Positions 1 to 64,000 of a stretch of DNA of 64,000 nt are shown here, piece by piece. Both the position numbers and the translations under genes were made by a program. Source of the DNA: Antedon mediterranea. Taxonomy: Eukaryota > Echinodermata > Crinoidea > Comatulida > Antedonidae. The stretch is taken from assembly GCF_964355755.1 (NCBI RefSeq), contig NC_092671.1, forward strand, positions 40,499,804 through 40,563,803. Reading direction: 5' to 3'. The notes under the pieces are model-generated. The model did not search any database, was not told where the DNA came from, and saw nothing but the letters and a program-made list of their open reading frames with translations. The number at the start of each line of letters is the position of its first letter. The first letter of the stretch is position 1.

Positions 1-1352
1 CTGTCTATACTATCAAACTAGTTTGACAATTGTGATGTGCCCAAATATGGTAGTGATGTCCAAATATGGTAGTAATATCACATCAAGTCTATATCAGGGA
101 TGAAAATTAACCTTTAAACCATAGTGGCCAGCAGGGCCAGTTAAAGTTGAAGGATGGTCGCCCTTATTAAAAATGGCTGGCCCTTATTAAAAATGGCCGG
201 CCCTTATTAATTTTTTGTACACATTTTTTTTGCCCGACGGGGGTGGGGATAACCCCCCCCCCCATCCCCACCGGGCAAAAAAAATGTATACTGTACCTCT
301 CCCCTAAAAGCCCCCACACCCACCTTCACACACAATATTTTCCGTGGGGATTGTATTATTCTACAGTAAAAAAACTCAAGCCAATTTTTTTTTTATGGCC
401 TGGGTAGATTGGGTTTCAGGAGCCTGGAGAATCCTGTCCTGGCCAACTATGCCTTTAGCCTAGCTTTTCTAGCCTATAGCTTGTTGGTCTAGAAATCAGA
501 CAGAAAACTGTATTTACCTTCAATTCATAAATTATACAATTCTAACATGCAACAGCCATTAAAATATTGATAATAAGTTACAAAGTATCATTTTAAAATA
601 ATTAAGAAAGATATTTGCTCGTGTTTACATGTGTCACACATGGGCGCACGCACAATATTGGGGAGGGCTGTGAGAGAGAGCTTCTAGAAGATGCACGTGT
701 TTTGAGGAGGATTTGAGTGACCAAAATTTGTTAGAACTTTCGAAGAAATAATCCATCTTCAAAATGACATAATTAAAGCAACTAAGCTTTTTAAATAATA
801 AACATTATATTTAGGCCTCCTATATTAATTTTTCCTTTTAAAATTAAATATATTTTATTAACTCGTTCCATAAAAACATGTAGTAAGCATAAAAGGAAAA
901 ATTATTGGTTGGGACATGTGCTTCCTGTAAAGGAGGTGTTTCTATGACACCGTACAGGTTGCACTATGAGGCGATGAAGTAAACTCGCCCTTGAATGCAG
1001 GCAGGGGAATCCCCTTTGTTGGTACCTCGCACTGTGAGATGGAGCACGATTAATTGCTCTTCTTTTCAAAGGTTGTTGAGTGCGATCGCGATCGCGATCC
1101 TTAAAAACCGAGGGACTGCCATTAGGCTTGTAGCTTTATAACTTAGCTTATATATTATTAGCCTAGGCCTAGATTGGTTATAAAAGGTAGGTGGATGCAG
1201 TTTCTGGAAGTCGCCAGACGGGTCGACCATCACAAAATTAATACTCGCCCTTACCAAATAAAGGTCGCCATTGGCGACCGGGCGACCGTTAATTTTCAGC
1301 CCTGCTATATATGGGCACATTTTTTGTCACATCAATTTTGATAGTGTAGACA
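1..1352. mobile_element. Short TIR transposon (MITE), interrupted, left end at window edge
   Basis: The first ~50 bases and the bases up to 1352 are imperfect inverted repeats. The left end reads TGTCTATACTATCAAA with TGATGTGCCCAAATATGG further in; the right end, reversed, reads TGTCTACACTATCAAAA followed by GTGCCCATATA. Without the element inserted at 95-1304 the copy would be only ~145 bp, so it is a palindromic MITE. A related end (TTTGATAGTGTGGACAGG) recurs near 12570-12597. It lies in the intron upstream of the first visible WAC exon. The target duplication cannot be seen because the window starts at the left end. Confidence 0.5.
95..1304. mobile_element. hAT-like non-autonomous DNA transposon nested in the MITE
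   Basis: The left end is CAGGGATGAAAATTAAC and the right end, reversed, is CAGGGCTGAAAATTAAC. The CTATAT at 89-94 recurs at 1305-1310 as a probable target duplication. CAG-type termini with this sequence are common in hAT elements; the 6-bp duplication is shorter than the usual 8 bp, so the superfamily is tentative. No transposase reading frame is visible. The interior holds a GC-rich inverted repeat (about 228-290), a repeated short GGC-CTTATTAA motif near 165-215, and a stem-loop-rich stretch (about 905-1065). Confidence 0.5.
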
Positions 1353-1405
1353 AAGCTTAAAGCAGTAGGGCATTATTATACTAAAACAGTTATTTCTTTT
1401 GACAG

Positions 1406-1585
1406 AATCTAAACGTTCAAGTTCTGGATCACCAGGTACACCTTCACCAGGATCAACACAGCAGCGTAATAATTTACCTAGCCAACATTCTGTCACTACT
1501 AATGTACAAAAAATCTCCTCTTGCTCACCCTCAGTAGATAAACCAAATAATGTAGATAGTAAAACTGACGAAGGAGGCCAAGATA
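1406..1585 (+). CDS. WAC: WAC exon: Ser/Pro-rich segment
   Basis: The acceptor is a pyrimidine tract plus CAG before 1406; the donor GTAAGT follows 1585. The exon starts and ends in phase 1 and is 180 bp. The translation contains SSSGSPGTPSPGS and further Ser/Asn/Gln-rich sequence, which is low complexity and probably disordered. Confidence 0.8.
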
Positions 1586-1787
1586 GTAAGTTTGTTTTTA
1601 ATATTTTTTGTTTATCATCATCTTCGTATACTGTGCAGAACCTCATTTGAGTATAGTCGCACATGGTTAAATTTAATTGACCCAGAGGGCCCAGTGACTG
1701 GTACTAGTACACCGGGGTCACCCCTACTCATCTCAAAAGATGTACTGGGCTCTTTAAAGTGCACATGAGCTAGATGTGTACACTGAA

Positions 1788-1819
<32 letters not shown>

Positions 1820-4190
1820 CGTTTTACCACCAGAACCATGGAGTGAGTGAGCCTCGAACCCATGCAGTTATGTCTACAGTACATATTACGGTTCCACTGT
1901 CTTAACCGCTCGGCCACTCATTCAGTCTTTTTGTATCACATTTAAGTACTTACTAAAGTACCAAATTACTACCACCAGATCCATGGAGCGAGTGAGCCTC
2001 AAACCCTTGCCGATGTTATGACTACATATTACGATTCGACTGTCTTAACCGCTCGGCCACTCACTCAGTCTTTTTGTATCACATTTAAGTACTTACTAAA
2101 GTACCAAATTACTACCACCAGACCCATGGAGCGAGTGAGCCTCAACCCCTTGCCGATGTTATGGCTACATAATTAAGTTTCCACTCTCTTTAGCCACTCA
2201 CTCCTTTTGTATCACCTTTAAGTACTTAAGTACCAAATTTAAAATAAGTTTGTACTTTTGACAGGGCTATCAAATCCTTCACCGTTATCAGCAGCATCAG
2301 CTTCTGATCTCACATCTCCTGTAGTAACACATCTGTCACCAAGGCAACAGCAGCCAACACCTTTATCAACGTCAATTAATGTTGCATCACATGTATCACC
2401 TGACAATAAAAGGACAGATATCAAAATCAACTATAGTCCTCAATCCAGGTAGGTTATCCTATTTTATACAATAATAATACAGATTTCTAGTGTTCACTTT
2501 GCCACCGAAGGTGCTTTTAAATGCTTTTAGTATCACCTCCGAGTAAACGCACAATAATCAGTTGAGATTCATATATTTGTATTCATTGTATTTGTATTCA
2601 TATGTATTATGTGCTTAAAAATCAAAATGTATTATAAATTATTGTTATTTCTTTTTGTACTACACTATAGATTATTTTTTGCCACAAAGAGATTTTAAAT
2701 TGATTATTTAAATTATTCATTTCTTTATCATATTTTATTAAAATTTGAATTGCAGATTTTCATATTTATTATTGATCAGTTTACAGTACACATCATCATT
2801 ATCTGCCTACTGTATACTGTTCACAACCTCATTTGCACATGTTAGATTATTTAAGATTCTTAAACTTTTTATTAATTCAGGAAATCGAGTCCACCATTGG
2901 ACAACTTAAATAAAGCCAGCAGCAGTAGTACTCAGTCAGTACTAGAAGAACCAATAGTGACCAAGCCTCTACCCCTTCCTACAATCACTCCTTCCTTAGC
3001 AAGATATTGTGATGATAGTTTGTTATCACATGTTGCAGGATGGCATGCAGAACATGTACAGCGACAAGTATGTACTTTTTTTATATATTTATAATACAGT
3101 CAACTGTCCCAATACCAAACTCTCTGAAAACCGGAAACTCCCATAATACCAAACTTTTCTTCCAAACAGCCCCAAATTCATTTTTACCATTAAAAACACA
3201 TTCTGAAAACCAGATATATTTGGCCAGCCCAAAGGTATTGGGAGAGTTGACTGTAACTTTATTTAACCAAAACGTTTTGTCTACATTAATAATTGTAATG
3301 AACAATTGTATTGGAATCTCTGTGCCAGTATAATATGTTTGTTCAGATTTTATTATCCATTTAATTTTTTTTTATGGCATATTCAACAACAAAAACGTTA
3401 TTTTATTCAAATGGACAATATCTCTTTTTAAGTTTCTCTATATAAGAAAGTGAAAAAGCAGGTTCCAAGATTATTTTTTCAAACAAAAATGTTTTTATTT
3501 ATCAATAGGCTCGTAAAATAAATGATGAAAGTCATTTATTAGCAGCAGATTCAGCATCTCAAGTTTCAGTAGATTTAAAGTATGCCCGTTCATTAGTCAG
3601 AGCGTCAGAGATTCAAGTTACTTTACAAGAACAGAGGTAGGAACTTGTCCACTCAAGCGTGTTGACCAATGACAAGCGAAAGTTTGAATAATCCAAAGCT
3701 TGTGATTGGTCAACTTTCTTATGTTGCGTTTACGTCAATGTGTTGCGTTCTAGTGGGAACCAAACCTTATTTAATACTCTTTTTTAAAGCTTGGTCAATA
3801 CTTCATAACACCTGGTCAGTAGTAGAGCTATATTTCCTGGCCAATACTAGAGCTATATTGCCTGGTCAATATTTAATCCATAACACCTGGTCAGTAGTAG
3901 AGCTATATTGCCTGATCTTGTATTAACCACCTGATCTTGTATTAACCACCTGATCTTGTATTAACCACCTGATCTTGTATTAACCACCTGATCTTCTATT
4001 AACCACCTGATCTTCTATTAACCACCTGATCTTCTATTAACCACCTGATCTTCTATTAACCACCTATTGTATAATGCTACACAAATATTTTACTTAATAA
4101 ACTTTTTATTTGCATTTCAGATTACATTTTCTACAGCAACAAGTTAAAGAATTAGAGCGACTTAAAAGTGAAAATGCATTTATGTCATAG
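1406..4190 (+). CDS. WAC: WAC homologue, C-terminal exons (partial, 5' part outside window)
   Basis: Five coding exons: 1406-1585, 2265-2448, 2881-3067, 3509-3636 and 4121-4190 (TAG stop). All are flanked by AG/GT and joined in consistent phases, giving about 249 codons. The first three exons encode a Ser/Pro/Thr/Gln-rich, probably disordered region. The last two give a coiled coil ending QQQVKELERLKSENAFMS, which matches my memory of the vertebrate WAC C-terminus (LRQQIKELEKLKNQNSFMV). In vertebrates WAC is a nuclear WW-domain adaptor that recruits RNF20/40 for histone H2B ubiquitination and links to transcription and mTOR signalling. The WW domain would lie in upstream exons not in this window. 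The gene converges on the MAGUK gene at 7841-29281. Confidence 0.9.
1672..1925 (-). repeat. tRNA-derived SINE (tRNA-Ser/Leu-like head)
   Basis: On the minus strand the element starts with a tRNA-like head at about 1925-1850: GAGTGGCCGAGCGGTTAAG (A-box region) and, ~60 nt later, GGGTTCGAGGC (B-box region). The body continues to ~1675, ending in CAGTCACTGGGCCCTCTGGG. A related copy of the body lies at 26493-26646 in the opposite orientation, which shows a dispersed family. A and B boxes are the internal RNA polymerase III promoter of tRNA-derived SINEs. This is not a functional tRNA because the anticodon arm is not conserved. Confidence 0.75.
1921..2206 (-). repeat. Tandem copies of the SINE tRNA-like head (~128-bp unit)
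   Basis: The tRNA-like head of the preceding SINE is repeated twice more, at about 1975-2065 and 2105-2205. Each copy is linked by the same spacer (CAGTCTTTTTGTATCACATT, then AAGTACTTACTAAAGTACC). The third head is more degraded. The repeat therefore contains multiple A/B-box-like pairs on the minus strand within an intron of WAC. Confidence 0.7.
2265..2448 (+). CDS. WAC: WAC exon: Ser/Pro/Thr/Gln-rich segment
   Basis: The acceptor TTTTGACAG precedes 2265 and the donor GTAGGT follows 2448. It enters in phase 1 and leaves in phase 2. The translation is rich in Ser, Pro, Thr and Gln, for example LSPRQQQPTPLSTS. Confidence 0.8.
2881..3067 (+). CDS. WAC: WAC exon: start of conserved C-terminal region
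   Basis: The acceptor TTAATTCAG precedes 2881 and the donor GTATGT follows 3067. The segment ITPSLARYCDDSLLSHV then GWHAEHVQRQ resembles the conserved region before the coiled coil in vertebrate WAC. Confidence 0.85.
3097..3253. mobile_element. pogo/Tigger-like MITE with TA target duplication
   Basis: The ends are CAGTCAACTGTCCCAATACC and its inverted counterpart GGTATTGGGAGAGTTGACTG, each flanked by TA (3095-3096, 3254-3255). The same family occurs at 11442-11602. CAGT-type ends with a TA duplication are characteristic of pogo/Tigger members of Tc1/mariner. There is no coding capacity. It sits just after a WAC donor site. Confidence 0.75.
3509..3636 (+). CDS. WAC: WAC exon: coiled-coil part 1
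   Basis: The acceptor TCAATAG precedes 3509 and the donor GTAGGA follows 3636. It is phase 0 in, phase 2 out. The translation ARKINDESHLL...VDLKYARSLVRASEIQ is helical and matches the WAC coiled-coil region in order and spacing. Confidence 0.9.
3646..3769. mobile_element. Partial MITE, same family as 19425-19605
   Basis: It shares CCAATGACAAGCGAA, CTTGTGATTGGTCAA, TTGCGTTTACGTC and CTAGTGGGAACCA in the same order as the element at 19425-19605, but the left end is missing or degraded. It is non-coding and intronic. Confidence 0.55.
3915..4068. repeat. 19-bp tandem repeat, about 8 copies
   Basis: The unit is CACCTGATCTTGTATTAAC. The first four copies have CTTGTATT and the last four CTTCTATT, so the array grew by local duplication of two variants. 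It lies in the last WAC intron, about 50 bp before the final acceptor. Confidence 0.85.
4121..4190 (+). CDS. WAC: WAC terminal coding exon
   Basis: The acceptor TTGCATTTCAG precedes 4121. The exon encodes LHFLQQQVKELERLKSENAF-MS and a TAG stop at 4188-4190, with leucine/glutamine heptads typical of the WAC C-terminal coiled coil. Confidence 0.92.
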
Positions 4191-4525
4191 CAATGTTAGT
4201 GTATAATGGCCATTAGGTTTGTACAGCATTCCTGCTTGTTGTAGCCTATTGCTCTCACACAATGTGACATAGGATGGATACCGCTGAAGAAGAAGAAAGA
4301 CATGAGGTAACATTGAGGTTGATTACATGATGGAATGTTAACTGACTGTTGCTGCTGCTTGAGACATAGCATACATGGCTTTATTTATTATGTTACCCAC
4401 TATACTCATTTGTATGCTCAATTGAATATTGTTATATCTTTTGAATGAAACTGTGATTTGTTTACTCTAATTCTAGATGACTAGATGCAAGTATTTTTGA
4501 TAATAAACATTGTTTATCTTACTTT
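4191..4525 (+). other. WAC: Probable WAC 3' UTR and poly(A) signal
   Basis: The sequence after the stop is non-coding. A canonical AATAAA occurs at 4502-4507, and a second at about 4725-4730 could serve a longer UTR. Neither the cleavage site nor transcription can be confirmed from sequence. Confidence 0.5.
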
Positions 4526-5557
4526 GAAACGCTAGATATTCCATATAGATGAGTTTAATTATGAAACCCACTATTGTAACTTCATGGTGCATGCCATGAA
4601 AATGGTTTAAAACATTTAATATGCCACCAATGAATAATTAATACCACTTGCATATCAATATTGGGAGTTTAAAATTGGTTATTAGTAAAATTAAACAATT
4701 AAATTTAAAAACAGTGAACAATGAAATAAAGAATATATATTTATTAAATCTTATATTGGTTGATGGTATCTAAGTTTAAATGTTTAATGCACTTTGCAGC
4801 AATTATCTAAAGTTTGGATTTATTTAGAAACCATGTTCACTGTATGTATGGCCAGCTACCAAAAGGCTGTGCCATTGCATCCACATAGAGTCCACATACT
4901 TTGTGCTCAGGATTGGTTGCTCAGGATTGGTTGTAAACTGTCAACAATTGCTTCATTTTTGTATAAATTGTTGTGGCGATACAGATTCGTTGAGCCTGTT
5001 GTTGGTTAGATTTATTAAATAGCTTTGTCTTCGTTTTTATTCAGTTCTGTATCTTGAAAATAAGTTTTTTTATAAGAAAATGAAATTGGTGTCTCAATTT
5101 AATAGGAGAGTTATTAAATGTTAAAATAATTCTTAGTATAAAATACATGTTGAAATGACACAGGTGATAAATGACTTACAAAATGATTATTTACATTGTG
5201 ACCTCTTAAAGTCAGTTTAAAAAGTTTTTGTTTAGGAGTTGCAACACTTTTATGTTTTATACTACACAGTACAAACATCGCTGTAGTATAATTTTGTTCG
5301 TAGTAACACAAATTAATATGTTCGCTAAATTTTGATTATTAAATATGTATTACTCTACCGTGGTGGTACAGGTTGTTTAAAAGTGCATACTTGTTACAAA
5401 TTCTATTTATGATTCCTGTATGCACAATCTGATTTTAAATTAACATTCGAATTCAAATAAGAGGTTTTAAACTTTGTGATATCCTGTAATATTGTGTATG
5501 CAGATTAGTGGATACACAAGTACACCAACACCATACCATTTCAGTTTATTCACTATT

Positions 5558-5763
5558 TTATTCTACAGCAAGATTTTTGTTATCCTTTTTTTGTATTCTT
5601 CTGTAGAAGCGCTTGTACCATATGTAATCCAGCCAAATTAATGTATGCTGAATAGTAACTCCTTTAACAGCAGCATCAGTTACATCAAGCATAGAAATTC
5701 TTGTTTTTTCTTGGTATAAAGAGTTCAATTTGTAGAGAATATGGGTGGTATAAAAATGATTAA
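5558..5763 (-). CDS. Candidate unrecognised terminal exon (hypothetical)
   Basis: On the minus strand a plausible acceptor (TATTTACAG) ends at 5764. It is followed by 68 open codons and a TAA stop (5558-5560), including RISMLDVTDAAVKG and LIWLDYIWYKRFYRR. Codon choice looks coding-like, but I recognise no family. A second open stretch at about 5880-6065 (minus) could be an upstream exon, although its splice sites are weak and part overlaps a dispersed repeat. This may be chance. Confidence 0.25.
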
Positions 5764-5841
5764 CTGTAAATATTTATTTTGCCTCTCTAAAATTGAAAGA
5801 GATTAGTTTATGCTATTTATAGCAGCTGTGGGTAACTTAAG

Positions 5842-5880
5842 GGGAAGTATAGATTAGTAAAAGAAACTGACTGTGTAGAC
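5842..5880. repeat. Short dispersed repeat (partner at 22633-22671)
   Basis: About 37 bases containing TATAGATTAGTAAAAGAAAC and CTGACTGTGTAG are nearly identical at both places. The boundaries and family are unknown. Confidence 0.6.
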
Positions 5881-6599
5881 TTTTGGTGGCTGTACAAAGT
5901 AATGTACTGCCTATCTACCATTAGTGGATTCCCTGTGCCCACATCACGGCGTATAAATTGAGAAAATATAAAGAAGCTTTGGAACATCTGGGCAGTTAAA
6001 TTCCTATGCTGATTTTCTGAATAAATATGACGTAAAAAGTTCAAAGTGAACTTGATATATTGCACATAGTTTGTATTTGGTATTTGTTTGTTTGTGGGAT
6101 TTAAAAAAAGACAAGCAGGAATGAATGTAAATATGAAAGAAACTAGGCATACATACTCATCTTTGGTGACGCATTAAACGTTATACTGTAATACAATAGG
6201 AGCTTTAAATTTGCGACATTTGTTCAAGACAAGCTCTGTAAAATCGATTTTTCACATCAACTATACCATACACCCCAGAAAAGGTTGAAATCCACAATGA
6301 TAGCAAACTCGGTGTATGCAAATAGTACCTCCAAAAGACTCGGCAAAAACGAAAGCTCTCTAATAATTGAGATGAAGACAAGGAATAATAGTTGAACACT
6401 GCTGCCAAAGCACAATTTAATCATCAAAGGTAAAATAGGAAGTAAATAGATCTGTCAAATTTCAATTACAAAATAAAGATAACTTTATCTACAAATGTTA
6501 TTTTTACAAAAACGCCAATAACTACAGTATTCAAAATCTATTTACATTCAAAGTAATACATTAGAGAATATAAAAGGCTGTTGCTCACAATACTTTTAG

Positions 6600-7036
6600 G
6601 TCAGTTGCTAACATGTACTATATTCAGTTGCTAACATGTACTATATTCAGTTGCTAACATGTATTATATAACACCTATATAAATTCCTGTCATTTGATTG
6701 GACGAATGTGGGTCACATGGCGTGCAATAGTACGCACTATTCAACGATCGTTAAATAGTACTTTTTGAAACATTTTTGTTTGTTATTTAGATGTTATATA
6801 AAACAAATAATGAATGTTTTGTATTCGTGTAATGGTACAAATAATGGCACTTGGTGAATGATGAAAGGTTATATCAACTCGGCTTTGCCTCGTTGATATA
6901 ACCTTTCATCATTCACCTCGTGCCATTATTTGTACCATTGCACTCATAAACATTCATTATTTGTATACTATATTCAGTTGCTAACATGTACTATATTCAG
7001 TTGCTAACATGTACTATATTCAGTTGCTAACATGTA
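6600..7036. repeat. 23-bp tandem repeat interrupted by a foldback element
   Basis: Three copies of CAGTTGCTAACATGTACTAT(ATT) lie at about 6602-6665 and three more at 6972-7036. Between them is foreign sequence whose core is a near-perfect inverted repeat (6803-6879 against 6892-6964). The simplest reading is a foldback-type element that landed in an existing short array. Confidence 0.7.
6803..6964. mobile_element. Foldback/palindromic element
   Basis: The arms of ~73-77 bp are close to perfect reverse complements. Each includes ACAAATAATGAATGTTTT (outer) and GAATGATGAAAGGTTATAT (inner), with the loop centred on CTCGGCTTTGCCTCG. It is non-coding and would form a long hairpin if transcribed or single-stranded. 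Confidence 0.75.
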
Positions 7037-7840
7037 ATTTCTGGTATATGACATAATACTGGAAGTTCTGGTGTCTATGTGCAGAAATCTTGTATACAAC
7101 TTGAACATGTTTTACTGTATATCTATAACACTGCAGATCTCTGTACATGGCCCATAAGTCTGATTTAATTATTCATATACTACAGTAGTTCCCGAAAGAA
7201 GTTAGCAGCACTTAATTCAACTTTAATATTATGGTAACTGATGTTAAACACAAACAGTATACAAAATTAAGTACAATAATTAAAACCTAAAAACCAAGTA
7301 CTAAGTTAATAAAGTCATGCACTATGTGCTTAAACACCATAGATACCATAACACAATACAGTATATAGTTTAAAGTTCATTATTAAATTTAAACTTGGGC
7401 AGTTGATAATATATTGAATGCTATAGTACAAGCATTTCCAATTCTTAGTTTTTAGAACAATTCGTGAAATAAAAGAAAAACACAAACATTATAATTTTAT
7501 AAATTTATCTAAATAAATACATTTGTATAAATACTCTCTTGCCAACAACCTCTATCTGTTAATACATTTCAATAAATACTCTCTTGCCAACAACCTCTAT
7601 CTGTTAATATTGCAACATGTTCTTAATACAGTACAGTTAGTCTATTCCAAAACCAATAACTAAATTCCCCTTTTATATACGAAAAAATATAAATAAATAG
7701 TAATTCCATATAAACCCGGTAAAAATTGTAAGCTTCTTAAGTGAAACATTTAAATTATTTCCAAAAGAGCCTTCATAAATTCATTTCCTGCTAACTCTTA
7801 AAAGTATACATAATTCTGACTTATAAGTAATACTTATATT

Positions 7841-8026
7841 TTAGTACTGATCATAAACCCACGATACCGGGACCCATTGATGGTATTTTGTTAAGTTTTC
7901 TAGTGCTGTCAAAAGCATATTATACGATTCATCTATGTTGTTGTTTTCTATTATTAAGTCAAATGTATGTCTGTAATTGTTCTCTAGTCTTGCGCTCTCC
8001 TCAACTGTTTTCCGGAGATCAGAATC
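7841..8026 (-). CDS. MPP-like exon 12: GUK-like C-terminus and stop
   Basis: The acceptor TTTGTAG ends at 8027. The exon encodes [15 protein letters not shown] and ends [13 protein letters not shown] before a TAA at 7841-7843. The WVPxSWVY ending is characteristic of MPP/PALS proteins. Confidence 0.93.
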   Translation of the reverse strand, partial: DSDLRKTVEESARLENNYRHTFDLIIENNNIDESYNMLLTALENLTKYHQWVPVSWVYDQY

Positions 8027-11000
8027 CTACAAATAGGTTGAAAAGGTTACAGTTATTAAGTTGTTTCTGCACAAATATAACAGCAAAGTAAGTATATACT
8101 TATGATATAGTACTTAATATACAGTACAATGTATTGGTTCATACTGTATGTCATTAATGTAGTATGAAATGTCAATCTTTTGTTACTGTATACTACTGAC
8201 AAGAATACTAAATTGGGTCCAAACGTTAATTCATTCATTCATCTGTGGAAAATTACTTCCATTTATTGTCATTTGCATATAAAATATAATAGAAAATATG
8301 TTTGCTTCGAGATATACAATACAGATAAATGAAAGTAACAAAAACTAATTAGGATTTTTGTTATTTTAAACTTACCATAACTTGTTTGGATGACAGGCCT
8401 GCTTTCTCGGACTCTCTGTGCATATCTTTAAGTGTTTTAAAATCAGGAGATTTGACAAATACAATAAATGGAAGAAATTCACTGGTCCTCAAGGCTTTTA
8501 CTGCCTGTAAAAAAAAAAGAAAAGACCATAGTTATTCTGTATATTAAAAACATTAATAATACAATATAAAATTTGTGGAAAGTTATGCAACAGATGCATA
8601 TCCGTTACTTAGAAATTACCTTCATTTGAACCTTCTTTTGAGCCCTATACAAAGCCTATATGGCCATATATAAGCCCTATACAAAGCCTATATGGCCATA
8701 TATAAGCCCTATACAAAGCCTATATGGCCATATATAAGCCCTATACAAAGCCTATATGGCCATATATAAGCCCTATACAAAGCCTATATGGCCATATATA
8801 AGCCCTATACAAAGCCTATATGGCCATATAAGCCCTATACAAAGCCTATATGGCCATATATAAGCCCTATACAAAGCCTATATGGCCATATATAGGCCCT
8901 ATACAAAGCCTATATGGCCATATAAGCCCTATACAAAGCCTATATGGCCATATATGAGCCCTATACAAAGCCTATATGGCCATATATAAGCCCTATACAA
9001 AGCCTATATAAAGCCCTATACAAAGCCTATATGGCCATATTATAAGCCCTATACAAAGCCTATATGATGGCCATATATAAGCCCTATACAAAGCCTATGG
9101 CCATATATATTTTTACATAATGCATAATGTAGACATAGTGCGTTTATAACACATTTCAAACTAAACTGAAATGTCTAATAATGTAATTATACCATTAATT
9201 CATACATACATTTATTTATTTGTTCCAAAACAAAATAAATGTAAGCAAAACAAGCTAAAAAACAGCTTATTACATTTAAGAGAAAATTCTAGATGCCTAC
9301 CTGAGGATTAACATCTAACACACACATTTTGTTATCTTTAATCACTCTCTTAACAGAATCTATCAATGTTCCATAAAGATTTCCTTCATAATCTCCGTAT
9401 TCTAAGTACATATTATTGTGAATATCTTCTTCCATTTGTAAGCGCTCGCAGAAGATATAATCTTCACCATCAATCTCAGAATCTCGTGGTGTTCTTGATG
9501 TACCTAGACAAATATAGTACAAGAAATGTTTCTCTTTTATTTTTCATTTCTTTTTAAAACATTGTACTTGTCTGTCTTTGTATTGTGTAAGTTTTATTGT
9601 AAGTTTTTTAATGTCTTTTTATGAATGTTTTTTAATCTATTGCTAAAAAAAACAAGACCATATTATGTAAAACAGGTGCAATATCTATACCTGATACAGA
9701 TATGTTTTTATCCTGTATAAATGTTTTAAATAAAAAAATAAAAATTATGCATGATTGATTCGTTTAGCTTATAAAAATATAATTAAAGCTAAATACTAAT
9801 TCACATTATTCTAAAAAAAACAAAACATCAAGTAAAAAATATCAATGTAAAAGTAAACATAAACCAACAAAGATCACTAAAAGCAGTGATTATTGTGAAA
9901 AAGAGAATTTTGCATTTTGGTATTAAATAGAAACAAAACAAAGAAAACACATTAAAAAATGTCTCATTAGACAACCATGCATTTCCCACTTCATACATTG
10001 TAGACCACAATGCAACTGACCACATTATGGATTTATGAAGATTTAACCAATCAGAGAACAGAGATTATGCTGCTCAGCAGACTATCCAACTTTAAAAATC
10101 AATCAAAGACAGGATGAAATGGCTCAATACAACTTGGATATATACCATTTAATTGAAGGAAATCATGGCATGTTAAATGACCCGACTACAAAAATAAAAG
10201 TCTAAACTTTACCAAGACGTTATAATTAGTACCACACTTGGAGCACAGGTATGTGTATAAGGCTAGGCCAAGCTAGGATATCAACACAGGGCTAGGGCCT
10301 AGACTAGGCCAGGCCTATATAGTGAATTTGGCAGCCTAGCTAGCTCAATCAATCAATGCCATGTACAAACTGGACTTAACCTCTTAAAGTAGGAGTTATG
10401 TAGGAGCCTAGCTACTAGCTTGAGCTTGAATTAGTTATTTATATTTGGCCTAGGCTAGACCCTATGTCATGATACATTTTGATTCAAATTTGTATTCTGG
10501 TTTTCATGGTAACTTTCTCCTTGCAATGAATGGCCATCAGGCACCATTCATATGCAAGCATTCAGTGCTTCATCTACTTAGGCACACTCAAGCACATCCC
10601 AAAGGACAGTATTCTGCTTGTGTGTACTTGAGGAATCCCCTACTTAGGGGTGGGATGGGCCTAGATCATTTTCACAATGATAATTTATTTTATTAACTAC
10701 AGTTTAAACAATGACACAACATATGCCTATTAGTATTAAATACATTAAAACATGTTTATTATATTGTTTGCACAAAAGGCAATCTTTAAAAGTTGAGATA
10801 CTGTAGCTGTTTTAAAATGTGTGGATTTTCTATGTAATAAATCAGTTACAGCAGAGAACTATTTCTTTATGCTACAGAAATCATTACTCTGTTATTGTTT
10901 GTTGGATCAAACGTACAAGGAACAACCAGGTGTATTGGTGTCTGAATAATTACAGCCATAGGGTATTTAAGGGCAACACATTTTATTGATAACACCATCA

Positions 11001-14000
11001 ATTTCTAAAATGTAAATGTTGAATTAATTTTGTAATATATAGCTTTTAATGTAGCTTAAACAGTTAAAACATTAGTAACACATTAACATTTGATTAGTAT
11101 GATGTAAATAATATTAGTTTTCTGTAACCATGAACATTTCAGATCAGAAACTTAAAATAGAACATTATATAAAGAAGGAACATAATACATGATCTACCTA
11201 AAACAAAGAAAATAATATACAAGTTTCTTTTTTAATCATAGCTGTTATGAATTATCATTGTAATTATTTAAATGCTTATAAAAATGTTTAAAAAAAGTTT
11301 AGTCAGTTTCCAATAACCAGAAATGCATGCATGCAATTATGGATTTAAAGTCAGGAGTAGAAGAAGTTGTTATGAAAATACAATATTCGAAATGTACAAT
11401 ATTCACTAGATATTGAACAAATTCAATTTTATTGCCTTGTACAGTCTACTCTCCCAATACCGGACTCTCCGAAAAACAAAACCAGACTTTTCCTGAGGTC
11501 CAAAATGTCCCAAATTACCATTAGAAACTGCATACCAGACTATTCAGAAAACCGGACATATTAGGTTAGTCCAAATGTGTCCGGTATTGGGAGAGTTAAC
11601 TGTATATGTAGATACAAGGAACCATTGCCTCCACCAAATGTTACATTAAAGAACCTTGGTTGTACTCCCATGGCATCCAGCTCATATTCAGAAAGCAGTA
11701 ACAAGCAATAATGTTTTCCCTTAATGTTGTTATTTAAGCATGCAAATGCTAAACGTCTCCAAAGTATGTTACTCACTGTTTTTTCTTGTGCGATATTTCT
11801 GATTGGATGAAGCTAATAAACAAATGCATGAAAACAAAAATGAGCATGCTCAGTAAAGCCTCAGTGGCTATCCCATCATGCCACTGAGATTGCTTGACAA
11901 CGTGCTGGCATGGTAACTTCATAACAGTACTATATGAATATCATAACGTGTATATAGTCCAATTATGAATGTATTGCTCAGCAAAACATGGGGATAAATG
12001 CCGTGCAATGTAGCTACATATGATGTAAAGGGGAACATGATGATTTTAAATAGTGAAAAAAAAAACAGGGGGAAAATTGACAATGATAAATATAATTGCT
12101 ATTAATATTGACATAAAAAGAAACTTACATTTTGAATAACATAATACTTACTAGCAATGGCGGCACCAAATGCATGACCTGAATTTAACAGTCTGTTTTT
12201 TAGTGTTGTCCTACCAACCCCTTGTGCACCAATTAACACTAACGATCTTCGTTGGAAGGGTGGCATTCTCTCAACTTCCTCGTATATAGGGATGTCATTT
12301 TGATCAAACTCATAATTCTTTTTTGTTGAATATATCTTTGATTTCCTTTTCTTTGACATAAATATATCAGTTATTTTTTCTATTAAAAAAACAATTTAAA
12401 GGAACTGTTATAAGTTCTTCAATTCATATCATATTTAGTAGGATGTGTTCCATGGTTCACATACTAATACAGCTGTAACTTAATGGTTGCCTTTCAATCC
12501 CAGAGTTCAATGTTCAATCCTGACCTAATTGAGGTTTGCAACTCACCACTGTTTCTACTCTCTAAAGCTAATAAAGTTTGATAGTGTGGACAGGGCTTTT
12601 AGCCTCAAATGAAACTTATAATTGGCCATAATGCAAGCATTGCATGCAAAGAAACTGCCACCTACTGCCACCAAGTTATGTTTTATATTTTATTTATCTG
12701 CTATAAAAATGTTTAATGACTAGTTATACTGTAATTATCTTTAATGATAATTATCTGAACAAAGTTTCACAGGCTACAAATTCTTACTTTTACTAGTTTT
12801 TGAATTGTTTTGTTTAGGAACAAAAGCTCGCCTTCTCTCCTGTAGCTCCTGGCTTGGAATTAACCCTGCAGAATGCTCTGATCCAACAACAGCAGCCTTG
12901 CAATAAAACAAAAACATTATTATTATGATTTAGATATGTAACAATCGTAATATGAGTCTAATTACACAAAAGCATAACAACTTAAATAGAAACTTGAAGA
13001 TTGTACATAATAGCTCATCACATAGCATCCCTAAGGCCATTATGCTAATAAATAAAATGTTTGTATTATACATGAATTATTAATGTAATAGAATAAAGTT
13101 ATAGACACTATGTAGTTTCATGATTCGTGATGTAGAAGGTGTATTTGTTCAAATTATAGTTTTGCATAATGATCACTACTATGTTTGATGTTATATCAAT
13201 GATTTGATGAACAAACTCTTTACTATTATACTCTATGCCTAAAACTAACATTTCTGGTTGATGGGAAGAAAATTGATGGTGTATACCAGCAGGCTTAAAC
13301 ATTACACATAATATGTGTAGCACTTGATGCTGTATACCAGCAGACTTAAACATTACACATAATATGTGTAGCACTTGATGCTGTATACCAGCAGGCTTAA
13401 ACATTACACATAATATGTGTAGCACTTGATGCTGTATACCAGCAGACTTAAACATTACACATAATATGTGTAGCACTTGATGGTGTATACTAGCAGGCTT
13501 AAACATTACACATAATATGTGTAGCACTTGATGGTGTATACCAGCAGGCTTAAACATTACACATAATATGTGTAGCACTTGATGCTGTATACCAGGAGGC
13601 TTAAACATTACACATAATATGTGTAGCACTTGATGGTGTATACCAGACTTAAACATTACACATAATATGTGTAGCACTTGATGCTGTATACCAGCAGGCT
13701 TAAACATTACACATAATATGTGTAGCACTTGATGGTGTATACTAGCAGGCTTAAACATTACACATAATATGTGTAGCACTTGATGCTGTATACCAGCAGG
13801 CTTAAACATTACACATAATATGTGTAGCACTTAATGCTGTATACGAGCAGACTTAAACATTACACATAATATGTGTAGCACTTGATGCTGTATACCAGCA
13901 GGCTTAAACATTACACATAATATGTGTAGCACTTGATGCTCCTGTATACCAGCAGACTTAAACATTACACATAATATGTGTAGCACTTAATGCTGTATAC

Positions 14001-17000
14001 TAGCAGGCTTAAACATTACACATAATATGTGTAGCACTTAATGCTGTATACCAGCAGACTTAAACATTACACATATGTGTAGCACTTGATGCTGTATACC
14101 AGGCTTAAACATTACACATAATATGTGTAGCACTTGATGCTGTATACTAGCAGGCTTAAACATTACACATAATATGTGTAGCACTTGATGCTGTATACCA
14201 GGCTTAAACATTACACATAATATGTGTAGCACTTGATGCTGTATACCAGACTTAAACATTACACATAATATGTGTAGCACTTGATGCTGTATACCAGCAG
14301 ACTTAAACATTACACATAATATGTGTAGCACTTGATGGTGTATACTAGCAGACTTAAACATTACACATAATATGTGTAGCACTTGATGGTGTATACTAGC
14401 AGGCTTAAACATTACACATAATATGTGTAGCACTTGATGCTGTATACCAGCAGACTTAAACATTACACATATGTGTAGCACTTGATGCTGTATACTAGCA
14501 GGCTTAAACATTACACATAATATGTGTAGCACTTGATGGTGTATACCAGCAGGCTTAAACATTACACATAATATGTGTAGCACTTGATGCTGTATACCAG
14601 CAGACTTAAACATTACACATAATATGTGTAGCACTTGATGCTGTATACTAGCAGGCTTAAACATTACACATAATATGTGTAGCACTTGATGCTGTATACC
14701 AGGAGGCTTAAACATTACACATATGTGTAGCACTTGATGCTGTATACCAGGCTTAAACATTACACATAATATGTGTAGCACTTGATGCTGTATACCAGGC
14801 TTAAACATTACACATAATATGTGCAGCACTTAATGCTGTATACTAGCAGGCTTAAACATTACACATAATATGTGTAGCACTTGATGCTGTATACCAGCAG
14901 ACTTAAACATTACACATAATATGTGTAGCACTTGATGCTGTATACCAGCAGACTTAAACATTACACATAATATGTGTAGCACTTGATGCTGTATACCAGA
15001 CTTAAACATTACACATAATATGTGTAGCACTTGATGCTGTATACCAGCAGACTTAAACATTACACATAATATGTGTAGCACTTGATGCTGTATACCAGCA
15101 GACTTAAACATTACACATATGTGTAGCACTTGATGCTGTATACCAGGCTTAAACATTACACATAATATGTGTAGCACTTGATGCTGTATACCAGGCTTAA
15201 ACATTACACATAATATGTGTAGCACTTGATGCTGTATACCAGCAGACTTAAACATTACACATAATATGTGTAGCACTTGATGGTGTATACTAGCAGGCTT
15301 AAACATTACACATAATATGTGTAGCACTTGATGCTGTATACCAGCAGACTTAAACATTACACATAATATGTGTAGCACTTGATGGTGTATACTAGCAGGC
15401 TTAAACATTACACATAATATGTGTAGCACTTGATGCTGTATACCAGCAGACTTAAACATTACACATAATATGTGTAGCACTTGATGGTGTATACTAGCAG
15501 GCTTAAACATTACACATAATATGTGTAGCACTTGATGCTGTATACCAGCAGACTTAAACATTACACATAATATGTGTAGCACTTGATGGTGTATACTAGC
15601 AGGCTTAAACATTACACATAATATGTGTAGCACTTGATGGTGTATACTAGCAGGCTTAAACATTACACATAATATGTGTAGCACTTGATGCTGTATACCA
15701 GGCTTAAACATTACACATAATATGTGTAGCACTTGATGCTGTATACCAGCAGACTTAAACATTACACATAATATGTGTAGCACTTGATGGTGTATACTAG
15801 CAGGCTTAAACATTACACATAATATGTGTAGCACTTGATGCTGTATACCAGCAGACTTAAACATTACACATAATATGTGTAGCACTTGATGGTGTATACT
15901 AGCAGGCTTAAACATTACACATAATATGTGTAGCACTTGATGCTGTATACCAGCAGACTTAAACATTACACATAATATGTGTAGCACTTGATGCTGTATA
16001 CCAGGCTTAAACATTACACATAATATGTGTAGCACTTGATGCTGTATACCAGCAGACTTAAACATTACACATAATATGTGTAGCACTTGATGCTGTATAC
16101 CAGCAGACTTAAACATTACACATAATATGTGTAGCACTTGATGCTGTATACCAGCAGACTTAAACATTACACATAATATGTGTAGCACTTGATGCTGTAT
16201 ACCAGCAGACTTAAACATTACACATAATATGTGTAGCACTTGATGCTGTATACTAGCAGGCTTAAACATTACACATAATATGTGTAGCACTTAATGCTGT
16301 ATACTAGCAGGCTTAAACATTACACATAGTATGTGTAGCACTTAATGCTGTATACCAGCAGGCTTAAACATTACACATAATATGTGTAGCACTTGATACT
16401 GTATACCAGCAGGCTTAAACATTACACATAATATGTGTAGCACTTGATGGTGTATACTAGCAGACTTAAACATTACACATAATATGTGCAGCACTTGATG
16501 CTGTATACCAGGCTTAAACATTACACATAATATGTGTAGCACTTGATGCTCCTGTATACCAGCAGGCTTAAACATTACACATAATATGTGTAGCACTTGA
16601 TGCTGTATACCAGGCTTAAACATTACACATAATATGTGTAGCACTTGATGCTGTATACCAGCAGACTTAAACATTACACATAATATGTGTAGCACTTGAT
16701 GCTGTATACCAGGCTTAAACATTACACATAATATGTGCAGCACTTGATGCTGTATACCAGCAGACTTAAACATTACACATAATATGTGTAGCACTTGATG
16801 GTGTATACTAGCAGGCTTAAACATTACACATAATATGTGTAGCACTTGATGCTGTATACCAGCAGACTTAAACATTACACATAATATGTGTAGCACTTGA
16901 TGCTGTATACTAGCAGGCTTAAACATTACACATAATATGTGTAGCACTTGATGCTGTATACCAGCAGACTTAAACATTACACATAATATGTGTAGCACTT

Positions 17001-20000
17001 GATGCTGTATACTAGCAGGCTTAAACATTACACATAATATGTGTAGCACTTGATGCTGTATACCAGCAGACTTAAACATTACACATAATATGTGTAGCAC
17101 TTGATGCTGTATACTAGCAGGCTTAAACATTACACATAATATGTGTAGCACTTGATGCTGTATACTAGCAGGCTTAAACATTACACATAATATGTGTAGC
17201 AGATAACACTTTCTGCTATAATTTGCTTTCTACTATTCTTTGTCTAGCAATCTTTTCTAAGTAAACTTGTTTATACCATGATAAAGCATGCTTTATACGT
17301 GAACTTTGAAGAGACCCACATTAATTATTGATTAATCAATACTGCATCCATCAATGACTTTTGGATATACAGTTAGTATGTGTTAGACAATAATATTGAC
17401 TCACTATACTATGCATGTGTATTGAATGTGATTGTACTATAATCTACTGTATGGAAACAGAATAATGTCAACAATCCACTATGAGAATAGCAATATCTGG
17501 TCTAACAATATCATTGATGAGCCGCTCATCAACATAACAGGCGCCAGATTTATCAAACTTGCTTAGCAAAAAAGTCGTCTTAACTTTGCCTTAAATCCTT
17601 GATTTAGATTTATTAATATATCTAAGCAAAAATATTTGCTTAATTATATCTTAAATCTAAGACGAACAACACCCTGCCTAAAGGCCAATTTACACAGACG
17701 AGCGGTAACGGTAAGCGGTAAAGTTGAGCGGAAAACGCAAAAATAGAATCTATGTTATTTCTTATGACCATTTACACAGAACGCGGAGCAGACGAGCGGA
17801 AATCCGCTCAGGATCGAAACAGATTCGATTTTGTGAAAATACCGCGCAGTAATTATGGATTCTTGCCAACCAACGACATGATTGAAATGACGTCATCTAT
17901 CAACAAATTTTTTTTTGCGTCCGTCGAGTGAAAGACGACAATAAATACGAGTGCCGTTAGTAGGCCTAGCCTATAGTTTCTTCTTCTTTTTATTCAGAAA
18001 TACAAACACCTACGACGTGACTAATGTTCGTATAAGGATAGTGAAAAGAAAATATACATTTTAGTACGTTATTAGGCAACAATTCCCTCTAAAACTTAGG
18101 CCTGTGTGTGCTAGGCCTACTGACAGTCAGTCACATCCAGGCCAGCAGTGACTGTAACATGCATTAACCTCGAGGCCTACACGCACCTACTTTCCACCAC
18201 TCTGTTCGCGAACTCCGCGCGCTGTGTAAATGGGAAAAGCCACGCGGTTTTTCGCTTACAATTACCGCTTACCGTTACCGCTCGTCTGTGTAAATTGGCC
18301 TTTAAGATGAAAAATTTTGTCTTATCCTACTTCTTAAATATTTCAGCTTAAGCAAAAATATAAGCAAATATTGAATAAATGCAAATCTACCTCCCTACAC
18401 CTTTCTCCTACCCTGTCATAACACACATTAACCTCCCCCTTCAAACACCAATCTTCTAACCCTTACATACCTGCCACCAATTTGCATCATCTTTTTCTAC
18501 AATTTGTAAGATATCTCCTGATTTAAATGCCAGTCCAGCTTCTCGACAAGGAATCAATTTATCTTTACTCGGATCAAAACTAAAATGAGCTTTAATGTAA
18601 ATCTGGATAAGAAATCAAAATGAATTAGCATATAAAATATATTAGTGAAGAAAAATTGCATTTTTGCTTTCAATTTTTTATTTTCTATTTCTGGTGAAAA
18701 TCCTTCATTATCTGAATGTGTTTTTTTTCTGGTCAGTATGTTTCATGGTTTAATCCTTATAGGAATGCAAACTACTTGCCTTTAGGCAGTTATATTCAAG
18801 AGGACGGAAGCATTAGGAAGCTATATCAAACGGAAACTATATTATTACAGCCCGACAGATTTGAAAATTTAGTAATTTGTAAGATCTTTTTTTACTACTA
18901 CTTACCGGTGCAGGTGAAACAATATCCTGGTAACTTGGAATAATCTTTAACATGATGCCTCCAGCGGAATTCTTCATCTCTTGTTGAAGTGCTTCAGGAT
19001 CATTTGTTACATCTCTCCCATTTATCTCTTTTATAACATCTCCAACATTTAACAAACCTAAATTAAGTAAAACAAATTAGAATCTACAATTCATAACTCA
19101 TATGTAATTGATGTGTTTTAACAATTTTTTAGCATGGAGAGCTGATTTGATAGTGCTTAGCATGGCAATTCACAGGGTGTTGCACCTCTGCCTTGTGTAT
19201 AATGATGTTGATTGAAAAATGTACCGGAAAATGTAACTATTTTGTAACATGGAGAGCTGATTTGATAGTTCTTAGCACTTATGGCAATCCTCAAGATGCT
19301 GCATCTCTGCCTTGTGTATAATGATGTTGATTGAAAATTGTACCGGAAAATGTAATCATTTCGTAGCATGGAGAGCTGATTTGCGTGACAATCCTCAGGG
19401 TGCTGCACCTTTGCCTTGTGTATAAAGCTTGATTCCCACTAGAACGTAACGCAAGGACGTAAACGCAACGCAAGCGTTTTAATCAATGACAAGCGAAGTT
19501 ATAGACAGTTAGCAATCACAAGCGAATAAGCCATCGCTTGTGATTGGTCAATTCACTTGCGCTGCGTTACGTCTTTGCGTTGCGTCGCTAGTGGGAACCA
19601 CGCTTTAGGTTGTCTGATTTGCAGCAATAAAGAAATTGAATTGAATTGAAAATTGTACTGGAAAATGTAATAGAATAAATGTAACAGTACTGTATACGTA
19701 TCATCAATAATAAAACCTTACCTTGCTTATCTATCATGCCTCCTTGTAAAACCTTACCTTGCTTATCTATCATGCCTCCTTGTAAAACCTTACCTTGCTT
19801 ATCTATCATGCCTCCTTGTAAAACCTTACCTTGCTTATCTATCATGCCTCCTTGTAAAACCTTACCTTGCTTATCTATCATGCCTCCTTGTAAAACCTTA
19901 CCTTGCTTATCTATCATGCCTCCTTGTAAAACCTTACCTTGCTTATCTATCATGCCTCCTTGTAAAACCTTACCTTGCTTATCTATCATGCCTCCTTGTA

Positions 20001-23000
20001 AAACCTTACCTTGCTTATCTATCTATCATGCCTCCTTGTAAAACCTTACCTTGCTTATCTATCATGCCTCCTTGTAAAACCTTACCTTGCTTATCTATCA
20101 TGCCTCCTTGTAAAACCTTACCTTGCTTATCTATCATGCCTCCTTGTAAAACCTTACCTTGCTTATCTATCATGCCTCCTTGTAAAACCTTACCTTGCTT
20201 ATCTATCATGCCTCCTTGTAAAACCTTACCTTGCTTATCTATCATGCCTCCTTGTAAAATTCTAGAAATAACCACATCACCATCTTCCACCTTAAGGGTA
20301 ATGCCCTGAAATAAATCGTAAATAAATGTAAAAAAAATAACACATAACAAATATCATAGTAGCCTGACAGCCAACCAAGCTACCACCATCCTCATCACAT
20401 CATTTAAATGGACTGATTACCTAAATACCATTATGATTCTGTTTTCTACCAGTCCTAATATTGATGGCATGAGCTAAAAAAATCAAGGATCTCAATACTG
20501 TTAGTGTTACTGAAATTAATTACCCTAACCATTTTGGTGACCCAAGCAAGACGTTGTAGGCCTACAGTAGTTACACTTACCAAGGGTTCCGAGTCTGTTT
20601 TCCTGACACCAACCATTCTGATGGCTTGACCTGTCGGGTTGTAGGCTGACAATGGCTTTCCTTCTAATGCTGGGTAAGAATTTCTATCATATGCTTTTAT
20701 TGCAACTAGGTCATGTGATTCCATCAATGACTAAAATGAATTGTTAAATTTGAAATTTATTATACAAACATTATTGTGTGTGTCAAGAAAAAGAGATTGG
20801 CATGATTGGATGTACTATACAATAGTGTGCATCAATTACTAACAGTAAAGGCTTAACTTCTTTTAATTGGTCTGTACTTATTGAGTAAATGGATTAAGTA
20901 AACACTCCCAGGTTACTTACATGAAAATTAAGGTCTTGGAGAATGCCAGCTAATTCTGCAGCGTTGTTGCTGGAAGCTATCAAGGGTTCAATATCTTCCA
21001 TCACTTCTCCTAGTAATTCTCTTGATTTTGTTTGGACCGGGGTCAACGCAAGATCTTCCAACCTGTCATGAGCCTGTTAAAATTAAATTAAATAAATCAA
21101 AGGGATGAAATAAATGAAGAGACGTACAAAAAAGATGGTGGACATTTAGAGGTTTGATTTCTAGTGAACCTTTTATAAGATAATTCATTTTAAAAATATA
21201 CAATTAAAATTACAATTATAATATAAAATCTAGAATATCCAAAAATGGCAAAAAAGACAAAGTATATTACCATGGCAACAATGACTAATAACATTATCAA
21301 GATGTAAATAATGCTCTTAAGGTAATGAGAGCTTTGTATAATTATCTCATAATTGTCATTATAAATATTATGCTTAGAGAAAATCATAATCAGGCCTGTT
21401 GTTTACATTACAACCATGACAAACAATAGATTAATCAAGTGTTGCTAAAATGTACTTTCTATAAATCATCATAATTTCTTAATAACTTGATTATTTGGCA
21501 CTTTTTGTTATAACCATGATAAACAATAGATTTAAATCATTAAATCATAATTTCTTAATTACTGTAGAGTAACTTGATTATTTGGAATTTTCTGTTAGAA
21601 ACAATTGTTGTACATATTATATTTATCACCATACAAACTAAAGTATTGCTTTTACATTATCACAAAATATCTCATTCACATTAACCAAGCATACTACACA
21701 ATACTGATGAGCTTTTTGTAATACAAAATATTTATACATCGATTTTGAGTATTTTATTACACTGTTACAGTATAATAAAGAATGTATTTATTGCAAAATG
21801 ATATCAATGTCTTTATTGTTTATTTTGCTCTAATCTATTGTTTGGTTTATTAACATAATTTGATATAGCTTTATATATATTCATATTGTTTGTTTGAGTG
21901 GAACACAGAGAGACCATTATTTTGATAGTGCTTAGCACTCATGGCAATCTTCAGGTTACTGCACCTTGTCAAATAGTTGTATTTGTAATAATAATAATAC
22001 CATTTGATAGTGCTTAGCACTCATGGCAATCTTCAGGTTGCTGCACCTTGTCAAATAGTTGTATTTGTAATAATAATAATAATAAGTAAACAACATTTAA
22101 ATACTGTGTTAATAATAATATACTACTAAACCCATCAAATTTGATTTTAAATTATTAAATTATACTGAATGGAAAAAAGCAGTATTGAAAAATTATTAAA
22201 ATTTCTAAACAAAGAAAAACATGAAACAACTTTTTTAATTAATTTGAAGAAACTTATATAAATGATATAAATTTGCTATGCATGACTGCTCAGGTTTTTT
22301 TGCATTTTTTTACATTTCATTACACTTTATGCAACATTGATTCTCATCTGAAGGTCAGTAAATGTCAAATTCAAAATCTATTTTTAGATATTGAACAAAA
22401 ATGGCAATGGCTAAAAACCCCTAGTAGTAAACAACTAACCTGTAGTTTCTCATCAAATGCATTATATTGACATGCTATCACAATCAACATCTTTAAATTT
22501 AAGTTTTTTAAAAAGAACAAGTTAACAGCATCATATAATAGTCTCAATCCAAATGTTCTGACTAAAAATAAAGCTGAAAATGATTTGGATCAATAGTTTA
22601 AAATAAAAAGGAATTTGATTGGATAGTTATGGGGACGTATAGATTAGTAAAAGAAACTGACTGTGTAGTTTCACCTTGATACTGTAGTCCCATGGTCATG
22701 GCCCCTTGCTGAAGACTGATCAATAGTGCACAATGTTCTATAAACTAGTATGAAGGAAATGCTGGGAATAATGTTGTCCACAGTATTTCTACTGCTGAAT
22801 AAATAAATTCAACACAATTTCATATACTTCTATAATAAGTATACTACTATTCTGTTTCAAATCAGTTTTCACCAAAAAAAAAAATCCAATAAAAATGTGT
22901 ATGAAAATATTTTGAGAATTTAAGATGTTACAAAAAGTAGGGCAAAAAATTAAGATAATTATGTTGCAGAGAAAAGCATTAAAATTGATCAGCTGCTTGT

Positions 23001-26000
23001 ACAATTACTGTTTGACTTGATCAGTATGATTACAGCTGCTTGTACAAGTACTGTTTGACTTGACGTCATAAAAGTACATAAATCTAAGATATTTATGAAA
23101 TGATATCTTGTATTAAGTATGAATGGTATTTTGAATGAGACACATGATATAGGCAGCAGTGTGCTAGGTTAATACATGCAACAGTGACTTAGTTATAAAT
23201 ATCTACATCATGATTATTTATACATTCTGAATCTGGTAGCTACGGTACTGTACAAACGCCATCATATACTGTAGGCTATCAAATATAGGTAGCGCTCCAA
23301 TATGGGCCTAGCTAGTTGCAATTACATTTTTATGTGGCCAAGCTTAGCGGTCCGGTCAATGTCCAGTGCGTCTAGTTGGGTCTTGAAATTAGTCAGAGTT
23401 AGTGCACATCTAGTCTAGTCAGGTAGAGCATTGCATTCTGGTACGATTCGTGGATATAGACAATGAAGGTAGTAGTAGTAGTACTAAAGAATTGCACTGT
23501 TTTTTTAAAATATGGATTATAATTTTTAAAGTAGATCAGCTAACACATCATTACAACCATATGCTACCAGGGAGGCTACTGAGGTCCATGATTCTTAAAC
23601 GCAAAATAATGTGATAAAAGTTCGTTATTAACATAACTATATACTGTAGCTGCTTTTGTTGATCAAATATACAATAAATGAAGAAGAAGTATTCCCAAAT
23701 TGTCATAATTTAAATTCTGAATAATTATCAATTTAATAAAATATGAGTTGTGAAAATTGTGAGAGCAAGCAAGCATAGAATAATAACACACTGAATATAA
23801 ATAGATGCAGTTCCTTAAATGCTGCATTATTATGTATTAATATTGTGTATGATAATGTTATATATTTATGTTTGTATTGTTTGGTTTTTTTTATCCTTTC
23901 AATGCTACAAATTAAGATTTTCTAATTTTAGAATTTAATTTGACTTTATTGTATTAATGATACCAACATTTTATTAACTTTCAATTGATCATCGACAAAA
24001 TAGTCTCCTTCAAACCGTAAGATTTTTAGACCTAAAATAAAGTAATTTTCTAAGGTATAATAAATATGATAAAGTTTGAAATTGTAGCAATTTATTGACC
24101 AATTTCAATACAAAGATGTTAACACAAAACATTTTTAGGCCAATTTTATAATTAGTATTTATTAATAGCTTATTCATAATGATATAAGTACAATAGGCCA
24201 AAATGGCTATATCATAATAGTTAATTCATAATTACTAGATGGTACGCTCGCTTCGCTCGCGTACCATCTAGGTCATGCCCACAGATGGTTCTCGAATACA
24301 TAATAATTTCAGCGTTAAAAAACTGGCGATTTGAAATGTACGTACCGCAGGACAATAATATTACATGTCGTGTACAGGAACGAATAAATAGACAGGGTTG
24401 AGTGATGGGGAAGAGGATGGGTGCAAAGAGGAACAATGTTAAAATATATTCTTTATCCATTTAGTAACGAAATATTAATTGCTTTCATGTTTTACAAATA
24501 ATATACCACTAAACACAGTAAAACATTGCGATGTAATACTTTGTTGAAACTATCACCGTCCTAGTCGATTGAAATAGTACAGCACATGTAACGATACATC
24601 ACTACGACGTGTATATGTTTATAATATAATGTAAAACAATTTGTGAAAACCACCTCTATTCGGGGAAAATCATAAATTCGATTTAATCGTCAATAAATAT
24701 TAAATTATCTAACTCAACTTAATTAGTAGGCCTAATGGTTTTCAATTGTTTCTTAGAGCCAATTCATACTTAAGTTGGTTCCTACCCTACCCACCAAAGT
24801 TGTTCTGCGTTTAGGGCATGTGATGCACCGTAGGCCTATTCTCTACTGGTTTTACAACGCTACTCATGCCAGTGAGGGAAAGGTGATGATGTGGGTGGTT
24901 TAACTGCAATAATAAAGATTTGTACATAATATACGGCGAGTGAAAACGCTAGCTCATTATCCGTTTAAAAAAAAATTATATCCAACCTCTGCAGCACAGA
25001 TTGAAAACAAAAATGGATCGAATTTCGAGTATACAGTACTGTACTTGCCTTTACGACGCCTGAGGGAATAGACACTTGTGAAACAGAGATTGGAATGTTC
25101 CATTTATCGCAAATCAATACATTTGTATAATCGTATATTAAATCTATCAAAATAGTATTTTTTTAAGAAAATCGGCCTGTCTTCAACATTATGATGCTGT
25201 ACTCTAGCTGTTCAACCAGTTTTCAGCTATTAAAAACAATTATCGTAGGAGGAGATAGGAAAATGCGAAGCCTCCTCGTATTTTTGTGGCGGGTATTTTT
25301 CAAGATGGACATCCATTAGACAGTGTATACCACGATCGGAAAACACCCCTATTTGGGGCAAATCGTTGAACCTAAATTCGTTTTAATCGTCAATAACTAA
25401 TTACCTAACTCAATTTAATTAGTAAACAGGGTTACATCAGATGGTTAAAATCAGTACCGAAAGTATGAACCAACTTTATATACCATCGAGTAGAAATTCT
25501 AGAAATAAACCGAGATTTACCGAATTTTGCCCTTACGTAAATTTATATATAGATGTGTAGGCACAATAGGCCAAAATGACTATATCAATAGCTAATTCTT
25601 AATTATCTCTTGAGAGAATGAAAGAGAAATCATTGATTAGAAATCAAATGAAAAATTAATCTATTCATGTATGAAAGACAAAGGTCATAGGTCATCACTA
25701 CTTTTACAAGGATCTCTTGTATGTCAGTACACAGCAACTTTCATTGTTAAAATATCATATTGCTTGTCTTAATAAACAAACAAAATAACAGTACAACAAA
25801 TATCAAGAATTGTTAACAAAAACTAGTACTGCGCATTCAACAATTTACTTTATAGCAAATCTTCTGATTTGAATTTATCTTTTATTTTTCTTATTAAAGG
25901 ATCTACTTGTATACGTGAGTACATAGCGACTTTCATTGTTAATTATATTATATATTAATTATAATCAATTTAATTATTTTATAGCAAATCTTCTGATTTA

Positions 26001-29000
26001 AATTTCCCCTTTTTTTCTCTTATTAAAAATGGTTTTTATCGTCAAGGTTTGTATAGTATTACTTGCCATTACCGGTAATCACCAATGTTACATTCAAACT
26101 AACTAGATTAGTATGAAATTAAAGGTCTTAAATTACCTTAACCAAATTAAGTATATCTTTGCTCTCCATCATCGTCCTAAGAAACAGTAAGTCTGTGTTT
26201 TGCGCTTGAACCGTGTCTTTCATACTGTCCAGATTATCCATTATTGTGCTAAGAGCCTTCTCGCCTATCAATAAGAACAACAAAATATTTAGGTTATTGA
26301 TTTATATTGAGCATGTAGCCAGCCTCTTCAGCTTCATGTTAAAAGAAGACATCATCTACAGTTACAGCTGGAAAATATATATTTTCTTCAAGATAATAAT
26401 AGCCATGTATTGAGAATAATCGTGAATTAAAAATCTGAGATAAATAAAGAATATTTATGTAACTTAGAAAATAGTGAATTAAATTGATACTGGTGGTAGA
26501 ACGAGTCTTGTAGGATAAGGACGATAAACCGTATGTCCAGTATACGAGTCTAGCTCATGTGAACCTATTACATCTTTCGAGACGAGTTGGTGGTTACTCT
26601 GGTGTACTAGTACAGCCACTGATCATGACTGGGCCCTCTGGGAGATATTGAACCAGGTATTATAACAAAACACAAAAGAAAATGGCTACACATGGTGTGA
26701 TCACAAAAGCTGCTTAAAATTTATGATGGAAGTTAAATTAAGAACGTACTGTAACTGTTACTCAAAAATGAGAACACTATTTAGCATTGAATTGAATAGA
26801 CAGTATTATAATTTATATTAATATGTGACATTTATTTTTATGAGTAAAAATACAATCTTAGAAATTCTCCAATTTGGGAAGGAAAATGAATCCATGTATG
26901 TACTGTAAGACATTGTCCCAACATGACTATAACAGTAATACTACATACAGTGAAAAAAAGGCAAGAACTATTGATTCTCTCTAACAAAATATGCTACTAA
27001 CTAAGCTAAATGATATTAATAATATTGTCTTAGAAAATCCATACCTTATCCACAAACTACTCGTTAATTGCTTACAATGCTTAAAATTCTTGAGGAGAGA
27101 CAACATAAATCATTGGCAGTAGTACAATTTCCATACGGTCGTTTCCTAATGCTTCAATGCAATGGATTTCAAATTGGAAAACTAAGCGCATATTAGACAG
27201 GAATGGGTAAGCTCACTCATAAAAGACTGTAATTATTATTATTTATAAAATTGATTTTTTTGCTTTCAGAAAACATTTTAAAGTAAGAATCATAAAAATA
27301 ATCCTGTAACATTACTAACAATACAACAAAACAAATGATTAATAGAAATAATAACAAATTGCAATGCTAATTTATTCAACTCCCAAAGAAGCTAATGGAA
27401 CAGTCCTTATAAAACCAGCCTGATTATTGTTTATTCAATAAAACTACTTTTTATTTCCTAACACAATAGGCAATGGTGAATTTAATAAAGTAGTTAAACT
27501 GAAATGCTAACAATCATTGTATTGTTAAATATTCACCATTGAACCATCCTCCATGATTGAACTATTGAATGAATATTGCACTTGTGCTATTGCACATGCT
27601 CAGATGACTTAGTGTAACTGCTGACCTTGTTGTCTAATAATACCAATGTTTTTATTGGCTGAAAGTTTAATTGTTGTTCCTTAAAATCACAAACTCTGCA
27701 TTAAAGTGTGGGTTTGTAGTATTGTAAATATTGTAGTAGTACACACACTAGGCCTAGTTTAAAAACAATGTAAGTATTATTTGTAAGTTATATTCACCAA
27801 CTCATTACACAGACAATTTCTAGGGTTGTTTTTGCTGCTTCTATCTGTTAACTATTCTATTTTTTTTTTCTAATCCATAAAAAGAAACTGTTTACCCAAG
27901 ACAATTGTCGTGTATTTATATAATTATAAAGGTACTTGGAAGAAAGTTTCAAATTGAAGCCATCTAATGTCATGATTTATATTCTATGGCTTAGATCATA
28001 CTGTAGGATAGAAACATTAGGATAGAAACATTAGGATAGAAACATTAGGATAGCAACACTAGGATAGAAACATTAGGATAGAAACATTAGGATAGCAACA
28101 CTAGGATAGAAACATTAGGATAGCAACCTAAAATTGTACATATAATTTCTATCCATCACCATAGAGGGCAGAACTCTAATTAGTTTAAAATTCCAAAAAA
28201 TGCCATAAATAATTCTACTGAAATTATTGTTAAATAAATTTATATTAACAAAAATATTGATTAGTTAGCAGAGATAAGAGAATAACACAGATAGTTGTTC
28301 CATCACAATTATCTGTATGGCTGAACAAATTGAGGGGTATTTAAGCGTAAAAACGTGACGATCAATTGTAGAACGCTAACCACATCATTCAATGGTTAGA
28401 TGGATTTCATACATAGGGTTCAATAGACGGAGTTATGAAAAATTATAATTACTTAACAATAGAAAATCAGCAATTGTAAACAAAACAAATTTGTCAGCAA
28501 CCAGTGAGAAGTCATTCCCAATATCATATAGTACAAAGTGTGTGCAATACAAATATGTAATATATTGTATATTGTTTGTTTCAAATATTTTATATGCATA
28601 CAGTATTTTAATTGCTGATATTTAAAACAATAATGCGTATACTATAATTATTATAGATTATTTACAGATGTGATTTGATTTTCTTCAGTTTCAACATAAG
28701 GTTACAAGACAAAACGAATAAACAGCAACGAATTGTTCACATAATAATAATAATATATTTTCATCTCAAACTAATAAAAGTGGTATTAATTAGTGAATTT
28801 TATTCCTACACATTAAAAACACATGTTGTAAACTGCACTACACTAGATACAGACATAGTCTCAGTTGATAAAGTAACCTGCTAGGTTCAGCCAGACATTA
28901 ACCTCCGCACAGCTGTCGTAAGGTCGCGAGGTCAAAGGAAGATGATTCATATTCATTTCAAATATGTTGGCAACATCCTATATATAAAAATGTTGCAGCA

Positions 29001-29281
29001 ATCATTATATTTAATGTACTTTATAAACCTATTAAATAATAGAAAATTTAATCAGAATTACAAGAAATCAATTCTATTTTTTTTTAAACATTTATACATT
29101 CTTTTGGATTTTATTCAAATAAGAATGAATCTTAAGTACTTACTAAAACAATTTTACCATTCAAAATTATGAATTAAGTTCAACCGTTAATAAATTTGCA
29201 AGTGCAATAGGAAAACTGGCATGACAATTATAATAAAGCAACCTTACCCTCACCGGCCTCAGCCGCTGTGGCACCTGGCAT
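7841..29281 (-). CDS. MAGUK scaffold, MPP2/MPP6 (PALS2/Varicose) type, complete
   Basis: Twelve coding exons: 29248-29281, 26137-26264, 20921-21073, 20581-20730, 20230-20305, 18906-19057, 18471-18602, 12788-12896, 12152-12379, 9301-9503, 8376-8504, 7841-8026. All have AG/GT borders and phases that match, giving 559 codons against about 540 in vertebrate MPP6. Order: L27 (residues ~12-105), PDZ (~145-235), SH3 (~240-300), basic Hook-like linker, guanylate-kinase-like domain (~355-555) ending WVPVSWVY. Hallmarks are [13 protein letters not shown] and GGMIDKQG (PDZ), WWQ and GLIPSQ (SH3), and [11 protein letters not shown] (P-loop-like). MPP/PALS proteins are non-catalytic membrane scaffolds at cell junctions that pair through L27 domains. 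MPP2/6 rather than MPP7 is favoured by the PDZ sequence. Exon 5 has an amplified donor site (see 19715-20262). Confidence 0.93.
8376..8504 (-). CDS. MPP-like exon 11: GUK-like domain
   Basis: This is a 129-bp, phase 0/0 exon encoding [17 protein letters not shown] and [11 protein letters not shown]. The acceptor follows an uninterrupted T tract and the donor is GTAAG. Confidence 0.93.
8645..9108. repeat. 32-bp minisatellite, ~14 copies, in intron 10
   Basis: The unit is AGCCCTATACAAAGCC plus TATATGGCCATATATA. Several units are shortened by two bases at TATATA, and a few have larger changes (around 9000-9100). TATATGGCCATATA is a perfect palindrome, so each unit holds a small dyad. It ends ~190 bp from exon 10. 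Confidence 0.9.
9301..9503 (-). CDS. MPP-like exon 10: GUK-like core
   Basis: The exon encodes [31 protein letters not shown] and MCVLDVNPQ, the nucleotide/phosphate-binding core of guanylate kinases as conserved in MAGUKs. The family's GUK domain binds partners rather than catalysing. Acceptor CTAG, donor GTAGGC; phase 1 in, phase 0 out. Confidence 0.93.
9510..12100. other. MPP-like intron 9, mostly unique AT-rich sequence
   Basis: No supported gene. It contains a TAGGCCTA-rich patch at about 10255-10450 and the MITE at 11442-11602. The remainder shows no recognisable element. Confidence 0.6.
11442..11602. mobile_element. pogo/Tigger-like MITE with TA target duplication
   Basis: The ends are CAGTCTACTCTCCCAATACC and CGGTATTGGGAGAGTTAACTG, flanked by TA (11440-11441, 11603-11604). 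It is the same family as 3097-3253, and the interior also repeats the AAAACCGGA motif. Non-coding, in an intron. Confidence 0.75.
12152..12379 (-). CDS. MPP-like exon 9: Hook-like linker and GUK P-loop
   Basis: The acceptor TTTTAATAG ends at 12380. The exon begins with a lysine-rich linker ([15 protein letters not shown]) and continues [14 protein letters not shown] then [18 protein letters not shown], which is highly characteristic of MPP2/6. The donor GTAAGT splits the Ser codon after AIA. The internal ATG is not the start; splicing brings in the upstream exons. Confidence 0.93.
12460..12605. repeat. SINE-like / MITE-end fragment
   Basis: A tRNA-like stretch (AACTTAATGGTTGCC and, later, GTTCAATCC) is followed by TAATAAAGTTTGATAGTGTGG, which resembles the terminal sequence of the MITE at window position 1. 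It is degraded and its assignment is weak. Confidence 0.3.
12788..12896 (-). CDS. MPP-like exon 8: end of SH3
   Basis: The exon encodes [19 protein letters not shown] and [17 protein letters not shown]-xLxExR is the end of the MAGUK SH3 domain. Phase 0 in, phase 1 out; donor GTAAGA. Confidence 0.92.
13263..17202. repeat. 51-bp satellite array, roughly 77 copies, in intron 7
   Basis: The consensus unit is CACTTGATGCTGTATACCAG, CAGACTTAAACATTACAC, ATAATATGTGTAG. Variants include loss of a GCA triplet (CCAGGCTTAAAC or CCAGACTTAAAC), G for C in GATGGTG, T for C in TATACTAG, and loss of ATA. ACACATAATATGTGT is a 15-bp palindrome in nearly every unit; the short form ACACATATGTGT is a perfect 12-bp palindrome. 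Because 51 is divisible by 3, long minus-strand reading frames arise (13108-17181); these are by-products of the repeat. Higher-order alternation of C-type and G-type units is visible around 15240-15960. Confidence 0.97.
17681..18302. mobile_element. 622-bp TIR element with TA target duplication
   Basis: The ends AAGGCCAATTTACACAGACG and CGTCTGTGTAAATTGGCCTT are perfect inverted repeats. Similarity continues for ~40 bp (AGCGGTAACGGTAAGCGGTAA) and more weakly to ~110 bp, where CATTTACACAG recurs. TA flanks both ends (17679-17680, 18303-18304). It splits an older AT-rich repeat. No transposase frame; a non-autonomous DNA transposon of unassigned superfamily. Confidence 0.85.
18471..18602 (-). 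CDS. MPP-like exon 7: SH3 domain
   Basis: This 132-bp, phase 0/0 exon encodes [35 protein letters not shown] and DDANWWQ. The ALYDY-equivalent AHFSFDP and the paired Trp are SH3 signatures of the MPP family. Confidence 0.93.
18906..19057 (-). CDS. MPP-like exon 6: PDZ, second half
   Basis: The exon encodes [16 protein letters not shown] and [19 protein letters not shown], the strands and alpha-B helix following the GGMIDKQG turn. Phase 1 in, joining directly to any of the repeated donors of exon 5; donor GTAAGT. Confidence 0.93.
19120..19420. repeat. ~125-bp tandem repeat, three copies
   Basis: Each copy contains GGAGAGCTGATTTGATAGT, a CTTAGCA...GGCAAT segment, TGCACCTCTGCCTTGTGTAT and TGATGTTGATTGAAAA. 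A related pair occurs at 21925-22085 (TTGATAGTGCTTAGCACTCA, CTTCAGGTTGCTGCACC). Family unknown; intron 5. Confidence 0.75.
19425..19605. mobile_element. 181-bp MITE with TA target duplication
   Basis: The ends AAGCTTGATTCCCACTAG and, reversed, AAGCGTGGTTCCCACTAG are inverted repeats flanked by TA (19423-19424, 19606-19607). Inner CGTAACGCA...ACGCAACGCAAG mirrors TTGCGCTGCGTTACG. Partial copy at 3646-3769. Confidence 0.7.
19715..20262 (-). repeat. 36-bp minisatellite made of a PDZ exon end plus its 5' splice site
   Basis: Each unit on the minus strand reads TTTTACAAGGAGGCATGATA then GATAAGCAAGGTAAGG, that is the codons for LQGGMIDKQ, the last exon G and the GTAAGG donor. Identical donors follow exon-end positions 20230, 20194, 20158, 20122, 20086, 20050, 20010 and then every 36 bp from 19974 to 19722, 15 in all. 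The units are essentially identical, so the expansion is recent or homogenised. One 4-bp insertion (GATA) sits in the seventh unit and creates MIDR-stop. Splicing from donors 1-6 keeps the frame and adds 0-5 blocks of [12 protein letters not shown]. Confidence 0.95.
20230..20305 (-). CDS. MPP-like exon 5: PDZ, first half (alternative ends possible to 20050)
   Basis: The acceptor ATTTCAG ends at 20306. The shortest exon is 76 bp and encodes [18 protein letters not shown] then GGMIDKQ plus one base, leaving in phase 1. That form joins to [10 protein letters not shown] exactly as in vertebrate MPP6. Longer forms of 112, 148, 184, 220 or 256 bp would use downstream copies of the donor. Confidence 0.9.
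20581..20730 (-). CDS. MPP-like exon 4: L27-PDZ linker and start of PDZ
   Basis: This is a 150-bp, phase 0/0 exon. [15 protein letters not shown] continues the second L27 segment; [14 protein letters not shown] begins the PDZ strand A. Acceptor TTTTAG, donor GTAAGTG. Confidence 0.92.
20921..21073 (-). CDS. MPP-like exon 3: L27 region
   Basis: This is a 153-bp, phase 0/0 exon encoding [30 protein letters not shown] and [10 protein letters not shown], which matches the MPP2/6 L27 arrangement. L27 domains mediate heterotetramer assembly with partners such as LIN7. Confidence 0.92.
21925..22085. repeat. Two-copy tandem repeat with AAT microsatellite
   Basis: TTGATAGTGCTTAGCACTCA, GGCAATCTTCAGGTT and GCACCTTGTCAAATAGTTG occur twice ~78 bp apart, each followed by AATAATAAT. 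It is related to the triple repeat at 19120-19420. Confidence 0.7.
24235..24271. repeat. Perfect 13-bp-arm hairpin
   Basis: CTAGATGGTACGC at 24235 pairs with GCGTACCATCTAG ending at 24271, with loop TCGCTTCGCTC. CG-rich loops of this type resemble the centre of foldback elements such as 6803-6964. Confidence 0.6.
24648..25426. repeat. Direct repeat pair (~85 bp) about 0.7 kb apart
   Basis: 24648-24735 and 25340-25426 share AAACCACCTCTATTCGGGG-type sequence, AATTCGATTTAATCGTCAAT and CTAACTCAACTTAATTAGTA with ~85% similarity. Flanking pair 24180-24240/25558-25605 shares ACAATAGGCCAAAATGGCT. The 1.4-kb block may be one element or a segmental duplication. Confidence 0.5.
25702..26010. repeat. 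Two-copy direct repeat, ~190-bp period
   Basis: GTACACAGCAACTTTCATTG and TTATAGCAAATCTTCTGATT recur in the second copy with small changes. Confidence 0.55.
26137..26264 (-). CDS. MPP-like exon 2: first L27 segment
   Basis: The exon encodes [28 protein letters not shown] and SKDILNLVK, the N-terminal L27 helices of MPP2/6. Phase 1 in, phase 0 out; acceptor TTGATAG, donor GTAATT. Confidence 0.92.
26493..26646 (+). repeat. SINE body copy (family of 1672-1925)
   Basis: Reverse-complemented relative to the copy at 1680-1835: ACTGGTGGTAGAACGAGTCT, AGGATAAGGAC, AGCTCATGTGAAC, GTACTAGTACA and CTGGGCCCTCTGGG occur in the same order. The tRNA-like head is absent, so the copy is 5' truncated. Confidence 0.7.
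28014..28125. repeat. 14-bp tandem repeat, ~8 copies
   Basis: The unit is AGGATAGAAACATT, with variant AGGATAGCAACACT. It lies in intron 1 of the MPP-like gene. Confidence 0.85.
29248..29281 (-). CDS. MPP-like exon 1 coding part and start codon
   Basis: The ATG at 29279-29281 sits in GCCACCATGC, a strong Kozak context. It encodes [11 protein letters not shown] plus one base before donor GTAAGG. A TTTCAG acceptor ends at 29299, 17 bases upstream of the ATG, so the 5' UTR is itself spliced and at least one non-coding exon lies further right. Confidence 0.85.
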
Positions 29282-29376
29282 GGTGGCGAAGATTTATCCT
29301 GAAATTTTGATAACAATACAATGTTTTTAATAACACATACATTTTAGTTCATACTCAAACTGTCTATTTCAAAATT

Positions 29377-30893
29377 GGGCGCTAATGCAGTTTCGTACCC
29401 ACCCCTTAAAATTACTCAAAATGATTTCAATACTTCATCTAGCCTACTCACGAGTTGTCTTCAGCATTCAGCAAGCATAAAATGGTAAAATATCGATAAT
29501 CTTATTTATAACTATTTTTAATCAATTAATAATTGAGCACCCTTCAGAAATCCATCGCCAGCTTAGCTTCGCGAAAATCATCGCTAGGCCTGCCGATGAA
29601 AGTACGGAAGCCTCATAGGGCATCGATCTATAGAGGACGCTGTTATGATCATATTATGGCGATAATAAAATATTTTTTACATGTTCCTTGTGAAACGGAT
29701 TTTAAGTTTTTTTCATAAAGAAATATTTTGTGTTTAATTATATTGTTAATTTTTAGAAATTCTATTTATTTTGAATGTTGTGTGTTATTGTCTTGTCGAA
29801 TTATATTTTTTGTAAGGGTCCCTAATGATCAGCTTCGGCTGGATGGACCACCCTCATAAAATATTGTTGAAATAAATTAATGAATAGTTGCTTCATTATT
29901 TAATGTTTTATTTGATTTTATTAATAAACACAACAGGAAAGAAGATAAAAAAGAAGAAATGAAAGACATGAAATGATGTATTCAGTGTCAGCAGAAGTAA
30001 AATAAATTCTAGTAATTGATGGAAAACATTTTTATTATAATTATTGTATTACTGTACATTACATTTCAATAAATTATATTTTTCTGTTTTTGTTGCATTT
30101 TCTATCTCCATGTATTTTGAAGAGGTCTTTCATAGGTGAATAAAAATGTTAATTAATAATAATATACTTCTATAAAATCTTAAAACAGGGAAACCATTAG
30201 CGTTTCTAGTATAGCTAGTGATAACAAATACTAAAACAATTAATTCGTCATAGCTTGATTATTGTGTTAACATTAACAATGTAACTCAGGAATGAAGTAC
30301 TGTAATTCTTTTTATTCATTTCATTTATTTATTTGACCTACAAACCATAATGTAAAATAAACTAAAACAGAGGAAAATTGGTCAGTACTTATATCTTCAA
30401 GAGTCAGCAGTTCCATATTTATCTTCTTTTCTGTGTGAAATTCTACTAGTAAAATGAAAGAACAAATTAAAAACATAACATAATTATGATGATACCCACA
30501 ATGATGAATACAGCAATTGTATAGTTTTTCTTTTCGTTATTAAAAATACGAAACGCATGTCGGAAATAATGAAAATTATAATTATTTGGTGCGTGCTTTA
30601 AACGTTAGTAACTACGCCCTCTATAGAACCAAACTGTTTACTCTATTAATAGAGTTAATGTCCTGTGAGGCCTCCGTACTTTTATCGGCAGGCCTAGCGA
30701 TGATTTTCGCGAAGCTAAGCTGGCGATGTATTTCCGAAGGGTGCTCAGTATTAATTGATTAAAAATAGTTTTAAATAAAAAATTATCGATTTTTTCAATT
30801 TTATGATTGCAGAATGTTGTAGACAACTCGTGATTTTGAGTAATTTTAAGGGGTGGGTACGAAACTGCATTAGCGCCCAAAATTGTGACTTTT
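29377..30893. repeat. Inverted duplication upstream of the MPP-like start
   Basis: 29377-29640 and 30632-30893 are reverse complements over ~250 bp at roughly 85% identity. Both include GCGCTAATGCAGTTTCGTAC, CCACCCCTTAAAATTACTCA, TCGCCAGCTTAGCTTCGCGA and ATCGCTAGGCCTGCCGAT. The left arm has an extra ~26 bp. The ~1-kb spacer is AT-rich and shows nothing recognisable. The position suggests involvement with the 5' UTR or promoter of the MPP-like gene, but that is inference. Confidence 0.8.
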
Positions 30894-31751
30894 TAACAAT
30901 TTACACTTTACTGAATTTAAAAAAAACAACATTATTTTATTTTCAATTGTTTCTTTAAAATAAAAGCAATATTACTTAAATATAGTGTAGATTTTCAATC
31001 TACAATTCTGCCACATAATTGTTTTTTAAAAGAAGAAAAATAAACTACCTTCTTTAAAAAAAATGTCAAGTTAACAATCTATTTATAGAAGTTAGTAATA
31101 TAAATACGGTAGTATACTGTAGAAGCCTTCTATAAATATATATAGGCCAGCTATTTATTTAGTAAGTCTGTAGTAAGGTGTTTCTTAATATGTATTCATT
31201 GTTACAGCACACACACATTGTGACTGATAGCTTAAGCCTTAATTGGTCTACTATTTGCATACACATTTAAAAAATTACGTCTTACTTATATATCTTCAAA
31301 ATGCCTTACCCTTTTCTATAGCTGAAATCAATAAAAAAAAAAACAACAGCTTTCGATTTGTGTGTGTATTGTTGCTGTTGGTGGAGAGATGCGGCTCCTC
31401 CGTGTGTGACACTGTGTGTACCATAAAAGGTCAAACTTGACCATGCTTCGTTGCACACGTACACATATCACTGGTGGCGCGCTATAGATTTTTTAATGAA
31501 TCAGAGAGAACATAGTCAATAGAAAGTGACTATGGAGAGAATAATCAGTCATACACTTGTTTATTTATTTTTTATCAAAGATAGTGCAAAGATAGTCAAC
31601 TAGTGCTAGCCAGGACTTAAACTAGAACTATAAAAATAAACCTGGCTAGTGACGAGGGCGTATCCTCATACTTCGGTTTGGGTTTAGTTTTGCAATATTT
31701 ATTAGTTTGTTATTTTATCATTATAATCAGGTATATAAAATATACCAAATT
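30894..31751. other. Intergenic stretch
   Basis: No supported gene. A short inverted pair (CTAGCCAGG near 31609 and CCTGGCTAG near 31638) resembles the ends of the composite repeat that follows. Confidence 0.5.
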
Positions 31752-32039
31752 GGCTAGTTGAGAATTCTCAACTATTACCACAGTACGCCTGTACGACGAA
31801 GCCTACCGGTATAATGGGATAGGCTGATTTCCTTCTTAACTTAAGGGGTCATTTAATTATGATTGGTAGTAAAGGAAATTTACTGCAATCCTATTGGATG
31901 GTAAGGTGGTAGTAGGACCATGTCCATCCCATTGCAGTAATAAAGTTGAGCCACCTGCAACCATTAAAATGTCCTACCATGCTAATGTAGGAGTGGGGAA
32001 ATGTTATGCTTACTACTGTTTCTTTTAATAATTTAGTAC

Positions 32040-34190
32040 AATTAATAAGAATAAAGAATACACTTAACAATATACAACAAATAACATTAATGTACGATGT
32101 AGTTTAACACTGTTCTCAACTATAGTCATTTTGGTATACTTGAGCACATTGATAAAGAATAGGATAAACTTAACAATATACAACAACTAACATTAAGGTA
32201 CGATTCCATTTAACACTGTTCTCAACTATAGTCATTTTGGTATACTTGAGCACAGTGATAAAGAATAGGATAAACTTAACAATATACAACAACAATGTAC
32301 GATCCCGTTTAACACTGTTCTCAACTATAGTCATTTTGGTATACTAGAGCACAGTGATAAAGAATAGGATAAACTTAACAATATACAACAAATAACATTA
32401 ATGTACGATCCAGTTTAACACTGTTCTCAACTATAAGTTTGTTCGATTCCTGTCTAATAACTGTGTTAATTTTGCCTTTTCCATTGATTCTGTCAGCAAT
32501 CGTCGAACGATATCTGATATGGTTTTTTTATATAATATTTTAAATTCTAAATATGACTGTTCATTAATTTCACTATTTAGTTGAAATGTTCCTGGTCGTA
32601 CACGAAATAGACATTTATTGCATATTCCTTTCAGCCGTGTCGACTGTACTAAGAGGGGACTTTTTCATAGACTACCTTATACATTTAATAATCTAAATAG
32701 CAATCATATCGATATTTTTAATGATAGACTTGGTTATTTTAAGAGGACGATTATGTGTTCACTTCTTGAACAGCCTGCATAACCTGTTTTAATTGAAATT
32801 GTTTATGGCTTGCCGATCTATGTTTTATATATATATATATATATTTTATCTGTATTTTATTGTTAAGCGTTTTTGATGTTGTATTGTTTTATGTTTCAAA
32901 CCTGTTAGTGGCGGTATTTATCGCTGTTGGTTTTGATTGAATAAAATAAAATAAAATAAAATAAAATATAGTCATTTTGGTATACTTGAGCACAGTGATA
33001 AAGAATAGGATAAACTTAACAATATACAACAAATAACATCAATGTACGATCCCGTTTAACACTGTTCTCAACTATAGTCATTTTGGTATACTTGAGCACA
33101 GTGATAAAGAATAGGATAAACTTAATAATATACAACAAATAACATTAATGTACGATCCCGTTTAACACTGTTCTCAACTATAGTCATTTTGGTATACTTG
33201 AGCACAGTGATAAAGAATAGGATAAACTTAACAATATACAACAAAAAAACATTAATGTACGATCCAGTTTAACACTGTTCTCAACTATAGTCATTTTGGT
33301 ATACTTGAGAACAGTTATAAAGAATAGGATAAACTTAACAATATACAACAAAAAACATTAATGTACGATCCCGTTTAACACTGTTCTCAACTATAGTCAT
33401 TTTGGTATACTTGAGCAGTGATAAAGAATAGGATAAACTTAACAATATACAACAAAAAACATTAATGTACGATCCCGTTTAACACTGTTCTCGACTATAG
33501 TCATTTTGGTATACTTGAGAACAGTGATAAAGAATAGGATAAACTTAACAATATACAACAAAAAAACATTAATGTACGACGATCCAGTTTAACACTGTTC
33601 TCAACTATAGTCATTTTGGTATACTTGAGAACAGTTATAAAGAATAGGATAAACTTAACAATATACAACAAAAAACATTAATGTACGATCCCGTTTAACA
33701 CTGTTCTCAACTATAGTCATTTTGGTATACTTGAGCAGTGATAAAGAATAGGACAAACTTAACAATATACAACAAATAACATTAATGTACGATCCAGTTT
33801 AACACTGTTCTCAACTATAGTCATTTTGGTATACTTGAGCAGTGATAAAGAATAGGACAAACTTAATAATATACAACAAATAACATTAATGTACGATCTA
33901 GTTTACCACTGTTCTCAACTATAGTCATTTTGGTATACTTGAGCATAGTGATAAAGAATAGGATAAACTTAACAATATACAACAAAAAACATTAATGTAC
34001 GATCCCGTTTAACACTGTTCTCGACTATAGTCATTTTGGTATACTTGAGAACAGTGATAAAGAATAGGATAAACTTAACAATATACAACAAATAACATTA
34101 ATGTACACGATTCTGTTTAACACTGTTCTCAACTATAGTCATTTTCATATACTTGAGCACAGTGATAATATGAAAAACATAATAACACTA
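32040..34190 (+). repeat. ~105-bp satellite, ~15 units, direct orientation
   Basis: The unit includes TATAGTCATTTTGGTATACT, TGAGCACAGTGATAAAGAAT, AGGATAAACTTAACAATATA and TTTAACACTGTTCTCAAC. Each unit has a 10-bp dyad (CTCAACTATA/TATACTTGAG). The array is interrupted by a LINE 3' end at 32436-32966. Confidence 0.9.
32436..32966 (+). mobile_element. 5'-truncated LINE 3' end inserted in the satellite
   Basis: The insertion ends in (AATAA)n-like AATAAAATAAAATAAAATA and is flanked by TATA, after which the satellite unit resumes exactly where it stopped. Before the tail, one frame contains RNRHLLHIPFSRVDCTKRG, similar to the C-terminal region of several non-LTR reverse transcriptase ORFs. A related tail with GCTGTTGG occurs at 36512-36590 (inverted). 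Confidence 0.75.
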
Positions 34191-35490
34191 TAATATTTGT
34201 AGATGAATGACGCGGACACATACATATGTTCATAAGTAATTGATATAAATTGACTTTTAAAAGTGGAATTAACACAAATGATTGTAGATAAATATGACGT
34301 GAATTGCACGTACATTATGTTGATGAGTAGTATATTTATATAAATCTACTTTGAAAAGTGAAATAACACTAATATTTGTAGATGAATATGACTTGGACAC
34401 GATTTACATATATGTTGATGCGTATATTGATATAAATCGACTTTTAAAAGTGAAATAACACTAATATTTGTAGATGAATATGAATGACGTGGACACGTAC
34501 GGTACATAATGTTGATGAGTAATATTGATATAAAGCGACTTTTAAAAGTGAAATAACACTATTGATTGTAGATGAATATGACGTGGACAAGTACATTTAT
34601 TGATGAGTATTTTGATATAAATCGACTTTTAAAAGTGAAATAACACTATTAGTTGTACACTATTGATCATATATGAATATGACGTGAATTGCACGTACAT
34701 ATGTTGATGAGTAGGCCTATATTGATATAATTGACTTCGAAAAGTGAAATAACACTGATTTGTAAATGAATATGACGTGGACAAGTACATTTATTGATGA
34801 GTAACTTGATAAATCGACTTTTAAAAGTGAAATAACACTAATATTTATAGATGAATATGACGTGCACACGTACATATGTTGATGAGTATATTGATATAAA
34901 TCGACTTTTAAAAGTGGAATTAACACTATTGATTGTAGACGTGAATTGCACGTACATATGTTGATGAGTGTATTGATATAAATCGACTAAACGTTAAATA
35001 ACACTATATCTTGTACAAGTACCCTCACTTGCACTGATGAAGGGCTAGTGTTGCCCGAAAACTCTGCTAACTTTTCTGGCTGTTTTACTTTATCGTTTTG
35101 ATTTAGCTTTTTTCGCTTCTTTTTTTGTATTTCCATTGAGACCACAGCATTGTTATTATTTCAGTATTTTGCCTTTGAATTTACTAATATTAAAAGTGAA
35201 ATAACACTAATGACTGTAGATGATATGACATTTATGTTGATGTATATATTTTTGTATATATAATATGCACACGTACATACGTTGATAGGTATTGATATAA
35301 ATAGATTTTTAAAAGTACGGTAATAGACACTTTATTTGTAGATGAATACGACATGGACAAGTTGCAATAAATTCTATCGTTATATCGTATGTTGATGAGT
35401 ATTGATATAAATCGACTTTTTAAAAGTGGAATAACACTAAAATGTATAGATGGATATGGCCTCAACAAGTATTGTATTAAGCGGTACTGT
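34190..35490. repeat. ~90-bp satellite, ~13 diverged units
   Basis: The units share GATGAATATGACGTGGACA, GTACATATGTTGATGAGTA, TTGATATAAATCGAC and TTTTAAAAGTGAAATAACAC. They are more diverged than the neighbouring ~105-bp units. A unique ~170-bp stretch interrupts at about 35015-35190. Confidence 0.85.
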
Positions 35491-35899
35491 ATATTAATAG
35501 AGTTCATACCTGTAATGTCAATGAAATCTGGCAACAAGAATTGTGTTTGATCCTCCTAATAGTATTCTAATAATCTTGGTTTGTAAAGTAGGCATGAAAA
35601 ATCTAAACGCATAGCCAGGGGAGGGCTTGGAGTTTCGAACAAACTCCCCTGTGCCCGTCCTACGGTTTTTGTGAACTTTTTAGTAGCGTGCAAACGCGAC
35701 TCTACAGCTCACTATGTCGGTCGGTCGGTAAACACCAACTCAAATTTGAGCACGCGACTGCAGCCATGTATATGTTTCTGTTTATACTAGAAATCAGCAG
35801 TGAAAGTATATGTAAATAATATGTGTTAATATAGAATTAGTTTTTTTTATTTAATAAATAGTATTAAAGTTGATCTTATTCTTTATCTGTGATTAATTA

Positions 35900-36930
35900 T
35901 ACTCAAATGACTATAGTTTAAAACAGTATTAAACGGCATCGTACATTAATGTTATTTGCTGTTTATTCGAAGTTTATCCTATTCTTTATCACTGTGCTCT
36001 AGTATATCAAAATGACTATAGTTGAGAACGGTGTTAAACTGGATCGTACATTAATGTTATTTGTTGTATATTGTTAAGTTTATCCTATTCTTTATCACTG
36101 TGCTCAAGTATACCAAAATGACTATAGTTGAGAACAGTGTTAAACTGGATCGTACATTAATGTTATTTGTTGTATATTGTTAAGTTTATCCTATTCTTTA
36201 TCACTGTGCTCAAGTATACCAAAATGACTATAGTCGAGAACAGTGTTAAACTGGATCGTACATTAATGTTATTTGTTGTATATTATTAAGTTTATCCTAT
36301 TCTTTATCACTGTGCTCAAGTATACCAAAATGACTATAGTTGAGAACAGTGTTAAACGGGATCGTACATTAATGCTATTTGTTGTATATTATTAAGTTTA
36401 TCCTATTCTTTATCACTGTGCTCAAGTATACCAAAATGACTATAGTTGAGAACAGTGTTAAACGGGATCGTACATTAATGCTATTTGTTGTATATTGTTA
36501 AGTTTATCCTATTGTTTATTTTTTTAATTTTTTATTTTATTTCATACTCATCCAACAGCGAGTAACCCGCCAATTACAGGATGGATAAACTATTTAATTA
36601 ATGTTATTTGTTGTATATTGTTAAGTTTATCCTATTCTTTATCACTGTGCTCAAGTATACCAAAATGACTATAGTTGAGAACAGTGTTAAACAGGATCAT
36701 ACATTAATGTTATTTGTTGTATATTATTAAGTTTATCCTATTCTTTATCACTGTGCTCAAGTATACCAAAATGACTATAGTTGAGAACAGTGTTAAACGG
36801 GATCATACATTAATGTTATTTGTTGTATATTATTAAGTTTATCCTACCGTATTCTTTATCACTGTGCTCAAGTATACTAAAATGACTATAGTTGAGAACA
36901 GTGTTAAACTGGATCGTACATTAATTTTAT
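35900..36930 (-). repeat. ~105-bp satellite, ~9 units, inverted orientation
   Basis: The same family as 32040-34190, in reverse complement (CTCAAGTATACCAAAATGAC, GTTGAGAACAGTGTTAAAC). With the left array it forms inverted arms ~1.7 kb apart. Confidence 0.9.
36512..36590 (-). mobile_element. Very short LINE 3' end
   Basis: On the minus strand GGCGGGTTACTCGCTGTTGG is followed by an A-rich tail with GAAATAAAATAAAAAA. It resembles the end at 32900-32966 (GGCGG...TCGCTGTTGG) and interrupts a satellite unit. Confidence 0.55.
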
Positions 36931-37795
36931 CCTTTGCTTTACTGTGCTTTGATTTGATAAGTAAGTTTGGTTGCCCCGCCCCCATATGCTGCCTACTAAA
37001 TTAGGATTCCCTAGCTTTTCTATAAAAATTGAAGTACCCACAATGCACGTTATACGGAAGTCATAGTCTTGTAAAATACAGACACAATAGTTTTTATCGT
37101 ATTGTTTTCATTTAAATATCACTAAGATTGTCTTAAACTACAAACAACTAAAATTAGTGAAGGTATGCAAGTGTTTCTAAATGTTTACTACTGGTAGTAT
37201 TAATACAATTTGGATTATATCTTTTTCCAGAAAGGTAGAAAAAAACATAAAATATTTGAGAATTCTCAACTAGCCAGGATGGTATAGGAAATATAGCTCT
37301 TATAATTCATGTAAATAATGAAAGAAATATTATGTTCAAAATGTCTTTATGAATGTAATCTTATGCAATATACCATTTTTTTTATTTTTATACCTAATCT
37401 CAATTTTTAATACTGAATACCGTATCAATCTTTATATCGTTTTAGCTCTGTAATATAAATTTTCACTGTATACATATTTGTTTCATCATATTTAGATTTC
37501 AACACAATATCAAAATATTTTCTATAATCTTTTTACATCAGACTGTACAATATCACTTATATATATTTATTGATAGATAGATAGATAATATAACCTGTAT
37601 CATATTGTTGATCATTGCAATAAAAGTGGGTTGCCCCTCACAAAAGAAAAAAAAATATAAGTATCCAGGAACAGCCCCTGCCTAACCTAAATTAACTGAA
37701 CTCTCTAAATATCTCTCTTTCAAAATAAAAAAAAACATTTTATATTTATTTTAAAAAAAAGAAATCCGTAGAGATTTGAACCCCAGCTAGTAGAG
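36931..37795. other. AT-rich flank between composite repeat and LINE
   Basis: Contains the right inverted terminus (37256-37276), a GATA microsatellite near 37575, and a minus-strand GGTTCAAATCTC followed by a T tract (37740-37790) that looks like a degraded tRNA-derived B box. No gene. Confidence 0.45.
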
Positions 37796-38423
37796 CTGAG
37801 AGAATCCAAACGATAGTTACTAGAGTATCAAAAATCAAAGAGAGTAGTGACATTTATATTCTTGGTGACTTTAACATAATAATGTACTTTAAATATTAAT
37901 CCAGTATCGCAAAGATATAATGATTGTCTTATAAGAAATGGTTTTAGTAATGTTATTAAGGATATAACTAGAATAGGAAAAGAAAAAAGCTCATGTTTGG
38001 ACCACATTGTTACTAATGTACAAAAAAATGTGAAGCAATCTGGAGTAATTAACATTGGCTTAGTGACCATTTTCTTATTTATTGCACTAGAAACCTAAGT
38101 CTCATGTTCATAAAAATGAACACAACTCCGCAAAATTACGATCTTTAAAAAACTATAATGTAAATAACTATCTTGAAACACTTAACGATATCGATTGGTC
38201 TGTTGTCACTGATAATGTCGATGTAAATATCGCGTGGTTAACTATTAAAGATATCATCATTAAGGTTATCGACTCAATAGCGCCAATAAAAAAAGTTAGA
38301 CAAACAAAACATAGCACCCGGTTTACCTCCGAAATTGCCAATGAAATCAAAGTAAGAGACACTTTTAAAAAAATTCAAGAAAGATATATCTAATCTAGAT
38401 ATATACAAATCTTATTGTGCCTC
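37796..38423 (+). pseudogene. LINE endonuclease fragment (left part of split LINE)
   Basis: The broken frames contain YILGDFNI, LDHIVTN and a SDHF-type motif, the conserved active-site blocks of the APE-type endonuclease of non-LTR retrotransposons. Frames shift several times, so it is inactive. The LTR element at 38424-49780 interrupts it; the sequence continues at 49786 after the GCCTC target duplication. Confidence 0.8.
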
Positions 38424-38885
38424 TGTCACGAACTCCTCTCACGTATGTTTCCGAGCGGTTGAAAATACTTTAGGAACTCCCTTGTGACATAAAAGTATAC
38501 ACACAAAATCCACAAAGTTGTAAAATAACTCAAAAACAAAGCTTTAATTTCAATCAACTTCAACTTTTAACAATCCAGTAAGCACTTTAAACAACAGCTT
38601 CACAATGACTTTACGATATAACATCCAACCTCTAATCCAACCTCTAATCCAACAACCTTACAATAGTTTACAACCCTTTATATACAAGATGCTCCTATCC
38701 TTCTAGATCATTCTTTATACTTCTCATTATTACATGATTACAGTTTCTATTAATAGCACTTCTGGAATGTTCTTGATTGTTCTTATTAATTATACATGGT
38801 TTATTAAATCAAAACATCTTATTCTAGAATGTTCATGTAAATACTATATGTTACTCTATATGTTAGGGAATGGTAATTTATTACA
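38424..38885 (-). repeat. 3' LTR of the Gmr1-like element
   Basis: 462 bp, TGTAATAAATTACC...GTTCGTGACA on the minus strand, with TG/CA ends. It is preceded (38886-38906) by a purine-rich tract AGAAAGAGGGGGGAG that fits the polypurine primer of plus-strand synthesis. Confidence 0.93.
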
Positions 38886-38902
38886 CTCCCCCCTCTTTCT
38901 GA
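38886..38902 (-). other. Polypurine tract of the Gmr1-like element
   Basis: CAGAAAGAGGGGGGAG lies directly against the 3' LTR on the minus strand. Confidence 0.8.
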
Positions 38903-39105
38903 GCTCAAAACTCTTTCTTGGAGTTTTGAGGGGCAAGTATACACGGACGTGGCAAAATATAACATTTTCGACCTAGAAACCCTGTTGAATATAAATTCAA
39001 ACTACATTACGTGAAAACCAAATTCTCATTACAAACAAAATGTAAGAAACAAGTAACTTATAAACATTAAAACCTATTTTGTCTATTTGTAAAGTAACCC
39101 TAGCT

Positions 39106-41332
39106 TTAAGTTAATGGTTTTCGTGACAATCCGTCAGCATTACCATTAGAAATACCCCTTCTATGTACAACAGTAAAGCAATAAGGTTGTAAATCAAGAC
39201 TCCATCTAGTTAGTCTTTTGTTTGTCTCTTTCATTTCAACCAACCATTTGAGTGGTTGATGGTCAGTAACTATGTTAAATTTTCTGCCAAGTAGATAATA
39301 TCGCAGACTTTCGACAGCCCATTTTACCATTAGAAATACCCCTTCTATGTACAACAGTAAAGCAATAAGGTTGTAAATCAAGACTCCATCTAGTTAGTCT
39401 TTTGTTTGTCTCTTTCATTTCAACCAACCATTTGAGTGGTTGATGGTCAGTAACTATCTTAAATTTTCTGCCAAGTAGATAATATCGCAGACTTTCGACA
39501 GCCCATTTTATAGCTAAACACTCTTTCTCTATAGTTGCATAATTCTGTTCCCTTGGGAACATCTTACGACTAAGATACAATACTGGATGGTCAGTACCAT
39601 CAGGACCTAGTTGACTAAGTACTGCACCTAACCCTCGATCTGACGCATCTGTTTGCAGTATAAACTCTGCATTAAAATCTGGGTTTCGTAACACAGGGTC
39701 TGAACATAATGCCTGTTTTAACTTTACAAGTGCATCTTCGCACTCAGGCGTCCATTTGATTTTATCTGGATGTTTTTTCCCCGTCAGATCAGTTAGAGGT
39801 GCTGCAATGTCAGCATAATTAGGAATAAACTTTCGGTAGTATCCTGTCAGGCCAAGAAAAGATTTAACATCCTTCTTAGTTTTAGGTTTTTCCCATTGTA
39901 CTACCGCTTCTACCTTAGTCTTTTGAGGACGTATCATTCCCTCTCCAACTACATACCCTAAATAATGCACTTTACTATGTGCGAAACTACATTTTGCAGG
40001 TTTGACTGTCAGATTAGCTTGCTTGAGGGTCCGAAAAATGTCCCTAAGATGATGGATATGACTTTCCCAGTCTGGACTAAATATTACCAGATCATCCATA
40101 TAAGCTGCTGCATAAGATTCTTTCTTGCGCAACAGTTGATCCATCATTCTTTGAAACGTTGCAGGAGCCCCATGCAAGCCAAATGGTAAATACTTAAATT
40201 GGTACAAACCCATTGGTGTTGAAAAAGCAGTATATGGTTTTGACCGTTCAGTTAATGGAACCTGCCAGTAACCTTTACATAAATCTAACTTTGTTATAAA
40301 TTTAGCAGGACCAACCCTGCCTATTATTTCATCTATTCGAGGCATTGGATATGCATCAAACTTGCTCAAGATATTCACTTTTTTGTAATTTACGCAAAAG
40401 CGAGCTGTACCGTCCGGCTTTGGTACCATGATATAAGGAGAGGACCAGGGACTGTGAGACTCTTCTATTACCCCAAGTTCCAACATAGATTCTATCTCTT
40501 CTTTTACTTTGCCTAACTTAGCCTGAGGAATTGGATAAGCTCTTAATCTAACTGGGTGTACCCCTAGGTTCATTTCAATATCATGCTTTATTACAGTAGT
40601 TTTCCCTGGCTTATCCTGTAACACTGAGTCAAATTCAGAAAACACCTCCGCTAAATCTGAAAGCTGAGATTCATCTAATCCTTCACCAGAATCTAAGGTT
40701 AAATTGGAACTAGAAATATTTGACCAAGAAATGTCCTTATCCTGACCCTCGTCTTGTCCAGTTACATCATTTATAGCCAGCATAACCTCAATAGTTCTAC
40801 GATGAAATTGTTTTAAAAGATTTATGTGGTAGACTTTTGACTTTTTCCGTTTATCATTAGTTTCCACCTCATAGTTTACTGGACCTAGTTTCCTTAAAAC
40901 CTTGTAAGGACCTTGCCATTTGGCCTCTAATGCATTGTTACTAGATGGTAAGAGTAATAGGACTTCATCACCTGGACTAAATTCTCTACAAACAGATTTC
41001 TGATCATATTTTTGTTTTTGCCTTGTTTGGGATAGTTCAATGTTTTCCTGGACTAGATCTTTCATTGAAGTTAACCTATCTCTCATTTTAACAACGTGTG
41101 AAACCACACTTTGAGGACCTGTCACCGTGCCTGTCCACATTTCTTTCATTATATCAAGTGGACCTTGTACCTTCCAACCATACAATAATTCAAATGGAGG
41201 GAACCCAGTTGACTCCTGCGGTACCTCCCTATAAGCAAATAATAGGTACGGAAGCAATTTATCCCATTCTCGGGGATCATCCTGAACAAATTTTCTAATC
41301 ATAGCCTTGAGGGTGCCATTAAATCTTTCCAC
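39106..41332 (-). pseudogene. Gmr1-like pol: integrase C-terminus, RT and RNase H
   Basis: A continuous frame 41332-39275 contains: integrase C-terminal part (residues ~1-180, with VERFNGTLKA region and GPYKVL, the GPY/F module), a linker, reverse transcriptase (~225-480, with TKLDLCKGYWQVPL and AAYMDDLVIF) and RNase H (~530-665, with QTDASDRGLGAVL and TDHQPLKWL). A 185-bp tandem duplication (39139-39325 repeated at 39324-39510) shifts the frame, and the intact RNase H end (NADGLSRKPLT) is only in the left copy at 39106-39381. The integrase N-terminal part is separated by the 5-kb insertion. Confidence 0.9.
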
Positions 41333-41366
41333 TAATCCATCGGTTTGTGGATGGTAGGGAGCCCTT

Positions 41367-41523
41367 AATTGAAAGTAACTTATAAATTTGACTCAACAAC
41401 TTAGAGGTAAAGTTAGAGCCTTGAATTGATCGGTTAAAATTTCTGTTGGTACCCCTACCCTGGAAAATAATTTAATCAACTCATCCGCTATCTTTGGAGC
41501 TTCAATACTTCTCAGTGGGATAG
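41367..41523 (-). repeat. Left copy of the duplicated integrase segment
   Basis: 157 bp nearly identical to 46593-46744 (152 bp). It differs by a 5-bp insertion (AATTG after CCTTG) that destroys the frame here. The two copies bracket the foreign + strand fragment. Confidence 0.9.
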
Positions 41524-42757
41524 GGTCTTTGAACGCATGACATTAGACGGAACGGACGTAAATCGTGACTAGGCCTAAGCCTATTTCTATGCTGTATCAG
41601 TATCGGCCATTACGCACGTTCCCTGGTGTTTGATATACACTAGCCTATATGAGCCAGCAGGGTTTCCTGTGTAAGCTTCCCAGCCTAGACTGAGCGGTAT
41701 ATAAGCCAGTTCTACGGTAATATTGGTGGAACAACAGGTATTCACTGTGATTGAATAGGTTATAGGCCTATAGTATAGTTTAAGCCTCATTGCTACTATT
41801 ACGAGGTACGAGCCACAAGGGGTCAAGCTCAACCCTACTAGCCTAGCTAAGTACTGAGGGATTGCTCACTGGGTAGCCACACACATACACAGCAACGGAA
41901 TTAAGGTACGTTTAGTCCTCCTAGGCTGGCCTGTGTGTTTATCACTACCAGCAGCCACACATCGGAGTGGACTGTTCGTACTCCTCTGTGTATCGCACTT
42001 CATCTGGGCCACCAGGGGGCAAGAGACCAGTCCCGCCTAAAAGGTAAGCTAGTACGCCTTGTGTAATAATTGTAGTAGCTTCGCACTCTCGGCCGTTTTA
42101 CAACATTGGCGCTGCGAGCAAAAACGTGAATTCGGGACGCCAAGTTACTTAGTTTGTTAGTGAAGACGACATAACGGATCAAATCTCCCGCTTTACTTTT
42201 AACAATTCCGCACGGTGTGGGTTCACCGCGATTAGTTGATATTTAATAAAGTGCAAGGATATTTGTATCGACTCTATAGGCGCCATTGATGGTAGACGTT
42301 AATGCTTTTGTAACGGAACTTCATCAGGTAGTACCCATTGAGAAGTTAAACTTATTACAGAGCAAAAAGAGCTTCATTTATTGTCATTATTATAAAATTA
42401 TTTCAATTGTATTTTTGCATTGCTGAAGTTGAATCACGGAGCGTATCCTCCATTGTGTGATCTTCTGAATTCCTAAGACACTTGTGGGCGGACTTCGCAC
42501 GTTTCTTTGACTTCATTTGCATATCACGTTAAGCAACTGTGATTTCTATTAAGCAGGTGTAACTCGTTTTTCTTTACTATTGCCTTTTAGAGAAAGTTGT
42601 TGTTATTTTTATTATATTATATATATATTTTTTTCTCTGGTAGTATATAAGAAGTACAATCCTCAGTTATATACAAGTCGATTTTATATTGTATTGGTAT
42701 AGCATTGTTGGGTCTACTTCAATTCTATACGTTTTAGTAGTAATTTGATAATTTAGC

Positions 42758-44404
42758 ATGCCTCCAAAATCCCGATTCGTTTCTATTAATTTTTGCGACA
42801 TGTTAGATCTTAACCTTTTGCCTGGCATAGGTGCCTCACGTGCTCAAAAACTTATAGAATGGAGGGAGGGTTACGGCAACATCACCCCGAATAACATAGG
42901 GAAGATAATAAGAGGCTCAGGAAAAGGCAAGTTTATGAAATGGTTGGATTTCACTCCAAACCCGAGATGGGGAGGGAGAGACGGAGACTCAACGATTTAC
43001 CGTGAGCTCCGGGATACCAGCACACCACTTGAGGTTGCTTATCCACCCGACCATTCTGGGTTAGGAATAGAGTCAAGATATTCTTCTCTACATCCTAAGA
43101 CAGAGGCAAATCAGAATTACGATACAAGAGTCTCTGATATACTGTCTGATTCACCAGTAGATACTTTATCGTGCAATTCTGGGAGGGTTCCTAAATCAAG
43201 CGCCAACAGTCCAATTGCGTATCACGATACCTGGACAACGCTTGTACGTCAGGACACTACTCCAATATCCTACTACCATGGTACCCGGGTAACACCTTTC
43301 CAACAGGATACCCGAGAAACATCTACCTGGCAGGATAATTGTGGGACGCATTTTAATTATAAGACCAGTGGTACGCCAGTCTATTATCAGACCCAAGCCA
43401 CATCAACATACCAAGCACCACAAGATAGGCCCACGATGTATGATAGGGAAAGAAAAGATTTTTATAGCTCCTATAACACCCAACAGACTCCAGTCTCTTA
43501 TGAACCTCGTTATGATCATAGGGAACTAAGGGATAGGAAATCTCAACCCTCCACAAGGCGTGCCTCTAGAGGTGAACCTCAGACACGACATGTTGGTTGG
43601 GCCTGGGAGGATGACTCTGATAGTGAAAGTGAGCATGATGCGTATTTAGCTGACTTCAGGGAATTCTTGAGGAATACTGAATGTAGAACCCTTAGGCGGC
43701 AGAAGCATTTCAGGCCCAAGGATATTCCCAAAAGTCTAGTATTTAATGGCAAGGATAATTGGGTTCTCTTTAAGGAACGCTTCCTCAATTACGCTGACGA
43801 GCATGACCTCAGCAATAGGGGAATGCGCAATGCTTTCAGTTGGTGCGTTACCGGCATAGCTGCTGAGTATTTTGTTAATTTAACTGACATGAATGTAGAT
43901 ATCTCTTTCAGACAAATCGTACAAGCTTTTGACGGACGCTTTAAGGCCGAAGAGTTACCCGAGGTCTTGGAAGTGAAATTTGAAGCTGCTGTACAGCATG
44001 AAGGAGAATCTATAGAAGATTGGGGCGACAGAGTTCTCACACTGACTAGAAAAGCCTTTAGCGATCTCCCGCAAGGTTGGATCTGTCAAAGGGCGGTTGT
44101 GAAATTCTGTGTGGGTTGTTTTGACGCTGACGCTGGGCAGTATATGCTTCACCAGAACTGTACCACCCTGACTGAAGCAATGGCAGCTTACGAGAAGTAC
44201 ACTGGGCTGAGAGAACTCTGCCTTCGTACGAGGAGTAGACAACAGGAACCAGTGAAGCCGCATGTCCGGTTTACCACCATGCCTAAACATCTGGAACACC
44301 CAGCCTCATCCAGGAATAGAGGGGAATCTTTTGATGGTGGGGCAGAGGTAGAGGTTCGGAAGGTAAGTAAACCTAGCAAGGGTCGGACTCGCCTGGCGAG
44401 CTAG
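42758..44404 (+). CDS. Gag-like protein with N-terminal helix-hairpin-helix
   Basis: 548 codons. Residues ~10-60 contain LNLLPGIGASRAQKLIEWR, a helix-hairpin-helix of the ComEA/nuclease type (L-PGIG-xxA-xxI). A long Tyr/Thr/Gln-rich low-complexity middle follows. Residues ~325-500 resemble retrotransposon capsid (KDNWVLFKERFLNYADEH, ESIEDWGDRVLTLTRKAF, CVGCFDADAGQ). There is no zinc knuckle in this frame. The coding frame is intact, unlike the surrounding element. The function of the HhH in a gag is unknown; DNA or nucleic-acid binding is an inference. GC content and codon use are higher than in the flanking element. Confidence 0.75.
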   Translation: MPPKSRFVSINFCDMLDLNLLPGIGASRAQKLIEWREGYGNITPNNIGKIIRGSGKGKFMKWLDFTPNPRWGGRDGDSTIYRELRDTSTPLEVAYPPDHSGLGIESRYSSLHPKTEANQNYDTRVSDILSDSPVDTLSCNSGRVPKSSANSPIAYHDTWTTLVRQDTTPISYYHGTRVTPFQQDTRETSTWQDNCGTHFNYKTSGTPVYYQTQATSTYQAPQDRPTMYDRERKDFYSSYNTQQTPVSYEPRYDHRELRDRKSQPSTRRASRGEPQTRHVGWAWEDDSDSESEHDAYLADFREFLRNTECRTLRRQKHFRPKDIPKSLVFNGKDNWVLFKERFLNYADEHDLSNRGMRNAFSWCVTGIAAEYFVNLTDMNVDISFRQIVQAFDGRFKAEELPEVLEVKFEAAVQHEGESIEDWGDRVLTLTRKAFSDLPQGWICQRAVVKFCVGCFDADAGQYMLHQNCTTLTEAMAAYEKYTGLRELCLRTRSRQQEPVKPHVRFTTMPKHLEHPASSRNRGESFDGGAEVEVRKVSKPSKGRTRLAS

Positions 44405-44551
44405 CGAAACCCTACCGTTCCTAGGCTAACGAGGAAGCCTGATCCCAAGGATCACCGGTTACCTTCACAGCCAAACCCAGATCCCACTGATGGAGCCGTC
44501 GAGTCTAAAATAGTTCAACAGGATAACAGGGGCACTCGCCTAGTAAGTGAG

Positions 44552-45144
44552 TTGTCGAACCAAATCAACCAGTTGACAACCAAATTTGATATTCTGCTAA
44601 CTACACTACAACGGCAACCCAAGGCAACACCAACACCGGTTAGACAGGACCCAGCATTGCCACCCCGAGTGTGCGTTGAGGGCCAGGAACCCGGTCAACA
44701 GGTTTGTCAATTTGGGTCAGAAGGTAAGCAGACGTCAAACTAGAGCAGGTTGGGAACACAGCCCAGCTTCTCAACCTGTCATCTTCTATGGGCTCTGACT
44801 CAAAGGCTGAAATACATAAAAAGAATAATGTCAATGATAATAATAATGTCCATAATAATAATAGTGTTTCTATGAGTACTTTTTCAGAGAACACGCTGGC
44901 ACTACTCCCAGGTTGCAAAGGTTCATTTGTAGGCACTACTCCGACCGACGATCTGTTGGAGCCGAGTGCGACAAACCGAACTCAAACCGTGGAGGCAGGG
45001 ACCAAAGCAGATGAGATTGAAAAAACCATCATGATCAACAGAGTACAATCCAACCGTGCCTTATACACCACGGTCTACGTGAATCAAACCGAAGTGACAG
45101 CTGTTGTGGACACGGCTGCAGAACGGACAATACCTCTCAGATAA
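44552..45144 (+). pseudogene. Gag-pol linker and protease N-terminal part of the inserted element
   Basis: Frames 44552-44743 (a coiled-coil-like LSNQINQLTTKFDILLTTL) and 44788-45144. The latter ends with VTAVVDTAAERTI, an aspartic protease active-site motif (D-T-A). It is closed by a stop about 12 bases before the frame that carries the rest of the protease, so one frameshift separates them. Confidence 0.65.
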
Positions 45145-46087
45145 TGTATACTCACGTTTATTGTCTAAACCACCTATTGTAGCCGAGCTTAACTTTACTC
45201 TAGCAGGTAGAGGTACATCAATGCCTGGTTACAAAGTGGGACCTGTTAACTTGAGATTGGGATCTGATGTCTACACTGAATTCTTCTATGTAGCACCGAT
45301 TCATGATGAAATGTTACTAGGTCAGGATTTTATGGTGAAAAACAAGGCCATGATAGACTGCGGACGTTTGCTATTAACAATAGGCTCAAGCACGGTATCT
45401 GGGAGGGAAAATCGGGAATCCGAATCCCCGAGAATCGCCAGTGTCCTTGTTGCTAAACGTAGAGTGATACCACCACACTCAGTAATGCATGTCCGATGTC
45501 AACTCGTACCTAACAATTTACCATTACCAGATTACATTATAGGTACAGAGATGAATTCTTCGTTGGCAATTCCAGTTACCACACACCAGGGATTACGGAA
45601 GTCGCACCTGTGTGTGGTCAACACTTCTAATCAGTACATCACATTGAAGAAGGGCAGGAACATTGCCACAGCCACGGAGACCAAGCCGATGGAAGGGGGT
45701 GCGGTTAGCGCTGCTGACGTGTGTTCAGTACCCAGAAATGATGTGCCTGTTTCGGCAGGACCCCGTCATCTGGTCAACATACTCGGTGCATTGTGTGCCC
45801 ATCCCGCCTCCATTAAGGATGCAGGACTGTCTTCTCTTGCCACTCAGGAGAAAAGTTTAAGCCTGAATGCAGTGTATTGTTTGGAGGAATCCGAGCACTG
45901 CATTGTCACTCTAGAAGTTGCTCAGATTCGACACACAAGTGGCGAGATAGGGAGTGAGGGTTTTGTTTGGGACCCAGGAGGTTTAAGGACCATTACAGAA
46001 ACCCGGGCCCCAAATGGATTAAATTACTTGTATATTCACAGGATGGTTGCATGGTCACGGCAGTTCAGCCTGGGATACCGACTTTAG
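45104..46087 (+). pseudogene. Protease C-terminal part and downstream region of the inserted element
   Basis: Continues the protease with VAPIHDEMLLGQDFMVKN, the L-L-G-x-D flap-side motif of retropepsins. After that I recognise no domain, and the expected reverse transcriptase is absent. The frameshift at ~45125-45145 may be a mutation or a recoding site; a single copy cannot tell. Confidence 0.65.
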
Positions 46088-46592
46088 GAGCTAATTCTTC
46101 CAGCCCAAGTTTGGAATTCTTTTGGTTGAATAAAGCCGCCCTACACTCGTCCGATGATGGACTCTCATTTCGTATAAGGTAAAAAGGTTATTGGATTTAC
46201 CTGTGGGGAGACGCAGCGATGCATGGAAAGGGATAACGATTTCCGTGTCCTCACCCGACAAGGGCTATGTGCTATACCTTAGCCAGCCGCAGGGCAAATC
46301 CACGAAGCTGTGTCCCCTATGAACCTGTTGATTAGCCTAAGACTGTTCTTTGTCTCGCTGAGAAGAAGGGTGAAGTAACTCCAACCTCGCGACTGACAGC
46401 ACAGCCCCTGGGTAGTTAACTGACCGTTTACCACATTGCTATCCTGAGCTGGATCTGATTCACTGTGGAAAATGTGTAGAATGATTATCTTTGCAGATTT
46501 TCAATTGGGATGGACTTTTCTGAGTTTACCTCAAATCCTCCTAATTAATCAGTCTTGATTGCTACCAGGCACTGGACAACATCAGAACACTG
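46088..46592. other. 3' part of inserted block, no recognised gene
   Basis: Several stops in all frames. I see no LTR end or polypurine tract before the duplicated integrase segment begins at 46593. Confidence 0.6.
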
Positions 46593-46744
46593 AATTGAAA
46601 GTAACTTATAAATTTGACTCAACAACTTAGAGGTAAAGTTAGAGCCTTGATCGGTTAAAATTTCTGTTGGTACCCCTACCCTGGAAAATAATTTAATCAA
46701 CTCATCCGCTATCTTTGGAGCTTCAATACTTCTCAGTGGGATAG
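46593..46744 (-). repeat. Right copy of the duplicated integrase segment
   Basis: 152 bp; here the integrase frame is intact, in contrast to the 157-bp left copy. Confidence 0.9.
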
Positions 46745-47642
46745 CCTCCGGATATCGAGTTGCATAATCACATATAACCAAGACATATTTATTTCCTGTC
46801 TTACTCCGTGCTAGTGGACCAACAATGTCCATAGCGATTCGGCGGAATGGTTCACTGATTATTGGCATAGGAATCATCGGGGCCTTCAATTTAGTTTTAT
46901 ACTTTGAAGTTTTCTGACAATTTTCACAAGTGTTGCAATATTCGGTCACATCCTTTCTAATACCAGGCCAAAAGAATCTCTGCTTTATCCTATCTAATGT
47001 CTTTTTCCTACCTAAATGACCTGCCAAAGGAATATCATGTGAGACTTTCAATACACTATTACGGCAAGGGTATGGAACTACTAATTGCTCTATTGGTTCT
47101 GTCTGGTGTTTAGTGAAAACTTGCCTAAATAAAATTCCATCCTTACAGACTATCTTTATAGTTTCATCATCTTTCTGTACTAACATCCGTTCTCGAAGTG
47201 AAATTAAAGTTCTATCCTTAACCTGATAATCCTTAATTTTATCTCTGCCAATATCTAAAATGTCTAATTCACTATCTTGGCTAGACTGAGCCTGAGCTTC
47301 CTTTGTTTTTGCAAACTCTTTCCTAACTTTTCGTTTCTCACTTCTGGTTTTATGAACTTTTTCCTTGGGAGGGTTGTCACTGAGTAGTTGGCCATCTAAA
47401 TGTCCAAATTCTTTTTGAAAATTAACCACATCATCTAACTGACGTGAAATAACCCCAGAAGCTTTTTCCGAATTTAATTGGTTTTCCTCTCTTAGTTTTT
47501 CTTTTCTAGCATGATCTCTAGTGGCAACAAAACTATGCCTATCATGGTTCTTATTCCCCTTCCCTAATAAGTCTCCAAATTTAGGAAAGTCCCTACCAAG
47601 AATTACATCTCTTGGTAAATCGCTGCAAACGCCAACCAACAA
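46593..47642 (-). pseudogene. Gmr1-like protease end and integrase N-terminal/core
   Basis: From the right: PRDVILGRDFPKFGDLL (protease I-L-G-x-D), a charged linker, then integrase with the zinc-binding HHCC region (H-IPLAGHLGRKKT, YCNTCENCQ) and the catalytic core start (MDIVGPLARSKTGNKY, TEILTDQGSNF, first two acidic residues). The frame leaves integrase homology at 46593 and runs into the foreign insert. The remainder of integrase is at 41332 and below. Confidence 0.85.
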
Positions 47643-47960
47643 ATTATGGTCTTCGTTATTAACCTTAATATTGACGAATGCAGTGGGATAGGCTTGGACA
47701 TGGTCATGGACGCACCTGCATGTAATTTTAGCTTAATTTTAGATTAATTTTCTTAGCCGCTACTAAATCAGAATGAACAAGTGTCATATCACATCCAGAG
47801 TCTATCAAAATTTCACATCCTTCAACTAGGCCTCTACAAATGTAAGGTGTACATGGTTTTGAAACAGTATCTGTCTTTGTCGACAAAAAGCCATCCTTAC
47901 TTCGACAAAATCGTTCTATGTGGCCTACTTTTTTGGACCGTCTACAAACGAGAGGTTGTC
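47643..47960 (-). pseudogene. Gmr1-like zinc knuckle and protease active site, frame-broken
   Basis: Contains VCRRSKKVGHIERFC, a CCHC knuckle in which the second Cys position is Ser, followed by GCEILIDSGCDMTLVHSDL with the retropepsin D-S-G. The frame differs from both the gag ORF and the integrase ORF, so at least two frameshifts flank it. Confidence 0.75.
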
Positions 47961-49001
47961 TAGCGTCAGATTGTGATTTATGAAAGTTATCAGGGGGGCC
48001 CGGTTATTATTACCCTTACTGTCAACTTCAGGAGTGCCTCTCACTGTTTTCTCCTGGTTGTTTCTATTTTCGTGTTTTCTATTTTGAAACTTTTTCTCAA
48101 AATCGATACCTTTTCTAGCTTGAAAATAATTATCTGCTAATTCTGCAGCATTTAATCCAGAATCTGGTTTATGTTCTTGAACCCAAATTTGTACCCCTGT
48201 GGGCATAATATCTATCAATTGCTCTAAAATAACAGTTTCAGCTAAATCATCTTTGCTTTTATCAGCAGGCCTAGCCCACTTAGTAAATAAGTCTTTCAAC
48301 CTAACATACATTTCTCTATAACTTTCTTCACTTTTCTTTTTAATTGACCTAAACCTTTGTCTATATGTCTCTTCAGTTATGTCATACCTTTGTAATATTG
48401 CTTTCTTCACTATGTCGTACTGGTTACTTTCTGTCGCTGGTAGTGATGCATAGGCTGCTCTTGCTTTGCCTGTCAAATGTGGTATCAGTTTTACTACCCA
48501 GTGTTCTTTTCGCCACTCATAGGTGTTAGCAATTCGTTCAAACGTAGTGAGATAATTTTCAATATCATCACTATCAGAAAGTTTTACAATCTGAACTTCC
48601 TTCAATCTCATTATATCTTTTAATCGTTTCTCCTCACTGTCCTTTTGTTTTTCCATTAACGCCATTACCAATGCTTGCTGTTTCTCTATATCGTCCCTAC
48701 GTAAACGTTCTTGTTTTTCCATATCTTCTTTGCGTTGTTCCATCATCTGCTGCATCATAAGATTCTGTTGTTGCATTTGTTGCTGCATCATTAGATTCTG
48801 CTGTTGCATTTGTTGCTGCATCAACAACAAAACATCTTTTGAAGATGAGTCAGCCCCTGTAGGGTTATGTCCACTGGTTGGTACAGACTCTTCTGCCTGT
48901 TGTTCAGGTTGTAATGACTGAACCGATTCTACCTCAGAATCAGATTCATCGCCGCCGCTGTATTCTCTACCGGATCTTGTTGTTGATTGTTTATCAGCCA
49001 T
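47925..49001 (-). pseudogene. Gmr1-like gag
   Basis: 358 codons starting MADKQSTTRSG. It has an acidic N-terminus, a Gln/Met-rich repeat (QQQMQQQNLMMQQ), a coiled coil rich in Lys/Glu, then a capsid-like region (WVVKLIPHLTGKARAAYASL, ESYREMYVRLKDLFTKW) resembling SCAN/Ty3 gag. The end of the frame is non-homologous after a run of G/C at about 47995-48003; the zinc knuckle continues in another frame. Confidence 0.85.
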
Positions 49002-49302
49002 ATTTTAAATCTGGATGAGGGTCTTGTTACTAGTTAATCGTAGTTACCGAGACGTTCACAAGTCTACTGTTCTAAATAAATGTACTGTTCTTAAAACAAT
49101 GTTTGTGTACTTACGATTAAACAAAACGTAGCACCGCGGCTTCCGTAAAATATCACAGTATCGTAAGTACCGCTTTCACAAAATATCAATAAAGTACAGT
49201 TGATCCTAAAATAGCCACCAATCTATGGCAAAATACAGTAGATCAAACTGCTACCACAACCGTAGATAAATACACAGTTAAGTCGAACAGTAGATCGAAA
49301 TA

Positions 49303-49320
49303 ACCGCTGCCACCAAATTA
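49303..49320 (-). other. Primer-binding site of the Gmr1-like element
   Basis: Immediately inside the 5' LTR on the minus strand is TGGTGGCAGCGG, complementary to CCGCTGCCACCA. As I recall it, that is the 3' end of tRNA-Leu (AAG/TAG type) with CCA. It starts about five bases from the LTR. Confidence 0.7.
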
Positions 49321-49780
49321 TGTCACGAACTCCTCTCACGTATGTTTCCGAGCAGTTGAAAACACTTTAGGAACTCCCTTGTGACATAAAAGTATACACA
49401 CAAAATCGACAAAGTTGTAAAATAACTCAAAAACAAAGCTTTAATTTCAATCAACTTCAACTTTTAACAATCCAGTAAGCACTTTAAACAACAGCTTCAC
49501 AATGACTTTACGATATAACATCCAACCTCTAATCCAACCTCTAATCCAACAACCTTACAATAGTTTACAACCCTTTATATACAAGATGCTCCTATCCTTC
49601 TAGATCATTCTTTATACTTCTCATTATTACATGATTACAGTTTCTATTAATAGCACTTCTGGAATGTTCTTGATTGTTCTTATTAATTATACATGGTTTA
49701 TTAAATCAAAACATCTTATTCTAGAATGTTCATGTAAATACTATGTTACTCTATATGTTAGGGAATGGTAATTTATTACA
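49321..49780 (-). repeat. 5' LTR of the Gmr1-like element
   Basis: 460 bp, the same termini as the 3' LTR. Differences seen: G/A and T/C in the first 40 bp, C/G in CAAAATC(C/G)AC, and AT present or absent near ACTAT(AT)GTTACT. Confidence 0.93.
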
Positions 49781-49785
49781 GCCTC

Positions 49786-51107
49786 TAGGAACAAAGCTCA
49801 GCGGCTGATCAAAAAAGCTAAATCAAATTATTTTCTCAATAAGATTGATGAAAATAAAGACAACCCTAAAAAATTATGGAAAACCCTCAAACAGCTCGGA
49901 TACGAGAAGAAATGTAAAACAAACACTAAAATAGTTCTTGATGACAATGGTAAAAAAACTTTCTGTCAAAAAGGCGTTGCCTCTCGTTTTAATTAGTTTT
50001 TCACGAATGTTGCGTCAACACTCGTCAAAAAACTCCCAACATGCATAGGCGTATTTACCATGTCCACTAACGATCTTCATAAATACTATGTAAAATTAAA
50101 AGGTAAAATGTTTAAGCTAGAGCTATAGAATTTGTTAAAAATCAACTCGAAAGCCTAAATGTAAACAAAAGCGTCGGTCTAGATAATATTCCCTCAAGAT
50201 TTTTACGTGGCGGTGCGATAATCTTGGCTGAACCGATAGCTCATATCATTAACCTTTCGTTTAAAACTAATTGTTTTCCTCATGATCTAAAAACAGCTAA
50301 AGTTACCCGCTATTTAAGAAAAATGCTAGAACAAGTGTTGACAATTATCGGCCGATTAGTATTCTGCCTACGGTATCGGTATCAAAGATTCTTGAAAAAT
50401 CTGTAGCTATACAAGTTGAAAGGTATCTTTCCAAAAATAATATACTTTATGCCTATCAATCCGGTTTTCGGCAGGCCCATTCAACTGAAAGCAACCTCAT
50501 AAATCTCATCGACGGTTTAAAAAACAATAATTCCAAAGGCCTTCTTACTGGAATGGTTCTTGACTTACAAAAAGCTTCCGATACCGTCGATCATGTGATT
50601 TTAATTAACAAGCTAAAATGCATGGGTTTCAAGTGTACTGACTGGTTTCAATCTTATCTCGCTAACCGTACACAAGTTGTCAGTGTGAATGGTACCTGCT
50701 CTGAACCTCTTATAGTTACTCATGGTGTACCGCAAGGTAGCATCTTGGGCCCTATTCTTTTTCTATGTTATTTAAATGATATTGCTTCTTGTATTGATTC
50801 TGATGTTCAATTATTGCTATATGCTGATGATTCTACGATTCTGTATTCTCATCACGATGCCACCAAAATCGCTCTTAAATTAAGTAATGTCCTAGCTAAG
50901 TGCCAGGACTGGCTAACTGAAAACAAATTTATCTTTACATTTTGGCAAAACCGAAAGTATTATCTTTGGTAGCAGAGCGAAGCTTAACAAAGTTAAAGAG
51001 TTTTCTGTGGAATTAATGGGCCGTAGAATCAAAAGTACTAAGCAAGTTAAATATTTGGGTATTGATTTAGACCAATATGTATCATGTGATATTGCAACTA
51101 GTGTTAT
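49786..51107 (+). pseudogene. LINE reverse transcriptase (right part of split LINE)
   Basis: Continues the LINE of 37796-38423 across the LTR insertion. The best frame (50553-50972) has MVLDLQKASDTVDHVILINK, VTHGVPQGSILGPILFL and LLLYADDSTILYS, the core motifs of non-LTR RT. Upstream frames are broken by several indels. Homology stops at the foldback at 51108; no 3' UTR or tail is seen. Confidence 0.85.
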
Positions 51108-51893
51108 CTATGGAACGCCGTTTACGCAACATTTTGACGATATGAATTTTATGACGCGATATGTGAATGAAATGCATCGATATGAATTGAATGTCGCGAT
51201 GTATGAATGAAATGTTTTGAATTGAATGCTTTGAATTGAATGTTTTGAATGAAATGTTTTGAATGAAATGTTTTGAATGAAATGTTTTGAATTGAATGTT
51301 TTGAATAAAATCTTTTGAATGAAATGTTTTGAACGAAATGTTTTGAATGAAATGTTTTGAATGAAATGTTTGAATTGAATTGAAAAGTCAAACTATTGGC
51401 GGCGTATGTCATTCCCGCTCGCGATTTTGTTTTAACCTCTTAGGCCTAAGCCTGGGTACCCTCATCTCCTTTCCACGCTGTCATCAATATGGATCCTTTA
51501 CAAAGAATCCTAACAGACCTGAAACATTGGAATACATATTTCCGAACCCAGGTCTGTTAGGATTCTCTGTAAAGGCAGCGTGGAAAGGAGATGAGGGTAC
51601 CCACGCTTAGGCCTAAGAGGTTGAGAAAAAAATCGCGAGCGAGAATGACATACGCCACCAATAGTTTGACTTTTCAATTCAATTCAAACATTTCATTCAA
51701 AACATTTCATTTAAAACATTTAATTCAAAACATTTCATTCAAAACATTGCATTCAAAACAATTTATTCAAAACATTCAATTCAAAACATTTCATTCATAT
51801 ATCGCGCCATTCCATTCCTATCGATGCATTTCATTCACATATCGCATCATAAAATTCATATCATTGAAATGTTGCGTAAACGGCGTTCCATAG
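51108..51893. mobile_element. 786-bp foldback element
   Basis: The ends CTATGGAACGCCGTTTACGC and GCGTAAACGGCGTTCCATAG are perfect inverted repeats. The arms continue as repeated GAATGAAATGTTTT units (left) and AAAACATTTCATTC (right), then a conserved inner block (TTGACTTTTCAATTC, GGTACCCTCATCTCCTTTCC, TCTGTTAGGATTC) meeting near 51505. No coding. It lies between the LINE and the Harbinger transposase, and I see no clear target duplication. The outer 13-mer recurs at 63768-63780. Confidence 0.85.
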
Positions 51894-52145
51894 TTGGAAG
51901 AATAATTGATGAGACGTGTGGTGCTATATGGACAGTCCTAAAAGAGAAAGGCTTCATCAAACATCCATCAACAGAGGAAGAGTGGAAAGATATTTCTAAT
52001 GAATTTTTCGAGTCATGGAATTTTCCCAACTGTGTTGGGTCTATAGATGGGAAGCATGTAGTGATGCAAGCACCTAATAATTCAGGCTCATCATATTTTA
52101 ATTACAAGAAAACCTTTAGTATTGTACTTATGGCGGTTTGTGATG

Positions 52146-52278
52146 TGTAGTATCCACACAATTTAAATAAGAGCAAGAAAACACAGTCTTATGAATCAAC
52201 ACTTTATTGTCTACTTTCTTTCTCAACCTCGTGTTTCAACCACCTGCCCTCAACGCCCACTCTAGTTCCCGTTACCAC

Positions 52279-52279
<1 letters not shown>
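52146..52279 (-). repeat. 3' LTR of the Mag-like element
   Basis: 134 bp, TGTGGTAACGGGAAC...GGATACTACA on the minus strand. The LINE tail abuts its inner edge. Confidence 0.93.
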
Positions 52280-52309
<30 letters not shown>

Positions 52310-55300
52310 GAAAACTTATATAGCGCCGGTATCCTCCACCCATGTGGCGCTCATGGCGCTTTGTGCATTAACAACGTGCGAGAACATCAGCGAATAGCGA
52401 CGTCTTTAGGTTGGTCTTGAAACTGTTTAGACTAGTTGAGCATTTAACTGTTGCTGGTAAGCTGTTCCATACACTTGCGGCCGCAACGTAAAAAGATCTC
52501 TGACCCCACTGATTTTTCGCTCTACGCTCTTGAAGAAGGTTTTGTGACAATGATCGTAGGCCTCTGCGGGATGATTCGTAACGATCCACAAGGTCAGATA
52601 AATAAGCAGGAGCACTGTCATTTAGGATCTTGAATACAAACAACGCAAGTTTGTACTTAATACGTTGTTGAACAGGCAACCAATGCAAATCCATCAGGAC
52701 AGGAGTTATGTGAGCGTTTGATTTTGTATAAGTTACAATTCTAGCTGCCATATTTTGCAAGCGCTGCAAACGTTGTATTTGAGATTTTGGTATGCCAAAC
52801 AACAAGGCATTACCAATGTCAATTTTAGAAGTGACAAATGAGTGTACAATCAATTCAGCTGTTTTCTTGTTAAGATTACCGCGAATACGACCAAGGTTCC
52901 TAATCGATATGCATGCTGCTTTGGATACAGTTGTTATTTGTGCTTCCATAGTGAGATTACTATCCAGCATGATTCCCAGATTCCGGACCACCGATGAGGG
53001 AGCGATGTTAGAGTTTCCGATTCTGATATGTGTGATGTTGATTTTGGAGATGTTACATTTAGACCCGACGATAATAAACTCTGTCTTTCCATCATTCAAC
53101 TTTAGGTAATTTGTTGTCATCCAATTGCGAACATCTTCTATACAGGCTTCCATCTTACTGATTGCTGCAGCAACATCCCTTTGCACTGGATTTACTGACA
53201 CATAAATCTGTGTATCATCTGCATAGAAATGGAAATGTAGACTGTGTTTGCGAATAATGTCACCAAGGGGAAGCGTATAAATGGAAAACTGGCCAGGCCC
53301 AATTACTGACCCCTGTGGTACACCATATTCCAGGCAAGCTTCATCTGAGAATGCATCATTGATACAGACTAGCTGACGTCTTCCTGTAAGATATGACTGG
53401 AACCAGTTAAGAGCAACACCATTTATGCCAATGCGATTTCTCAGACGGGTTATCAGTCTTTGGTGATCAACTGTATCAAACGCTGCTGACAAATCCAACA
53501 ACACCAATAGCGTTATTTTCCCATCATTCATTCCTTGTAACAAATCATTCTGTACCTTTAAAAAGGAACTCTCCGTGCTATGACATGCACGATATGCCGA
53601 CTGGTAATTCTCATTTAAATTATGCTTTTGAAGATATGGAGTAATGCGTGATGTCACTACACGCTCCAGAGTCTTTCCAAGAAAAGAAAGATTCGACACC
53701 GGGCGGTAATTTTTCAGCGTGTTATGATCCAAGTTTTGCTTTTTTATTAAAGGACGAACGTGAGCAATTTTCAGTTCATCTGGCACTATGCCGGTATTAA
53801 GAGAATGGTTAATGATTTCCGTTATTATTGGAACGACTGCGTCTATACACTTCTTCAGTATAGAAGTAGGAACTGGATCTAACCTGCATGATTTTGTTGG
53901 TGATTTCATCAGAATGTTGCGGATCTCATCTTGAGATGCTGGTGTAAATGTTGTGAGATGCTGATGAACAGCTGTCACAGGCTCATTAAATGACATGTCA
54001 TCAATCTTGAAGTCGTCTCTGATGATCTTGATCTTGTCTGTGAAAAACTGACAGAACCTGTTCGCAAGATCGAAGTCAGAAAGACTATCTGGGATAGGTG
54101 ATACCTGGCGATGATGAAGGAGTTGGTTAACAATTTTAAAAAGTCCTTTCTGATCTGCTGCATGTTCTTCACACAAGCCAATGTAGTAGTTGGCCTTTGC
54201 CTTTCTTACCATGGAATTTACATTCCTCTTCTGTGCAATGTAAGCCTGACGATCTATTTCCAGATGAGAGATTCTCCATTTCTTTTCAAGCTTACGCTTT
54301 GTTCTTTTCTCAGCATAGATGTCACTGTTATACCAACTAGTGTTTGGTCGGACCTTTACTGTTCTCTTTTTCGGTGGTGCGTGTTTGTCAAGAAGTTCAC
54401 TCAAAGTGGTGACATATAGTCGTACTTTACTTGATAAATCAAGATTTGAGAGTGAAGTTCCGAGATCAGACTGTGTGATATCTTTACATAATGTCTCAAA
54501 ATTTATAGCATTCCAATGACGAGTTTCGATGGATTTAGTGATTACGGGTGGCTTCTTGATAAGGAGATTACATGTGATGGCATAGTGATCTGATATACCA
54601 TCAATGACATTAAGGTTTGAGAAAACAGGAGGATCAGATGAACGAGTGATCAGCAAGTCTAATGTATGACCATGTCGGTGTGTAGGTGTAGACACATGCT
54701 GTTGAAGACTGCTTGCTACAAGTAGATTCCGAAAATGAATTGCATCTGCATCATTTGGCATATCCACATGGATGTTAAAGTCTCCAACGAATAGTATGGG
54801 AGCCGGCTTCAATACATATTGATCAACCAAAGTTGAGAATTCTTCAGTGAAAACATTTAGACTGCAACCCGTTGATTTGCTTTGAGGACGATATACTGCT
54901 ACGAGGAAAACTGAGGATGCATTGCTGACTATTTCCACATTTAGCAGTTCAAATGATTTTGGTAATAATCCCGTGTCATAACATTTAACCGCTATGCTTT
55001 CCTTGTAAAGAAGTGCAACTCCACCACCTCTTTTAGTACCAGCACGGGGAGCATGTTTGAGAGAGTATCCGTTGGGTGTAATATTTCCTATAACTGATGT
55101 GTCTTCTGGTTTAAGCCACGTTTCCGAAAGGGCAACAACATCCAGATTATGTTCGATAACGAAATCCACAAATTCTGTTGTTTTGTTCCGAACGGATCTT
55201 GTATTAATACTGCAAAATTTAATATTGTTTTTAGATAAGAGAGAGTTTGATGATAAGTCCGGAAATGATAGATTGTTTTTAGTGTGTTTGTCACGCCCAG

Positions 55301-55853
55301 CTCTTGTACCACGCCTGGTTTTTCTTTTTGGCCTCCTTGGTAATAGGTGGATACTACAGCTACTGGAGTTCAACTTAAAAGATTGTATAATTAAGCAAGA
55401 TTCTTCAGGAAGTTCACAACTGTTATTGTTGTTGGTTACACAGCCCTGTAAACCATGAAGAAACTCAGAGCTATAGCTAATTAGCATGACAACAGCAGAT
55501 CTTCAAGCATGAGGTGTACAAGGTCATTTACATAACAATATGCACAGTCAGATTAAAAGTACAGGGCTAGCTTCCCACTGATGCTAGCAGACCATTGTTC
55601 TTGGGCAGTGATGAGTTTGAATTAAAACAATAAAGGCACAAGCAGGGCCTAGCTGAACTTCAGGAAACAACAAGAAAACAACTGCGATTTACTCCAAGAT
55701 ACGATTATTTCCACATAAGAAATTTGTGAATATATGGTGCTCAATTTGCTATTCCAGCATCCAGTAAAACTTATTTGATGAAAAAAACCATCTGCAAACA
55801 GATACGAAGTTGTTATGCACAGAGCAATATAGAGCCGCCACATGGGCGCTGCA
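52280..55853 (-). mobile_element. L2-like non-LTR retrotransposon, near full length
   Basis: A 3.57-kb element with one long ORF (52368-55487), a short 5' UTR (55488-55853) and a 3' end GGCGCTATATAAG followed by an ATT microsatellite tail. The 3' hairpin and (ATT)n tail fit the CR1/L2 group. ACA flanks both sides (52277-52279, 55854-55856) as a short target duplication. It sits precisely between the polypurine tract and the 3' LTR of the Mag-like element. Confidence 0.85.
52368..55487 (-). CDS. LINE ORF2: endonuclease and reverse transcriptase, intact
   Basis: 1039 codons, uninterrupted. A Ser/Lys-rich N-terminus is followed by an APE-type endonuclease at ~88-310 (FCSINTRSVRNK, LSETWLKP, FVGDFNIHVDM near 236, GISDHYAITCN near 302). 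Reverse transcriptase at ~540-800 has KNYRPVSNLSFLGKTLER, LLDLSAAFDTVDHQRLI, YGVPQGSVIGPGQFSIY and FYADDTQIYVS (YADD at 755-758). The C-terminal thumb region ends LKTSLFADVLARC. Such proteins nick the target and prime reverse transcription there. Motif spacing fits CR1/L2-group elements; the exact clade needs a tree. The absence of breaks suggests a recent copy that may be active. Confidence 0.93.
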   Translation of the reverse strand: MLISYSSEFLHGLQGCVTNNNNSCELPEESCLIIQSFKLNSSSCSIHLLPRRPKRKTRRGTRAGRDKHTKNNLSFPDLSSNSLLSKNNIKFCSINTRSVRNKTTEFVDFVIEHNLDVVALSETWLKPEDTSVIGNITPNGYSLKHAPRAGTKRGGGVALLYKESIAVKCYDTGLLPKSFELLNVEIVSNASSVFLVAVYRPQSKSTGCSLNVFTEEFSTLVDQYVLKPAPILFVGDFNIHVDMPNDADAIHFRNLLVASSLQQHVSTPTHRHGHTLDLLITRSSDPPVFSNLNVIDGISDHYAITCNLLIKKPPVITKSIETRHWNAINFETLCKDITQSDLGTSLSNLDLSSKVRLYVTTLSELLDKHAPPKKRTVKVRPNTSWYNSDIYAEKRTKRKLEKKWRISHLEIDRQAYIAQKRNVNSMVRKAKANYYIGLCEEHAADQKGLFKIVNQLLHHRQVSPIPDSLSDFDLANRFCQFFTDKIKIIRDDFKIDDMSFNEPVTAVHQHLTTFTPASQDEIRNILMKSPTKSCRLDPVPTSILKKCIDAVVPIITEIINHSLNTGIVPDELKIAHVRPLIKKQNLDHNTLKNYRPVSNLSFLGKTLERVVTSRITPYLQKHNLNENYQSAYRACHSTESSFLKVQNDLLQGMNDGKITLLVLLDLSAAFDTVDHQRLITRLRNRIGINGVALNWFQSYLTGRRQLVCINDAFSDEACLEYGVPQGSVIGPGQFSIYTLPLGDIIRKHSLHFHFYADDTQIYVSVNPVQRDVAAAISKMEACIEDVRNWMTTNYLKLNDGKTEFIIVGSKCNISKINITHIRIGNSNIAPSSVVRNLGIMLDSNLTMEAQITTVSKAACISIRNLGRIRGNLNKKTAELIVHSFVTSKIDIGNALLFGIPKSQIQRLQRLQNMAARIVTYTKSNAHITPVLMDLHWLPVQQRIKYKLALFVFKILNDSAPAYLSDLVDRYESSRRGLRSLSQNLLQERRAKNQWGQRSFYVAAASVWNSLPATVKCSTSLNSFKTNLKTSLFADVLARC

Positions 55854-57046
55854 ACACCCCCTTGTAACAAATTACATTCTTCAACGTACCTACTAGGATT
55901 CCTTACTACTCTACCTGACCTAGTTCTATACGGAACTTGGTCTACATCTCTTTGTATGAATCTATCTACATTTACATGTTCTGGTTGTTCATTTTCAAAA
56001 TCATCTATCAATACCTTATTCAATGGCGTCGCCCATTTCTTACAATCAGGGCTTACAATAGCCAGCCTTTCAATATTATATGTTTTTCTATTACTCAACA
56101 CAAAAGTCGCATTTCCCACCTTCTTAACTACTCGAAATGGCCCCATAAATGAACTACTACCCTTATGTACATATCCAGTTTTCTTTACCTTTACATGCAT
56201 TCCTTCCTGTACAACAGGTAATTTTACACTGTTATGATTATCAAAATATTTCTTTTGTTTCTCTTGTTTAACCCTTACTAGTTCTTTAAGTTTAGTTTTA
56301 TCAACCACCACATCTGATGGCGGTGTCAATCCTTTTATATCTAACTGGTTTCTTAATTTTCGTCCATGTAACAGCAGTGCTGGCTCCACCTCTGTTGTTG
56401 AGTGTGGAGTGTTTCTATATACAAATAAAAATGACTGTACATATTGTTTAACTTCTTTCCCTTCTAATAATGCAGTTTGTATTGTTTGTTTTAACACTTT
56501 GTTAAATCTTTCTACTGCCCCATTACTCTGTGGGTGATAAATAGCAGAATGCAAATGCCTAATATCCCTTTGTTTCAGAAATTGTTTCATTTCGTAACTG
56601 ACAAACTGAACTCCATGATCAGTTATCAATTCTAATGGGTAGCCCTCCCGAGCAAATACCCTCGACAGAAAATCTATTACGACTTGTGTGGTAACTTTTG
56701 GTACAAAACATACCTCTGGCCACTTAGAATGGTAATCAATTAAAGTAATGGCAAATCTGCACTGGCTTGGTAGTAGGCCTAAGTCGCAGGGACCCACTAT
56801 ATCTAGTCCCAACTTTTCCCAGGGCATTGATGGGTATTCTATGGGTGTCATTGGAGCTTTTGAAATCTTTATCGTTTTATCATGTTCTATACACACAATG
56901 CAATGTTTAATTATATTTTCTACCTGGGTATCCATTCTTGGCCACCAATACAATTGCCTTAATCTTTTCTTAGTTCTCATTATCCCTTGGTGAGCCTCAT
57001 GTGCCTTGTAAATTAAATGAACTGTTAGGGAGTCTGGTACCACCAC
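55649..57046 (-). pseudogene. Mag-like integrase
   Basis: Contains the zinc-binding region (AHEAHQGIMRTKKRLRQLYW, CIVCIEHDK), the core with LDIVGPCDLGLLPSQ, ELITDHGVQFVS and HLHSAIYHPQSNGAVERFN (D, D, E), and a C-terminal GPF module (FMGPFRVVKKVG). The N-terminal end is cut off by the hAT-like insertion at 57083. The C-terminal end runs through the polypurine tract into LINE sequence, so the last ~65 residues are not native. Confidence 0.9.
55857..55866 (-). other. Polypurine tract of the Mag-like element
   Basis: ACAAGGGGG on the minus strand. It should adjoin the 3' LTR but is separated from it by the 3.57-kb LINE. Confidence 0.65.
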
Positions 57047-57082
57047 CCTATCACCTCTGTAAACTCTATTTTCTAATACTAT

Positions 57083-58981
57083 CAGGCCCGAAGCCAGAAT
57101 GCATCAGAGGGGGGGTTTTCTTGACACCAAGTATTTTGCGAGCGCAGCGAGCAACTGTAGGCTGGGGGCCAGGGGGCCGCCAAGGGCCCCCGGTCGAGGT
57201 CCAGGGGGCGAAGGCCCCTGGAAGCTTTGGCTCTCAGAGCAATTTCGGTTGTTTTAATAAGCTTACAGAGACATTTTTTACCTACTAAAATCTGAGTTAT
57301 GCAGATAAATTATATAGTACAGTATTATGGAAGTTAGTAGTACTGATCATGAAATACAGCTTTATTGTTGCAAAAAAGTATATTATATTAGGCCCTTAAA
57401 TAATTTCTTATCCTATAAACATAAAAAACAAATAGTACCGTATATTTCGGTGTACAAGTCGCACCTGTGTATAAGACGCACCCATAACGGAGACTGAAAT
57501 ATTAGTATTTTTTATGTAGTCGATGCATAAGACGCACTTATTTCTAGGCCGAAATTTAAACATTTTACAATCAAAACAATAGTATTTTAATAATAAAACA
57601 ACGATATTTGAGACATATTTATTAGAATCAAATGATATAATTTTGTTTGATTGCCTTTATTACATCGTAACAGTCTCTACTTCAACTGAACGTTAAATGA
57701 AAAAAGGGAAATCCCCATATTGTTTCAGTTACGATGCACTGTGTGGGTAGGGCTAGCCTATGTCTATTTAAGTAACTTTAATTTCATATTATTTAAATAT
57801 ATACCTTCTTATTGTGTGTATGACCATTATAAAATCAATCCAAATGATGTTCAGTTTTTTGGGCTGATAATGAACCAGGAATATCATGATGGGTAGGCCT
57901 ATATGAAAATCTTTCCTATTTCCATGCATGCATTACAGCAATATGAGGAGAGGAGAGCACTAACCATGTGCTCCTTGTGATCAGCACTGTTGGCCATATA
58001 CACTATGAGATTAGGGGAAGCTACTTAACACAATAACAACACACTCTTTTAGATATCGCTTGACATACGAACTATTGCCTACATGATTATAAAATTATGT
58101 GACTGTTGACATAGAGATGTAATAAAAATAAACCACCGTGATCAAGGGAAATAGTTATTGTGTAATTAAAATGTGACACCACCGTAATTAATGGACTCTT
58201 CCATAAAAGTGTTGCGCTGTGATGCTGCATGCTGCTAGAATACACACCCGCGAGTTCAGAGAGTATTACTAGGCCTGGCTAGAATATCTAATGCGTACTG
58301 TAATATTAATTAATACAGTCGAGGATGACAATTTACCTTAACTAAAAATTCAATAAACTTGTTACCACACTGTGGTTAGACAGGAGTGAGTAACTAGCTA
58401 GGCCTACATTGCAGAGTAGTACACTATTTTTAATTAATCTAAGTATTAGTAGGTAATTAAATTAATTAGGGTAACATTTAGAGGTCAAATTTGCGTGTCA
58501 AAAGTGCGTCTTATACACCGAAATATACGGTAGGCCTACGTACACGTACCAATTTAACTCAGCACCATTTTTATTCAAGTTTACACAGTGAAATTCTTTG
58601 GTTTAATGAAAAATATTTCCAGGAAAAAAATAAAAATCCCCAAAAAGATTGAACTGAACGTGGTCTTGTGCGTTCCGAAAAGCCCGGCCGAAGCACGCGA
58701 TTGGTCAGTCCTTTTTTCATATTTATAACCATCATCTCTCAACAATCTCTCGATCTCACGCTCAGCAGTGACTTTGACATCGGACAATCTGTATATTCGA
58801 TCGATTTAAACATAGTCAATAGAAGTAAAATGACCAAAAAATCTGCTATAATTGATAATTAATTGCACGATTTTGGAAGTGGGGCCTTTGTTTTTCAAGG
58901 GGGGTTCGCTGGTAAAAGGGGGGTTCGCGCAAAAGGGGGGATTCGCCCGAACCCCAAAAAAAACCCCTGGCTACGGGCCTG
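57083..58981. mobile_element. hAT-like non-autonomous element with 5-bp target duplication
   Basis: The ends CAGGCCCGAAGCCAG and, reversed, CAGGCCCGTAGCCAG; ACTAT flanks both (57078-57082, 58982-58986). It interrupts the Mag-like pol frame between RNase H and integrase. The subterminal sequence is very G-rich (GGGGGCCAGGGGGCCGCC), as in many hAT MITE families. The 5-bp duplication differs from the usual 8 bp. It contains another element at 57438-58530. Confidence 0.8.
57438..58530. mobile_element. TA-flanked TIR element nested in the hAT-like element
   Basis: CCGTATATTTCGGTGTACAA...GTATAAGACGCAC at the left is matched in inverse by GTGCGTCTTATACACCGAAA...TATACGG at the right, with TA on both sides. 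1093 bp, no coding frame. GGTGTATAAGACGCAC is repeated inside the left end (57468 and ~57520). Confidence 0.75.
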
Positions 58982-60900
58982 ACTATTAATTCCTCCCGTA
59001 CTTTATAATATGGCAGTATGTTGCTATCCAACATATCTTTACTTTCTGGCCAACCAGACTCTATGTATTTAATCACTTTCTGTTGGGTTTCATCTTTATC
59101 TACCTCAGCCTTAAATTGTCCTAGGGTTATACAACACTCTTCTTCTATCTCTACTAAACATACCGCAGCAATGTCATTGTTCTGTTCCGAGGACCCCCCT
59201 TCATATTCCAATGGCAGACGAGATAATCCATCTGCCACAACATTATCAGAGCCTGGTTTGTATTCAACGGTGTAGTTATAATTTAGCAGCCTTGCACCCC
59301 ATCTAGCTATACGCATAGGTCTGTGGCCATTCCCACTGGATGCTAACAGTGTTGTCAGTGCTTTGTGATCGGTTCGTAGTATAAAATGTCTACCCCATAG
59401 GTACGTATGAAATTTCTCAATTGAGTACACACATGCTAAGGCTTCACGTTTGCCTGTGGAATATTTTCTTTCTGCACATGTTAACTTTCTTGATGTGAAA
59501 GCTATGGTTACTTCCTTTTCTTCGATTAGCTGGGTGAGAACCGCCCCTATTCCATACCCCGACCCATCTGTCGTCACAATTACTTCCCTTTCTGGGTCAA
59601 ACAAGGCAAGGGCTGGACATGTCACAATGCTCTGCTTAATCAATGCAAATGCCCCACTGGCCCTTTCACTCCAGTCAAATTCCTCCCCTAATTGAATATC
59701 CCTTAGTGGCTGTACAAGGGTTGCATAATTCTTGATAAATTTGGAATAGTATCCGGCTAAGCCCAGAAAGGATTTCACCTGCTCTTTATTTTCTGGAACC
59801 GGAGCGCATTTTATTGCTTTAACTAATTCTGGGTTTGGGTGAAGCCCCTCTGAATCTAATACATGGCCCAAAATTTTAACGCTAGTCACTCCAAACTCAC
59901 ATTTGTCATTGAGGCGCATTCCATACTCTTGAAGCCTATTGAGTACTGCCCTTAGAGCTGTATCATGGTCTGATTTAGTCTTGCCAAAAACAAAAATATC
60001 ATCAATAAAGTACCCAATATTGGGAATTCCTTGCAGTATTATTGACATTAATTTTTGAAATGCGGTAGGAGCAGAAGCCAACCCAAAGCACACCTTTTTA
60101 AATCTGTACAAACCCTTGTGGGATACAAACGTTGTAAGGTCCCTACTATTTTCATGTAAATTTAACTGGTGATATGCAGACTTCAAATCTAATTTGCTAA
60201 ACAATTTAGCACCTGACATGGTATCTAATAATTCATCAATTTTTGGTAAAGGGTGTTTTTCAATTACTATGGATTCATTTACTTTTCTCAAATCCACACA
60301 AAGTCGTATTCCACCATTTTTCTTCCAAACAACTACTAATGGAGACACCCAATCGGTTGCCCCCTTAACCCTTTCAATAACTCCTTCCTTCTCCAACCTA
60401 TTCAACTCATTAGTAACTTTGTCCCGAACTGCCAGAGGCAGTCTTCTCAGTGCTTGCTGCACAGGTGGCACTTGGGAATTAACCTTAACTGTATGCTCAA
60501 AACCTTTAATGTGTCCCAGATCAGAACCAAATAGATGGGGAAACTTATTTTTTACCCAACCCATATTGGTATCCTCACCCTCACAGTTCTCAACTTTCAT
60601 TGTCAAACATGACATAGTTGACCCATCAATTGTTAACGCTAGCCTTTGAATTAAATCTTTTCCCAAAATAGAACACCCTTGGTCTACTACTAAAAACTTT
60701 GCTGTAGCCATTTTTGACTTGTACTTAACCAATGCATTAAATTCCCCAACAATTTTAATTGTTTGTCTTGTATAAGTTAACAAATTAACTCCACTTGGGT
60801 ACAGTGCTTCCTGCACAAAATGTCTTTGAAACAGTTTCATACTTAACAGGGATACATCTGACGCTGTATCAACAACAAAAGGTAGGTTCACATTATTCAC
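58846..60900 (-). pseudogene. Mag-like protease, reverse transcriptase and RNase H
   Basis: Starts at 60900, overlapping the end of gag in another frame, which suggests expression by frameshift. Protease: FVVDTASDVSLLS (D-T-A-S) and ILGKDLIQRL. RT: LFSKLDLKSAYHQLNLHE, VCFGLASAPTAFQKLM and GYFIDDIFVFG (F-I-D-D). RNase H: VTTDGSGYGIGAVLTQ and RTDHKALTTLL, then the H2C2 approach. The last ~45 codons (after ELIV) belong to the hAT-like insertion. Otherwise the frame is uninterrupted. Confidence 0.92.
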
Positions 60901-61783
60901 ACGAAGTCACTGAAACATTTGTCTTCCTCATGCACTCACCATTAGCTTCTCCATCGAAACACTGCATAACATTTGCATTACCAACTTCCCGACACATGCG
61001 CTGAAAGTGGCCTACTCTGGAACACTGACGGCATACATCAGAATTTGCCAGGTGGCGTTGTGACCCGCATCGAAAACATCGTCTTTTTCCTTCCCCATTA
61101 GGACCATTGTTACGGTAGCTCCTTTTGTTCACCTGTGTTTGTGCACACACTGGCATTGGTACTGCATTGAGTTCATCAGGAATCTTTACCGCTATCCCCT
61201 CTATCGCTTTCCGTTCCTTCTCAGCTGCTTCGACCCTCTCTGCAATCTGAATAGCTTTGGTCAAGGTCAAGTCTTTCTCCATTAATAATCTTTCACGTAC
61301 TCTTGTAGAGTTTGTTTTTTCTACAATCTGATCACGGATCATGTCGTCATGCAACCCAGCAAACTGGCACGTACTTGCTAAGTGTTTAAGAGCTAAAACA
61401 AACGTTTGAACGTTCTCACCTGGTTCATGGGATCGGCTACGAAACTTGTACCTCTCCGCTACCACGTTAATTTTAGGTTCAAAATAGTCACCAAGTAATT
61501 GTAATGCTCTTGTAAATTCATCATTATCATCATCTGCTGCCTGCTGTGCACCTGGTATGGCAGCCGAAGTAGCCCTACTGTTCAAAACAGTGTAATAAAT
61601 CCGTTGAGCTTCAGTACCTAACGACGCTATCAGGATAGCTTTGCGGCGGCCCGCTGACGCTCCCTCCAAGTCAGCAGCCGACAAGTAATTTTGAAATATT
61701 ATTTTCCATGTTTTCCACTGAACAACGGGCGTGCCTGGAGATTCCAGAAATGGGTGTGGTTTACTCACTATATTATAGTTCAT
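60893..61783 (-). CDS. Mag-like gag
   Basis: I choose the ATG at 61781-61783 (MNYNIVSKPHPF) because the longer frame reads back into the LTR. The start codon lies inside the primer-binding site. About 297 residues: a capsid-like region (WKTWKIIFQNYLSAADLEG, ALQLLGDYFEPK, RSRSHEPGENVQTFVLALK), then two zinc knuckles, CFRCGSQRHLANSDVC (spacing variant) and CRQCSRVGHFQRMC (C-x2-C-x4-H-x4-C). It packages element RNA. No internal break. Confidence 0.9.
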   Translation of the reverse strand: MNYNIVSKPHPFLESPGTPVVQWKTWKIIFQNYLSAADLEGASAGRRKAILIASLGTEAQRIYYTVLNSRATSAAIPGAQQAADDDNDEFTRALQLLGDYFEPKINVVAERYKFRSRSHEPGENVQTFVLALKHLASTCQFAGLHDDMIRDQIVEKTNSTRVRERLLMEKDLTLTKAIQIAERVEAAEKERKAIEGIAVKIPDELNAVPMPVCAQTQVNKRSYRNNGPNGEGKRRCFRCGSQRHLANSDVCRQCSRVGHFQRMCREVGNANVMQCFDGEANGECMRKTNVSVTSCE

Positions 61784-61794
61784 CCTCGTCGCCA
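61781..61794 (-). other. Primer-binding site of the Mag-like element
   Basis: TGGCGACGAGGATG on the minus strand begins two bases inside the 5' LTR. It is complementary to CATCCTCGTCGCCA, which as I recall is the 3' end of tRNA-Ser(GCT) with CCA. The last three bases are the gag start codon. Confidence 0.8.
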
Positions 61795-61796
61795 AT

Positions 61797-61930
61797 TGTA
61801 GTATCCACACAATTTAAATAAGAGCAAGAAAACACAGTCTTATGAATCAACACTTTATTGTCTACTTTCTTTCTCAACCTCGTGTTTCAACCACCTGCCC
61901 TCAACGCCCACTCTAGTTCCCGTTACCACA
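61797..61930 (-). repeat. 5' LTR of the Mag-like element
   Basis: 134 bp, no difference seen from the 3' LTR at 52146-52279. Confidence 0.93.
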
Positions 61931-62534
61931 TGATGCGAACTATAAATTTACTTTAGTAGACATTGGAGACAGTGGACGTCAGAGTGATGGTAGTGTATAT
62001 GGATGTAGTTATTTGGGACATGCTATAGAGAATAACTTGCTCAACATTCCAGCTCGAGAGATGCTCCCAAATTCAGACAAAACATTGCCCTATGTGTTTG
62101 TTGGAGACGATGCTTTTGGATTAAAGAAGCATATGATGAAACCCTATCCTTCTTCACATTTAGAAACTGATCAACGAGTGTTTAACTATAGGCTGTCGAG
62201 AGCACGAAGAGTCATCGAAAACACCTTTGGTATAGCTGCAAGCAGATTTCGCATTCTGAGGAGGCCAATTATTGCCAAAGTACGGAAGGTTGTGCTCATA
62301 ACGCAGTCTATTGTCGTTCTTCACAATTTCCTAATGAAACAAAATGCATCAAATGGTAATAAATATTGCCCATTACAATTTGTTGACAATGATGGGCCAA
62401 CAGGGGTAACGCCAGGTGAATGGAGGCAAGATACCGATATTAATTTGCACGGTGGTCTACAATCGATACGTCGGATAGGTTCGAACAATTATTCCAAGGA
62501 TGCTGCTGCCGTCAGAAATGGTTATAAAGATTAA

Positions 62535-62921
62535 TTTTACAATGAAGGCGCTGTACAATGGCAATGGGGATTAGTTAACCGAACTTAAAGAAATACAGTC
62601 GGTTTACAGTATAACGAAATTTAAAAATAAGTAAATGAAAATATTTAATATGAAGGAAATCAATACTGTTACATCAATCCGATTTAATTAAAATGGAAAT
62701 AACGGTTTTTGTAGACGTATACAGTATAATACTTATTTGCACTATATAAATAACACTAAACAAATAATTATTTGTTTTAATTACAGTATACTATCCGATC
62801 CGATTCAATTGAAATGTAAATAACAGTTTTCGTTTACAGTATATAATTATTTGCAAAGACGCATTAAATGTTATTAGTAAATGGTAAAATATTAACAGTG
62901 CTTATGTTAAATATGTCTGTT
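62535..62921. other. Spacer between convergent Harbinger genes with a two-copy repeat
   Basis: No gene. A segment with TCCGATTTAATTAAAATGG, AATAACGGTTTTTGT and ACAGTATAATACTTATTTGC (about 62680-62745) is repeated in diverged form at about 62795-62865. Confidence 0.6.
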
Positions 62922-63417
62922 TTACTCCTCGAATTCTATATCAAAAAGCAATTGGCTTATTTTGACCATAGCGAGTCGTTGTCTTCGGCGGTCAAATGCT
63001 GAAACAATTGGGATAAGGCTCCTGAAATATAGAGCGACTTCATCTTCCTGTTGATTCGAACCCGATATCAAAGAATTAATGGCTTCCGATGTCGTTTCCA
63101 GTTGGTTTATTAGCATTTAATCAAGTTCGTTATGTTGCTTTTTCCGTTTTATCGGTACTTGTGGTATCGTCGACACACAGGGATCAATATTCTCTTCATT
63201 AGAAGCATGCCTTGCAGTAGTACCACTACTTGTAGCTTGACAATTGGCTTGTTGGCTGTTTTTTCATGCAGAAATCTCATCTGTTCAAAATACTTGCATT
63301 GCGGTAAAGACGTAGCGGCTGCCCCAGACCGTATAATTGAATTTCTCTTGTTTAGGCACTTCTTTAGTAGTGTGTCTTTCAAGTTTTTGAGTTGTCGCTG
63401 AAGGAATTCAACTAAAA
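62922..63417 (-). pseudogene. MADF/BESS-type DNA-binding partner of the Harbinger element, broken
   Basis: An exon starts after TTTTTTTAG (ending ~63418). It encodes the end of a MADF domain (LKDTLLKKCLNKRN, then CKYFEQMRFLHE). A frame change in an A run near 63262-63268 leads to a Ser/Thr-rich linker, then an in-frame stop at about 63118, and finally a BESS-like motif (DEVALYFRSLIPIVSAFD, MVKISQLLFDIEFEE) in 62922-63116. MADF-BESS proteins are sequence-specific DNA binders, and PIF/Harbinger transposons often carry such a second gene. It converges with the transposase. The frameshift and the stop indicate decay. Confidence 0.7.
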
Positions 63418-63479
63418 AAATATAACAAATTATACCGAATTAATACTTTAACTTTAATTTTTGTAGCCCTACACGCGAG

Positions 63480-63715
63480 TAATTTATCCAAAATTGAAAA
63501 TGGAATGTTCGAATAGGCCTGCCTGCCAGTAGGCTTGCTAGATAGAGTAGCCTAGCTAGCTAGGCTAGTAGATTAGACCTACCTAGGCATGGCATACTAA
63601 TTTAATATTAAGATATAGGGGCCTAGGCCTAGCATAGCTAGCCTAGCAAGTAGTAGGCCTAGTCCCGTCTAACCTAGTCTAGCCTAGTAGGCTCTAGGGG
63701 TATCGGATCATCTCG
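63480..63715. repeat. TAGGCCTA/CTAG-rich low-complexity tract
   Basis: Dense short words TAGGCCTA, GCTAGC and CCTAGC with no regular period. Similar but shorter patches occur at ~10255-10450 and elsewhere in introns. Function unknown. Confidence 0.6.
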
Positions 63716-64000
63716 GTCGCGTTTCATTTCGGTCGCGCTTCCTGTAAATCGAACTTCCGGCGATTTCTATGGAACGCCGCTCAATGCAGTACTGTACACT
63801 GTAAGCTCTAATTAAAGATCGAAGTGTAAGGCGAGCCTTAAAAAAGAAATGAATTTAAAAAAAATAAATAAATTGATAAATAAATAAACATAAATTCACG
63901 GTTTTTGCGATAAAAGTTGGGTGTTAATAATTTATGACCAAGCTTGGTGGGTATTTGCAACACTCTTAATAAACAGGGATTATATTAGGGGGTCTCGGGA
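63716..64000. other. Window end, unassigned
   Basis: Contains CTATGGAACGCCG at 63768-63780, identical to the terminus of the foldback at 51108, followed by AT-rich sequence. No gene seen. Confidence 0.4.

Follow-up and report, generated by a model that had tools for sequence, protein, structure and literature searches.

A minisatellite that repeats the splice donor of a PDZ exon fifteen times in a MAGUK gene

When an exon end and its splice donor are repeated fifteen times in tandem, which donor does the gene use, and does it matter? This is the question raised by an array on the minus strand, at the end of a PDZ exon, in the 64,000-nucleotide stretch of DNA analysed here (the window).

Architecture of the array and its host gene

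Tandem repeat detection with TRF defined a 36-bp minisatellite at 19711-20259 (15.1 copies, 98% matches, score 1062). Splitting the array along the minus strand gave 15 units, starting at 20259, 20223 and so on to 19751, 14 of which are identical 36-mers. Unit 7 (20043-20004) is 40 bp long, its four additional bases being a local duplication of AGAT, and no base substitution was found between any of the 15 units compared. Each unit consists of 30 nt of exon end and 6 nt of intron (GTAAGG), and the array carries 15 identical donors. Fifteen near-perfect 36-mers cannot be chance. TRF and the unit split thus agree with the sequence-only reading, in which the exon end and donor had been amplified as a 36-bp array with 15 donors, and the exon ends claimed there for donors 1-6 (20230 to 20050) are identical to those of the split. 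The features of the array are as follows, with a slash marking the exon end.

19711..20259, minus strand: minisatellite of 36-bp period, 15 units plus a TTTTA tail (TRF, unit split)
20004..20043, minus strand: unit 7, 40 bp with an extra AGAT; its TAA is read in frame whenever one of donors 7-15 is used (unit split, frame check)
19717..20230, minus strand: 15 identical 5' splice sites, CAAG/GTAAGG (unit split)
Last exon bases of donors 1-15: 20230, 20194, 20158, 20122, 20086, 20050, 20010, 19974, 19938, 19902, 19866, 19830, 19794, 19758, 19722

The array is flanked on both sides by TTTTA, in the exon before CAAGG and in the intron after the GGTAAGG at the array end. Within the 354-Mb, 18-contig assembly, the 28-nt core of the unit matches this locus only (up to 3 mismatches), with at least 14 perfect matches; unit 7 escapes the search because of its insertion. 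A family search for COX1 had no match in the assembly, though this does not mean that the gene is absent. Predicted folding of the RNA from exon 5 and the array is no more stable than that of shuffled sequences (z 0.55; 74 of 100 shuffles matched or bettered it), and no Rfam match reached gathering score in the window.

The identity of 14 of the 15 units might point to an array that was expanded, collapsed or misjoined during assembly, and one published lancelet array of the type discussed below was aberrantly assembled in a draft (PMC3087553). However, long reads, if they were used, would easily span some 550 bp, unit 7 has a private variant and further donor-bearing arrays are present in the assembly. 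We regard an artefact as very unlikely.

The host gene is apparently an intact MAGUK of the MPP2/6 (varicose) type, with the order L27-PDZ-SH3-guanylate kinase. All four domains were found in minus-strand exons that we joined by eye, ending at a stop codon.

20897..21076, minus strand: open frame with the L27-domain exon, exon ends unmapped (Pfam L27, 1.1e-4)
20581..20730, minus strand: open-frame part with exon 4, ending ...TDSEPL at 20581 and followed by GTAAGT, exon start unmapped
20230..20305, minus strand: exon 5 as ended by donor 1, first PDZ half (25 residues + G), 76 nt (PDZ match)
18906..19057, minus strand: exon 6, second PDZ half, 50 residues (PDZ match)
18459..18602, minus strand: open frame with the first SH3 piece, exon end unmapped (Pfam SH3_2, 2.5e-7, obtained after a by-eye join with a piece near 12.9 kb)
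7844..12395, minus strand: open frames with the guanylate-kinase exons up to the stop codon (Pfam Guanylate_kin, 2.4e-48, by-eye join)

Beyond exons 5 and 6, PDZ matches in the assembly lie on C5 (query residues 1-69, 49% identity) and C10 (residues 8-44, 51%).

Reading frame and the consequence of each donor

Exon 5 follows ...TTTCAG and begins at 20305; when ended by donor 1, it has 76 nt and is phase 0 in and phase 1 out. Joined in this way to exon 6 it encodes a PDZ domain with a gap-free alignment to its best PDB match, MPP2 (2e7k, E 3.5e-22). Donors 2-6 keep the frame open. The first in-frame stop lies 212 nt past donor 1, inside unit 7, and donors 7-15 therefore yield a stop. The frame check thus bears out the earlier claim that donors 1-6 are in frame and that the unit-7 insertion makes nonsense of the remainder.

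Use of donors 2-6 would produce isoforms with one to five copies of a 12-residue repeat between the PDZ halves, and the identity of the donors and the open frame are what such a length-variable PDZ would need. Yet the insert would fall inside a compact domain, at a junction where none of the three PDB alignments shown (MPP2, CASK and p55) has an insert, and we consider this reading very unlikely. The alternative use of the array is a dosage control, in which the donors compete, donors 7-15 give nonsense transcripts and array length tunes expression by decay. The unit-7 insertion supplies the nonsense outcome, and reporter work on engineered, duplicated donors, reportedly including studies by Eperon from 1993 and 2000, has often favoured the intron-proximal site. 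Such a preference runs counter to use of donor 1, and were it to apply to this array, the PDZ transcripts would be nonsense. We would expect selection to oppose strong donor competition, and the other arrays described below speak against this reading, which is highly doubtful.

Tandem-donor arrays elsewhere in the genome and the choice of donor

The window array is not unique in its genome. We scanned the assembly for three tandem donors at 16-46 bp spacing with several motif spellings, and compiled a sample of 37 distinct arrays (the window array plus successive sets of 12, 17 and 7; more arrays are likely). This sample leaves out four more copies of a 36-bp family on C3, an array at C4:30494187, and L044, which belongs to the acceptor set and also bears donors. 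L022 takes in just the beginning of its array, and L035, the far end of that array, was not counted as a further one. The GC content of the window and the loci examined is 0.34-0.35.

At 15 of the 37 arrays the first donor ends an exon, judged by eye from a coding-like open frame, and no exon end was recognised by eye in the remaining 22. Acceptor-like sequence precedes the array frame in 12 of the 15; in L020, L027 and L030 the acceptor region lies outside the inspected sequence. In 11 of the 15 a database match covers the array exon; these are listed here with E-values.

Window array: MPP2-type PDZ, 3.5e-22
L006: DHX8, 6.7e-58
L010: EGF, 3.1e-8
L020: TDP2, 1.4e-10
L021: NEK kinase, 9.4e-15
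L027: dynein heavy chain lid, 2.9e-11
L028: importin-9, 4.6e-33, 74 donors
L029: Ku80, 7e-11
L030: CoA-transferase III, 1.1e-8 for the exon alone and 4.1e-13 with the next exon
L051: DHRS1, 5e-23
L055: axonemal dynein light chain 1 (DNAL1-like), 6.7e-13, 48 donors

For L008, L012, L022 and L031 the exon end was called from frame alone, the array exon being without a database match; L012 has a weak carnitine acyltransferase match (6.6e-4; 1.4e-4) confined to exons further downstream. Donor number ranges from 4 to 74 across the 15 arrays.

We joined the exon ended by donor 1 to its next exon. In all six joins whose best PDB match spans the junction (window PDZ, DHX8, NEK kinase, importin-9, Ku80 and DHRS1), the alignment is gap-free; the next exons were chosen by eye for family continuity, which makes the gap-free joins partly circular, a reservation that does not extend to the exon end. 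The L030 join was compared with a Pfam profile only and places 73 residues on 72 positions, with at least one gap somewhere. The profile match of L027 ends within a residue of the junction, and the junction of the L012 join lies in no match.

The periods of the 15 exon-end arrays are 36, 37, 41, 44, 41, 31, 45, 44, 31, 15, 32, 20, 17, 27 and 20 (20-21) bp, of which four are divisible by three (p 0.79 against one third), indicating no preference. Since in-frame periods are not favoured elsewhere, the 36-bp period of the window array looks like coincidence, which further weakens the case for a length-variable PDZ. Eleven of the 15 arrays lack any later donor that would yield an exon both open and in frame, and eight of the 15 combine this with a database match to the exon. 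Productive later donors are found only in L022 (one), L055 (one), the window array (five) and importin-9 (73). Donor 1 must thus be usable in those 11 genes if they work. DHX8, for example, has a 37-bp unit, and the gene can function only if the first donor is taken in a good share of transcripts. This is also evidence against a dosage control: every later donor is out of frame or reads into a stop in 11 of the 15, conserved genes such as DHX8 included. By analogy with these arrays, the window gene most likely also uses donor 1. Donors 2-6 of the PDZ gene and the 73 later donors of importin-9 stay in frame, and protein logic alone would allow their use.

Both uses of the array could be combined: a measurable share of transcripts would take donors 2-6, with the 12-residue repeat inserted one to five times, or the nonsense donors 7-15, such that copy number would set the form and dose of the PDZ protein. 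Genome-wide, 15 candidate genes would then have isoform ratios set by the number of identical donors. We judge this combined reading very improbable.

Are donors hot spots for minisatellites? Comparison of triple-motif hits with those of the reversed motif gave 364:146 for AAGGTAAG, 179:240 for CAGGTAAG, 143:177 for GAGGTAAG, 40:31 for CAGGTGAG and 142:47 for AAGGTGAG; subset hits were 86:38 for AAGGTAAGT and 38:13 for CAGGTAAGT, and the acceptor motif TTTTCAGG gave 40:6. These figures do not count arrays, since hits overlap and copy number largely determines them. Set against the reversed motifs, donors show no consistent excess that would mark them as a hot spot. One of 13 distinct TTTTCAGG acceptor arrays starts an exon recognised by eye, compared with 15 of 37 donor arrays ending one (Fisher p 0.04); the single case, L036, is DEAD-box helicase-like by eye and has no Pfam match. 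This excess of donor over acceptor arrays at exon boundaries is suggestive only, because the exon calls were made by eye and the motifs differ in background rate. The 37 arrays were picked for donor-like motifs, and 15 of 37 is therefore uninformative on how often minisatellites hit donors.

Relation to known repeats, origin and meaning

Minisatellites that span exon-intron boundaries are known from amphioxus, where they have been named mirages, and are described in two globin genes, BflGb6 and BflGb9 (PMC3087553). Adh3 mirages have units of 10-72 bp in earlier work cited there, and the units often, although not always, carry AG/GT splice signals. The window array resembles them in having short tandem units across an exon-intron boundary with the splice signal repeated: its unit spans 30 nt of exon, as identified by the PDZ match, and 6 nt of intron, and it repeats 15 identical CAAG/GTAAGG sites. 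In contrast to the amphioxus mirages, it lies in a MAGUK gene, has 15 near-identical units and is known here from one assembly, and another array of the present genome has 74 donors. Length variation is reported for some lancelet mirages. PMC3087553 states that Adh and globin mirages leave splicing undisturbed, although the repeats could act as cryptic sites, and PMC3902484 that Adh and troponin C mirages give no aberrant mRNAs, with the same proposed for PGBD5 by the authors' inference. The normal splicing stated for lancelet mirages argues once more against a length-variable PDZ.

Two other systems are comparable. Human segmental duplications contain variable internal tandem repeats with units of about 30 bp on average, some of them, as in the window, minisatellites at exon-intron boundaries, and PMC2812944 describes boundary repeats that can create alternative splicing via new introns, with an alternative transcript also present in 66% of such intron changes. 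Such alternative transcripts would favour inserted PDZ copies here. The human cases concern paralogs from recent duplications, whose new introns and alternative transcripts have transcript evidence (PMC2812944); for the window gene the assembly holds no more than a distant PDZ relative, and nothing points to a new intron. In potato RdRp, intron gain by tandem genomic duplication has been described (PMC4974935), and there too a within-gene tandem duplication is discussed as supplying splice sites. Unlike potato RdRp, the window gene needs and indicates no new intron; the old intron just lengthens.

Our literature queries, which were phrased without the name of the gene family, found no report of an MPP-type gene or PDZ exon with such an array, and a subset of them likewise gave nothing on identical tandem donors. 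The earlier statement that no case is described in this gene family may hold for the family, within the scope of these queries, but structures of this type were already on record as lancelet mirages.

We propose that a 36-bp segment, made up of the final 30 nt of the PDZ exon and the 6 nt with which its intron begins, was duplicated between the two TTTTA stretches by a slippage or unequal-exchange event; duplication between these 5-bp stretches would give exactly the 36-bp unit. The segment would then have grown to 15 units, with the upstream acceptor still spliced to donor 1, which would keep the 76-nt exon and a gap-free PDZ. Individuals would be expected to differ in copy number, and the protein would be little affected. 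The units differ by no substitution, and if they evolved independently at assumed rates of 1e-9 to 1e-8 substitutions per site per generation, the array is unlikely to be older than about 5.5 to 0.55 million generations; homogenisation would weaken this bound.

Thus, the array is probably a young, tolerated mirage-type minisatellite in which the exon-proximal donor 1 is used and donors 2-15 are intron, a view that draws on the protein, the other arrays of this genome and the published lancelet cases. Four readings had been offered from the sequence alone, and present evidence favours the last, a tolerated expansion, in the form where the first donor wins, because 11 of 15 arrays have no productive later donor and lancelet cases are said to splice normally; it lends no support to a length-variable PDZ or to tuning by nonsense-mediated decay. 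The array most likely represents neutral intron-length variation.

Most work on how the spliceosome selects between identical donors in competition has relied on engineered constructs. One genome here offers 15 candidate natural tandem-donor constructs of 4 to 74 donors each, and in eight of them the right protein can come from no donor but the first. The window array is a real, young case of an already-known structure, and should its host lie outside the lancelets, mirages would be known from a wider range of animals. The larger interest lies in the many natural tandem-donor constructs within a single genome, which make donor choice answerable by RNA reads.

Repeats and transposon-like stretches in the window and at L030

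The MPP2/6-type MAGUK gene carries a 51-bp array between both of its SH3 pieces. On the minus strand this array reads as a 17-residue repeat in long open frames (486, 295, 263 and 240 aa), and together with these frames it should occupy the presumed intron of the gene.

13273-17201: 51-bp array, about 78 copies
32058-36930, both orientations: 106-bp repeat arrays, related to one another
39275-41392, minus strand: 705-aa open frame, a retroelement by eye

The related 106-bp arrays have 82-87-bp repeat arrays beside them. The 705-aa frame contains stretches which by eye resemble integrase, reverse transcriptase and RNase H. Transposon-like stretches (AATCACAAGCGATGG...) at 19440-19610 and 3' of the CoA-transferase III donor array (L030) appear similar to each other by eye, and both lie near an exon-end array.

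Donor array of an importin-9-like exon

G000:C9:1175200-1178700: exon-end array L028, importin-9-like exon, 15-bp unit carrying the donor

We counted 74 donors in this array. The reading frame is open from end to end and, if kept in the transcript, would give VSYIE repeats.

Acceptor-side repeats

G000:C6:1772600-1774200: L044, 18-bp unit, 3 copies, TTTTCAG|GTAAGT in each
G000:C1:41235200-41236900: L036, three-fold 39-bp repeat covering the 3' splice site

In the L044 unit the acceptor directly abuts the donor, a back-to-back arrangement resembling a recursive splice site. The exon following the L036 repeat looks like a DEAD-box helicase (RVARAGRSGTAFS), which we take to be DDX54-like; a Pfam search of this exon returned no match. 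Since the 39-bp repeat preserves the frame, use of an upstream acceptor would add residues at that point.
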